Source: Promethearchaeota archaeon (GTDB lineage Archaea; Asgardarchaeota; Lokiarchaeia; Sigyniarchaeales; SOKP01). From it: a DNA stretch of 44,048 nucleotides. The position numbers were made by a program, and so were the translations under genes. This document shows positions 1-44,048 of the stretch, in pieces (position 1 is the first letter of the stretch; each line of letters opens with the position of its first letter). Under the pieces are notes generated by a model that worked only from the letters and a program-made list of their open reading frames with translations, ran no database searches and had not been told where the DNA came from. Location of the stretch: contig DAOUVJ010000006.1 of assembly GCA_030667705.1 (NCBI GenBank), forward strand, positions 1 to 44,048, given 5' to 3'.

Positions 1-940
1 AGCACTGGTGCAGACTTCCATCACCCTTTCGAGCGACTTCATCTTGACCAGGAATAGATCGACCGGCTTCGGGTATTATGGCTGCGACTCTTGGCCCTTT
101 TAGACCATTCTTCTGGCCTAATCCCTTAGAAGGATTCATCATATCCTTTTGGAACGGCAAAACCGTCCCTAAGTATATGGGTCTTCCTAATGTGATGATC
201 AGGTTGCAAGAATATCGGTTTCCCTATGCCTACGTGCCGCTAGACACTTAAGCTCGCCACAACCACAAACTCCCTGGCCAATGATTCCAGACTGATGATG
301 CAACCCTAGTCCTCTAAACTCTGATATTCTGTCACCAGAACTCATTCGTTCAGAATCTGTCCTTTCAGGCTGCATCCTTAATAAGCTATTTGGTTTCAAG
401 CGCTTTTCACGACCCTTCCGGGTTTCTTTTCATCTTTCGCTCACGCTACTACTTCACTATCGGTCTTGGGACATATTTAGATTTGCCAGCGTGTATCTGG
501 CATATTCGTACGAGAAAACCATCCCGCACTACTCGGGAACACTCACAGCAACCTTCCAAGTTACAGTTACGCGGCTATCACGCTCTATGGCTCAACTTTT
601 CAGGGGTATTCACCTTCTTTGGTGAGGTCGTATGAGGTCCACACACCACATTTCCATTAGGTTTCCCTAAGGATTCGGTTTGATCTGTTCCGCTTTCGCT
701 CGCCGTTACTAACGGAATCACGGTTGTTTTCTTTTCCTCCTGGTACTAAAATGTTTTACTTCCCAGGGTTCCTCTTCCCATATTGGGAATCTTGCGGATT
801 ATTGGGCCGCAAGGGGATGTCCTATTCGAGAATCTCGGGGTCAGCGTCTACATGCGACTAACCCGAGCTTATCGCAGCTTGTCACGCTCTTCATCAGTGC
901 CCAAGCCAAGATATCCACCAAATAGCGTAGGCGTATTGGC
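1..940 (-). rRNA. 23S ribosomal RNA, 5' portion (partial)
   Basis: The reverse complement reads as the 5' third of an archaeal large-subunit rRNA. It has the GGTGGAT element near the 5' end (plus 913-919), then the GATGAAG and AAGCTGCGATAAGC blocks (about 870-895), and much further in the CCCGAAGCCGGTCGATCTATT stretch close to the window edge. By comparison with known 23S genes the mature 5' end lies near 940, within about 10 bases. The gene runs off the left edge. It is conspicuously richer in G and C than the flanking DNA, as structured RNAs are in AT-rich genomes. No 16S gene or tRNA lies directly upstream of it, which is unusual (see findings). Confidence 0.95.
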
Positions 941-1079
941 TACTACTAAAGGAAAGATTCAGAATGCTCGTGTTAAGACTTGAATTTTTAAAAGCATTTT
1001 ATTAATTAAAATTACATAAATTGGAGACAATTACTAATTTAACCACATTAGATGTGATTAAAGTTTTTAAAGACTCTTT

Positions 1080-1330
1080 TGTTAAGGGGAGTTTGTTCCT
1101 ATGAGCATGAACTCATATTGGTCATACTTGGTTCGATACACTTAAACCAACCAAAGTGATGGTCATTTTAAGCACTCACCTCATGTTTCTCCAGTCACGC
1201 CGACCGAGGCCGATACTGGTGTACTTAAGTGAGGTCGAAACCAGCTATTGGTGCCATATCATCACGTATGGATGAGATGTTTTTCTCAACCAATAACTTA
1301 TCGATGATTTGAGGGTTAATCATTTAACCA
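1080..1330 (-). other. Structured GC-richer block in the 23S leader; no known RNA family recognised
   Basis: Between the 23S 5' end and the first protein gene this block is clearly less AT-rich than its surroundings and full of inverted repeats. ATGAG/CTCAT is at 1101-1116. CCAGT/ACTGG (1191-1219) encloses a short CGGC/GTCG hairpin, and CTCAC/GTGAG flanks that. ACCA/TGGT is near 1240-1252, and CCATA/TATGG at 1254-1272. No open reading frame fits. I read it as structured RNA, most simply the 5' leader or processing domain of the 23S precursor, because it sits directly upstream of 23S on the same strand. I looked for SRP RNA, RNase P RNA, 5S rRNA and a clear box C/D RNA and did not find their core motifs. 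Strand and extent are inferred. Confidence 0.4.
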
Positions 1331-1350
1331 TATTTTTAAAATTCATCGAC

Positions 1351-1361
1351 GAAATATAAGA
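1351..1361 (-). promoter_or_regulatory. Possible TATA box for 23S rRNA transcription
   Basis: On the minus strand this reads CTTATATTTC, a plausible archaeal TATA element about 25-30 bases before the start of the structured block and about 410 bases before mature 23S. If real, 23S has its own promoter and a long structured leader. AT-rich DNA makes chance matches common. Confidence 0.25.
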
Positions 1362-1381
1362 ATTTTTATTACATTAAAAAT

Positions 1382-1402
1382 TTTATGGTCGCATTCCATA
1401 AA
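1382..1402. repeat. Perfect 7-bp hairpin
   Basis: TTTATGG and CCATAAA flank a 7-base loop (TCGCATT). The arm TTTATGG recurs once more at about 1425-1431 without a partner. It lies between the divergent 23S and DUF72 units, and could be an operator or a transcript-end structure. No function can be assigned. Confidence 0.4.
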
Positions 1403-1634
1403 CTTTAAAAGGTAAAGGAAGAGCTTTATGGTCTTTTCTTGTTGTATTAATAATGAGATTATCCGTCATTTTTTTAATCTTGTTTAAATTGAAAGAATCA
1501 TAATAGAAGAAATTAATTGAGGAAATAAATATCGAAGATTCTGGCATATCACATTACAGTAACTTAAAATGTCCACAAGACATAGGCTTAATAAACAAAA
1601 TTACGAATGATATAGAAGAGTGTGAGGTGTGTTA

Positions 1635-2504
1635 ATGGAAAAAAATATTTTAATTGGAACCTCTGGTTGGGGGTACGATGAATGGGTTGGTCCTTTTTAT
1701 CCTAGGAGTTTAAAAAAAGAAGATTTTCTAGTATATTATTCCGAAATTTTTTATACGAACGAAATCAACACAACTTTTTATCATATGCCATCTGATTGGA
1801 TGGTAAAGAATTTGGTGAATAAAACACCAAACAATTTCCTTTTTTCAGTAAAACTTCCTAAATCTATAACTCATGAAAGTAAATTATCTTTAGATCATTG
1901 TAGTGATGATTTATTTAAATTTTTAAAACTAATGACGCCTTTTGTAGAAGCGAAGAAGCTTTTATCATTGTTAATTCAATTACCACCTTCATTTAAAAAA
2001 GAAAATCACTTTGATCTTTTAAAGGATTTCATTGATAATTGGCCAACTAATCCAAAAGAAGAAGGATATCATTTATCAATTGAATTTCGCCACAATTCAT
2101 GGATGGAAGATGAGGTTTTCAGGTTTTTGAAGAAAGAGCAATTAGTTTATTGTGGAGTTATTGAACCGTTATTACCTCCTAGAATGGACGTGACTAATGA
2201 TAATTTTGCTTATATTCGATTTCATGGTTATGGGGAAGATCCTTGGTTCAATTATCTTTTTTCTGATCAAGAAATTCAGCAATGGGCTCAATCTATATTA
2301 AAAGTCGTTCCGAAAGTCAAAAAAATGGGTATCTATTTTAATAATCATTATTCGGGATATGCTGTAAAAAACTCAATAATGATGATGAAAGCATTAGGTG
2401 TTAATCCAAAAAATGATCCCAAGAATGTGAGCATTTTAGATGTTAAAAAGAAGTCAGGAGTCTATTCCAAAAATCAAACAAGCTTAAATAAATTCCTAAC
2501 ATAA
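1635..2504 (+). CDS. DUF72 (YecE-like) TIM-barrel protein
   Basis: A 289-residue protein of the DUF72/YecE family, recognised from the N-terminal IGTSGWGYDEWVGPFYP block, the NTTFYHMPS segment and the later IEFRHNSW and YIRFHGYG motifs. The family forms a TIM-barrel; its biochemical role is unsettled. An upstream in-frame GTG (1629) exists. I prefer the ATG at 1635 because GAGGTG (1624-1629) matches the anti-Shine-Dalgarno CACCTCC seen at the 16S 3' end of this window and sits 5 bases before it. panE follows after 13 bases on the same strand, so the two are probably cotranscribed. Nothing in the sequence indicates the substrate. Confidence 0.85.
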   Translation: MEKNILIGTSGWGYDEWVGPFYPRSLKKEDFLVYYSEIFYTNEINTTFYHMPSDWMVKNLVNKTPNNFLFSVKLPKSITHESKLSLDHCSDDLFKFLKLMTPFVEAKKLLSLLIQLPPSFKKENHFDLLKDFIDNWPTNPKEEGYHLSIEFRHNSWMEDEVFRFLKKEQLVYCGVIEPLLPPRMDVTNDNFAYIRFHGYGEDPWFNYLFSDQEIQQWAQSILKVVPKVKKMGIYFNNHYSGYAVKNSIMMMKALGVNPKNDPKNVSILDVKKKSGVYSKNQTSLNKFLT

Positions 2505-2517
2505 TGTTGGATTATTA

Positions 2518-3531
2518 ATGAATATGTTAAATTCACCTAAAAATAAATTGAGGTTTGGGTTTATCGGTGCGGGCTCTATAGGTAGTCTATTTGGTGGTTT
2601 ATTAGCATCAGTTAAACGTGAAAATGTTTCTATTGAGATTGTTTTTTTTGGTAGAAAAGAACATTGTCAAGAAATTATGAAAAGGGGTCTAAAGATCCAG
2701 TCACATGGAGAAATCTTGAAAGTCAACAATATAATTGCATATGATAATCTCAAACTATTTGAGAAATTTATAAATGAAAACCCCAATTATCACTTTAATT
2801 TTCTTTTTATTTCTACAAAAACTCCTGATTTGGAAAAATCTTTAATCAAATTTAAAAATATAATTGATTCAAGTTCTTGGGTCATTATTTTACAAAATGG
2901 GATAGGTAATAAGGATATTGTAAGTCAGTTTTGTGAAAAAGAAAAAATCATAAGAATAATTACCTCTCATGGAGCGTTTATTAAGAACCCAGGTCAGATT
3001 TATCACGCTGGAGGTGGATTTACTAAAATTGGCTTTTCATTCATTAAATCTGATAAATTAAAAGACAACTCAATTTACAATGTACTTGAATTATTAAGAA
3101 ATTTACTTAATTCAAGTGGTTTAGAGACCGAGATTGTAGATGATATTAATATTGACTGTTGGGAAAAAGTGCTTGTAAATATTGGAATTAATGCATTAGG
3201 AGCAATTACTCGATTAAAAAATGGTCAATTATTAAAAAATGGGAAGTTAAAAAGTTTAATGAAAGAACTAGTTTTAGAAGCATTAATAGTAGCAAAGAAG
3301 AAAAAAATAAAACTCCCACAAAAAGATTATGTAAGAATAATGTACCAAGTAGCAGAAAAAACTAGTAATAACTTAAATTCCATGCTTCAAGATGTATTAA
3401 AAAATAAGATTACTGAAATAGATTTTATGAATGGTAAAATCATTCAATTTGCTGAGGAATTAAATTGTAATGTGCCTTTTAACAAAATTATAACATCACT
3501 TATTAAGGGGTTGGAAAAATCATATGCTTGA
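2518..3531 (+). CDS. panE: 2-dehydropantoate 2-reductase (ketopantoate reductase)
   Basis: A 337-residue ApbA/PanE-family enzyme that would reduce 2-dehydropantoate to pantoate with NAD(P)H, the entry step to coenzyme A. The N-terminal Rossmann signature GAGSIGSLFG (about residues 17-26), the segment VIILQNGIGN (about 123-132) and a helical C-terminal domain with CWEKVLVNIGINALGAIT (substrate-site region) support the call. Length is a little over the usual 300. It runs 13 bases behind the DUF72 gene and converges with the GNAT gene at 3534. The next two steps of the archaeal CoA route, pantoate kinase and phosphopantothenate synthetase, are at 26533 and 4154. Confidence 0.85.
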   Translation: MNMLNSPKNKLRFGFIGAGSIGSLFGGLLASVKRENVSIEIVFFGRKEHCQEIMKRGLKIQSHGEILKVNNIIAYDNLKLFEKFINENPNYHFNFLFISTKTPDLEKSLIKFKNIIDSSSWVIILQNGIGNKDIVSQFCEKEKIIRIITSHGAFIKNPGQIYHAGGGFTKIGFSFIKSDKLKDNSIYNVLELLRNLLNSSGLETEIVDDINIDCWEKVLVNIGINALGAITRLKNGQLLKNGKLKSLMKELVLEALIVAKKKKIKLPQKDYVRIMYQVAEKTSNNLNSMLQDVLKNKITEIDFMNGKIIQFAEELNCNVPFNKIITSLIKGLEKSYA

Positions 3532-3533
3532 GC

Positions 3534-4061
3534 TTATTTAGCTTTACAAACCATAAAGTACGCATTTTCCCCATCTCGATAATACTTATATTTGATGCTT
3601 TGAGTTGAAAAGTTATACTTTTTATATAGATTAATTGCTGGATAATTACTAACGCGGACTTCTAAAACAAATTCGTCTATTATTTTTTTCTTTATCTCTT
3701 CCATTGATTTTGTAAGAAGGGTTTGCGCTATTCCTAATCGTCTAGACACCTTAATAACGGCTATAGATACTAAGTGGCCTTTATTAGTTATTTTCAAACT
3801 ATCAATGGCAGGTACTTTTTCCACTCGCCACATGATATAACCTATAACGTTATTATTAATATCAACAGCTATTAAAAAAGATTCAGTAAAATTATCAAGA
3901 ATGCTTTTATAAAAAAAATAAGGATAATCTTCGGGTAACTCTTTCTCATTTATTTCAATTACACCTTCTAAGTCTTCTAAAGTACAGCGTCTAATTAAAA
4001 TTGGGTTACTTCCATTAATATTACTGAAATTTATTGTTCTAGTATCCTTATCTGTTCCCAT
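3534..4061 (-). CDS. GNAT N-acetyltransferase, archaeal Nat/RimI type
   Basis: A 175-residue single-domain GNAT protein. Family features are the N-terminal IRRCTLEDLEGVIEINEKEL and the PEDYPYFFY substrate segment. The acetyl-CoA motif A region is GHLVSIAVIKVSRRLGIAQ, followed by EVRVSNYPAINLYKKYNF. The closing YYRDGENAYFMV resembles archaeal N-alpha-acetyltransferases related to Ard1/Naa10. The CoA loop reads SRRLGIA rather than the usual R/QxxGxG/A consensus. It probably acetylates protein N-termini; the substrate is inferred only from family resemblance. The gene converges with panE (stop at 3531) and is followed on its own strand, upstream, by the PPS gene. Confidence 0.8.
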   Translation of the reverse strand: MGTDKDTRTINFSNINGSNPILIRRCTLEDLEGVIEINEKELPEDYPYFFYKSILDNFTESFLIAVDINNNVIGYIMWRVEKVPAIDSLKITNKGHLVSIAVIKVSRRLGIAQTLLTKSMEEIKKKIIDEFVLEVRVSNYPAINLYKKYNFSTQSIKYKYYRDGENAYFMVCKAK

Positions 4062-4153
4062 CGCTATTCATATTTGTAATTTAGTTATCGTAGACTAAGA
4101 AGCTAGCTATATATGATAATATTTTAGATTCTTTTAAGCTTTTTTAAATAATT

Positions 4154-4957
4154 TTATTTATTTAAGATGTTGAACGCCTTCTCTTTTTGCAAATTAATAT
4201 ATTCAATTATGAACTCCAAAGTATTTTGAATATTCTCTTTATTATTAAAAACATCTACAATCTTTTTTAACTGCTCTCTGGTATAATTTTTATATTTTAA
4301 TGCAATTTTCGTCATTCGTGGAAGTGTACGTATAATGTTATCAACGATGGTGATATCCGCCCAGATAGCTGTCCTGCTTAATGGATTTAGATCAACGGCA
4401 ATAACAGTTTTCCCTAATTTTTTCAATGCTTCTGTTCTATCGCCATCTTCTAAAGGTACGAATACAACATCACTTATTTTAATTCCATTACAATCTACAT
4501 TTCTTCGATTGCTCGATAATTCTTCAATTTCGACCATAGTGCTTTCATCGGTCCCAAGAATATTCTGAGCACCGGCTTCTTCCAATATGTGTTTTATTGC
4601 ATCTACTCTACCATTTTTTCGATAAAATAAATTTATTTCTAAGGGAGCGTTGAGTGTTTTTGAGAGTAATACTAGATCTTCGGGGCATAAAGCAGCTACA
4701 TTACCATTAACACTAATTACGGGATGTTGAGCTAAAAGTAATTGAGCAACTGCTGCTTTGATGGCCTGTATTGCAATCATATTTGTTTTTTCACCTAAAA
4801 TATAATCAAAACATTCACCTCGACCATGAGCTATTAATCCTGCTTCCGCAACTACTAATTTTTTCATTCCATCGATGATTTTATGACGATACATTAAACT
4901 TGTGATACGAGGATGATCCTTTGGAACTTTTACGTGGTTATTTTCATTGTCTTCCAT
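4154..4957 (-). CDS. 4-phosphopantoate--beta-alanine ligase (phosphopantothenate synthetase)
   Basis: A 267-residue COG1701/DUF137 protein, the archaeal phosphopantothenate synthetase. It joins 4-phosphopantoate to beta-alanine with ATP, replacing the bacterial PanC step after phosphorylation by pantoate kinase. Diagnostic blocks are VAEAGLIAHGRGECFDYILG (about residues 35-54), AVAQLLLAQHPVISVNGNVA, NLFYRKNGRVDAI, VPLEDGDRTEALKKLGKTVI and AVDLNPLSRTA. Length matches the family. Its partners panE and pok are also in this window but not adjacent. On the minus strand TACATATAAAG lies about 30 bases before the start codon, a position that suggests a short or leaderless transcript. Confidence 0.9.
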   Translation of the reverse strand: MEDNENNHVKVPKDHPRITSLMYRHKIIDGMKKLVVAEAGLIAHGRGECFDYILGEKTNMIAIQAIKAAVAQLLLAQHPVISVNGNVAALCPEDLVLLSKTLNAPLEINLFYRKNGRVDAIKHILEEAGAQNILGTDESTMVEIEELSSNRRNVDCNGIKISDVVFVPLEDGDRTEALKKLGKTVIAVDLNPLSRTAIWADITIVDNIIRTLPRMTKIALKYKNYTREQLKKIVDVFNNKENIQNTLEFIIEYINLQKEKAFNILNK

Positions 4958-4979
4958 TAAATTACCAACTCAATTGTAT

Positions 4980-4996
4980 TCGTACTTTATATGTAT
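4980..4996 (-). promoter_or_regulatory. TATA-like element for the PPS gene
   Basis: The short divergent spacer between the PPS and aRF1 genes contains, on the minus strand, TACATATAAAG about 25-35 bases upstream of the PPS start codon. Spacing fits a leaderless or near-leaderless archaeal transcript. I saw no equally clear element facing aRF1. Confidence 0.35.
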
Positions 4997-5052
4997 TGAA
5001 TATAACGAAAAACTATTAATCTTTTGATTCTTTTAATATCTAGTTGATAAGC

Positions 5053-6318
5053 ATGAGTACAGATGTAAAGAAAGGTAATGATCTTCAACGCTTCAAGGTT
5101 AAGCGGATGCTGGAAACTTTGAAGTCTAAGAAAGGTTTCCATACGGAATTAATTTCGTTATATATCCCTCATGATCGTAAACTTTCTGATGTTACTAATT
5201 ATTTGAAAAATGAAGTGAGTGAAAGTCAAAATATTAAATCGAAACTAACCAGGAAAAATGTATTAGATGGAATATCAACACTATTAGGAATGCTAAAAAA
5301 TTATCGTGAAGTTTCTGATAATGGAATAGTAATGTTTGCTGGTGCGATACCCCAAAATAACACACCCGGTACGGAACGGATGGAAAAATATATCATTGAA
5401 CCTCCTGAGAAAGTAAAAACGTTTAGGTACCACTGTGCTAGTGAATTTCTGACATGGGCTCTAGAAGAAATGTTAGAAACAAAAGAAACTTATGGATTAT
5501 TAGTAGTAGGAAGAAAGAAGTCGGCAGTAGGGTATTTAAGAGGAAATCATATGGAGGTAGTGAGAGAATTTACTTCTAATATACATGGAAAACATAAAGC
5601 AGGTGGTCAATCACAAAAACGATTTGAACGTTTGATTGAAGAAGGAGAAATTAGTTTCTATCGACATATTTCTAGTGAAGTAAATGAATTATTTTTGGGT
5701 ATGGAGGAATTACAAGGTATTTTTATAGGTGGTCCTGGTCCATCAAAAGAGAAATTTGTTAATGATGAAAGTTTAGATTACAGATTACGAGAAAAAATTC
5801 TTGATGTTGTAGATTTAGGCTATGGAGGAACTGAAGGATTAAGAGCTCTGGTTGATAAAGTAAAAAAACAGATTGAAAATGTTAAATATGTGAGAGAACA
5901 AAATATATGGCAAAACTTCATGAAGCACATCACTAGTGAAACAGGGATGGCTGTATATGGGCATGAAGAAGTTGAGCGAGCTTTAAATTTAAGTGCAGTA
6001 GAGACGTTAATAATGTCTGAACAATTAAAGCTATATAAGATTAAGAGAGAGTGCTCGAATTGTCAATATAATGATTATATAACATCAAAACAAATAAATA
6101 TTGATGAAACAAATGCAAATGTAGATACATGTCCAAATTGCAATTCTAACTCATTTAGAACTACAGGATTTTACCCGATCATTGAATATATGGGTGAAAT
6201 CGCAGAATCTTTGGGAAGCCATGTAGAGATTTTGTCTGCTGAAACAGAAGGAGGAGAAACCCTTAGAAGTACGTTTGGAGGAATTGTAGCTATTCTTAGA
6301 TATAAAATTGATTACTAA
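5053..6318 (+). CDS. prf1: Peptide chain release factor aRF1
   Basis: A 421-residue class I release factor of the eRF1 family; it reads all three stop codons in the A site and triggers peptide release. All functional motifs are visible: NIKS (about 60-63) and YHCASEF (about 126-132, the YxCxxxF motif) in the decoding domain, and GGQ (about 184-186) within KHKAGGQSQKRFERL for hydrolysis. The third domain carries an archaeal zinc pair, CSNC then CPNC. I start at the ATG at 5053; an in-frame TTG three codons earlier (5044) has no added support. The Get3-like gene begins 7 bases after the stop, so the two form an operon. Confidence 0.95.
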   Translation: MSTDVKKGNDLQRFKVKRMLETLKSKKGFHTELISLYIPHDRKLSDVTNYLKNEVSESQNIKSKLTRKNVLDGISTLLGMLKNYREVSDNGIVMFAGAIPQNNTPGTERMEKYIIEPPEKVKTFRYHCASEFLTWALEEMLETKETYGLLVVGRKKSAVGYLRGNHMEVVREFTSNIHGKHKAGGQSQKRFERLIEEGEISFYRHISSEVNELFLGMEELQGIFIGGPGPSKEKFVNDESLDYRLREKILDVVDLGYGGTEGLRALVDKVKKQIENVKYVREQNIWQNFMKHITSETGMAVYGHEEVERALNLSAVETLIMSEQLKLYKIKRECSNCQYNDYITSKQINIDETNANVDTCPNCNSNSFRTTGFYPIIEYMGEIAESLGSHVEILSAETEGGETLRSTFGGIVAILRYKIDY

Positions 6319-6325
6319 TTGAATT

Positions 6326-7300
6326 ATGATGTTAAATGAATTATTGCTGAATCTACAAATGGTTTTATTTGGTGGGAAAGGAGGAGTAGGTAAAACAACT
6401 TGTGCTTCAAGTTCTGCGATTTGGGCAGCAGAACAGGGCAGGAATACACTTATAATAAGTACGGATCCTGCTCATTCGTTAGGTGATAGCTTAGGAATTA
6501 GTTTACCACCGGGAATCCCAACTCCTGTTCCAGAAATAATGAATCTTACGGCATTAGAAATAAATCCTCAAGCAAATATAGCAGAATTTCAAGGTCTTAC
6601 AAATATAAATCCTATAGAAGATATAGGAGCATCTGGAATACCTTTTATGGAGGATTTAACTGATTTATCATCAATGAATCCTCCCGGAATAGATGAAACC
6701 TTAGCATTATTAAAAGTTCTTGAATTCATCGAAACTGAGCATAATTTTGATTTGATAATATTTGATACTGCACCTACTGGTCATACTCTTCGGTTTTTAA
6801 GTCTTCCTGAAACTTTATCAGGTTGGATAGGGAAATTACTGAAAATGAAAATGAAGCTTGGAAATATGTTTGGTGCTATTAAAAGTATGTTTGGAGGAGA
6901 GTCTAAGAAAGAAGATCAATCATTAGAGATATTAGAACGATTGAATGAGGCTATCCTCCGCGCTAAAAAAGATTTAACAGATCCCCTTAAAAGTTCTTTT
7001 GTGGTTGTTATGATTCCTGAAGAAATGGTAATATTAGAGACAGAACGGTTATTAAATGAATTAGTAAATTACCATATTCCAAATTCCAATATTATTATTA
7101 ATCAATTATATGAAGAAAATAGTGAATTATGTGAATTTTGTAAAGCCAGAAGGCGAATGCAACAAAAAAATCTAAATAAAATCAAAGAATTATTTATAAA
7201 AAAATGGAATAAAAATTTAATAGAAATACCTCTATTCCAAGATGAAATTAGAGAATATTTACCATTGAAAAAACTCTCGAATTATTTAATGAAAAATTAA
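6326..7300 (+). CDS. Get3/ArsA-type ATPase
   Basis: A 324-residue member of the Get3/ArsA P-loop ATPase family. It has the deviant Walker A GGKGGVGKTT (about 16-25), the switch I STDPAHSLGDS and the switch II FDTAPTGHTLRFL (about 147). Near the C terminus CEFC (CxxC) matches the zinc-binding dimer motif of eukaryotic Get3, which delivers tail-anchored membrane proteins. The ArsA arsenite-site cysteines and second ATPase half are absent, so Get3-like chaperone function is the better inference than arsenite export. A methionine-lysine-rich stretch (about 165-190) lies where Get3 has its client-binding helices. It follows prf1 by 7 bases, pairing translation termination with membrane-protein targeting. 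Confidence 0.88.
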   Translation: MMLNELLLNLQMVLFGGKGGVGKTTCASSSAIWAAEQGRNTLIISTDPAHSLGDSLGISLPPGIPTPVPEIMNLTALEINPQANIAEFQGLTNINPIEDIGASGIPFMEDLTDLSSMNPPGIDETLALLKVLEFIETEHNFDLIIFDTAPTGHTLRFLSLPETLSGWIGKLLKMKMKLGNMFGAIKSMFGGESKKEDQSLEILERLNEAILRAKKDLTDPLKSSFVVVMIPEEMVILETERLLNELVNYHIPNSNIIINQLYEENSELCEFCKARRRMQQKNLNKIKELFIKKWNKNLIEIPLFQDEIREYLPLKKLSNYLMKN

Positions 7301-7310
7301 GTAGATTTTA

Positions 7311-8126
7311 TTAATTATTGTAGATTTTTGTTAACTCTAATAATCCATTGAGCAAATTAAATTCTATTTCTGGACTATAAGTTTTACAATCGTTTATAAA
7401 ATTTTCAATATGAATTTTCATAGTCGAATTATCCCCTTTTTTACGTATTAGATCTTTACTAATTCCCATATTTTTTATTTTATAGTATATATCAATTTCC
7501 TCTTTGGGAATTCTCATTAGTGGAGTGATTGTTTTAATGGAATCATCTTGGTAATATATCCTTTGATATGGATCTTTACTGAATATTAACTGATTTAAAT
7601 AGATATTTGTACAATTAGTCAGATTATATCCTAATGCAAGGATATTTCCTCCTAAATCAATTGAAGCAATTTTTAATAATTGCAGTAAAAATGGTTCATC
7701 TTCAACAATCTCATTTGAATTTATAATGACTTGCTCAATTGAAAGTTTCTCACATAATTCTCTTGTTAGTTTAATATTAGTTCCTTCGTCAATTGATAAA
7801 GCAATGATTGGTTTTGTTCTGTAAACCTTTTCTTGAATTTTCTTAAGATTATAAAGAAGTATTATTGAATTTTTACTTCCAGATAATGCTACAATTATAT
7901 TATCTTTTGGATTCAGCATATTATATTTTGCGATTGTTTTTGAGATAATTTTTTCTATGCTCAATTTAAAACAATCTAAACAGAGAAATTGCCCGGAATG
8001 TCTTCTCTGTATTGTGGGAGATTTATTGCATTTGATGCATTTTTTTGATTCTAAAAAATTCTCTGAGTTGTTAAAACTTATCACCAATTGATATTTTATT
8101 TTAGAGCCAAAAAAGATTGAATCCAA
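7311..8126 (-). CDS. Degenerate TtuA/Ncs6-like PP-loop protein
   Basis: A 271-residue protein resembling TtuA/Ncs6 tRNA 2-thiolation enzymes: an N-terminal zinc ribbon with CIKC and CLDC (about 34-57) around RRHSGQFLC, then a PP-loop fold. The active-site motifs are altered. The PP-loop SGGKDS reads SGSKNS, the GHNxDD motif reads GYNLTNC, the mid-protein CxxC that binds the Fe-S cluster in TtuA is missing, and so is the C-terminal zinc ribbon. It may be a non-catalytic paralogue or have a changed substrate; function is unknown. The first 26 bases overlap the upstream protease gene. TTG or GTG codons about 13-14 residues in, just past that gene's stop, are alternative starts that keep the zinc ribbon. 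Confidence 0.65.
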   Translation of the reverse strand: MDSIFFGSKIKYQLVISFNNSENFLESKKCIKCNKSPTIQRRHSGQFLCLDCFKLSIEKIISKTIAKYNMLNPKDNIIVALSGSKNSIILLYNLKKIQEKVYRTKPIIALSIDEGTNIKLTRELCEKLSIEQVIINSNEIVEDEPFLLQLLKIASIDLGGNILALGYNLTNCTNIYLNQLIFSKDPYQRIYYQDDSIKTITPLMRIPKEEIDIYYKIKNMGISKDLIRKKGDNSTMKIHIENFINDCKTYSPEIEFNLLNGLLELTKIYNN

Positions 8127-9891
8127 ATTGAATAAAGGATAATGCGAAATTAGAAACTATCAATATCAAAGCTATAGCTCTTATCGTATTTAAGACGATT
8201 CGTTTAATCTTTCTTTTCTCATCGTACCAATATTCATATGAGATTTCGAAAACTGTATTTTTTTTTATTGTCGTAGTTGTTGGAAGGTGAATCTTGACAG
8301 CGTCTTTAAATCCGTCTCCGATAGAATCAATTAATTCATAATTTTCCTTACCAAGGATAATTTCACTTTCATTTTCTTTTATATTTTTATCTTTTATCAA
8401 AATTTTTACTTCATTAATTATTTCAATACGATATTCTGATAATTTACAATCTGGATCATCTATTTTATATAAAAACCGGTCAAGTTTCCTTTTTTTCGAG
8501 CTAAATGAAGATCCAAAAATGCTATTTACAATCTCTTTCATAACTCTATCCCCATCAAAAATTGGAAGTGGCATCATATTAAATAATGTTATGCTAAATC
8601 CTATGATAAATAACCAAGAAATTTCTTTGAGCCAAAAGTCTGGCCAATTAGCAGATAGAAATTTAGCAAAATCGTTTTTATGCATCCAAAATAAGGTAGT
8701 TTGTACACCTACAAATACCCCCACTACTTCAGGTTCTATTAAGTAGTGTTGATTTGTAGTACTATTTAAATCAAGTGTTTTAAGGTCGAATTGAGTTAAA
8801 TATTTCTCCAAAGTATTTCCAGAAGTGCGATTTATTGCCGTTCCATTTATATAATTTATAGAAATATCAGTTTTCTCATAACTAGTATAATTATAAGTAA
8901 TTTTTATTTCAGAATCAGAAGTATATTCATATTCAATACCGAGATCGTAACGAGGTCCTAATATGATCTCTTTCTCAGAGGTTTGATCACCATAAGGGTT
9001 ATAAATTTTCAAAGTTAAATTATCTCCTACAGAACATTTAATACTTGTTTTATTATCTAAGATGGAGGATAAATCGATTCCTTGATAATTATCTAGATAT
9101 ACATATTGAGAATCTAGTTCTCCCTCTTTTTTGATTGCTACGATTGCATCACCATAAATTAAAATTCCATCATTAAATCCCCCTTCTTCAGGACTCAATA
9201 CGGTATAGATTTGAGAAACTTGTGAGAAGAAAGGTGAAGTTAGCATTGGAAATATGAGCAAGAGCAAGAGAGCTATACCTGCGACGATCGAATTGATATA
9301 AGTTCCAGCTGCAGCGATTCGTAATCGGGTATTTCTATGATATTTTGTGGATCTTAACGATCGTTCATCAACTTCCACGAAAGCTCCGAATCCTACTAAA
9401 TAAAAAAGTCCAACACCTAAAACCCCGGTTGATTTTATTTCAACTCCATCAACTGCCCCTGATATTCCATGAGCGAATTCATGTGTGGTTAAAATTAACA
9501 ATAATGGTAATATCATATAAAAAAAGACTGGAAGGTCAATCGTTACACCTGGGATAAGTGGTATAATGGCATTTTCGATACTTGGCGCGAATATTAGATT
9601 AACTATGTTAGTGAAAAAGAAAAAAAAACCATAAATTGTAAAACCAAAAGATACAAAAATACCAATATTCCAAAAAATCCTCCAAAATTTAGGTTTTCTT
9701 CTGGATATATTAACGATGAATTTATTTAATTTTTTAGTTTTAAAAAGAGCGAGAAAGGGGAAAAAGATACTATAAGCTTCTTTCTTATTTCTCAGTAACA
9801 AAACTAAAATTGAGATAAAAATCCAAAAAGCCAATGAGATTAAAAACCACGGATTTAAGATGAAATCTGCTATAAAATTAAATAATACCAT
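8101..9891 (-). CDS. Site-2 protease-like M50 membrane metalloprotease
   Basis: A 596-residue polytopic membrane protein of the S2P/M50 family. Hydrophobic segments occupy the first third. The zinc motif HEFAH (137-141) sits in a membrane helix, followed by the glycine-rich GVLGVGLFYLVGFGAFVEV segment. A large extramembrane insert follows (about 225-400), partly PDZ-like (GILIYGDAIVAI) and partly unclassified beta-rich. The second zinc motif is MPLPIFDGDRV, matching LDG. A further soluble stretch and a C-terminal helix end the protein. The family cleaves membrane-embedded substrates, often transcription factor anchors; the substrate here is unknown. It overlaps the following TtuA-like gene by 26 bases on the same strand. 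Confidence 0.85.
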   Translation of the reverse strand: MVLFNFIADFILNPWFLISLAFWIFISILVLLLRNKKEAYSIFFPFLALFKTKKLNKFIVNISRRKPKFWRIFWNIGIFVSFGFTIYGFFFFFTNIVNLIFAPSIENAIIPLIPGVTIDLPVFFYMILPLLLILTTHEFAHGISGAVDGVEIKSTGVLGVGLFYLVGFGAFVEVDERSLRSTKYHRNTRLRIAAAGTYINSIVAGIALLLLLIFPMLTSPFFSQVSQIYTVLSPEEGGFNDGILIYGDAIVAIKKEGELDSQYVYLDNYQGIDLSSILDNKTSIKCSVGDNLTLKIYNPYGDQTSEKEIILGPRYDLGIEYEYTSDSEIKITYNYTSYEKTDISINYINGTAINRTSGNTLEKYLTQFDLKTLDLNSTTNQHYLIEPEVVGVFVGVQTTLFWMHKNDFAKFLSANWPDFWLKEISWLFIIGFSITLFNMMPLPIFDGDRVMKEIVNSIFGSSFSSKKRKLDRFLYKIDDPDCKLSEYRIEIINEVKILIKDKNIKENESEIILGKENYELIDSIGDGFKDAVKIHLPTTTTIKKNTVFEISYEYWYDEKRKIKRIVLNTIRAIALILIVSNFALSFIQFGFNLFWL

Positions 9892-9964
9892 AAATATGGA
9901 AAAAGATATATTTATTCTCTTATCAAGGTTAATTAAATAATAAAATTAAGTTTATTCTTTTAGT

Positions 9965-10663
9965 CTAAATATCGTTTACTTTTTTTAAGATCCAATTTTC
10001 AACTAAGAAAGATTGTAAAAGCATTGGTTTTGGATCGTATTGAGAATGAATAGAGGATTTAGGAATCCAAGATTTCTTACCCTCACCAATTTCAAGTAAT
10101 ATTGCTTTATTTGTCTCCCCCGTTATTTTCCCGTTAATTTCTGTCATTGATTTTGAAATAGTCTCCTCAATAGAGGCTTGTTGTGATATACTTCTTAATT
10201 TTCCCACAATATCTTCCTCAAATCGTTCCTTTACTGCATTAGGTTTTTGAGAAGGTTTATATGATGTAGCATAAATTATTTTCTCATTTAATAAATGGGT
10301 TAGTAATAAAGCTAGAATATCGATTTGACCAGAATTAAGCATTTTTGAATAATTTCCAATATTTAACCATAAAACTTCTGCATTTTTATCCTCCCAACTT
10401 ATGGATATTTTAGTAATTGTATCATCAAACTTATGATTTCCTTGCCAATTAAATTTTCTCTTATTTAAGACTTGCAGAATAATTGCTATCTCTTCTAGGG
10501 AAAATTTTATCGTTTTCCCTTCATTAGATGACAATTTTTCCCATATACCATTTGGATTTTTTTTAATACATTGAATGTAAGTATAAGGATTGAATTTTGA
10601 AGAACTACGAACAATTAATCCAACATTTTGTCCAAAAAAACTCTTTGAATGAGAATCTGCCAT
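9965..10663 (-). CDS. Uncharacterised protein, possible nucleic-acid binder
   Basis: I do not recognise this 232-residue protein securely. The N-terminal half (about 40-135) is a predicted alpha/beta module: a helix around SLEEIAIILQVLNKRK, a beta segment ITKISISWEDKNAEVLWLNIG and a helix GQIDILALLLTHLLNEKI. That arrangement is reminiscent of small single-stranded DNA binding or transcription coactivator folds. A charged helical linker follows. A C-terminal module (about 180-230) contains AILLEIGEGKKSWIPKSSI, a short beta motif seen in proteins that act on DNA or RNA. The RPA32-like gene and tRNA-iMet lie on the opposite strand just beyond. The nucleic-acid role is inference from pattern only. 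Confidence 0.6.
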   Translation of the reverse strand: MADSHSKSFFGQNVGLIVRSSSKFNPYTYIQCIKKNPNGIWEKLSSNEGKTIKFSLEEIAIILQVLNKRKFNWQGNHKFDDTITKISISWEDKNAEVLWLNIGNYSKMLNSGQIDILALLLTHLLNEKIIYATSYKPSQKPNAVKERFEEDIVGKLRSISQQASIEETISKSMTEINGKITGETNKAILLEIGEGKKSWIPKSSIHSQYDPKPMLLQSFLVENWILKKVNDI

Positions 10664-10777
10664 AATAGATTTTCTAGTTTAATCATTTTTATATATAATA
10701 ATATAAAAAAAAAAAATTAAAAAATAGCATAAATATATAAAAAATGGTAAAAAATTAATATAGAGATAATATTTAAG

Positions 10778-10788
10778 ATATATATAAT
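10778..10788 (+). promoter_or_regulatory. TATA box for tRNA-iMet
   Basis: The run ATATATATAAT lies about 30-38 bases before the 5' end of the initiator tRNA, the spacing expected for an archaeal TATA element. The surroundings are AT-rich, so position rather than sequence is the main argument. Confidence 0.4.
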
Positions 10789-10815
10789 TTTAAAATTTTC
10801 ATAGGAATTAAAAAG

Positions 10816-10954
10816 AGCGGGGTGGGCTAGCCTGGTTTATGCCGCAGGGCTCATAAAGGGGAAGAATAGCTTTCCTTTAAGAAACCCTGAGATCGTTCGT
10901 TCAAAGGCTTAAAATAAGCTGTTATCCAGCGAGCTGAAAATCGAACCCCCGCTA
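10816..10954 (+). tRNA. Initiator tRNA-Met(CAT) with two introns, one in the T-loop
   Basis: Acceptor AGCGGGG (10816-10822) pairs with CCCCGCT (10947-10953), discriminator A. The A1:U72 pair and three consecutive G:C pairs in the anticodon stem (CAGGG/CCCTG) mark an initiator. Intron 1 (10856-10883, 28 nt) follows position 37; exon CTCA pairs with intron TAAG (one mismatch) between 3-base bulges above a 7-bp intron stem. Intron 2 (10906-10940, 35 nt) splits the T-loop TTCAAAT after position 59. Exon TTCA pairs perfectly with intron TGAA, bulges are AA|G and AA|T, and GCTT/GAGC closes the intron helix. Removing both gives T stem GTTCG/CGAAC. This is the promoter-proximal RNA of the translation cluster that follows. 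Confidence 0.93.
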
Positions 10955-11048
10955 CTTATCCTATTTATTTATCACACAACATAAAATACTAAATTAATGC
11001 TTTTCTTATTCATATTAATCTTATTTAAGTATACGAAGCATAGTAATA

Positions 11049-11786
11049 ATGACTGAAACAAGCCAATATGTAAGATTTCCCGCTATTAGATGCTGGATTA
11101 AACATGTATTAGATGCTTATTACGACGAAATAGAAAATGTATTCCATACAATATTTGGAAAAGTCAAACGTGTTCGTCTTATTGCCACAATTAAGGATAA
11201 ATATGAATTTCCAAGTTTCGATAGTGAAACAACCTCTAATATTAATTTAGAATTAGATGACGGAACAGGATTGATACGTGCTTCTAAATGGAAAGTAGAG
11301 CCTGAAGAAATCGCGAGATATGAAATAGGAAATTTAGCATATTTTATCGGTGTGTTACAATCTCGAGAAGGAGTTCCTTCTCTCAGGATTGAAATCATCA
11401 AGATAATTAGTGATCCAAATGAATTTTTGCTTCATGATGCAATAATAATTAAGAAAATAAAATCAGGAGAAATTGTAGAAATCCCCATAGTAGACCAAAA
11501 ATTAAATGAAATGGGTAATGATTTTGGTGAATATGATGATAATTCAATTATTTCTCCACAAATGTCTCAACAAGCTCTAGAAGACAATAAAACGGAGGAT
11601 TCGATAAAAGAAATGATTTTTTCTATTATTGAAGAAAACTCCCATAATGGAAAGGATACTCATCTAAAAGAGTTAAAGATAAAAATGCAAATTACTGAAA
11701 ATAAATTAAAACGTTATATTAGAGATTTAGAGCAAACTTCTAAGATTTATATGTCCGATGAAAATGTTTATCAAAGTTGGGATTAA
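11049..11786 (+). CDS. RPA32-like single-stranded DNA-binding subunit
   Basis: A 245-residue protein with a single OB-fold followed by a C-terminal winged-helix-like region, the arrangement of the eukaryotic RPA32 subunit and its archaeal counterparts. The OB core shows VRLIATIKDKYEF, NLELDDGTGLIRASKW and YEIGNLAYFIGVLQS (about 40-110), typical of RPA2. Residues about 185-240 (SIKEMIFSIIEENS, LKIKMQITENKLKRYIRDLEQ) look like a winged helix that in RPA32 contacts partner proteins. An acidic, polar linker joins them. It would act with the RPA70-like protein at 31375 in replication and repair. It is the first protein gene of a plus-strand cluster with aIF2-beta, NMD3 and RIO1. Confidence 0.8.
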   Translation: MTETSQYVRFPAIRCWIKHVLDAYYDEIENVFHTIFGKVKRVRLIATIKDKYEFPSFDSETTSNINLELDDGTGLIRASKWKVEPEEIARYEIGNLAYFIGVLQSREGVPSLRIEIIKIISDPNEFLLHDAIIIKKIKSGEIVEIPIVDQKLNEMGNDFGEYDDNSIISPQMSQQALEDNKTEDSIKEMIFSIIEENSHNGKDTHLKELKIKMQITENKLKRYIRDLEQTSKIYMSDENVYQSWD

Positions 11787-11847
11787 AATAGAAAAATTAT
11801 TTTTGAAAGAATAATTATAATAATATAAAAAAAAATTCTTGAGAACG

Positions 11848-12261
11848 ATGGATTTAAACGATTATGAGAAACTTTTGGAAGGAGCATATGAAAAAATTCC
11901 AGAGAATGTAAAAAAATCTTCAAGATTCGAAATTCCCAAAGTAGAACTAAGAATCGAATCACGAAATACTTATATCACTAATTTAAACAAAATTATTAAC
12001 ACGCTAAATAGAGATAGAAGACATTTTTTAGGAATTTTCCTTAAAAAAGCAGGTACTATGGGAGAGATCCGTGGACAACAATTATTTATGAAGGGGATTC
12101 ATAAAGAACAATCATTAAACCGCTTAATAGACCAATATACTAAGATGTATGTTCTATGTAAAATATGTAAAAAACCAGATACCGAAATTCAACGTGAAAG
12201 TAAAAAAATATTTCTTAAATGTACTGCATGTGGTGCAAGGGAAGAGATAAAAGAAAAGTAG
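11848..12261 (+). CDS. Translation initiation factor aIF2 subunit beta
   Basis: A 137-residue aIF2-beta, part of the heterotrimer that carries initiator tRNA to the small ribosomal subunit. Visible are the N-terminal DYEKLLEGAYEKIP gamma-binding helix, the central alpha/beta domain (NTYITNLNKIINTLNRD, HFLGIFLKKAGTMGEIRGQQLFMKG) and the C-terminal zinc ribbon CKIC...CTAC. Length fits the family. I choose the ATG at 11848 because the protein then starts MDLNDYEKLL as in relatives; the in-frame TTG at 11839 would add three residues. The initiator tRNA gene lies about 1 kb upstream on the same strand, a functional pairing of factor and cargo. Confidence 0.95.
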   Translation: MDLNDYEKLLEGAYEKIPENVKKSSRFEIPKVELRIESRNTYITNLNKIINTLNRDRRHFLGIFLKKAGTMGEIRGQQLFMKGIHKEQSLNRLIDQYTKMYVLCKICKKPDTEIQRESKKIFLKCTACGAREEIKEK

Positions 12262-12283
12262 TTTTAGGATTTAGTATACGAAA

Positions 12284-12580
12284 ATGAAAGTATATTTAAA
12301 GATACACCATAATAATGAAATTGAAACTGTAGCTTGTTGTGATGAATCACTTCTTAGAAAGGTGGTTAAGGAGGGAAATTTAAGGATTGAGATTACAGAG
12401 CAATTTTTTAGTGGCTCATTGTTGAATATTGATGATGCAATTGAAATTTTGATGAATGCACAATATTTTAATATCGTAGGGAAAAATATTATTGAAAAAG
12501 CGATTTCTTATAATATACTTCCAAAAGAAGGAGTACGTACCATAAATGGTGTACCAATGGCTATGAAGATGATGTTTTGA
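12284..12580 (+). CDS. DUF424 family protein
   Basis: A 98-residue DUF424 (COG2412) protein, a small archaeal family of unknown function often found beside translation genes. Recognised from the N-terminal KVYLKIHHNNEIETVACCDESLLRK, the EQFFSGSLLNIDDA segment, NAQYFNIVGKNIIEKAI and the closing GVRTINGVPMAMKM. It lies 22 bases after aIF2-beta, and its TGA stop overlaps the NMD3 ATG (TGATG), so the two are translationally coupled. The context suggests a role linked to initiation or ribosome maturation, which the sequence itself does not show. Confidence 0.85.
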   Translation: MKVYLKIHHNNEIETVACCDESLLRKVVKEGNLRIEITEQFFSGSLLNIDDAIEILMNAQYFNIVGKNIIEKAISYNILPKEGVRTINGVPMAMKMMF

Positions 12581-13503
12581 TGCCTCACAAGTTTTGTGCT
12601 ATATGTGGTAAGGATATTGACGATAAGGCCCCTCATTTTGGGATGTGTTTTGAATGTTATTTAATTGAACATCCTTTATTTGAACTAGCTAAATCGTTCC
12701 ATATTAAAGCATGTCTCGATTGCGGAAGATACTCGAAAAAAGAAACGTGGTATAATACCGGCTCTGGAGATATTAATGAGGTAATTGAAGATGCGCTACA
12801 TCAGTTTCTATTAAAATCAGCTAATAAAAGTGATAGTATTGAGTTTAAAATTATATTAAATGAGAATTCCTTCAATTACTCTTCAAAAGATTTATTGGTA
12901 TCTTTAGATGTCAAAATCATAGGGTGGCTAAAGAAAAATCAAAGTATTTTACATGAGGAAGATGTTGCTGTAAGAATTGATTATGAATTATGTAAGAATT
13001 GTACCAACTTGAGAGGGGGGATGTATTTTTTATCAATTTTGCAGATCAGGGTTTCTAATCCCATCCATTTTAATATTATAGATACTATAATTAACGAAAC
13101 CTATGCATATGCAGAAAAAAAATTTCAGAAGGATGATCGTCAATACATATCCAAGTTGGTTGAACATAAGAATGGAGTTGATTTATTACTTAGCACTAAT
13201 GAATTGATGAATCATATTGTTTCATATCTTAAATCTAAATATTATTTTGAACTAAAAAGAACAAAAAAGCTAGTTGGAAGAGATACACAAAAAGGAAGAA
13301 ATTTATATAGATTAAAGACACTTATTCGACTTTTACCATTTAAGAAAAATGACACAATTACGATTAATGATGATATTTTTCATATTGAGAGCATTTCTAG
13401 AAACAAAGTGATTCTTCGAGATAAATTAGATAATAAATTGATAAAAAATTTTACATATTTCTTTAATGAAAAAATAAAGATCAGATTACGAGATGATAAT
13501 TAA
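12580..13503 (+). CDS. NMD3-like 60S/50S ribosome export/maturation factor homologue
   Basis: A 307-residue archaeal NMD3 homologue (COG1499). The N terminus carries the zinc-binding pairs CAIC (about 7-10) and CFEC, then CLDC and CKNC, as in the treble-clef domains of eukaryotic NMD3. The central KLVGRDTQKGRNLYRLKTLIRLLPF segment and the C-terminal small beta domain (GDTITINDD-like, here DTITINDDIFHIESI) fit the family. In eukaryotes NMD3 is an adapter on the nascent large subunit; in archaea a late large-subunit assembly role is inferred. Start ATG 12580 overlaps the DUF424 stop by one base. RIO1 begins just after its stop. Confidence 0.88.
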   Translation: MPHKFCAICGKDIDDKAPHFGMCFECYLIEHPLFELAKSFHIKACLDCGRYSKKETWYNTGSGDINEVIEDALHQFLLKSANKSDSIEFKIILNENSFNYSSKDLLVSLDVKIIGWLKKNQSILHEEDVAVRIDYELCKNCTNLRGGMYFLSILQIRVSNPIHFNIIDTIINETYAYAEKKFQKDDRQYISKLVEHKNGVDLLLSTNELMNHIVSYLKSKYYFELKRTKKLVGRDTQKGRNLYRLKTLIRLLPFKKNDTITINDDIFHIESISRNKVILRDKLDNKLIKNFTYFFNEKIKIRLRDDN

Positions 13504-13506
13504 ATT

Positions 13507-14346
13507 TTGAAGGATGATATAGAAGAATCCCCTGAAGAAGATGAATTTAATGGGGATGATTTAGCGAATGAGTATAATAATGATATCGATAACTTAGAAA
13601 AAAGAACTCTCGATTCAAAGAGAATTAGAATTATTGACGAATCAAAGAAGAAAGCAGTTATAGAATCGGTATTAGATGAACGCACTCACGAATTATTAGG
13701 TAAGCTCTTAGTTAATGGTTCTCTGGAGAGTATAATGGGAATAATCTCTGCAGGAAAGGAAGCTAATGTTTATCTAGCATACGATCAAAATCATAAAGAA
13801 GTAGCAGTAAAAATCTACAAAATCGATACCAATACTTCTAAATGGATGAGAAATTATATTATTGGAGATCCACGATTTAAAAAAGTCCCTCATAATATTT
13901 CTAAAATAATATTCTTATGGGCCAGTAAAGAATACAAAAATTTAAAACGAGCACATAGAGTGGGTTTAACCGTTCCTGAACCTATTCTAATTAAGAATAA
14001 TGTATTACTTATGGAATATATAGGTTTTGGATCTATTCCAGCTCCAAAACTAAAGGATATAAAAAACCCGAAAGATGTTGACATTTTATTTGATGAAATT
14101 CTTAAGTTCGTGAAAGATTTATATCAGAATGCAAGATTAGTTCACGGGGATTTATCTGAGTTTAACATATTATACCACAATCAGAAACCCGTAATCATTG
14201 ATATTTCTCAAGCTGTAGATATTCAACATCCTAAAGCAGAGATTTATTTAGTAAGGGATATTAAGAATATTTTCAATTATTTTGGTAAGCAAGGATTAAA
14301 TCTTCCTGATCCAAAATCTTTTTATTATGAAGTAATAGATATATAA
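13507..14346 (+). CDS. RIO1-type atypical protein kinase
   Basis: A 279-residue RIO1 kinase/ATPase that in known systems acts in final maturation of the small ribosomal subunit. The nucleotide loop ISAGKEANVYLA (STGKEA-like, about 80-91), the lysine in EVAVKIYKI, the RIO1-type helical segment, the catalytic LVHGDLSEFNIL (about 215-226) and the metal-binding VIIDISQAVD are all present. The first 50 residues are acidic. No ATG is available: the NMD3 TAA is in frame at 13501, leaving TTG at 13507 as the first usual start codon. The KH-domain gene follows after 40 bases. Confidence 0.93.
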   Translation: MKDDIEESPEEDEFNGDDLANEYNNDIDNLEKRTLDSKRIRIIDESKKKAVIESVLDERTHELLGKLLVNGSLESIMGIISAGKEANVYLAYDQNHKEVAVKIYKIDTNTSKWMRNYIIGDPRFKKVPHNISKIIFLWASKEYKNLKRAHRVGLTVPEPILIKNNVLLMEYIGFGSIPAPKLKDIKNPKDVDILFDEILKFVKDLYQNARLVHGDLSEFNILYHNQKPVIIDISQAVDIQHPKAEIYLVRDIKNIFNYFGKQGLNLPDPKSFYYEVIDI

Positions 14347-14386
14347 AATTAATATATGTATATATTAAAAACAAAAAGAATTAACG

Positions 14387-14944
14387 ATGAAAATAGTCCA
14401 AAGTCGAATAGCAATCATCATCGGTAAAAACGGTGAAACAAAACACCAAATAGAAGATAGATTAGGGGTAAATATAACTCTAGATAGTACATCGGGTCAT
14501 TGTGAAATTAAAACAAATGTTGAAGCTCCTAATTACAATCCATTGAATATATTTATAGCAGAAAAAATTCTTAATGCGATTAATAGGGGTTTTAATCCCA
14601 TTAAAGCAATGAAACTGTTTGAAGAAACATATGATCTCGAGATATTTAATCTCCAAAATATATTAGGAAGATCCGAAAAAAAAATTAAGCGTATGAAAGG
14701 AAGGATTATTGGTAGAAATGGTGAGATGAGACAAGCTATAGAAAGATATGCAAATTGTTATCTATCTGTTCTTGGAAAAACAATATCTATTATTGCTGAT
14801 TACGATAGCCTACCAATTGCAAGAAAATCAGTGAGCATGCTATTAAATGGTATACCTCACCATACTGTAATGAAATTTTTAGAAACAAGATATAATGAGA
14901 AGAAAAAAGAAGAATTTCGAAAATTATATAAACCAGAGTTTTAA
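14387..14944 (+). CDS. KH-domain ribosome assembly protein, Dim2/Pno1 (Krr1) family
   Basis: A 185-residue protein with two KH domains, as in archaeal Dim2/Pno1. The first GXXG loop is IIGKNGETKHQIEDRLG (about 11-28). The second is GRIIGRNGEMRQAIERYA (about 105-122). The C-terminal SVSMLLNGIPHHTVMKFLE is characteristic of this family. Dim2 binds the 3' region of small-subunit rRNA and partners RIO1 in archaea and eukaryotes, which matches the gene order here. It is the last gene of the cluster; a convergent unknown gene begins at 14981. Confidence 0.9.
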   Translation: MKIVQSRIAIIIGKNGETKHQIEDRLGVNITLDSTSGHCEIKTNVEAPNYNPLNIFIAEKILNAINRGFNPIKAMKLFEETYDLEIFNLQNILGRSEKKIKRMKGRIIGRNGEMRQAIERYANCYLSVLGKTISIIADYDSLPIARKSVSMLLNGIPHHTVMKFLETRYNEKKKEEFRKLYKPEF

Positions 14945-14980
14945 TATTTGCTTATTAGGGTGAATTCTCCCCATTTTAAT

Positions 14981-15361
14981 CTAATTAATCTCATCGATAT
15001 TATTTGCATCAATTAATTCTGCCGAAATCGAAGTTATAACATCTTTTCCATAGATTACTTCTTTTAATTCTACAAATAAGTTCTGGAAACCATCGATAAG
15101 ATCTCGTGAATAAATTTCAGAATGGATTTCATTAGCTTTAGCATCATAAGATACTTCAAAACTTTTAATTGAGAAATAATCGCAATCAAATGGCTTGAAA
15201 ATTACAATTAAGCGAGGATAGATTGTCTTTTCCGTTAGATATACTGCCCATCCCTCAACATAGAAATAAATTTTAACTGAAAATAAGTTTTTCCATATTC
15301 CGAGTTTTTTCATCAATTTATTTACTTGAATTTGGGTATCATGCTCATATTTTTTTTCCAT
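14981..15361 (-). CDS. Unknown protein downstream of ftsZ
   Basis: I do not recognise this 126-residue protein. It has no signal peptide, membrane helix or cysteine motif. The pattern is mixed alpha/beta: a basic helical start (IQVNKLMKKLGIWKN), a beta-rich middle (SVKIYFYVEGWAVYLTEK, PRLIVIFKPF) and a helix DLIDGFQNLFVELKEVIYG. It begins 44 bases after the ftsZ stop on the same strand, so it is probably cotranscribed and could act in division. I compared it with SepF by eye and saw no match. Confidence 0.6.
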   Translation of the reverse strand: MEKKYEHDTQIQVNKLMKKLGIWKNLFSVKIYFYVEGWAVYLTEKTIYPRLIVIFKPFDCDYFSIKSFEVSYDAKANEIHSEIYSRDLIDGFQNLFVELKEVIYGKDVITSISAELIDANNIDEIN

Positions 15362-15405
15362 AAAATAATTTTTAAAATTAGGTTTAAAAAGTTGCTAGAA
15401 AATAT

Positions 15406-16512
15406 TTAATCAAAAGCAATTTCACCGATATTAAAAATATCGTCAGACAATCCAACCTTTTGTTTAGAGAATGATCTATTTTGTAGAGGTTCATCAATCT
15501 GGGATTCTTTTCCAAAAATTTGAGGTGATTTAATTCCTGTAATAAGAAGCATTACACGTAGATAACCATCATATTCATCATTTACTCTCGCACCCCATAT
15601 AACCATAGAATCATTCACATCCATTTTTTCAGAGATTTTTTTTGCAACGGAATTGGCTTCTGCCAGAGTCATATCATTGCCTCCGGTGATATGAATTAAA
15701 GCTCCTTTAGCACCATCAATACTTACATCGAGCAAGGGAGAATTAAGAGCATCTTCAATAGCATCTTCAACTCTATTTTGCTTTTCTCCCGATTCTCCAA
15801 CACCAACAATGGCAACCCCCCCAGTACTTAATATTGTTCTTACATCTGCAAAATCAAGGTTAATTAGTGACGGTAAAGAAATTGTTTCTGTTATACCTTT
15901 AACCATCGTAGCGAGAACCTCATCTGCTACACTAAAAGCCTCTATAATCGGTAGATCAGGAGCAATTTCTAAAAGCGTATTATTATCAATTACCACTAAA
16001 GTATCAGCATACTTCTTCAATTCATTTAAACCTATTTGTGCTTTATCAATTCGTCCAATTTCAGTTTCAAATGGTAAAGTAACTACACCTACAACAATTG
16101 CCCCTTCTAATTTAGCAATTTCCGCAACAATAGGGGCACTCCCAGTACCTGTTCCTCCTCCTTCACCACATGTAATGAAGACCAAATTCGAATCTCTTAG
16201 AATTTTTGTAAGATCTTCTCTAGATTCTTCAGCTGCTTCTCTACCAATTTCAGGGTTACCTCCTGCACCTAATCCACGAGTAAGGTTTTTTCCAATTAGA
16301 ATTTTTATGTGAGATTCAACTACATCTAAATGTTGGCAATCTGTATTCACAGCAACGCATTTAGCACCTTTGATTCCGATTTTCATTAATCTATTGATAG
16401 TATTGTTTCCAGCGCCTCCACAGCCAACGATTTTTATATTAGCGTGTCCAAATAAGTTTTTAGTAGGTCTTACTACCTCTCTTTTCCTCGCAGTTTTTAT
16501 AAACGATTCCAT
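15406..16512 (-). CDS. ftsZ: Cell division GTPase FtsZ
   Basis: A 368-residue FtsZ, the tubulin homologue that polymerises at the division site. The N-terminal nucleotide motif IKIVGCGGAGNNTINRL (about 26-42), the tubulin signature CGEGGGTGTGSAP (about 115-127), the TLPFETE segment and the T7 loop NLDFADVR (about 218) that completes the neighbour's GTPase site are all intact. A C-terminal tail of about 40 residues ends in SDDIFNIGEIAF, a likely binding peptide for membrane or partner proteins. Its presence beside Asgard-type genes fits reports that FtsZ and ESCRT can coexist in such archaea; no ESCRT gene is in this window. An unknown gene follows after 44 bases. Confidence 0.95.
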   Translation of the reverse strand: MESFIKTARKREVVRPTKNLFGHANIKIVGCGGAGNNTINRLMKIGIKGAKCVAVNTDCQHLDVVESHIKILIGKNLTRGLGAGGNPEIGREAAEESREDLTKILRDSNLVFITCGEGGGTGTGSAPIVAEIAKLEGAIVVGVVTLPFETEIGRIDKAQIGLNELKKYADTLVVIDNNTLLEIAPDLPIIEAFSVADEVLATMVKGITETISLPSLINLDFADVRTILSTGGVAIVGVGESGEKQNRVEDAIEDALNSPLLDVSIDGAKGALIHITGGNDMTLAEANSVAKKISEKMDVNDSMVIWGARVNDEYDGYLRVMLLITGIKSPQIFGKESQIDEPLQNRSFSKQKVGLSDDIFNIGEIAFD

Positions 16513-16616
16513 TTAATTTCAACTGAATGATTCACTATAATATTATAGAAATAATATATGTCAAAAATTAGAATGAATATAATATGCTAATATTACCATT
16601 ATAATATACTACGTTA

Positions 16617-17837
16617 TTATTGGAGCGAAAAATCACGATCTATAATAGGATCAAAAATTTTTTTGACATTTGTTCCACTCACGAGAATTATTGGAGGAAG
16701 TGAATAAGGGAATCGATTTGAAAATGTTAAAGTATAAGCACCTACATTAGTTATGATGATGATATCTCCTTCATCTAGAGATTGCGTAAAAAAATAATCT
16801 TTCACAAGAATATCTTGATCAGTTGGGATGATTCCAGCTATAGACGTTTTAAATTTATGTGAAGCATCTATTTTAGATGCATTATAGAACCTTAAGGAAC
16901 ATCGAGCAAATTTTGGGCAGATATTATTTCCGATATTTAAAAAAATCCAGCGATCGTCTGTTATTTTAATTATTTCAGTTAGAAATATACCCGCATCACC
17001 TACAAAATATCTTCCGGGTTCAAAATATATCTGATTAACATTTATTTCCAGCAATTCCATATGTTCTTTCAAATTTAGAGCTATTTTTTTCAGTTGTTTT
17101 TCAGGGATAACAACCGCTTCAGGAAATCCCCCTCCTAAATTTATATTTTCGATTTTTATCCCCGAATTTCCTAATTGATTATAAGCTTGTGCCACATTTT
17201 CTAAATTAATTCTAAATTGTTCAAAATTATTCATCTGAGTCGCTCGGTGTGATAGAATAGTTTTTAAACATACATTCTCACAATCTTGTAAGAGCTTTTT
17301 CAATTTTGAAAGTGTTTTAGCATCTAATATGATACCCAATTTACTACCAAATTTCTGAGAATTAATTCTTAAGCATAAATTTTGAGATTTCCCATATTTT
17401 TCTGAGATTTCATTAACTCTCTTTATATCATTAATATTGTAAATAATGATTTCACGTACCTCGTTTATCACGCATTTCTCAATAAATTCATCTGGTAAAT
17501 ATGGACCTCCAGCAATGATTTTGTCGGAGGAATATCCTAACCTTAAAGCAAGGTTAAGTTCGGGAATTCCAACAATTTCAGCACCAATACCTTCAGATTG
17601 AATTATCCTACAAACCTCTGGTAGAAAATTTGCTTTAAATGAATAAAAGCCTTGATAATTGCCAAATACAGAGTTAAATATTTTGTTAAATGTTTGAATA
17701 TTATCTCTAATTTTATTTTCTAAAAGGACCATAAGAGGTGTTTTTGATCCTTCCAAGAGTGTTCTTAATGATACTGAATCAAAAGTGATGAGGTTATCTT
17801 TCTTTAATAAATATTTGTTGCCTGCGATCATTTTCAA
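16617..17837 (-). CDS. Fold-type III PLP-dependent decarboxylase (LysA/ornithine decarboxylase family), divergent
   Basis: A 406-residue protein of the alanine-racemase-fold decarboxylases. The PLP lysine lies in YSFKANF (about 65-71), the ring-stacking His in LSHRATQ, and phosphate binding in GGGFPEA and EPGRYFVGDAGIF. In LysA and ornithine decarboxylase the catalytic block near the C terminus is GxxCxxxD; here it reads GIIPTDQD, with Pro in place of the essential Cys. An Arg or Tyr contribution from GAYTLTFSNRF is retained. The substrate is therefore probably not plain diaminopimelate or ornithine. It overlaps the upstream GT4 gene by 4 bases, suggesting a joint role in glycan or secondary-metabolite formation. 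Confidence 0.8.
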   Translation of the reverse strand: MKMIAGNKYLLKKDNLITFDSVSLRTLLEGSKTPLMVLLENKIRDNIQTFNKIFNSVFGNYQGFYSFKANFLPEVCRIIQSEGIGAEIVGIPELNLALRLGYSSDKIIAGGPYLPDEFIEKCVINEVREIIIYNINDIKRVNEISEKYGKSQNLCLRINSQKFGSKLGIILDAKTLSKLKKLLQDCENVCLKTILSHRATQMNNFEQFRINLENVAQAYNQLGNSGIKIENINLGGGFPEAVVIPEKQLKKIALNLKEHMELLEINVNQIYFEPGRYFVGDAGIFLTEIIKITDDRWIFLNIGNNICPKFARCSLRFYNASKIDASHKFKTSIAGIIPTDQDILVKDYFFTQSLDEGDIIIITNVGAYTLTFSNRFPYSLPPIILVSGTNVKKIFDPIIDRDFSLQ

Positions 17838-19132
17838 TTTCTATCACTTCTAGTATTAGTTAAATTATCATATACCTTTTTTGTCATATCGGCAATATTT
17901 CTCCAAGAATGGAAAGTTTCTACTTTCACTTTACCTTGTTCACCAAGTCTTTTTCTTAATTTCTTGTTTCTTAGAAGTTTTACTACTTGATCAGCAATAT
18001 TATGAGGATTATCAAACTCAACAAGCAGACCATTTATATTATCTTGTATTACTTCTGGTGTTGCACCAATCTTAGCACCAATTACAGGTTTACCCGCAGA
18101 CCAGGCTTCTAAAAAAGCTATTCCATAAGCATCACTTCGACTTGGCATTAGATAAAGATCACTTTCCATAAATGCAGTAATCTTATTTTTATCAAAATAT
18201 CCTGTTAAATTATCTGGTGTAAGATTTATTATCCTAGTCTTTGCATTTTTCTTTGTCTTTACGATTTCACGATTGAAAGCAGTTGTTGAAGGACCAATAA
18301 AAGTAAAATATACTTTTGGATATTTTTCTAATATCAATGGGATCGCTTTTAAGATAGAAATAGCTCCCTTTTCAAAATTTTTGTACCCACAAAACAAAAC
18401 TAATTTATAATTTCTCTCTTTTCTCATAAAGTAGTGATCTTTAAAGTTAAAAGTTCCTTTAAGTATAGTGAACTTGTCAAAATCTACGCCCATAGGGATG
18501 GTAGTGATTCTGGATTTGGTAAAATTTAAATTATTAATGAGATAATCTTTTTCTATTGAGGTACAAGCTATGAGCATATCAAAGTTACGTAATATAGTAA
18601 AAAAATTGGAATTCAAATATCTCGGATTGGAAAAATGAAAAAAGGGGGTACAGATAACCGGTTTTTTAAGAATCTTTCCTATTAATAATGCTATTATTAA
18701 ATTAAAATAAGGAAAAAAGGTAGTATGTATGATATCATAATCCTTTTGTTTATAATTGAGGAATCTGTCAATCATTTCCTTTAGATAAGGTCCATTTTTT
18801 AATAATTGACTGAGGATCTCATCAGGAATTTGAAGAGACTCTAGAAGTGGGGTTTTTTTTAATTCCTGTAATGATTCTCCAAGTTTTTCTTTATAACTTA
18901 CAGGAAACCTATAAACATCCACATTATTAACATTAGAAAAATATTTATTAGTTTCTTTAACAATTTTCCCTTTAGGATCTCTTAAAGCTTTAAAATCTAA
19001 AGCATTAGATGTAAATATGTCTACATCACATTTAAAATCCTTTTTAAATATTTCTGCTAACCTTTGAATATATAATTCAGCACCTGAGATTGCTGGGAAA
19101 TATCTTGTTGGTAAGTAAAGAATAGTTTTCAA
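17834..19132 (-). CDS. Glycosyltransferase family 4
   Basis: A 432-residue GT-B glycosyltransferase of family GT4. The N-terminal acceptor domain starts YLPTRYFPAISGAELYIQRLAE, with the usual Gly-rich loop. The C-terminal donor domain carries IPMGVDFDKF, CGYKNFEKGAISILKAIPLI, the E(x7)E-type segment SDAYGIAFLEAWSAGKPVIG and GATPEVIQDNINGLLV. It would transfer a nucleotide-sugar-derived unit to a lipid, glycan or protein; the acceptor cannot be read from sequence. Compared with typical GT4 proteins there is an insert of about 40 residues near 80-120. The PLP decarboxylase gene starts inside its last codons. Confidence 0.85.
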   Translation of the reverse strand: MKTILYLPTRYFPAISGAELYIQRLAEIFKKDFKCDVDIFTSNALDFKALRDPKGKIVKETNKYFSNVNNVDVYRFPVSYKEKLGESLQELKKTPLLESLQIPDEILSQLLKNGPYLKEMIDRFLNYKQKDYDIIHTTFFPYFNLIIALLIGKILKKPVICTPFFHFSNPRYLNSNFFTILRNFDMLIACTSIEKDYLINNLNFTKSRITTIPMGVDFDKFTILKGTFNFKDHYFMRKERNYKLVLFCGYKNFEKGAISILKAIPLILEKYPKVYFTFIGPSTTAFNREIVKTKKNAKTRIINLTPDNLTGYFDKNKITAFMESDLYLMPSRSDAYGIAFLEAWSAGKPVIGAKIGATPEVIQDNINGLLVEFDNPHNIADQVVKLLRNKKLRKRLGEQGKVKVETFHSWRNIADMTKKVYDNLTNTRSDRN

Positions 19133-19176
19133 ATCTATGATCCTAAATATAAATAATAATTATTATTATATGAGAG

Positions 19177-19575
19177 ATGCAAATGTCAAAAGATTTATTA
19201 TTTGAATTGCAAACATTAATCGTAAAAAAAGGGATTATAGATGATGAAATCATCAATTTTGTTAATTCAAATTTTGTTATAAGCTTTGAGAAAGCATTAG
19301 AAAGCTTTAGTAGGGGGGTTATAAAGAATATACATAAACCCTCAGAGAGAATATCTTGGATTGTAATAGGAGAAGAGGATAAGCACTTAGTGTATCCAAA
19401 AGTTTATTGTTCCTGCCAAGAATTTTATAAAAATGTAGTAATTAACAGAAAACGAGACTATTGTAAGCATATTATTACGCAAATCCTCAGCGAAGCATTA
19501 GGTGAATATAGTATCAAAGAATTAGAAGATAAGAAATATTATATTATGATAAAAGAACTAGAATCAAAATTCTAA
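19177..19575 (+). CDS. SWIM zinc-finger protein
   Basis: A 132-residue protein with a SWIM-type zinc motif CSC...CKH (CxC-x(n)-CxH) in VYCSCQEFYKNVVINRKRDYCKHI (about 88-113). Archaeal proteins of this size and type are known; eukaryotic Sws1/Shu2 relatives act with Rad51 paralogues, so a recombination role is possible but inferred. A second ATG six bases on (19183) has GAGAG eight bases upstream and may be the true start. The last 12 bases overlap the convergent ThiI-type gene. Confidence 0.7.
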   Translation: MQMSKDLLFELQTLIVKKGIIDDEIINFVNSNFVISFEKALESFSRGVIKNIHKPSERISWIVIGEEDKHLVYPKVYCSCQEFYKNVVINRKRDYCKHIITQILSEALGEYSIKELEDKKYYIMIKELESKF

Positions 19576-20199
19576 AATTTCAGCCCTTTTTAATGAATTT
19601 TCAACAATTTCAGAGATATTATATAGCATTTCAGATTTAATAATTTCGTGTTTTTTCGCATGTGTTTCAGGATAAATAGGATTGAATTGACAAGAAGCAG
19701 ATTTTGATGAGGTAATCTCGTACAATCCCAGTTTTTTGTTTAGATCGATTACTTCTAATTTATCCCATCCAATCAATGGTCTAATGATAATGAAATTTCG
19801 CATTAAATCATTATATTCAATAAGATTATCAAGAGTTTGACTTGCTTGTTCACCAAGAATATCACCAGTAACGATTAAATTTGTACCCTCACGTTTGCCA
19901 ATTGCTATAGCAATACGCAACATCGTTCGTTTACATAAAATACACGTTAATTTTCTTTCACAGTTTTGTTGGAAAATATTAAGATTAGGATCGTGATTAA
20001 TAAAATATACTTTTACTCTATGATCAATTTGAGTTTTTAGTTTTTTTAGTATGTTGATGATTTTCAATTTTAAGGAATTTTCTTTATCATCTGAAGTTAA
20101 AAATGAAAGAAATATCGGTTCAAAACCATTTTTAGCAATTAAATATGCTGCTACGGGACTATCCAATCCCCCTGAAAACAAAGATATAAACTTTTTCAT
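19564..20199 (-). CDS. ThiI-type PP-loop sulfurtransferase domain, stand-alone
   Basis: A 211-residue protein equal to the C-terminal AANH/PP-loop half of ThiI, which makes 4-thiouridine at tRNA position 8. It shows the PP-loop SGGLDSPVAAYL (about 7-18), the CILCKRTMLRIA motif and TGDILGEQASQTLDN. The N-terminal ferredoxin-like and THUMP tRNA-binding domains are absent, so it needs a partner or has another substrate. I start at ATG 20199 because GAGGAGA lies 8 bases upstream and the protein then begins MKKFISLFSGG; an upstream ATG at 20244 would overlap the YkgJ gene. It sits 14 bases behind that gene. Confidence 0.82.
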   Translation of the reverse strand: MKKFISLFSGGLDSPVAAYLIAKNGFEPIFLSFLTSDDKENSLKLKIINILKKLKTQIDHRVKVYFINHDPNLNIFQQNCERKLTCILCKRTMLRIAIAIGKREGTNLIVTGDILGEQASQTLDNLIEYNDLMRNFIIIRPLIGWDKLEVIDLNKKLGLYEITSSKSASCQFNPIYPETHAKKHEIIKSEMLYNISEIVENSLKRAEILEF

Positions 20200-20213
20200 A
20201 AAAATCTCCTCAT

Positions 20214-20816
20214 TTATCTTACAATTATTTCCTCTCGTTCCCATTGGTTTAAATATCTATTAAAATCTCTAATGTGTAATTCCCTAGGGATCTCTATTTT
20301 CCCTTCATGTTCTAATTCTCGAATTTTTAATTGCAGTCTCTTATTCTTTCTATAGAATTTTTCAGCTTTAGGGAATTCATCTTTAAAGATAATTTTCAAG
20401 TTGTCTAAATCAACGTTTAATAATTGATCATAATTATCAATAATAAAATTACACAAGGGATCAATTGAAATCTTAAAATTAAATGCATCAATGCGTATCA
20501 AAGAGAGAGGATAAGCTTGACAAGCGTATGGTTTTTCATTGTGAATTGAACATCCAGAGTTGGTTTGATAAAATGGACATCTCTCATTCTGATTATTCAA
20601 GATTATTTTATAAGTTACTACTAGTATTTTTTTATTTTTAATGTCTGGAAACACAAGATCTTCAATAACTTGAAAAATATAACCTCGTTTTTCAGCTAGT
20701 GAAATTAGTTTAGTCACTTCTTCTGGATATAACGGGATTCTTTTTGATCCTGGTTGCTCAGTAATTTCATAGCAACAAGTTCCACATTGCATGCACGTAA
20801 ATTTAAGAGTTGTCAT
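20214..20816 (-). CDS. YkgJ-type cysteine cluster (zinc/iron-chelating) protein
   Basis: A 200-residue YkgJ/UPF0153 family protein. The N-terminal CMQCGTCCYEI (CxxCxxCC) and the later CPFYQTNSGCSIHNEKPYACQAYPL supply the family's metal-binding cysteines. Function is unknown; an Fe-S or zinc protein acting on protein or RNA modification is generally assumed. I start at ATG 20816 (MTTLKFTCMQCG) rather than 20864, because the extra 16 residues look unlike the family. The ThiI-type gene follows by 14 bases, so the cysteine protein may serve the thiolation enzyme, which is inference from context. Confidence 0.8.
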   Translation of the reverse strand: MTTLKFTCMQCGTCCYEITEQPGSKRIPLYPEEVTKLISLAEKRGYIFQVIEDLVFPDIKNKKILVVTYKIILNNQNERCPFYQTNSGCSIHNEKPYACQAYPLSLIRIDAFNFKISIDPLCNFIIDNYDQLLNVDLDNLKIIFKDEFPKAEKFYRKNKRLQLKIRELEHEGKIEIPRELHIRDFNRYLNQWEREEIIVR

Positions 20817-20902
20817 CAAATATTTTTTCTTTATTATGACAGATCTAAAGATTATGATATACATAAATTAGTGATAATATGAATATATTACTTTTACAAT
20901 AA

Positions 20903-20933
20903 ATCACGTGTCTATTAGGATAACACACGATTT
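20903..20933. promoter_or_regulatory. Imperfect inverted repeat between divergent genes
   Basis: ATCACGTGT and ACACACGAT flank an 11-base centre (7 of 9 positions pair) and a T-run follows at once. It lies between the YkgJ gene and the PAC2 gene, which diverge. It could be an operator for either, or an RNA hairpin. No regulator can be named. Confidence 0.3.
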
Positions 20934-20993
20934 TTAAAAAGAAGATTTTCAATGATTTATTATAGTATAAGTATTGGTAATAGGTAAAAAAAA

Positions 20994-21809
20994 TTGACAG
21001 AATCTGGAATTAGAATAATTAAACACGCTGATTTATCAAAAGAAGATTTAATAAATCCAATTAGCATTTTAGGGATGCCAGGTATTGCAGATATTGGAAA
21101 ATTTGCTTTAGATTCATTAATTGGACAATTAGATGCTAAAAATTTTATGGATTTTATTTTCGATGACTATCCTGCAGGAGCAATAGTAGATGATAGCTTA
21201 CTTTCAGCTCCTAAAGCGGAAATATTAGTCTGGAAGGATCCTGATGAAATACGAGATATTTTATTAATAACTGCTGATGCTCAGAGTTTAACTCCAAAAG
21301 GGATATATCGAATCTCTAATTTCCTCGCTGAAATTATTAACCAATATAGCATAAAATTAATCATAGCATTAGGAGCATATCCATTAAATAATAGGAAATT
21401 AAATCAAAAAATACCCAAAATTTATGCAAGTTCGACGAATCGTGATTTATTAGATAAATTTCTATTAGATAATAATTGTGAAAAAATTCAAAAAGGAGTT
21501 ATTATTGGTGCAAACGGATTAATTCCAACTTTGGCTAAAGCACGTTTTAATATCGATGGTTTAGTTTTATTGGCTGAAACTGACAATATTGCCATGATCA
21601 ATGAAGATGTTACTGATTTGAAAGCTTCAATTACTCTATTAGAATTAATTAAGAAATCATTTACACTTCCAATAAAAAAGAAGTATTCATTAGAAAATAT
21701 TGATGATATTACTAAGAATCTCCAAAATAAGAGAGAACAATTAGAAAAAGATCTTGATACTTTTCAATTCATTGATGCTGAAGATAAAAGAAAATCCTTA
21801 TACATCTAG
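20994..21809 (+). CDS. PAC2-family protein (proteasome assembly chaperone type)
   Basis: A 271-residue COG2047/PAC2-family protein. Typical blocks are SILGMPGIADIGKFALDSLI (about 25-44), PAGAIVDDSLLSAP, DILLITADAQSLTPKGIYRISNFL, LIIALGAYPL and GVIIGANGLIPTLAKARFNIDGLVLLAET. The PAC2 fold is used in eukaryotes by a proteasome alpha-ring assembly chaperone and in archaea by PbaB and relatives. The C-terminal 40 residues are helical and charged. There is no ATG; the TTG at 20994 is preceded by AGGT. A PAC4-like protein is encoded at 24859. Confidence 0.82.
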   Translation: MTESGIRIIKHADLSKEDLINPISILGMPGIADIGKFALDSLIGQLDAKNFMDFIFDDYPAGAIVDDSLLSAPKAEILVWKDPDEIRDILLITADAQSLTPKGIYRISNFLAEIINQYSIKLIIALGAYPLNNRKLNQKIPKIYASSTNRDLLDKFLLDNNCEKIQKGVIIGANGLIPTLAKARFNIDGLVLLAETDNIAMINEDVTDLKASITLLELIKKSFTLPIKKKYSLENIDDITKNLQNKREQLEKDLDTFQFIDAEDKRKSLYI

Positions 21810-21903
21810 ATTTAATCTATTCCAACTATTCTTCTTTAGATAAGTTTAAATTAAATTATATACAAAAAATTTAATATCAATGATCTATTATATCATCTAT
21901 ATT

Positions 21904-22053
21904 ATGAATTATGTTTGTGCAAGAAAAAGATGCGGAAAAGAAGTTTCCAAGCAAGAATTAAATGCACTTCCGGGAATAAAATGTTCACATTGTGGTTTTC
22001 GCATTCTGTATAAAAAACGTCCTGATGTAATAAAAAGAATTAAAGTGCGTTAA
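21904..22053 (+). CDS. rpoP: RNA polymerase subunit P (Rpb12 homologue)
   Basis: A 49-residue protein, MNYVCARKRCGKEVS through KVR, with the zinc knuckle CARKRC...CSHCGFRILYKKRP. The block CxxCGxRILYKxRP is diagnostic of archaeal RpoP and eukaryotic Rpb12, which stabilises the polymerase assembly platform. The first metal pair is Cx4C (C5, C10) instead of the usual Cx2C. The ORF is too small for most gene finders. It follows the PAC2 gene by about 95 bases, and its last 14 bases overlap the convergent TFB gene, so a polymerase subunit and an initiation factor lie tail to tail. Confidence 0.92.
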   Translation: MNYVCARKRCGKEVSKQELNALPGIKCSHCGFRILYKKRPDVIKRIKVR

Positions 22054-22972
22054 CATTTGCTTGCATGTGATTTACAAGTTCCTTATATCTATTTCTTATA
22101 GTTGCTTCAGTCACTCCTGCTGCTAAAGAAATTTCTTTTTGAGTTCTCCGTTCACCTTCTTGCATAGCAGCCACGTATAACGCGGCACCAGCTAAACCAG
22201 TAGGTGCTTTACCAGAAGTAATCTGATATTTTTTTGCTAATTTTAATAATTCTGCGGCTCTATTCTGGGTACGCCCAGATAGATTAAGTTCTGCACAAAA
22301 TCTTGGAATGAATGTTGTTGGAGAAGGAACATTAATATTGAGTCTTAATTCCTGAACGATTAGCCTATAACAACGAGCAATTTTTTTCCTATCTACTAAT
22401 GCAAATTCTAAAAAATCATCTAAGGTTTTAGGAATCTTATTTAATTTGCAAGATAAATATATTGAAGCAATTAACATGGCCTCTATTGATCTTCCACGGA
22501 TTAAATTTTTATTAGCCATTTTACGATAAATATGAGCAGCAGATTCTTTTAATTCTTTTGATAAATTTAATTGAGATGAAAATCTATCTAATTCATTCAT
22601 AGCATAGGATAGATTACGATCTAGAGATTTATTCGTACGTGTTCTAACATGCCATTTTCTCAATCGATATACTTCTGCTTTCATCTTTGGACTAATAGTC
22701 TTTCCAAACGCGTCTTTGTTTGTCCAACCAATCATAGTACTCAGCCCCTTATCGTGAAGAGTTAATGTAGTTGGAGCTCCGACTCTCACTTTTTTAGATG
22801 CTTCTTCTGATGAAAAAGCTCTCCATTCTGGACCCGAATCAATGAGTCTTTGATCTATTACTAAACCACATACAGCACAAACAATCTCACCACGAGCCTC
22901 ATCAGATATTAAATTCTTGTTTCCACATTCTGGACATACGTTTGAATTATTTAGAGACATTGACAGATCCAA
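22040..22972 (-). CDS. tfb: Transcription initiation factor TFB (TFIIB)
   Basis: A 310-residue TFB with the full domain order. The N-terminal zinc ribbon is CPECGNKNLISDEARGEIVCAVCG (CxxC...CxxC, about 13-36). The B-reader region follows with SGPEWRAFSSEE, and then two cyclin-like repeats of about 90 residues. The last repeat ends in the recognition helix segment TQKEISLAAGVTEATIRNRYKEL, which contacts the BRE element. It recruits RNA polymerase to TBP-bound promoters. ATATTTAAATG lies upstream on the minus strand as a plausible TATA box. The 3' end overlaps rpoP by 14 bases. Confidence 0.95.
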   Translation of the reverse strand: MDLSMSLNNSNVCPECGNKNLISDEARGEIVCAVCGLVIDQRLIDSGPEWRAFSSEEASKKVRVGAPTTLTLHDKGLSTMIGWTNKDAFGKTISPKMKAEVYRLRKWHVRTRTNKSLDRNLSYAMNELDRFSSQLNLSKELKESAAHIYRKMANKNLIRGRSIEAMLIASIYLSCKLNKIPKTLDDFLEFALVDRKKIARCYRLIVQELRLNINVPSPTTFIPRFCAELNLSGRTQNRAAELLKLAKKYQITSGKAPTGLAGAALYVAAMQEGERRTQKEISLAAGVTEATIRNRYKELVNHMQANVNAL

Positions 22973-23140
22973 AAATATCTACCCTTAACTTTTTCTGTTC
23001 CTTAATTTCTATAATCATTATCGAACATTTAAATATTTGCGTTTTTAAGAATTATCGGTTAATAATTTTCTTGAATAAGATTTTGTTATCTGAACAAAAT
23101 ATAAAAAAATTTTAATAGGATCGAATTTTCAATCCATATA

Positions 23141-23590
23141 ATGCGACATTTTTATAAAAGCCACGGAAAACACTGTTATCTTCGGTCATTTAAAACATCT
23201 TGCCCTGTATGTAAAATTGATGTATTGTATTGGGAATGTACTCATGGGAGTAAGATTTTTTTTGAGTATCCTCCTTATGGAAAATTGATAAGGCATTTTT
23301 GTCGGCAAAACCTAAAGAAGAATCAAAGATCAGATAGATTTCAAGTTATAATAAAAAAACCAATAGGTCTTTTAGAGAAAGTACAGGTAAGCTGTCCGGT
23401 TTGTGGAAAACTATTTGAAAATGAAAATTACTTGAAAGATCACATCAACCAAATGAAAAAAAATGATGATAATCATAAATTATTCTTGGAAGATCAATAT
23501 ATATTTGAAAATAATTTAAATTTGGTTAATGAAAAAGAAACCAAATACCATCCCAAATTTGGTCGAATAATTCTTAAGAAGCGAAAATGA
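23141..23590 (+). CDS. Small zinc-binding protein of unknown function
   Basis: A 149-residue basic protein with two zinc modules. The first, CPVCKIDVLYWECTHG...FFEYPPYGKLIRHFC (about 22-52), resembles a widespread module with the pattern CxxCxxxVxxxxxxxGxxVxFDxxxPPxxxHxC. The second, CPVCGKLFENENYLKDHINQMKKNDDNH (about 87-114), looks like a C2H2 finger with an unusual spacing between its histidines. Both suggest nucleic-acid or protein binding, with no more precise role. It starts at an ATG 48 bases behind a possible TATA region shared with the divergent tfb gene. Confidence 0.65.
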   Translation: MRHFYKSHGKHCYLRSFKTSCPVCKIDVLYWECTHGSKIFFEYPPYGKLIRHFCRQNLKKNQRSDRFQVIIKKPIGLLEKVQVSCPVCGKLFENENYLKDHINQMKKNDDNHKLFLEDQYIFENNLNLVNEKETKYHPKFGRIILKKRK

Positions 23591-23685
23591 GAATTGTTCT
23601 TTTCCATAAATTTTAATATAAAATTTATAATTATATTTATAATAGATATTATTAACAAAATATCCTACTTAAAGAGAGAAATAAA

Positions 23686-24288
23686 ATGCCTTTAGATCCA
23701 GCAACCGCTGTTATCAATTTATTACAAAAAGATCCCAGTATTATAGCTGCCGCAGTTATTCAAGGAAGAAATATAATATATTCAACTGATAATTGGGATA
23801 TAAGTGCTGATGTGGGAAAGGTTGTATCTAGTTGGGGCGGTATGAATGCTCAATTTGTTATGATTTCTGGTGTTAAATATTCCGTTCTTCAATGCACATC
23901 TGAAAGATTGGTAGCTACATCATTGAGAGGAGAAGGACATATCATTGGGGCAAAAGATGAAGAACATCAAGTACTCGTATATTTAGAACCCGATGGTGAA
24001 CCTATGGGAGCAACTATGGATACTTCTAGACTTATATCAGAAATCAGTACCACCCAACAAACTTATATAGATCCAAATGCACAATTGGGAAGTACGGAAG
24101 CTGCTCAAGCCTCAACACCAAATATTGATCCTCAATTAAAGGGGGAAATACAATCATTTTTGGAATGGATTAAGGACGGAGAGGGTCTTTCAGGTTATAT
24201 TAATTACTACATGCAACAAAATGATGCACGAATTATTTCTGAACTCTCAAAAATATATGCTGAATTAAGGCAGATATTTGGTGTTTAA
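23686..24288 (+). CDS. Roadblock/LC7-like protein
   Basis: A 200-residue protein whose first 100 residues fit the Roadblock/LC7 fold: helix PATAVINLLQKDPS, strand IIAAAVIQGRNIIYSTDNW, helix ADVGKVVSSW, strands QFVMISGVKYSVLQCTSERLVATS and HQVLVYLEPDG. A Gln/Ser/Thr-rich linker (about 110-150) leads to a helical C-terminal segment ending LSKIYAELRQIFGV. Roadblock proteins commonly regulate small GTPases, and Asgard genomes carry many; a Ras-like GTPase is at 35504 and a tandem Roadblock protein at 37072. AAGAGAG lies about 9 bases before the ATG. The domain call is by eye. Confidence 0.62.
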   Translation: MPLDPATAVINLLQKDPSIIAAAVIQGRNIIYSTDNWDISADVGKVVSSWGGMNAQFVMISGVKYSVLQCTSERLVATSLRGEGHIIGAKDEEHQVLVYLEPDGEPMGATMDTSRLISEISTTQQTYIDPNAQLGSTEAAQASTPNIDPQLKGEIQSFLEWIKDGEGLSGYINYYMQQNDARIISELSKIYAELRQIFGV

Positions 24289-24327
24289 TTTTTTTAGGAA
24301 TATCTAAAATTATTTCTATCTTCTATC

Positions 24328-24735
24328 ATGAATGATATAAAGAATTTGAAAGCCGAAAAAGTAAAAGAAGATTTAAAAGATAAATCAAAAGAGAACATTG
24401 ATTTAAATATTCCTGCAATTCCAGAAGCCCCTAAGAAAAAAGATAGAATTACTCTTGACTCTCCAGGGTTATCGACGGATTTGTTAAGTAAAATTAAGAA
24501 GTTAGAACAAAATAACATAAAAGTAGTATTAGTTAATTGCGAGAGATGTAGAGAAGTCATCCCAGTCCCAATTCCAAAAAATAGTATTAAAAAATCAGAA
24601 TTACCTGTGGTTCCTATTAGTTTCGTTCATAAAAACCCAAAAAAGAAAGATCTACACTGTATTACACTTCACCTTGATCATGATTTTGACATCAGGAGAC
24701 AAAGAATTTCTGATGTGATACTTGATTTAGACTGA
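24328..24735 (+). CDS. Unknown protein, cotranscribed with the Roadblock-like gene
   Basis: I do not recognise this 135-residue protein. Residues 1-55 are charged and probably disordered, rich in Lys, Asp and Pro. Residues 60-135 look folded: a coiled helix LLSKIKKLEQNNIKVV, a CERC motif (Cys-Glu-Arg-Cys, one CxxC), then PVVPISFVHKNPKKKDLHCITLHLDHDFDIRRQRISDV. The His/Asp-rich HCITLHLDHDFD could bind metal. A single CxxC plus this His-rich block might form one site. It begins 39 bases after the Roadblock-like gene, so a shared role is likely. Confidence 0.6.
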   Translation: MNDIKNLKAEKVKEDLKDKSKENIDLNIPAIPEAPKKKDRITLDSPGLSTDLLSKIKKLEQNNIKVVLVNCERCREVIPVPIPKNSIKKSELPVVPISFVHKNPKKKDLHCITLHLDHDFDIRRQRISDVILDLD

Positions 24736-24858
24736 ATCATCTAATTTTACAAACTATCAATTGATATTCAGTTTAAAAGATTTAAAAAGTTGATAAATAC
24801 TACATATTATGATTTAGATTAATATAGCAATTTAAATTCACTATTGAGATAATGATTA

Positions 24859-25215
24859 ATGGAACCTATATTAGAAAGAAATTTACTTATTAATGATGTG
24901 TGTTTTTATATTTCTCTCTTTAAATTACACAAGAGTTACCTATTATTATTATCTGATCAAAAAGAAATGGGTATCGGTAGTGTTACTTTAAGCAGCCCTT
25001 CTCTTATCGAAGGGGTTAAAACTTCCTCATCTTCTTACTCCCTATTTGGAATTAAGAATAAAATTGCGAACAAACTGATAGTTGAACGTGTGGCAAATTT
25101 ATTGAACACTCCGGTTTTATTGTTATCATTCCTCAAAACTAAAATGGCTGAAGAAGATTTCATTAAACCAGTTATGAGTTGTCTTACTGAAATGGCATCG
25201 GTATTACCTTATTAA
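24859..25215 (+). CDS. PAC4 (PSMG4)-like small protein, candidate proteasome assembly chaperone
   Basis: A 118-residue single-domain protein. The order of elements recalls PSMG4/PAC4: a strand pair VCFYISLFKLHKSYLLLLSD, a Gly-Ser strand GIGSVTLSSPS, the serine-rich loop KTSSSSYSLFG, a basic helix KNKIANKLIVERVANLL, the strand TPVLLLSFLKT and a final helix. PAC4 has the same loop between a strand and a long helix, with a strand reading like VFVSYNL at the matching place. This is pattern comparison only, with no alignment score behind it. It follows the Roadblock-linked genes and shares the region with the PAC2 protein at 20994. Confidence 0.45.
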   Translation: MEPILERNLLINDVCFYISLFKLHKSYLLLLSDQKEMGIGSVTLSSPSLIEGVKTSSSSYSLFGIKNKIANKLIVERVANLLNTPVLLLSFLKTKMAEEDFIKPVMSCLTEMASVLPY

Positions 25216-25251
25216 TTAATCCAAAATTTTGCACAAAAGTTATTAATAAGA

Positions 25252-25373
25252 TGCAGGGAAGGGGATTTGAACCCCTGTAGACCTATGTCAATGGATCTTG
25301 AGTGTGGTTAAAAGACGGGTAAGATTTCCTTCTTTTATTTGTCCACCGCCGTTGACCGCTTGGCTATCCCTGC
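25252..25373 (-). tRNA. tRNA-Leu(CAA) with a 39-nt intron at position 32/33
   Basis: Acceptor GCAGGGA/TCCCTGC, long variable arm and T arm AGGGG/CCCCT identify a type II leucine tRNA. The anticodon stem GTGGA pairs with TCCAT (one G-T pair). The loop CTCAAGA carries anticodon CAA, but its first base is cut off from the rest by an intron, 25302-25340. Exon GTGG pairs perfectly with intron CCAC, with bulges AC|A and AC|T that place the cuts after C32 and before T33. AAAAGA/TCTTTT forms the intron stem. The 32/33 site is non-canonical and is shared with tRNA-Ala at the right end of the window. Confidence 0.92.
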
Positions 25374-25446
25374 CAGACATTTTAAATTGAGATAATGAAA
25401 AATTATTTTAAATAAAATGCATAGTTATCTCTGTTTGATAATTTTA

Positions 25447-25674
25447 TCATCCCATAAACAACGTAAAAATTATCAAAACACCTAGCATTGAAAACATTAC
25501 AACCATTTGAATTCTGTTTTTTTTTTTACCTTTCTTTTCTTTTGCTAAATAATTATCCCGACAAGTTTGATTACAAAATTGTTTATCAGCAGACATAGCT
25601 TTACGACATACGGGACAATGGCTATGAGGACCCCATTTTTTTTTTATCTGTTCTTTCCATGACGATTGAGACAT
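25447..25674 (-). CDS. DUF2116-type zinc ribbon with one membrane helix
   Basis: A 75-residue protein: N-terminal HCPVCRKAMSADKQFCNQTCRDNYL (CxxC...CxxxC, about 19-43) forms a zinc ribbon, then a lysine-rich linker, then a single hydrophobic helix MVVMFSMLGVLIIFTLFMG at the C terminus. This is the layout of archaeal DUF2116 proteins, small tail-anchored zinc proteins of unknown function. A tail-anchored topology would make it a possible client of the Get3-like ATPase at 6326, which is inference only. Confidence 0.75.
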   Translation of the reverse strand: MSQSSWKEQIKKKWGPHSHCPVCRKAMSADKQFCNQTCRDNYLAKEKKGKKKNRIQMVVMFSMLGVLIIFTLFMG

Positions 25675-25755
25675 TTTCGCTTCCTACTTAATTCTAAAAA
25701 TAATCTTAGTTTGTAATTAAATATAGATAAATAAATTAATTTTTCGAAATGAAAA

Positions 25756-26460
25756 TTAATTTGAAATTACAGTACCATTAAAATCTGATTCTCCAACCCA
25801 GATTTTCGTGAATTCATCTAAGTTCGTTCCAGACACCACATATACCTTGATCTTACTTCTTTTCATTATTTGCAGAGAGACAGCATCAAAAATTCGATAT
25901 TCCCCCGCAGCAGCTTGTTTTTCATTAGAATCTTTTATAATCAAATTTTGCAGTTTGTCGAGAGTTAAGTTTTTTATTAACTTAGCATCATCATATTTAT
26001 TTGGATCTTTATCATAGATCCCATTAACATTAGTGAGTATGACTACTTGATCAGCATCAATGAATTCAGCAACTTCTAAAGCAACTGAAGTTGTTGATTG
26101 CCCTGGTTGTATACCACCCATAATGATAATTCTATTAAACAAGAGAGCTTGGGCTAATTCCTCAAATTGTTTTGGAATTTCAGGGAAAGCAATTTCCCCG
26201 AAAATTTCCATCAATAGTCGAGCGTTAATTCGGGATATTTTAATCCCCATAATATCGTTAGATGTTTCGTTCGTATGAACAGATCTTATAGCAGATATGT
26301 AGTTTCTTGCTATTATACCTCCACCACATACTATGATAACTTTATCATAATGTTGGTTAGTTTTAATTACCTTACAAAATTTAATTATTTGTTGAATATT
26401 GATTTCTAGATCTTCTGAAAATAAGAGTGAACCCCCAATTTTTATTACAATATTTTTCAT
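25756..26460 (-). CDS. pyrH: UMP kinase, archaeal type
   Basis: A 234-residue amino-acid-kinase-fold UMP kinase that phosphorylates UMP to UDP. Core motifs: KIGGSLLF (about 4-11), CGGGIIARNYISAI, IMGIKISRINARLLME, GGIQPGQSTTSVALEVAEFIDADQVVILTNVNGIYDKDP (about 115-153) and AGEYRIFDAVSLQIMKRSKIKVYVVSG. The related kinase MfnE shares the fold, but the SRxNA and GxY..FD segments fit PyrH. An ATG at 26460 is better than the TTG three codons earlier. The pantoate kinase gene diverges from it with a 72-base spacer. Confidence 0.9.
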   Translation of the reverse strand: MKNIVIKIGGSLLFSEDLEINIQQIIKFCKVIKTNQHYDKVIIVCGGGIIARNYISAIRSVHTNETSNDIMGIKISRINARLLMEIFGEIAFPEIPKQFEELAQALLFNRIIIMGGIQPGQSTTSVALEVAEFIDADQVVILTNVNGIYDKDPNKYDDAKLIKNLTLDKLQNLIIKDSNEKQAAAGEYRIFDAVSLQIMKRSKIKVYVVSGTNLDEFTKIWVGESDFNGTVISN

Positions 26461-26532
26461 AATAATCAAATTTGATTTTTCTTTTATTTATTAATATATA
26501 GTTGATCAGCTAAATTAAGTTACTTGAGTTGC

Positions 26533-27501
26533 ATGTCTAATAAAGAGGTAAAAGTTATCGTAAAAATACCACACAGGATTTCTGGATTTTTTGAAATTGT
26601 TGATAAATTAAACGGAATTAGAATAGAAGATCCTCAATTGGTTGGTTCAAGGGGTGCGGGATTTAATATCAATGATTTCGGGATAACTGAAATAACATCG
26701 CAAGAACCAAAAGATCCCTCTTGTTCTACATGTCAAATCTTTATAAATGGTATAGAATTAAATGAAAAAGCTGAAACAACTCACTTTATTTTTGATCATC
26801 TAAAACAATATTTTAAGAAAACAGCTCACGTGATAATTGAGCACAAATTTGATTTACCCGTTGGTTGTGGGTATGGTGCAAGCGGTTCTGGAGCTCTAGG
26901 TGCAGTATATGGAATAAATTCTCTCCTAAAACTAAAGATATCCGATTATGAGAAAGGAAAGATTGCCCATATTGCAGAAGTCTCAAATAAAACAGGTTTA
27001 GGAACAATTTGTGGTCAATTAGGTGGTGGTTTGTGCATTTTAAAAGAACCAGGTTATCCTTGTATCTCAGAACGGATTCGATTTCCATCGGATTTGAGTG
27101 TAATCTGCGGTTCCTTTGGAATGATTCATACAAAATCAATACTAAATGACTCAATTTTAAATATGAATATAAAAAAGGCTGGTAGAGATGCGTTAATTAA
27201 ATTACTTCAAGATCCAAGTATTTGTACATTTATGAATGCTTCAATCGAATTTGTGCAAAAAACCTTAATCCTTGATATTCTACAACTTACTACTACTCGC
27301 GAATTAATAGAAGATTTAAATAAACTAAATATAATTGGTGCTAGCATGAATCAATTGGGAAGATCAGTATATGCAATATGTAATAAGAGGAATGAAGAAA
27401 AAGTATTAGATGTTTTTGATACTTATAGCCCAGAAATAAAAATTATAAAATCGAGCATATATGAGGATAAAACGATTAATATTATGAATAGCCTAGTATA
27501 A
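26533..27501 (+). CDS. Pantoate kinase (GHMP family)
   Basis: A 322-residue GHMP kinase of the archaeal pantoate kinase group (COG1829), which phosphorylates pantoate to 4-phosphopantoate. Evidence: HRISGFFEIVD at the N terminus, GSRGAGFNI, and the ATP-binding loop LPVGCGYGASGSGALGA (about 110-126). AEVSNKTGLGTICGQLGGGLCI and the C-terminal NIIGASMNQLGRSVYAI also fit. Its product is the substrate of the PPS enzyme at 4154. I prefer the ATG at 26533; the TTG at 26524 would add three residues. It converges with proC, whose stop codon lies one base beyond its own. Confidence 0.9.
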   Translation: MSNKEVKVIVKIPHRISGFFEIVDKLNGIRIEDPQLVGSRGAGFNINDFGITEITSQEPKDPSCSTCQIFINGIELNEKAETTHFIFDHLKQYFKKTAHVIIEHKFDLPVGCGYGASGSGALGAVYGINSLLKLKISDYEKGKIAHIAEVSNKTGLGTICGQLGGGLCILKEPGYPCISERIRFPSDLSVICGSFGMIHTKSILNDSILNMNIKKAGRDALIKLLQDPSICTFMNASIEFVQKTLILDILQLTTTRELIEDLNKLNIIGASMNQLGRSVYAICNKRNEEKVLDVFDTYSPEIKIIKSSIYEDKTINIMNSLV

Positions 27502-27502
27502 A

Positions 27503-28324
27503 TTAAGACGTTCTAGAAGTATTTAGAGTTTTTGATTTTAAAGTTGCTGCTTCGACAGCTCTGATCAGTGTTGCTCTTAATTTTGCGGATTCAATCTCAT
27601 GAATAGCTGTGATTGTTGTTCCACCCGGAGTTGCAACCATATCTTTCAATTCTCCAGGATGCTTCCCTGTTTCTAATAATAATTTTGCTGAACCCATAAC
27701 TGTATGTGCTGCTAATTTTTGCGAAATATCCCGAGGTAACCCCATCTTTACTCCTCCGTCTGCTAAAGCTTCAATTATTATAAAAATATAAGCAGGTCCA
27801 CTACCAGATAGACCAGTCACTGCATCTAAGTGTATTTCATCTAATTCCACAACAAACCCCACAGATTTAAACAATTTCTTAGCAAAATTTAATTCCTTCT
27901 CATTCACAAATTCATTAGATGCTATAGCGGTTGCTGCAGCTCCAATAATTGCGGGAGTATTTGTCATAATTCTTATTAAACCGATTGGTTTATTGATAAA
28001 CTTAAATATGTGTTCAAAAGATACTCCTGCGGCAATAGAAATTATTACTTGACCCTCTGAGATTACCGCGCTAATTTCACTTAAGATTTTATTGATTACT
28101 TGGGGGATGACAGCAATTAAAATACAACGGGATCGTTTGACTAACTCTAAATTATCTGTAGCTATCTCAACATTTAATTCTTCTGAAACGTCCTTTGAAC
28201 GGGTTTCATCAATATCATAAATAATAATTGAATCATTTTTAACCGTATCAGTACAAACAAATCGTTTTACTAATGCTGAGCCAATTTTACCAATACCAAT
28301 AATGCCTAATTCTTTCTCAAACAT
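27503..28324 (-). CDS. proC: Pyrroline-5-carboxylate reductase
   Basis: A 273-residue P5C reductase, the last step of proline synthesis. The Rossmann motif is GIIGIGKIGSALVKRF (about 8-23). The C-terminal catalytic domain carries the family signature LSGSGPAYIFIIIEALADGGVKMGL (about 164-188) and ATPGGTTITAIHEIE (about 230-244). IMTNTPAIIGAAATAI is also typical. Length is normal. It is the third gene of a minus-strand set with MfnB and a GNAT protein; the 66-base gap before it may contain its own promoter. Confidence 0.93.
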   Translation of the reverse strand: MFEKELGIIGIGKIGSALVKRFVCTDTVKNDSIIIYDIDETRSKDVSEELNVEIATDNLELVKRSRCILIAVIPQVINKILSEISAVISEGQVIISIAAGVSFEHIFKFINKPIGLIRIMTNTPAIIGAAATAIASNEFVNEKELNFAKKLFKSVGFVVELDEIHLDAVTGLSGSGPAYIFIIIEALADGGVKMGLPRDISQKLAAHTVMGSAKLLLETGKHPGELKDMVATPGGTTITAIHEIESAKLRATLIRAVEAATLKSKTLNTSRTS

Positions 28325-28390
28325 ATTAAAACTTTATAACTAATACCAAAATAAGTTTATGAATTTATTCAAATTTTTTTTTCAGAGAAA

Positions 28391-28888
28391 CTAGTAGAAA
28401 CTATTATCAATAATATCTGTATCTCTGATGCCAAAATCAATCCAGATATTTCTTTCTAATATGATTTTGTTTCGAAACTTCTCTTTTTCATGAAAATTAT
28501 ATTTTTGGAAAAATTTAATGCCCCTTATATAATGTTGTGGTAATTCTATTTGAATCATAGCGATTCCTTCTTCCTTCTGTAAATTTATAAATTTATTTAA
28601 TAATAAATAACCGATCTTATTTTTTCTAAATTTAGGGGCTACGAACAATAATTTTAAAGATGTAGATGGAAGAAAATTTGTTAATGGATCATCATTATTG
28701 CATTTCTTTTCAGCAATGAGCATACCAACTAATAACTCATCTTGTAAAGCTGTTAAAATGAGATAGTTTTCAGTATTATAATTATCTGAAAAACCGTCTA
28801 TAAAGTCAATAAATTCTTTTGCACATAGACGTAAATCAATTAGAGACAAATTCGTTGAAAACTCCATAGAAATTTCTAAATTTTTCAT
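28391..28888 (-). CDS. GNAT-family acetyltransferase
   Basis: A 165-residue GNAT-fold protein. The acetyl-CoA region is LKLLFVAPKFRKNKIGYLLLNKFINLQ (motif A with RKNKIG in place of the RxxGxG/A consensus), followed by GIAMIQIELPQHYIRGIKFFQKYNFHEKEKF. The N-terminal segment has no clear substrate clue. It starts 20 bases after MfnB on the same strand, an arrangement that suggests cotranscription. Substrate unknown. It is not closely similar to the other GNAT protein at 3534. Confidence 0.7.
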   Translation of the reverse strand: MKNLEISMEFSTNLSLIDLRLCAKEFIDFIDGFSDNYNTENYLILTALQDELLVGMLIAEKKCNNDDPLTNFLPSTSLKLLFVAPKFRKNKIGYLLLNKFINLQKEEGIAMIQIELPQHYIRGIKFFQKYNFHEKEKFRNKIILERNIWIDFGIRDTDIIDNSFY

Positions 28889-28908
28889 TATATGTCCAGA
28901 TCTCCTAC

Positions 28909-29637
28909 TTAGTATAAGTGATTTTTTAATTCTTCAATCATGTGGGCTCTTATTTTGCCTTTTTGTCTATCGAAGTTATCACATACTATGCTTCTTACTC
29001 CGATAATATCTGGTGAGATTTTTTTGATTTTTGAAATTGAATCTTTCATTAAATTACCAGCTAAAGCTATGTCAAGATTCGCTTGTTTCGATATTTTTTT
29101 GAAATCCATCAATTGTTCAACACTTAAAAAATCAAATAACCCTTTTCCATCTTTTATGAATGTATCTAGCATTGCTATATCAGATCCCGATTCAGCGGCA
29201 ATTATGGGGATCGATAAAAAATCAGGAGAGGTTTTTATTCTCTTGTAATCTGCGTAACCTGCTACTACTATTTTAATATCTTTATTATAGTTTTTCACTG
29301 CTTTTACTACTTTTTCCATGAGATCAACTCCTTCTTCGACATTTTTCGGTCCTTTTAAACCCACTTTAATAATATCTGCCCCCGAAACTGCTGCGCCTAA
29401 TGCAGCTAAGGATGCGGAACCAGGTAAATAGGGAAAGTCTCCTATTGTAGCACTCAGCTTCTGTGGGCTACTCTCTGGGATTAATTCTTTCATTTGATTA
29501 ATAATCCATGGAAAATTAGCACCTAATGAACCTTCATCAGGATTTTTACAATCCACATAATCAACTCCTGAGTTGACGGTGATTCTTGCTTCTTCGATAT
29601 TTTTAGGACTTATTAATAATTTTATTTTTTGTGGCAT
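28909..29637 (-). CDS. mfnB: MfnB, (5-formylfuran-3-yl)methyl phosphate synthase
   Basis: A 242-residue TIM-barrel DUF556/COG1891 protein. In methanogens MfnB condenses two glyceraldehyde-3-phosphates to the furan precursor of methanofuran. Diagnostic stretches: KLLISPKNIEEARITVNSGVDYVDCKNPDEGSLGANFPWII (about 5-45), SATIGDFPYLPGSASLAALGAA, ADIIKVGLKGPKN and IALAGNLMKDSI. The catalytic lysines expected in KNP, KVGL and near the C terminus are present. Its presence suggests methanofuran-type C1 chemistry, with a HisA-like protein of the COG1411 group 0.8 kb away. The GNAT gene follows by 20 bases. Confidence 0.9.
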   Translation of the reverse strand: MPQKIKLLISPKNIEEARITVNSGVDYVDCKNPDEGSLGANFPWIINQMKELIPESSPQKLSATIGDFPYLPGSASLAALGAAVSGADIIKVGLKGPKNVEEGVDLMEKVVKAVKNYNKDIKIVVAGYADYKRIKTSPDFLSIPIIAAESGSDIAMLDTFIKDGKGLFDFLSVEQLMDFKKISKQANLDIALAGNLMKDSISKIKKISPDIIGVRSIVCDNFDRQKGKIRAHMIEELKNHLY

Positions 29638-29952
29638 TAGAATTCATATTTTATGTGACTTTCTAAAAAACTCATATTATGAATTGCTTAATTAATTTTT
29701 TATTTTACATTCTTTTAAATTAACAATCAATAATAATTATATACATAGTGAAAAACACTTATGAACTTAAATTCTACCAATGGATCTTATAGAAAGAAAT
29801 AGTATTAGTACCAGAAAAAATAATTAAATGCTTTTCTTTAATTTTCTTTCTCCAGAAACCTTTCATAAGACCTTAATCGTATTTTTAATTGTGATATAAA
29901 AGTTTAAATTCAATAATTATTATTAAATATCAAAAAAAATGATGATTTAATT
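29638..29952. other. Intergenic AT-rich spacer without recognisable gene
   Basis: About 315 bases between the divergent mfnB and RING-like genes. I see no ORF longer than about 15 codons, no tRNA-like fold and no convincing repeat. It presumably holds promoters for both flanking genes. Confidence 0.6.
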
Positions 29953-30483
29953 TTGTCACCCAAAGAAATTACTAAATTGGATATAACTAGTGAAGTATTT
30001 AAAGAACCAATTGAAGTTATCAAACAATTATCTGCCAATCTTGAAGGCTTAAAGTATACTAAAGTGATACAAACTTTTGTCTTGGAGGATCGCAGATTAA
30101 ATCTATCTATAGATAGCGAAGGCACTGGAGAATTCAAAGGAAAAGTAGTATGGATAGGAAATACAAAAGATGAGAGTGCTGGAACTATCTTCTGCATTGA
30201 TAATAAAACGGAATTGAAACAGATAACACCAACAGCAGAAAACACAGAAACAGTGATATTAGATATTAAAAAAGAGTTAATTAGGGTTACCACCTCTTCT
30301 AAGACAAAATGTGCTGTATGTGGTAAAAAGATCGAAATTTTTGATGAAGTAATTGGATGTCCTTTATGTGAAACTAAAGCTCATAAAGATCACATGGTCG
30401 ATTGGGTGAGAATGAAACACTCTTGTCCTGTATGTAAAAAATCATTAAATGTTTCTAGAACTGGTGTCATATTTATAGATTAA
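29953..30483 (+). CDS. RING/PHD-like zinc-finger protein
   Basis: A 176-residue protein. Residues 1-110 are a beta-rich domain I cannot name (QTFVLEDRRLNLSI, GEFKGKVVWIGN, AGTIFCIDN). The C-terminal 60 residues hold eight metal ligands: C120, C123, C136, C139, H144, H147, C158 and C161, in CAVC, CPLCETKAHKDH and CPVC. The order C4H2C2 and the short Cx2C-x4-Hx2H step are those of a RING/PHD-like treble clef rather than a plain zinc ribbon. Asgard genomes encode RING-type ubiquitin-ligase-like proteins, so an E3-like role is possible but not shown. Start is TTG (29953). Its end overlaps the convergent HisA-like gene by 39 bases. Confidence 0.68.
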   Translation: MSPKEITKLDITSEVFKEPIEVIKQLSANLEGLKYTKVIQTFVLEDRRLNLSIDSEGTGEFKGKVVWIGNTKDESAGTIFCIDNKTELKQITPTAENTETVILDIKKELIRVTTSSKTKCAVCGKKIEIFDEVIGCPLCETKAHKDHMVDWVRMKHSCPVCKKSLNVSRTGVIFID

Positions 30484-31212
30484 ATCTCTTAATTTCTGTA
30501 TGTTTATTGTTCCATCATAAAGAGCGGTTCCTATTAATACTCCGGAAAATTGGTTATCATAATAGATTTGAATATCTGATAAATCCTTTATTCCTCCTCC
30601 TACATATATTTCTCCGTTAAAATCATTTCTTATTTTGAGATAGAGAGGCGTAATTCCTCCCAACTTCTGTCCAACTCGAAATAAATCAAGTAATATAATT
30701 TTGTAAACACCTAAATCCCCTATATTTTTCACAATATTAGGGATAGACATGAATTTAAATTCATTAATTTGTGTAATAACTTTCTCTAAATACATATCGA
30801 TACTCACGATTATATTTTCCTCCCCCAATTTACTTAGTGTGTTTTTAATAACCTCTAAATCCCCTAAAGTCTCTAATCCTATTATGATATTATCGATTCC
30901 AAATTGTGATATTGCATTAACATCCTCTTTAGTTGAGATCCCCGAATCTAGCATTATTCTAATATCATAATTTTTCATAAGACTTACAATAATTTCAGAA
31001 TTTGGGTGATTTTTCATAATAGCATCTAAATCTGCGATATAGAACTCATTAAACTCATATTTATTATGAAGGGTTTCAATAATAGTATGAGGATCACTAG
31101 ATCCAAACATATAAGATTTTAGTGGTGTATATTGACTTCTTTCTCCCTTAATAGCGTGAACGCAAATGGAATTGAGGATATCCAATACGGGGATGATTTT
31201 AAAATTACTCAT
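30445..31212 (-). CDS. HisA-related TIM-barrel protein (COG1411 type)
   Basis: A 255-residue protein related to ProFAR isomerase HisA but of the archaeal COG1411 group. The N terminus IIPVLDILNSICVHAIKGERSQYTPLKS replaces the HisA DLxxGxxVRL pattern; later come FYIADLDAI, IRIMLDSGIS, NIIIGLETLG and IYVGGGIKDLSDI, phosphate-binding as in HisA. Relatives in methanogens and methylotrophs are linked to methanofuran or tetrahydromethanopterin pathways, and here mfnB lies 0.8 kb away. No other histidine genes are present, which argues against a plain HisA. Function is inferred. Confidence 0.75.
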   Translation of the reverse strand: MSNFKIIPVLDILNSICVHAIKGERSQYTPLKSYMFGSSDPHTIIETLHNKYEFNEFYIADLDAIMKNHPNSEIIVSLMKNYDIRIMLDSGISTKEDVNAISQFGIDNIIIGLETLGDLEVIKNTLSKLGEENIIVSIDMYLEKVITQINEFKFMSIPNIVKNIGDLGVYKIILLDLFRVGQKLGGITPLYLKIRNDFNGEIYVGGGIKDLSDIQIYYDNQFSGVLIGTALYDGTINIQKLRDLIYKYDTSSRNI

Positions 31213-31336
31213 TTTACCGACAAATTTAATATTATTTTAAGATAAATTACCGATATGAAATACTCTTGTTTTTTAAAAATATTCATTAATTAGATATTAA
31301 TAGATTACTTTTTTAAGAATATAATTTAAAAAGATC

Positions 31337-31366
31337 CTTATAAACCTAATAAAAGTTATATATAAC
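31337..31366 (+). promoter_or_regulatory. TATA box and adjoining palindrome upstream of the RPA70-like gene
   Basis: CTTATAAA at 31337-31344 is a good archaeal TATA element, putting transcription start near 31365, ten bases before the ATG. The perfect 12-base palindrome GTTATATATAAC (31355-31366) overlaps that presumed start site, a position where a bound repressor would block transcription. The palindrome is AT-rich, so chance is possible. Confidence 0.4.
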
Positions 31367-31374
31367 GTGATTTT

Positions 31375-33441
31375 ATGTCAACAGAATCGTATATTAATAA
31401 AATTATGGATGAAACAGGATTATCTCGAAAAGATATTCAAGATTTAGTGGACGAAAAGAAAACAGAATTAAAAGGATTAATTACTGATGATGGTGCACTA
31501 CTTCTAATAGCAAAGGAGTTAAAAGTAGAGGTTAGAAAGGAGAATAAAGACTTTAATGACATTGAGGTTAAGATCTCTGATGTTTCCCTTGGGATGAAAA
31601 ATATTATTTTAGTAGGAAGAATTAAAGATGTTAACAAAATATTCAATTTTACCCGAAATGATGGAAGCGAAGGATTTGTTGGATCATTTTCAATCCAAGA
31701 TGAATCAGGAGAGATTCGAGTTGTTTTATGGGATGACGATACTAGAATTTTAACAAACGAAAACTTTGTAATAAATGAAGTTGTAAAAATAATCAATGGG
31801 TATACTAAAGAAGGTCGTTATCAAGATTTAGAAATCCACGTTAACCGGTTTGGTAAGATTATTTTATCTCCAGAAGATATTGACTATAATAAAATTCCTA
31901 AAATAAAACATAGCTTCACAAAAATCGGGGATATTACTCCGAATTTTAAATCCTATTCAATTAAAGGTCAAGTGATTCGTTATTCTCCAGCAAAAGAATT
32001 TGTTAGAAGTGATGGAAACACAGGAAAAGTCGGTAACCTTAATATTATGGATTCAACAGGTATTGTAAGAATCGTTTTTTGGAATGAAGACGTTGATAAA
32101 ATTCAAGGAATCCAAGAAGGAGATAATATATCTATTTCTCAACTTTCTCCACGAGAAAGTAAATTAAATCCAAAAACTATTGAACTAGTTGCATCATCCA
32201 ACACAATTATAAAGAAAACTAAAGGTAACGTTCAATATGAAGCAAAAATAGTTAAAAACATAAAGAAACTCCAAGAACTTGAAAATTTAGTATCTTTCAA
32301 AGGAGTGGTAACATCTGTCAGAGAGATGAGAAAAGTTACTCTTAAGTCAGGAGAAGATGTGTCGGTAATTGATTTTGAAGTAAGTGATAATACAGGTTCA
32401 ATTCGAGTGACTGCATGGAGAGATATAGCTGAAGAATTGGCGGAAAAATTAACAAATGAGATGACGGTTTTGGTATCAAATGTTAATCTTAAGCACAATG
32501 AGCTCTTTGACAGAAAAGAAGCTACTTTTAATAAAGTTTCAGAAATTAAGGCAATCGAAGAACATATTAAAATTACTTCACGTCCACAAGAAGAAAAAAT
32601 TAAACCAAAAATTACTAAGGCTATAAAAGACATCGAGAATCTCGAAAACACCGCTTCTTTCAAAGGAGTGGTAACATCTGTCAGAGAGATGAGAAAAGTT
32701 ACTCTTAAGTCAGGAGAAGATGTGTCGGTAATCGATTTTGAAGTAAGCGATAATACAGGTTCAATTCGAGTGACTGCATGGAGAGATATTGCTGAAGAAT
32801 TGGCGGAAAAATTAACAAATGAGATGACGGTTTTGGTATCAAATGTCAAGCTTAAGTATAATGAGATGTTTGATAGAAAAGAGGCTACTTTTAATAAATT
32901 CTCTGAAATTGAGAAAATTAATGAAGATATCAACTTTACCAAGAAAACTAGCTCAGAAAGTTCAAAAACAACTTCAAGATTTATAGAAACAAAAATTGAA
33001 TCTATTGATTCCAGTTGGTATTTTGAAATAAAAGGAAGTGTTATAAAGGAAATTGATCTATCTAAGAAAGACTTATTCATATATGACGCTTGCACGACGT
33101 GTTTTAAAAAAGATTCAAATTGTACATGTGAGAAAAAAGAAGAATCAGAAAAAAGAATGATATTAAAAGTAGTTCTGGATGATGAAAGTGGCACAATAAA
33201 AACCAGTTTTTTTGGTCAACAAGCTGAAGAGTTGATTGGTAAGAAAGCAAGTGAGATCGCGGATATGGAAGATTTAAACAGGGTTTTAAAAGATTTGGAA
33301 GGACGTTGTTTAATTGTACGTGGAAAAGCTTCATTAAATAATTTTAATGATATGAATAATTATGAAATGAAAGTTTTTGAATTTCAATTTACTGATCCTA
33401 CAAAAGAACTAAATTATCTTATGGAAGAACTAAATTCTTAA
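31375..33441 (+). CDS. RPA70-like multi-OB single-stranded DNA-binding protein
   Basis: A 688-residue archaeal RPA large subunit. After a helical N terminus come OB folds at about 65-165 (DVSLGMKNIILVGRI, SIQDESGEIRVVLWDDD), 180-275 (YSIKGQVIRYSP, NIMDSTGIVRIVFWNED), 300-395 and 421-515, then a zinc-bearing OB with CTTCFKKDSNCTC (about 573-585) before the C terminus. OB folds three and four are nearly identical (VSFKGVVTSVREMRKVTLKS against ASFKGVVTSVREMRKVTLKS) and correspond to DNA repeats 363 bases apart. It binds ssDNA in replication and repair and should pair with the RPA32-like subunit at 11049. An upstream TATA box and palindrome suggest its own promoter. Confidence 0.9.
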   Translation: MSTESYINKIMDETGLSRKDIQDLVDEKKTELKGLITDDGALLLIAKELKVEVRKENKDFNDIEVKISDVSLGMKNIILVGRIKDVNKIFNFTRNDGSEGFVGSFSIQDESGEIRVVLWDDDTRILTNENFVINEVVKIINGYTKEGRYQDLEIHVNRFGKIILSPEDIDYNKIPKIKHSFTKIGDITPNFKSYSIKGQVIRYSPAKEFVRSDGNTGKVGNLNIMDSTGIVRIVFWNEDVDKIQGIQEGDNISISQLSPRESKLNPKTIELVASSNTIIKKTKGNVQYEAKIVKNIKKLQELENLVSFKGVVTSVREMRKVTLKSGEDVSVIDFEVSDNTGSIRVTAWRDIAEELAEKLTNEMTVLVSNVNLKHNELFDRKEATFNKVSEIKAIEEHIKITSRPQEEKIKPKITKAIKDIENLENTASFKGVVTSVREMRKVTLKSGEDVSVIDFEVSDNTGSIRVTAWRDIAEELAEKLTNEMTVLVSNVKLKYNEMFDRKEATFNKFSEIEKINEDINFTKKTSSESSKTTSRFIETKIESIDSSWYFEIKGSVIKEIDLSKKDLFIYDACTTCFKKDSNCTCEKKEESEKRMILKVVLDDESGTIKTSFFGQQAEELIGKKASEIADMEDLNRVLKDLEGRCLIVRGKASLNNFNDMNNYEMKVFEFQFTDPTKELNYLMEELNS
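32293..32545 (+). repeat. First copy of an OB-fold-encoding tandem repeat in the RPA70-like gene
   Basis: This segment recurs 363 bases (121 codons) downstream. From 32293 to about 32500 only scattered third-position differences are visible (for example ATT against ATC for Ile, AGT against AGC for Ser). After about 32485 differences increase and include amino-acid changes. The copies keep the reading frame. Confidence 0.9.
32656..32908 (+). repeat. Second copy of the OB-fold-encoding tandem repeat
   Basis: Partner of 32293-32545. The high nucleotide identity, even at silent positions, points to recent duplication or gene conversion. The 110 bases between copies (about 32546-32655) encode a different, charged linker, so only the OB core is homogenised. 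Confidence 0.9.
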
Positions 33442-33515
33442 TATTATGAGCATTTAAGTTATATTTATTTAATTTATTTATATCTCATTATAAAGAAAAA
33501 CAGTTATCTTAGATT

Positions 33516-34454
33516 ATGAACCAGATCGATATTGTAGGTTTGGGAGAGGTGGTTGTCGACTGGGTTGCTGAAATCCCACATTTTCCAAAACCAGATGAAA
33601 AAATTTATGCTCTAAGTGAAAATATTTTTTCTGGAGGAGTAACCGCAAATTATTTAGTCGCAGTAGCGAGATTAGGAGGAAAAAGTGGATTTATAGGTGC
33701 CGTAGGAAGCGATCCATATGGTGATTTTCTCATTTCTGACTTTAACAAAGAAAATGTAAACACGAATTGGACCATCAAGAAAAAAGACAAAAAAACACCG
33801 GTAAATTTCATCTTTATTGTAGAAGGAGAAAAATCGATAATACAATCACCTCATATGCTGAAAACTAAAGTCGAAATCTCTGATCTTGATGAGTTTTTCA
33901 TTGGTAAGTCAAGATTATTGCACACTACTATGATTCATCAAGATATTACAGAAAAGGCTATTGAAATTGCAAAAAAAAATGATGTAAAGGTAAGTATCGA
34001 TTTAGAATCTCAAATTGCTCAAAGTGGGTGGAGTAATTTAAAAAAAATGCTTTTAAAAGCAGATATCATAATTCCAAATAAAGAAGGGGCAAAAACAATA
34101 ACATATAGTAAAACTCCTAAAGAAGCAGCTAACATATTGATTAAAAAGGGAATTCCTATCGTTATTATTACCTTGGGGAGTAAAGGAGTATTGTTAACCA
34201 CCAAACAATATCAAAAAAGGATTCCAGCTTATAATATTAAAAATATTGTTGACACAACTGGTGCAGGAGATACATTTAATGGTGCATTTTCACTGGCGTA
34301 TTGGATTAAGAAGTGGTCGTTAGAAAAATCATGTAAGTATGCAAACGCGGCTGCAGCTCTGAAAATACAGCAATTAGGTGCTCGAAATGGAATGCCTAAT
34401 GAAATATTACTTACCAAATTTTTAAAAGAAAACGATGAATCTTTTTTTGATTAG
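33516..34454 (+). CDS. PfkB-family carbohydrate kinase
   Basis: A 312-residue ribokinase-like sugar kinase. The N-terminal signature FSGGVTANYLVAVARLGGKSGFIGAVGSDPYG (about 37-68) and the C-terminal catalytic DTTGAGDTFNGAFSLAYW (about 247-264, with the GAGD base aspartate) are intact. IIPNKEGAKTI and VIITLGSKGVLLTT mark the ATP side. The substrate could be a sugar, nucleoside or sugar phosphate and cannot be fixed from sequence. It stands alone, with a convergent unknown gene starting 4 bases after its stop. Confidence 0.88.
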   Translation: MNQIDIVGLGEVVVDWVAEIPHFPKPDEKIYALSENIFSGGVTANYLVAVARLGGKSGFIGAVGSDPYGDFLISDFNKENVNTNWTIKKKDKKTPVNFIFIVEGEKSIIQSPHMLKTKVEISDLDEFFIGKSRLLHTTMIHQDITEKAIEIAKKNDVKVSIDLESQIAQSGWSNLKKMLLKADIIIPNKEGAKTITYSKTPKEAANILIKKGIPIVIITLGSKGVLLTTKQYQKRIPAYNIKNIVDTTGAGDTFNGAFSLAYWIKKWSLEKSCKYANAAAALKIQQLGARNGMPNEILLTKFLKENDESFFD

Positions 34455-34458
34455 GTAG

Positions 34459-34893
34459 TTAAGAATAAATCAAACTTATTTTCTTAATATTGACATAATT
34501 ACTGATTATTTCATCAAGTCTTTTCAATATTTTATCTGATTGTGTCTCGATTGTATTTTGACTAAATGGCCAAGAACCTATCAGTAAATCGCCTAATTTT
34601 TTAGTATTACCTATTAAATATCCTTCCTTTTTTTCATCTTTATGTGTTACTAAAATAACTATGTAATAATTAAATGAGAGGAGGTGACTATTTGCTCCCA
34701 TAATGATGACTTCTTCTATATTTTGGAAATTAATTATGTTTTCATGTAAATCACTCATATTCTTTATTGAAGTGATGTAACGCGTCATATTAATGTACTT
34801 ATCCGATATTACATTACTAAAAGTTAATGATAATGAAGATTCCTCCATTTCACCAATACTTCTAAATATAACTTTATAGAATATGAAACTCAT
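34459..34893 (-). CDS. Unknown protein upstream of pfkB-type kinase
   Basis: I do not recognise this 144-residue protein. The sequence alternates strands and helices: SLSLTFSNVISDKYINMTRYI, EEVIIMGANSHLLSFNYYIVILVTHKDEKKEGYLIG (two strands), then helix SDKILKRLDEIISNYV. There is no cysteine motif or membrane helix. The mix would fit a longin- or Roadblock-like domain, but the match is too weak to call. aIF1 lies 58 bases upstream on the same strand, so cotranscription is plausible. Confidence 0.55.
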   Translation of the reverse strand: MSFIFYKVIFRSIGEMEESSLSLTFSNVISDKYINMTRYITSIKNMSDLHENIINFQNIEEVIIMGANSHLLSFNYYIVILVTHKDEKKEGYLIGNTKKLGDLLIGSWPFSQNTIETQSDKILKRLDEIISNYVNIKKISLIYS

Positions 34894-34951
34894 TAAAATC
34901 TAACTTGTTAATTAGTAATTACGAATATTTGATTAATCGAACACCTTATTA

Positions 34952-35293
34952 TTATTTCCTGTAAGATTGTCTTATCCGATCTTTTATGAGGATATTTTCT
35001 TCAGGAAATCCCTGGTCCATCAAAAATTTTTTCATTTTTAACTTGTGATCTCCTTGTAGTTCAATTTCGTTATCTCTTACTGTTCCTCCTGAAGCACATT
35101 TATGTTTTGCTTTTTTCAAAATTTCTTTTAAATTTGCATCAAAGTTACCTTCAAAAGTAATAACAGTAACGACACGCCCCCATTTCCTCCTATCGTTAGA
35201 AATAATAATTTGTTGCTCGTCGGCGCTTAAACTATCACATATACATAGTTCTTTTGGAAAACTACATATCGGACAAATCTCGTCGTCTTTAAT
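34952..35293 (-). CDS. Translation initiation factor aIF1 (SUI1), apparent AUU start codon
   Basis: A 113-residue SUI1 protein that checks start-codon selection on the small subunit. It shows ICPICSFPKELCIC (about 6-19), DRRKWGRVVTVI, CASGGTVRDNEIELQGDH (about 66-83) and GFPEENI, all characteristic of aIF1/eIF1. No ATG, GTG or TTG lies before the conserved region: the in-frame TGA at 35305-35303 is followed by AGA AAG AAC ATT AAA GAC. Starting at ATT (35293-35291) gives MKDDEICPIC, the N-terminal length seen in relatives that begin near MPEICPIC. A GTG at 35306 in another frame would need a +1 shift. AUU start is inference from the absence of alternatives. Confidence 0.85.
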   Translation of the reverse strand: MKDDEICPICSFPKELCICDSLSADEQQIIISNDRRKWGRVVTVITFEGNFDANLKEILKKAKHKCASGGTVRDNEIELQGDHKLKMKKFLMDQGFPEENILIKDRIRQSYRK

Positions 35294-35503
35294 GTTCTTT
35301 CTTCACAACCTTTATTATTAAAATCTAATTAAAATTAAGTGTACTAAAAATTAATAGAACTAAATCTTATAAAAACCTTTTTTATTTCGTTGATTTATTA
35401 AAAAGATAAATTTTTATTCATGAACCTAGTTTTGTAATTTAGCTATTGAGATAAAAAATATACTCAATAAAACTACCATCAATCAATTTTAAAGTTATTA
35501 ATC
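35294..35503. promoter_or_regulatory. Divergent spacer between aIF1 and the Ras-like GTPase
   Basis: An AT-rich spacer of 210 bases. CTTATAAAAACC at about 35367-35378 is TATA-like in both directions (TTTTTATAAG on the minus strand). It would leave leaders of roughly 50 bases for aIF1 and 100 bases for the GTPase. No ORF or structured RNA is evident. Confidence 0.3.
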
Positions 35504-36028
35504 ATGTATAACTCTTGGATTTTTAAAGTCATCGTTGCAGGTGCAGGAGGAGTTGGCAAAACAGCGATGGTCACCAGATATTGTACCGGGCAGTTCCAAG
35601 ATGGATACAAAATGACAATCGGTGCGGGATTTAATACTAAATCTGAAGTTTTAGATACAGGGGAAACTGTAAAAATGCAATTATGGGATTTTGCAGGAGA
35701 AAAACGATTTAGAGAATTGCTTCCTGATTATTGCAAGGGTGCAAGTGGCGGATTTATATGTTTTGACTTGACAGATTACGATACATTTCGCGATGTCCCG
35801 GAGTGGTTGAAAATCATTCGTCAAAAAGCAGGATTCATTCCAATAATATTATTGGGAATGAAATGGGATTTGGATAACCATGAAATTGACCCAGAAGTTG
35901 CTCATAATTATGCTGAAAAAGCCAAGTGCAATCAATGTGTGTTTTGCTCCTCAAAAGAAGATTTGAACATTGTAGAGTCATTTCAGGCTATGTCTAAATG
36001 GCTTATTTACTATGCATCTCAAGATTAA
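35504..36028 (+). CDS. Ras/Rab-like small GTPase
   Basis: A 174-residue small GTPase. G1 is GAGGVGKT (about 11-18), the G2 Thr lies in YKMTIGAGF, G3 is WDFAGE, G4 reads MKWD instead of NKxD, and G5 is CSSKED. Overall it resembles Asgard Ras/Rab-like proteins. Two changes stand out: the catalytic glutamine after DxxG is Glu (DFAGE), and the Asn of NKxD is Met, which could alter hydrolysis and base specificity. There is no C-terminal Cys for lipid attachment, so membrane binding must be indirect. Roadblock proteins at 23686 and 37072 are candidate partners. Coding is on the plus strand, and tRNA-Asn lies downstream. Confidence 0.9.
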   Translation: MYNSWIFKVIVAGAGGVGKTAMVTRYCTGQFQDGYKMTIGAGFNTKSEVLDTGETVKMQLWDFAGEKRFRELLPDYCKGASGGFICFDLTDYDTFRDVPEWLKIIRQKAGFIPIILLGMKWDLDNHEIDPEVAHNYAEKAKCNQCVFCSSKEDLNIVESFQAMSKWLIYYASQD

Positions 36029-36127
36029 AATTAATTCTATTAAAAAATTCAATTTTAAGAACACCTTTTTAAATACCTCAACCATATCGAAAAACCTAAA
36101 AAGGAATGTTAATAACATTAATTATTC

Positions 36128-36151
36128 GAGAAGTATTCTTCAATGCTTCTC
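36128..36151. repeat. 10-bp hairpin upstream of tRNA-Asn
   Basis: GAGAAGTATT and AATGCTTCTC form a ten-pair stem (one G-T) with loop CTTC. CTTTTTAAATACC at about 36065-36077 would serve as TATA box, so the hairpin would be in the leader of the tRNA-Asn transcript, 39 bases ahead of the tRNA. Alternatively it marks the end of the GTPase mRNA. Confidence 0.5.
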
Positions 36152-36189
36152 TAAACACGAGTTTGATGTAGGAATTTAACTAAAACCAC

Positions 36190-36358
36190 GCCTCGGTAGC
36201 TCAGCTAGATAGGTTAGAGCAACGTTTCGGTGTGCTAGGCAAAGTAGAGCACCCGGCTCAAATAATGAATCTATCATTATTTCCGGAAGTTAACCGGGCG
36301 GTCGCATGTTCGATCCATAAGATCTTCGGTCTCCGAAGACCTGGGTAAGCCCGGGGCG
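36190..36358 (+). tRNA. tRNA-Asn(GTT) with three 30-nt introns
   Basis: Acceptor GCCTCGG (36190-36196) pairs with CCGGGGC (36351-36357), discriminator G. Intron 2 (36259-36288) splits the anticodon loop after T33. Exon CCGG pairs with intron CCGG, bulges are CT|C and AA|G, and AAATAATGA/TCATTATTT forms a 9-bp intron stem; joining gives CTGTTAA, anticodon GTT. Intron 3 (36319-36348) splits the T stem GCATG/CATGC after position 63; ATCC pairs with GGGT, bulges are AT|A and AA|G. Intron 1 lies in the D-arm and is bounded by two copies of TAGAGCA exactly 30 bases apart (36215 and 36245), so its ends are ambiguous and I found no clean bulge-helix-bulge. The D-loop is unusually long (14 bases). Confidence 0.9.
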
Positions 36359-36555
36359 TTAAATTCCTCTCTCTTTATTTTATTGATCTTTGAAATAATA
36401 TTTTCAATATTCTTTATGAAAAAAAGATGGTTAAACAATTATTCTAAATTTTATTATGAAGGAAAATGAGATGTATCCTAATAACCAAGGGGGATATAAA
36501 ATCCCTCAGTATCTCCAGAAAAAAGTATTATTATATTGATAAAAAAATATTTTTG

Positions 36556-36660
36556 TGCTTCTGCCGGGATTCGAACCCGGGTCACCAGGGTGAAAGCCTA
36601 GCATGCCAAGCCCTTTCCTTTATATAGTATGAAAGATTGGCCGGACTACACTACAGAAGC
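36556..36660 (-). tRNA. tRNA-Glu(TTC) with a 30-nt D-arm intron
   Basis: Acceptor GCTTCTG/CAGAAGC, discriminator A, D-arm start GTGTAGTCCGGCCAATC, T arm ACCCGGG...CCCGG. The anticodon stem CTAGG/CCTGG and loop CTTTCAC (anticodon TTC) are uninterrupted. The extra 30 bases (36605-36634) fall between C23 and A24; removing them gives the family pattern CCAATCATG and restores the GTG/CAT D stem. GCCAA/TTGGC and CTTTC/GAAAG can pair across the junctions, a relaxed version of the usual splicing motif. Ends could move by one base. Confidence 0.9.
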
Positions 36661-36806
36661 ATGGTACTATTATTATCTCAGATTGATTATTAGAATTGCA
36701 TTAAAACGATTCTAAATATAATTTTTTAATTAATCTTTGATTTTAAATTTTATTATAATGGAGTTAGAACTGAAAAAAAACAGATTCTATTGATAGAAGA
36801 GAAATA

Positions 36807-36891
36807 TGCGGAAAGAGGGATTTGAACCCCCGAACTCCTATGAGACTGGATTCTAAGTCCAGCGCCTTTAACCAGACTTGGCAATTCCCGC
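36807..36891 (-). tRNA. tRNA-Leu(TAG), no intron
   Basis: Acceptor GCGGGAA pairs with TTTCCGC (one G-T), discriminator A. The D-arm is TTGCCAAGTCTGGTTAAAGGC, the anticodon arm CTGGA/TCCAG has loop CTTAGAA (anticodon TAG), and there is a long variable arm (TCTCATAGGAGTTC). Length is 85. It is the only one of six tRNA genes here without an intron. Confidence 0.95.
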
Positions 36892-37071
36892 GTAATTATA
36901 TTAAAGATTTGTTAATAGGAATGCTATATTATTCAAAATATTGAGACTTAATTAAATTTTTCACAAACAATCATGATGTCTTTTTATTTATAGATAAAGA
37001 TAAAAAAGAGAAATATTTAAGAATAAATATTAGAGTTATTAAAACAACCAAATTACTTATAGGCCTTTTTT

Positions 37072-38070
37072 ATGAGTGTTCGAGAATCTTTAATTAAGTA
37101 TTTGACGTCAATATTACGTTCTTCACAAGGAACAATATTAGTAGTTCTATGTGATCTAGATGGTCTTTCGATAGCTAAAATAGGGCGGAAAAGTGATATT
37201 GATATTAATCCAAACCAAATCACCAGTTTAGCTTCGGCAGCATTTTCTGCAAGTGGGGAAAATTGGGAAGATCTGAACATAAAAGACCAAGTAATATCAT
37301 TTTCATATTTTGAAAAAATATGTTTAATTACAATCAGGATAAATGAGACTCTATTAACTATAGTACATGATTATCACAAGGAATGGCCTTTGGATGCAGA
37401 TAATTTAGCTAGTTCGATGTATTATTTAAAACAGAAATTGAGTGAGTTTTTTGGAAACTTTGCAGAGTCAGAAAATGAACTTGAATTATTCTCAAATAGA
37501 GTAAGAAGTGCAATATATTTATTTGGGATGGGTTCAGAAGTTCCATTTATATCGTATGCCCCAGAAAATTATGATGAAACAAATCTCTTGCCTGCGATAA
37601 GTTATGTATTAAATTCAATACATAATCCTATTTTCATAAGATATAGCCTTGTAAGCCCTGCAGGTTTAACGATAGATGCCCGGGAGGTTAGTGGTCAAAA
37701 TTTACCTATTTCCGTTGAAGCTTTTTCTGCAAATGCGAATGTAGGATTTCAAAAAATGAAGGAGGAATCCGCGGGTAGCTCTCTGGGAGACTTACTTAGT
37801 TATATCACAATCTCGGGTGATGACCCCGAAAATTTCTACGGAATAATAACTTGCCATGCAGGAATTTTAAAATACTCTAAGTTAGAAGAGGTTTCAAGTT
37901 CAGAAAGTATATCTTTTGTAGGTTTATTCACTTTAACTTATGGTGGCATACCAATAATATGTGAATCTAGAAATGTAATATTTTCCATTTTATCAATTAT
38001 TGGTTCTGAACCTACAACAGATAACTTCATTAAAGCTGTCAATGTCTTAACTAGTTTTAAATATGAATGA
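37072..38070 (+). CDS. Tandem Roadblock/LC7 protein
   Basis: A 332-residue protein with two Roadblock-like domains. The first (about 1-125) has ILVVLCDLDGLSIAKIGRK, helix ITSLASAAFSASGENWE, strands QVISFSYFEKICLITIRINETLLTIVHDY and a final helix. The second (about 175-330) repeats the order with RYSLVSPAGLTIDARE, VEAFSANANVGFQKMKEESAGSSLGDLLSYITISG and FVGLFTLTYGGIPIICES. Such domains bind and regulate Ras-like GTPases; one is encoded 1 kb upstream on the same strand, with tRNAs between. The stop overlaps the Tsr3 start by 8 bases. Confidence 0.72.
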   Translation: MSVRESLIKYLTSILRSSQGTILVVLCDLDGLSIAKIGRKSDIDINPNQITSLASAAFSASGENWEDLNIKDQVISFSYFEKICLITIRINETLLTIVHDYHKEWPLDADNLASSMYYLKQKLSEFFGNFAESENELELFSNRVRSAIYLFGMGSEVPFISYAPENYDETNLLPAISYVLNSIHNPIFIRYSLVSPAGLTIDAREVSGQNLPISVEAFSANANVGFQKMKEESAGSSLGDLLSYITISGDDPENFYGIITCHAGILKYSKLEEVSSSESISFVGLFTLTYGGIPIICESRNVIFSILSIIGSEPTTDNFIKAVNVLTSFKYE

Positions 38071-38548
38071 AAAACAAGGAACGCGCATCGAAAGAATGAA
38101 TACTAATTCAGTTATCCCTCTTTTGTATTGCCTTCATTTAAATGAATGTGATCCAAAGAAATGTACTGCTTTAAAACTGAAAAGGTTAAATTTACTTAAA
38201 ATTATTTCAAAAATTAAAGGAGATTTGCATAATGCCATTGTCTTAACTCCATTATCACAAAATATTATCTCTTTAGGAGATAAATCTATTATCAAAAACT
38301 ATGGTTTGATTGTAATAGATTGTTCTTGGAAACATTTGTTTGATTTAAAATTGGGTAACTTTAGCAGAGGACGAAAACTACCTCCTCTTATAGCAGCTAA
38401 TCCCGTTAATTATGGTAAATGGGAAAAATTGAGCTCTGTTGAAGCATTAGCAGCAGCTCTTTATATCACGGGTAACACCGAAGAGGCAGATTTGGTTCTT
38501 TCAAAATTTAATTGGGGGATTCAATTTAAAAATTTAAATAGATTTTAA
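38063..38548 (+). CDS. Tsr3-type rRNA aminocarboxypropyltransferase
   Basis: A 161-residue DUF367 protein equivalent to Tsr3, which adds the aminocarboxypropyl group of SAM to the hypermodified pseudouridine in helix 31 of small-subunit rRNA. Signature blocks are ECDPKKCTALKLKR (about 29-42), ILTPLSQNIISLGD-like VLTPLSQN, GLIVIDCSWKHL (about 82-93), RGRKLPPLIAANPVNYGKWEKLSSVEALAAALYITG (about 106-140) and the closing LSKFNWGIQFKNLN. A later ATG at 38096 is possible. It converges with the thermosome gene and joins NMD3, RIO1 and Dim2 as a ribosome-maturation factor in the window. Confidence 0.9.
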   Translation: MNEKQGTRIERMNTNSVIPLLYCLHLNECDPKKCTALKLKRLNLLKIISKIKGDLHNAIVLTPLSQNIISLGDKSIIKNYGLIVIDCSWKHLFDLKLGNFSRGRKLPPLIAANPVNYGKWEKLSSVEALAAALYITGNTEEADLVLSKFNWGIQFKNLNRF

Positions 38549-38587
38549 AAATAAGAAAATAAGAATATTAAAAAAATTTCTCGAAAT

Positions 38588-40192
38588 TTAAGCTTCTCTG
38601 CCTTTAGATAATCCAGAAGATGCTATAACATCATCAATTTTCAGGATCATAGATGCTACTTCAGTAGCAGACTGAATTGCTTGTGTTAATATAGTTAGGG
38701 GCTCAATTACTCCCAAGGTGATCATATTATCTGGTTTTCCAGTATCAATATTGATACCATATGATTGACCATTTTCTGCTTCATGTTTTGAGCGTAATTC
38801 TACAACTAAATCAACAGGATTGTATCCCGCATTCTCTACTAATGTTTTAGGGATTATTTCTAAAGCATTTGCATAAATTTCTATAGCTAATTGCTCTCTG
38901 CCACCAATTGAACGAGCAAATGTTCTTAATCTTTTTGCTAATTCAATTTCGGAAGCGCCACCACCAGGTAAAATATATGGAATTTCTATAGCAGCTTTAA
39001 CAACAGATAACGCATCATGAAGCATTCTTTCAGCCTCATCAACGACATGTTCGATTCCTGCTCTGATTAAGATGCTAACGGCTTTAGGATCTGAGCATCC
39101 AGATACAAAAATCATACTATCATCCCCAATCTTCTTTTCTTCTACTTTCCCTGCTTTTCCAATATCAGAGTTTGTAATATCGAAAATATTATTTACAATT
39201 TTTGCATTAGTAGCTCTTGCTAGTTTTTCCATGTCTGATTTTTTAACCCTGCGAACAGTAAGAATATTTTCTTGAGCAAGGAAATTTTGAGCTTTATCAT
39301 CGATTCCTTTTTGACAAAATACGACGTTAGCATCTAATTCCTTCAATTTTATTACCCGCTTCCTAAGCATACTAGCTTCTTCTTCTAGAAATTTATTAAG
39401 TTGATCTGGAGTTTGAACTCTAATTTCAGCGTCAAATTCTGTTTTTTCTACTTCTAATGATGAGCTGATCAAGGCAATTTTAGCATCCTTGATTGACTTG
39501 GGCATCATAGGATGAACTACTTCTTTATCAACGATAACGCCCTCAATAATAGATGTATCAAAAAGGCTTTTACCTTCTTTTTTGATGATTTGAATTTGAT
39601 CTAAATCAATAATAACGTTATCGCCACGTTTTTCTTTAATTTGATTTACTGCTTTAACAGCGATGTGAGCAAAATTATTTTTTACTCCCGCGATTAGTTT
39701 GCTATTCATTGAGGTTTCAGCGACTTTTATTAGCGTTTTTTCATTATTTATATCAATCTTTTGAGCAAGATCTTTTAGGATTTCTTTACTTTGTACTAGA
39801 GCTTTTCTATATCCTCTAAAGATAATAGTGGGATGAACGGATTGTTCCATCAGTTCTTGCGCAAGATTTAATAATTCGCCAGAAATTATAACACTTGTAG
39901 TGGTACCATCTCCAACTTTATTATCTTGAGTTTTAGCTACCTCCACTATCATTTTAGCTGCTGGATGTTCTACATCGATCGTATCTAAGATCGTTGCGCC
40001 ATCATTTGTTATGGTGACATCACCTAATGAATCGACCAACATTTTATCCATTCCTTTTGGTCCAAGTGTAGTTCTTACAGCCTCCGCTACGGCTTTTGCT
40101 GCAGCTATATTATTCTTTTGAGCATCTTTTCCTTGTTTTCTTTCAGTTCCTTCTTTAAGAATTATTATAGGAACACCAGATAATTGTGCCAT
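38588..40192 (-). CDS. Thermosome subunit (group II chaperonin)
   Basis: A 534-residue group II chaperonin subunit. The equatorial domain has [32 protein letters not shown] (about 38-69) and the ATP-site [16 protein letters not shown] (about 92-107). An apical helical protrusion is present. The C-terminal [30 protein letters not shown] and [30 protein letters not shown] match the family. The C terminus ends [10 protein letters not shown], without the GGM repeats of some archaea. Only this one subunit is visible, so ring composition is unknown. A TATA-like element lies upstream. Confidence 0.95.
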
Positions 40193-40223
40193 TTAATGTT
40201 CACTTTTTTAAGTTGAAATAATT

Positions 40224-40237
40224 TATGTATATATAGA
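40224..40237 (-). promoter_or_regulatory. TATA box of the thermosome gene
   Basis: On the minus strand CTATATATACAT lies about 32-45 bases upstream of the thermosome ATG, giving a transcript with a short leader. No heat-shock operator is recognisable. Confidence 0.4.
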
Positions 40238-40339
40238 TCTCTAAGTCATAAAATTAAAAAAGTTTACGAAAAATGAATATTAATCCCTTATTTGTTGAAA
40301 TTTGTGTGGTTTTTAACATTTAATCAAAATTTTAATCTG

Positions 40340-42097
40340 ATGACTATAATATTTTTTATTTTGAGTTTAATTTGTTTTGTGAATAGTATCATATATTGGT
40401 TTTACAAGAAAAGAGGATATTCATTAATAATCTATACAATATGTTTAATTTCGAATTTCGCATTAACTCTTGGGTTCTTTATTTATGACTTATTTTTTTT
40501 TATCCAAACAAGTCCTATAGATATTTTAATAAAATTTAACGATATTATTGGGTTTATATTTATATTTAATATATCTGTAATATGGCTATGTATATCCATT
40601 ATAATATTTATATTAAGTTTATTAAAATCGTCCAAATTCATCCTAAATTTAGAATCTCCTTCATACATCGAAGCGAAAGAAGGAAATATTAAATTAGGTC
40701 GCGTTGTTAGAGAAAAAGGTTTAAAATATTTCTATTACTTATCATTAAAAGATTTAGAAAAACATTTATTTGTTTGTGGTTCAACCGGAACGGGGAAAAG
40801 TAATTTCTTACAATATTTCTTAATTAATTTTAAAAATATTTTTAAGATACCTTTTTTTCTTGTTGAATTTAAGGGAGAATATCATTTTATGCAAAAAATG
40901 ATTGAGGATTTGATAGTTTTATGGCCAGGAGAGAATTTTTCAATCAACATTTTTGATCCTGATGGTGTGGATCCCTTAATTCATTCAGAGAGGATTTTTG
41001 ATATTTTTAAAAGTGGGAAATTTCTAGACGAAAATTCAGAGTATTCACCACAAATGGAAAAAGTTTTAATAGATATATTGGCAAAAACGTGTGCAGATAA
41101 GAAATATCAGAGTTGGCAGGGATTTGAGAAATGTTGCAAGATATATCTTGATGATAATCAGAAATCCATTCCAATGTTAAAACAAACTTTAATCAGCGTA
41201 AATAACAGAATAAGGAGATTTTCTCAAGGTCCATTAAAAGCTCTATTCGAACCAAACGATAAAATTACACTTGATAATTTATTTAAGATGAATGTTATCT
41301 TAGATTTGAGTTCAATAATTCGCTTAGGTGGAGAAAAAGAAGATGCCCTCTTTTTTTTAAATATGATTCTTAAATATCTTTGGGACAAGAATTTAGCCAA
41401 CGGGGCCCTCAATTATGAAGGAATTAAACATCTAACAATAATTGAAGATGCTCAATATTTTGCCCCTCAAGGATTGATTAAAAAATCCAAATTAACGTCA
41501 TATTTAGAAGACATAGCACTTTTACAGCGAGGGACTGGAGAGTGTTTAATAACATTAGCTACTCGTCCAGATATTAGTAAAGAAATCCTTGCAAATAATG
41601 GAGTTGTATTAACCTTTAAAAATCACATCGAAAAGGAAATAATGTGTGAACTCTTAAATTTAGATATAGAGAAAAAGAACTATTTATCAGCATTAGAAGA
41701 AGGACATTGTATTATTCGAGTTAATTCGTTAAAGGATCCTTTCATTTTACATATCCCCTTGATTAAACGTGAAACTTTAACGGTATTTGAAATAAAAAAG
41801 AAAAATGAACAAGTATTACGGAAGTCTTTTTTATTAAGTGAAAATCAAGATCATATAGTAAAAGAGGGTAATATAAGTAAATTTAGGAATGCGTTTATAA
41901 AATTAAGACCTGTAATTGATATCCTCCAAAAATTAATGAAGAAAAACAAAAATGAGATAATCAAGAAATCAAGTTTTTTTAATAGTAAAAGTTATGAAAT
42001 TGATAAAATCGCAGATCTTAAAGATTCAGCGACATTAGAAAGTTTTAAAGAGTTAATTATTAAATTGTATGAGTCAGAGGAAAAGAATAAATTTTAA
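40340..42097 (+). CDS. Membrane-anchored HerA/VirD4-like P-loop ATPase
   Basis: A 585-residue protein with three or so hydrophobic segments in the first 95 residues, then a cytoplasmic motor domain of the HerA/FtsK/TraG-VirD4 class. Walker A is GSTGTGKSN (about 147-155), followed by FFLVEFKGEYHFM; Walker B lies in LTIIEDAQYFAP (about 367-378); LLQRGTGECLITLATRP fits the sensor/Arg region. N-terminal helices plus this motor suggest a coupling or pumping ATPase for DNA or protein across a membrane, rather than soluble HerA-NurA. There is no NurA, pilus or relaxase gene nearby. An earlier TTG (40292) would add 16 residues. The ychF gene follows 25 bases later. Confidence 0.78.
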   Translation: MTIIFFILSLICFVNSIIYWFYKKRGYSLIIYTICLISNFALTLGFFIYDLFFFIQTSPIDILIKFNDIIGFIFIFNISVIWLCISIIIFILSLLKSSKFILNLESPSYIEAKEGNIKLGRVVREKGLKYFYYLSLKDLEKHLFVCGSTGTGKSNFLQYFLINFKNIFKIPFFLVEFKGEYHFMQKMIEDLIVLWPGENFSINIFDPDGVDPLIHSERIFDIFKSGKFLDENSEYSPQMEKVLIDILAKTCADKKYQSWQGFEKCCKIYLDDNQKSIPMLKQTLISVNNRIRRFSQGPLKALFEPNDKITLDNLFKMNVILDLSSIIRLGGEKEDALFFLNMILKYLWDKNLANGALNYEGIKHLTIIEDAQYFAPQGLIKKSKLTSYLEDIALLQRGTGECLITLATRPDISKEILANNGVVLTFKNHIEKEIMCELLNLDIEKKNYLSALEEGHCIIRVNSLKDPFILHIPLIKRETLTVFEIKKKNEQVLRKSFLLSENQDHIVKEGNISKFRNAFIKLRPVIDILQKLMKKNKNEIIKKSSFFNSKSYEIDKIADLKDSATLESFKELIIKLYESEEKNKF

Positions 42098-42122
42098 GAC
42101 ATACGTGACCTATCACATAATA

Positions 42123-43334
42123 ATGACGATAATAATAGGCATAATTGGAAAACCAAGTGCGGGTAAATCCACTTTTTTAAATGCAGCATGTTTAACTAAT
42201 GCTAAAGTTAGTGAAGTTCCTTTTACAACTATTAATCCAAATAATGGTGTAGCACATGTTAGTGTAAAATGTGTTTGCAAGGAATTAAATCTGAATGATA
42301 ATCCACAAAACTCAACTTGTATCGAGGGAAATCGTTTTATTCCTATCAATTTAATGGATGTTGCAGGACTTGTACCTGATGCTCATAAGGGAAAAGGATT
42401 AGGCAATCGATTTTTAAATGATTTAAGTAAAGCGGATGTACTTATTCATATCTTAGATATCACCGGTTCTTTAGATAAAATGGGAAAAAGGACGAGTGAA
42501 GGAATAAATGAACCATACGAAGATATACTCTTTTTAGAGTCAGAAATAAATTTATGGTTTAAGCAAATTTTAGAAAGAGAAGATTGGAATAAATTTATTA
42601 GATCATTTGCCCGAGAACAAGGAAAATTCATAAATGAATTATATAACCGATTATCAGGAGTAAAGATTAGAAAGTCTGATATAAAGAAAGCAATTAATAA
42701 TTCAAATTTAGAAAATATAAGCCCATCATCTTGGTCTGAAGAAAATATTCTCCTTTTTGCTAAGAAATTAAGAGAAATGTCAAAACCAATTTTAATTGTA
42801 GCAAATAAAATTGATAAAGGTATTGGGATAAAGAAATTTAATGAATTAAAAAAAATATATGATGGTCCAATATTTCCTTGTAGCGCTCTTGCTGAACATG
42901 TTTTAAGAAAATTCGAGGAAAATGGTATCTTGAGCTATATACCGGGATCTAATAATTTTCAAATAAACCAAAAAGAGAAACTTTCTCAAAAAGAGCAAGA
43001 GATATTAAATAATATAAAGGAAAAGATATTAAATGTATATGATAGTACTGGCGTTCAAGAAATTTTGAATTATGCTATATTTAATATAGCTAATCAGATT
43101 TGTGTCTACCCCGTTTCTGACTTGAACAATTATACTGATAATATGAATAATATTTTACCTGATGCGATATTAGTAAAGAAAGGAACGTTTTTAAGAGATT
43201 TTGTAAGAGAAAAAATACATTCTGAATTAGCAGAACATTTTATTTTTGGTATTGATGCAAGAACTAAAAAGCGAATAGGTGAAAATTACGTACTTAAAAA
43301 TAATGATATCATAAAAATAGTGACTTCAAAATAA
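42123..43334 (+). CDS. YchF/OLA1-family GTPase with TGS domain
   Basis: A 403-residue archaeal YchF (COG0012), a ribosome-associated P-loop NTPase of the Obg class. G1 is GKPSAGKST (about 8-16), G2 FTTINPN, G3 DVAGLVPDAHKGKGLGNRFL (about 78-97), G4 NKID and the following PCSA. A helical insert (about 150-220) and a C-terminal TGS domain (LPDAILVKKGTFLRDFVREKIH, about 345-366) complete the family layout. I start at ATG 42123 (MTIIIGIIGKPSAGK), the typical family N terminus; the ATG at 42069 would overlap the ATPase gene. Possible partners are translation factors. Confidence 0.92.
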   Translation: MTIIIGIIGKPSAGKSTFLNAACLTNAKVSEVPFTTINPNNGVAHVSVKCVCKELNLNDNPQNSTCIEGNRFIPINLMDVAGLVPDAHKGKGLGNRFLNDLSKADVLIHILDITGSLDKMGKRTSEGINEPYEDILFLESEINLWFKQILEREDWNKFIRSFAREQGKFINELYNRLSGVKIRKSDIKKAINNSNLENISPSSWSEENILLFAKKLREMSKPILIVANKIDKGIGIKKFNELKKIYDGPIFPCSALAEHVLRKFEENGILSYIPGSNNFQINQKEKLSQKEQEILNNIKEKILNVYDSTGVQEILNYAIFNIANQICVYPVSDLNNYTDNMNNILPDAILVKKGTFLRDFVREKIHSELAEHFIFGIDARTKKRIGENYVLKNNDIIKIVTSK

Positions 43335-43337
43335 GAA

Positions 43338-43496
43338 TCATTCTTCTCTTGATGTTGTTAAGATGTATGCTAATATTATAAACATCAATATAATTCCCAT
43401 AAGAACGATGAGGAAATTAAAAGTATCTTGTTCCGGAGTTTGAAAGATAAACAACAAAGCTAATATGATAAAGCTAAAAAATTTCATAACTATCAT
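43338..43496 (-). CDS. Small two-helix membrane protein
   Basis: A 52-residue ORF, unreported by usual length limits, encoding two hydrophobic helices: FFSFIILALLFIF (about 6-18) and FLIVLMGIILMFIILAYIL (about 28-46), joined by QTPEQDTF and ending TSREE. Codon use is normal for the region and the frame is closed by TGA. It converges with ychF (4 bases apart). Either ATG at 43496 or 43487 could start it. Function is unknown and it could be spurious, although a two-helix hydrophobic pattern with a polar hairpin is unlikely by chance. Confidence 0.5.
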   Translation of the reverse strand: MIVMKFFSFIILALLFIFQTPEQDTFNFLIVLMGIILMFIILAYILTTSREE

Positions 43497-43604
43497 TCCA
43501 ATTATATATTGAGTTATTAAAAGGTTCTTATTTTAAATAATTTTCAGTCATAAGATTTAAAAAATCATATTTAATTTTTTAATTAATTATTTAGAAAATT
43601 GAAG

Positions 43605-43705
43605 TGGACCTGACGGGAATTGAACCCGTGACCTCTTGAGTGCAAGTCTCGCCTATTAAGCTATACGCTTAAGGATCAAGCGATCTGCTACTGATCTACA
43701 GGCCC
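43605..43705 (-). tRNA. tRNA-Ala(TGC) with a 29-nt intron at position 32/33
   Basis: Acceptor GGGCCTG pairs with CAGGTCC, giving the G3:U70 alanine identity pair; D stem GATC/GATC; T arm ACGGG/CCCGT. The anticodon stem CTTGA/TCAAG is complete. The loop is split by an intron (43646-43674) after position 32; joining gives TTTGCAC with anticodon TGC. Exon CTTG pairs with intron CGAG (one G-T), with bulges AT|C and AC|T, and TTAAGC/GCTTAA forms the intron stem. It sits about 130 bases downstream of the 16S 3' end on the same strand, the usual archaeal position for tRNA-Ala in the rRNA spacer, but no 23S follows. Confidence 0.93.
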
Positions 43706-43833
43706 CTTAATTTATTCAAATCAATCAAATAAGTGAATTTTACATTATAAAAATTATTTTCTTTTTAAAATGTAAGAAGGTAATAAAAGAAAAAGAAAGT
43801 AAATTAAGAACATTATCAAATTAAATAATAAAT

Positions 43834-44048
<215 letters not shown>

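Follow-up and report, generated by a model that had tools for sequence, protein, structure and literature searches.

A Probable AUU Start Codon of the aIF1 Gene in Lokiarchaeota and Its Possible Part in Feedback Control

Translation initiation factor aIF1 of Lokiarchaeota very probably starts at AUU, AUC, or AUA, as judged from the conservation of its start region. We analyzed the gene in a 44,048-nucleotide stretch of DNA from a Promethearchaeota archaeon (the window) and in related genomes. The best explanation of the data, one in which we place moderate confidence, combines an AUU start behind a degenerate Shine-Dalgarno (SD) element on a leadered mRNA with negative feedback of aIF1 on its own synthesis. 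The initial annotation of this DNA had proposed both the AUU start and the feedback. The start was strongly supported and proved to be wider than annotated, extending to the whole family of the window, while other Asgard families have AUA or CUG; the feedback is the part that we infer, and it agrees with the aIF1 biochemistry described in the portions of the papers cited below. The annotation requires one qualification: AUU, AUC, and AUA starts occur in other genes of these genomes, and relatives of those genes have ATG at the same codon.

The aIF1 locus

By its sequence, the protein encoded at 34952-35293 is a real aIF1. An N-terminal zinc knuckle of the form CPxC...CxC is typical of many archaeal aIF1 proteins; here the knuckle, CPICSFPKELCIC, was in frame with the ATT and aligned to the solved aIF1 chain 4mo0, which the protein matched with E = 9.9e-26. 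The SUI1 domain (PF01253) scored 64.8 bits (E = 1e-17), above the curated cut-off of 25.5, and the NCBIfam model PRK00939 gave 113.8 bits with a cut-off of 98. A single copy of the gene was found in the window genome, the assembly of which is 92.5% complete. The features of the locus, all on the minus strand, are as follows.

34952..35293 (-): aIF1 (SUI1) coding sequence, 113 codons plus stop, read with ATT first
34952..35119 (-): 55-codon fragment started by TTG, the sole ORF of at least 40 aa listed in the aIF1 frame by the ATG/GTG/TTG rule
35291..35293 (-): putative ATT start codon; ATT (38) or ATC (1) here in the 39 family loci bearing AGGTTGTGA, ATA in genus g6 and, at the corresponding codon, in other Asgard families
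35303..35305 (-): in-frame TGA that shuts the aIF1 frame upstream; a further stop lies in the spacer in 13 of 39 relatives
35289..35306 (-): out-of-frame mini-ORF, GTG AAG AAA GAA CAT TAA, its stop overlapping the ATT; same layout in 37 of the 39 loci with AGGTTGTGA and in L024, L030, L057, and L060
35303..35311 (-): AGGTTGTGA, degenerate SD 9 nt ahead of the ATT; AGG..GTGA predicted to pair with the 16S 3' end, GGAUCACCUCCU
35366..35375 (-): TATA-like box, TTTTTATAAG, approximately 75-80 nt 5' of the ATT

Along the minus strand, the TGA (35305-35303) is followed by AGA AAG AAC, the ATT (35293-35291), AAA GAC GAC GAG ATT, and TGT CCG ATA TGT, which encodes CPIC. Taking the ATT at 35293 as the start gives the aIF1 N-terminus MKDDEICPIC. 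The annotation had stated that ATG, GTG, and TTG are missing between the in-frame TGA and CPIC and that ATT fits as the start; the sequence confirmed this, and the same was conserved in relatives. In the aIF1 frame, no ATG, GTG, or TTG was read from the TGA at 35305-35303 to the TTG at 35119, which is the earliest conventional start and lies within the SUI1 domain. Under the ATG/GTG/TTG rule, the aIF1 of the window therefore shrinks to a 55-residue fragment.

Start codon in the family of the window

Relatives found in a collection of named genomes (36 loci) were Candidatus Lokiarchaeota or Lokiarchaeia MAGs, which places the window in this group of Asgard archaea. Matches to aIF1 were found in 52 of 58 relatives. 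At the level of the order, 67 of 79 genomes had one, and at that of the phylum, 200 of 227. From these, 121 aIF1 loci were taken and 5 were dropped, and the start region was examined in 116. The family of the window accounted for 57 loci, 5 of them belonging to a second paralog. The nearest start was defined as the closest ATG, GTG, or TTG within 14 codons of the zinc knuckle. By this rule, 47 of the 57 family loci had none, and the remaining 10 had an in-frame GTG, which lay within or beside an SD-like element in 9. ATG was the nearest start in 0 of 57 loci; the annotation had named relatives with ATG at this codon as the result that would refute AUU. In paralog L054, whose nearest start is a GTG, an ATG stands in frame two codons ahead of it.

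The element AGGTTGTGA was present in 39 of the 57 loci, and in all 39 it was followed by nine bases and then by an in-frame ATT (38 loci) or ATC (1 locus), which is the conserved ATT in close relatives that the annotation had asked for. The spacer codons were variable, with in-frame stops in 13 of the 39, and the codons 3' of the ATT varied in a coding manner (GAC/GAA/GAT). Because the arrangement is conserved in the family loci, chance or read error is excluded for the ATT. The annotation had also allowed for a one-base correction that would open the GTG at 35306 into the aIF1 frame. This out-of-frame GTG is part of the conserved AGGTTGTGA and thus does not stem from a single wrong base in this assembly.

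Loci outside the 39 were similar in part. L024 carries AGGTCGTGA-N9-ATT and was read separately, its upstream string being too short for the scripts that searched for AGGTTGTGA. ATT stands behind AGGAAGGA in L056, where GTG is entirely absent, and behind GAGTGG in L060. In genus g6, the equivalent codon is ATA; an in-frame GTG was seen in 4 of the 5 main-gene loci, and the remaining one (L053) lacks GTG altogether. The in-frame GTG of those 4 loci and that of L059, a possible start, could serve for initiation, and these loci argue against the AUU reading.

A second aIF1 paralog was observed in some Lokiarchaeota genomes (L044, L047, L050, L052, and L054). It has a better SD (GAGGTGA), then eight bases and ATT or ATA, and the GTG of its SD is in frame.

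We also considered the second isoleucine codon, directly before the first cysteine, as the start. This codon was variable (35 ATT, 2 ATC, and 2 ATA in the 39 loci; TTT in paralog L052), its distance from the SD is 15 nt greater, and it was rejected.

Shine-Dalgarno element and leader

The 16S 3' end was read in 14 genomes of the order and was GGAUCACCUCC in each, and the next base was U in 13 of the 14; the assembly of the window genome itself gave no 16S match. From this end and the U, the SD is AGGAGGUGAUCC, and AGGUUGUGA would therefore pair through AGG and GUGA. The predicted duplex for aIF1 was -7.9 kcal/mol. Among 417 ordinary genes the median was -3.6, and 8.9% were equal or stronger. 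The element lies at a workable distance (9 nt), yet the spacing is rather long and the pairing, with an anti-SD taken from relatives, is interrupted. The 9-nt spacing exceeds the 4-6 nt of several SD-led ATG genes, which counts against the AUU reading. SD elements were rare in the window genome (at least 6 exact bases in 15 of 417 genes), in agreement with a remark in section 5 of PMC7531240 that they are not prevalent in a Lokiarchaeote.

Of 36 loci examined, 19 had a match to TT[TA]ATA at -77; in the window the match is at -80. With a TATA-like box 75-80 nt before the ATT, the leader would be approximately 50 nt long and the mRNA would not be leaderless; the position of the box thus suggests that the aIF1 mRNA is probably leadered.

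aIF1 starts in other Asgard families

The survey of 116 Asgard loci covered the phylum with the exception of families f17, f23, f24, f26, f27, and f29. The nearest start was absent in 60 loci, GTG in 26, ATG in 24, and TTG in 6, and any ATG within 14 codons was seen in 27. AGGAGG followed by ATA was found in f12 (one genome) and f13 (two genomes); ATA was also present in f2.g13 (two genomes) and is the likely start in f7. In f8, 5 of 12 loci had CTG and the other 7 had GTG. GTG was nearest in 6 of 8 loci of f15, and TTG was at the start in f2.g10, f2.g15, and f6. ATG was nearest in f3, f4, f9, f10, f11, f14, f16, f18, f20, f21, f22, and f25. Some Asgard families thus use ATG for aIF1, and the feedback loop, if real, is therefore not universal. 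On the aIF1 tree, the state of having no conventional start needs 13 changes, at least 4 of which are forced by well supported branches; the tree was built from a short protein (104 columns) and many of its forks are unresolved. The aIF1 of L069 (genome G047, placed in f4.g12) grouped with f22 (L130, support 94), a possible case of misbinning.

Feedback or tolerance

Excess aIF1 should reject its own start, because aIF1 destabilizes initiation complexes that form on non-AUG codons. This destabilization of, and discrimination against, non-AUG initiation is described for aIF1 of S. solfataricus in PMC6237735 and PMC8211752. In the mechanism that we propose, the ribosome would reach the AUU of a leadered Lokiarchaeota aIF1 mRNA (AUC or AUA in relatives) by means of the degenerate SD AGGUUGUGA, and Met-tRNAi would presumably initiate there. 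Surplus aIF1 would lead to rejection of its own non-AUG start and scarce aIF1 would let that start be admitted. The net effect would be negative feedback on aIF1, working like that of infC and IF3 and that of eIF1 with its poor context. If an AUU, AUC, or AUA start is accepted, our analysis makes the feedback reasonably probable, and the loop would be the most economical reason for aIF1 to keep a non-AUG start. The recurrence of the non-AUG state in the phylum, with 60 of 116 loci lacking a conventional start and at least 4 forced changes, argues for it. Against it, other genes with no obvious regulatory reason share AUU, AUC, or AUA starts, and the codon is perhaps just tolerated; in addition, most loci retain an intact GTG mini-ORF that ends over the ATT.

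Other initiation factors did not behave like aIF1. In all 30 aIF1A loci and all 30 aIF2-beta loci examined, an ATG, GTG, or TTG lay past the upstream stop and ahead of the homologous region; these loci were the best 30 of the matches in 71 (aIF1A) and 69 (aIF2-beta) of the 78 genomes of the order. The aIF2-beta of the window genome is among the controls. A match to aIF1A was not found in that genome, and the aIF1A control therefore rests on relatives.

It is possible, if doubtful, that AUU is the true start with no regulatory role, Lokiarchaeal ribosomes tolerating AUU, AUC, and AUA, often behind an SD, and aIF1 being one of a small set of genes with such starts. Of 503 genes that had both flanking stops in a scan of 694,271 bases of the window genome, 16 were flagged for a coding signal upstream of any conventional start, and several of these 16 had an SD followed by ATT, ATC, or ATA. 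Likewise, 11 of 315 genes were flagged in genome G072 and 8 of 328 in G060. By eye, several of the genes flagged in G000 (16), G072 (11), and G060 (8) resembled frameshifted or truncated genes or genes with late ATG starts. Relatives supported some of the flagged genes as having real starts of this kind, and AUU, AUC, and AUA therefore seem, by sequence comparison, to be used more widely in Lokiarchaea.

Four gene families carry this point, their relatives showing such starts. In 30 acyl-CoA synthetase loci, 13 had no conventional start and ATA at the place, while the same codon was ATG in 7 and TTG in 1. The corresponding codon of rubrerythrin (30 loci) was ATG in 21, ATC or ATT in 8, and TTG in 1; in 7 of the 8 ATC/ATT loci a GTG or TTG also stands in frame three codons earlier, so that the copy of the window genome alone is free of an alternative start. 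For DUF1667, three loci had ATT, one of them preceded by an in-frame GTG, and three had ATG at that codon. A gene that we call SAP/kleisin-like from a reading of its sequence, its Pfam match being sub-threshold only, had no conventional start up to residue 45 in 20 of 30 loci; an in-frame GGTGA-N6-ATT/ATA/ATC was present in 14 of the 30, with GTT or GTA in five and ATG in one (L347). The ATG at the same codon in relatives of the acyl-CoA synthetase and rubrerythrin genes favors initiation at AUU as such.

Individual genes observed were an acyl-CoA synthetase gene with ATA (L283:2449-4284, -), a rubrerythrin-like gene with an ATC start behind AGGTTGTGA (L183:14369-14941, +), a DUF1667 gene with GAGGTGA and then ATT (L193:9060-9437, -), and a gene for a SAP/kleisin-like protein of 335 aa without a conventional start (L298:17953-18960, +). 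A further gene, G072:C35:2647-3594 (+), which we take to be an AN1-like zinc-finger gene, has GGTGA, six bases, and CTG, its first conventional start being 95 codons past the upstream stop. When 40 stretches of G072 and G060 were scanned for tRNAs, 8 tRNA genes were found, with Met and Ile not among them.

Since other genes share AUU, AUC, and AUA starts, a non-AUG start alone is no proof of aIF1 autoregulation. Three results nevertheless speak against mere tolerance. The first is that the other genes have ATG at the same codon elsewhere (21 of 30 rubrerythrin loci, 7 of 30 acyl-CoA synthetase loci, and 3 DUF1667 loci), in contrast to aIF1, for which ATG was nearest in 0 of 57. The second is that non-AUG starts of aIF1 recur in other families. 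The third is the weak genome-wide enrichment of ATT, ATC, or ATA 4-6 nt past a 6-base SD (pooled, 19 of 95 versus approximately 12-14% expected; 3 of 23 in G072 alone, about as expected), because of which the wider claim rests on the swaps with ATG at homologous positions. Persistence, and not the non-AUG codon itself, is what marks aIF1; the SAP/kleisin-like gene is nearly as persistent.

The GTG mini-ORF

Three further readings involve the sequence just upstream of the ATT. Reinitiation is unlikely; by this reading, the GTG would open a short leader peptide and ribosomes stopping at UAA or UAG would reinitiate at the overlapping AUU (AUUAA or AUUAG). The end of the mini-ORF does overlap the ATT in 37 of the 39 loci with AGGTTGTGA and in L024, L030, L057, and L060. 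However, such an overlap is expected often, because an ATT, a second codon starting with AA or AG, and a gap that stays open over a few codons suffice. The mini-ORF was also broken in L005, L019, L029, and L051, neither L053 nor L056 has a GTG, and each of the five paralogs has a single GTG, which is in frame within the SD.

Bacterial prfB is expressed by a programmed +1 frameshift. A similar shift near CAT_TAA, from a start at the GTG of 35306 into the aIF1 frame, is very improbable here. The joint presence of the GTG and the TAA overlapping the ATT in 37 of the 39 loci would suit it, as would the in-frame GTG in 4 of 5 loci of g6. On the other side, the GTG frame ends early in L005, L029, and L051 and has lost its stop in L019, L053 and L056 are without any GTG, the spacer has no conserved slippery site, and the GTGA belongs to the SD core. 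The set that marks a prfB-type case (conserved upstream start, zero-frame stop, and shift site) was thus not kept in the relatives.

A TTG start followed by readthrough of the UGA, for example as selenocysteine, can be dismissed, because the in-frame TTG TGA of the 39 loci with AGGTTGTGA is not the single stop that this reading calls for in 13 of them, which hold another in-frame stop in the spacer (L033, for instance, reads TGA TAA TAG AGC ATT), and because L024 shows TCG instead of TTG, plus a TAG. Taken together, AUU is the simplest reading of the aIF1 start; its coupling to the mini-ORF in most species is conceivable but unlikely.

Comparison with known systems

aIF1 belongs to the SUI1/eIF1 family and has no known sequence kinship to IF3. 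The closest functional parallel is bacterial infC, which, in the part of PMC5472188 concerned with it, has an AUU or AUC start and is autoregulated by IF3. In both cases the gene of a start-codon fidelity factor itself starts at AUU or AUC, and a homeostatic loop is to be expected. Unlike IF3, aIF1 works on the archaeal ribosome with aIF2; its feedback is proposed from sequence, and further host genes have starts of this kind. Eukaryotic eIF1, the homologous factor with the same SUI1 domain, autoregulates through a poor AUG context according to a statement in PMC6237735 (citing its references 55 and 56), and the logic that we propose is the same. Eukaryotes, however, keep AUG, weaken its context, and scan, whereas the Lokiarchaeal aIF1 has a non-AUG codon and an SD. 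Streptomyces sigR, with a GTC start repressed by IF3 (PMC5472188, in the same part), shows a non-canonical start in a gene other than that of the factor under control of a fidelity factor, and could be a model for the other Lokiarchaeal genes with AUU, AUC, or AUA. The sigR case is bacterial and was shown by experiment; the Lokiarchaeal genes are known from their sequences. Unusual expression has been claimed for an archaeal aIF1 before: for the SUI1/aIF1 gene of S. solfataricus, a passage of PMC8211752 relates that a -1 frameshift was proposed and that resequencing showed a full-length gene, although peptides of two kinds had been reported. That passage, unlike our reading of the Lokiarchaeal gene, claims no non-AUG start.

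Among the literature matches listed, no title or abstract opening reported a non-AUG start of an archaeal aIF1 gene; subscription papers and preprints are thinly covered by these matches, which leaves such an absence unproven. PMC7531240 and PMC6412873 contain no mention of AUU or of "autoregul-".

Significance

A wider form of the proposal is speculative. Asgard aIF1 may have been held on AUU, AUC, AUA, CUG, GUG, or UUG, through repeated gain or retention, in a homeostatic loop predating the poor-context loop of eukaryotic eIF1, and a Lokiarchaeal regulon of AUU, AUC, and AUA genes (rubrerythrin, acyl-CoA synthetase, DUF1667, SAP/kleisin-like, and others, several behind an SD) may track the level of aIF1.

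Our data indicate that AUU, AUC, and AUA are real start codons in Lokiarchaea that are missed by gene callers limited to ATG, GTG, and TTG. If the feedback is true, aIF1, a homologue of eIF1, would be the archaeal example of a fidelity factor whose own fidelity controls it. As these archaea belong to the group thought to be closest to eukaryotes, the evolution of the eIF1 loop would then become testable.
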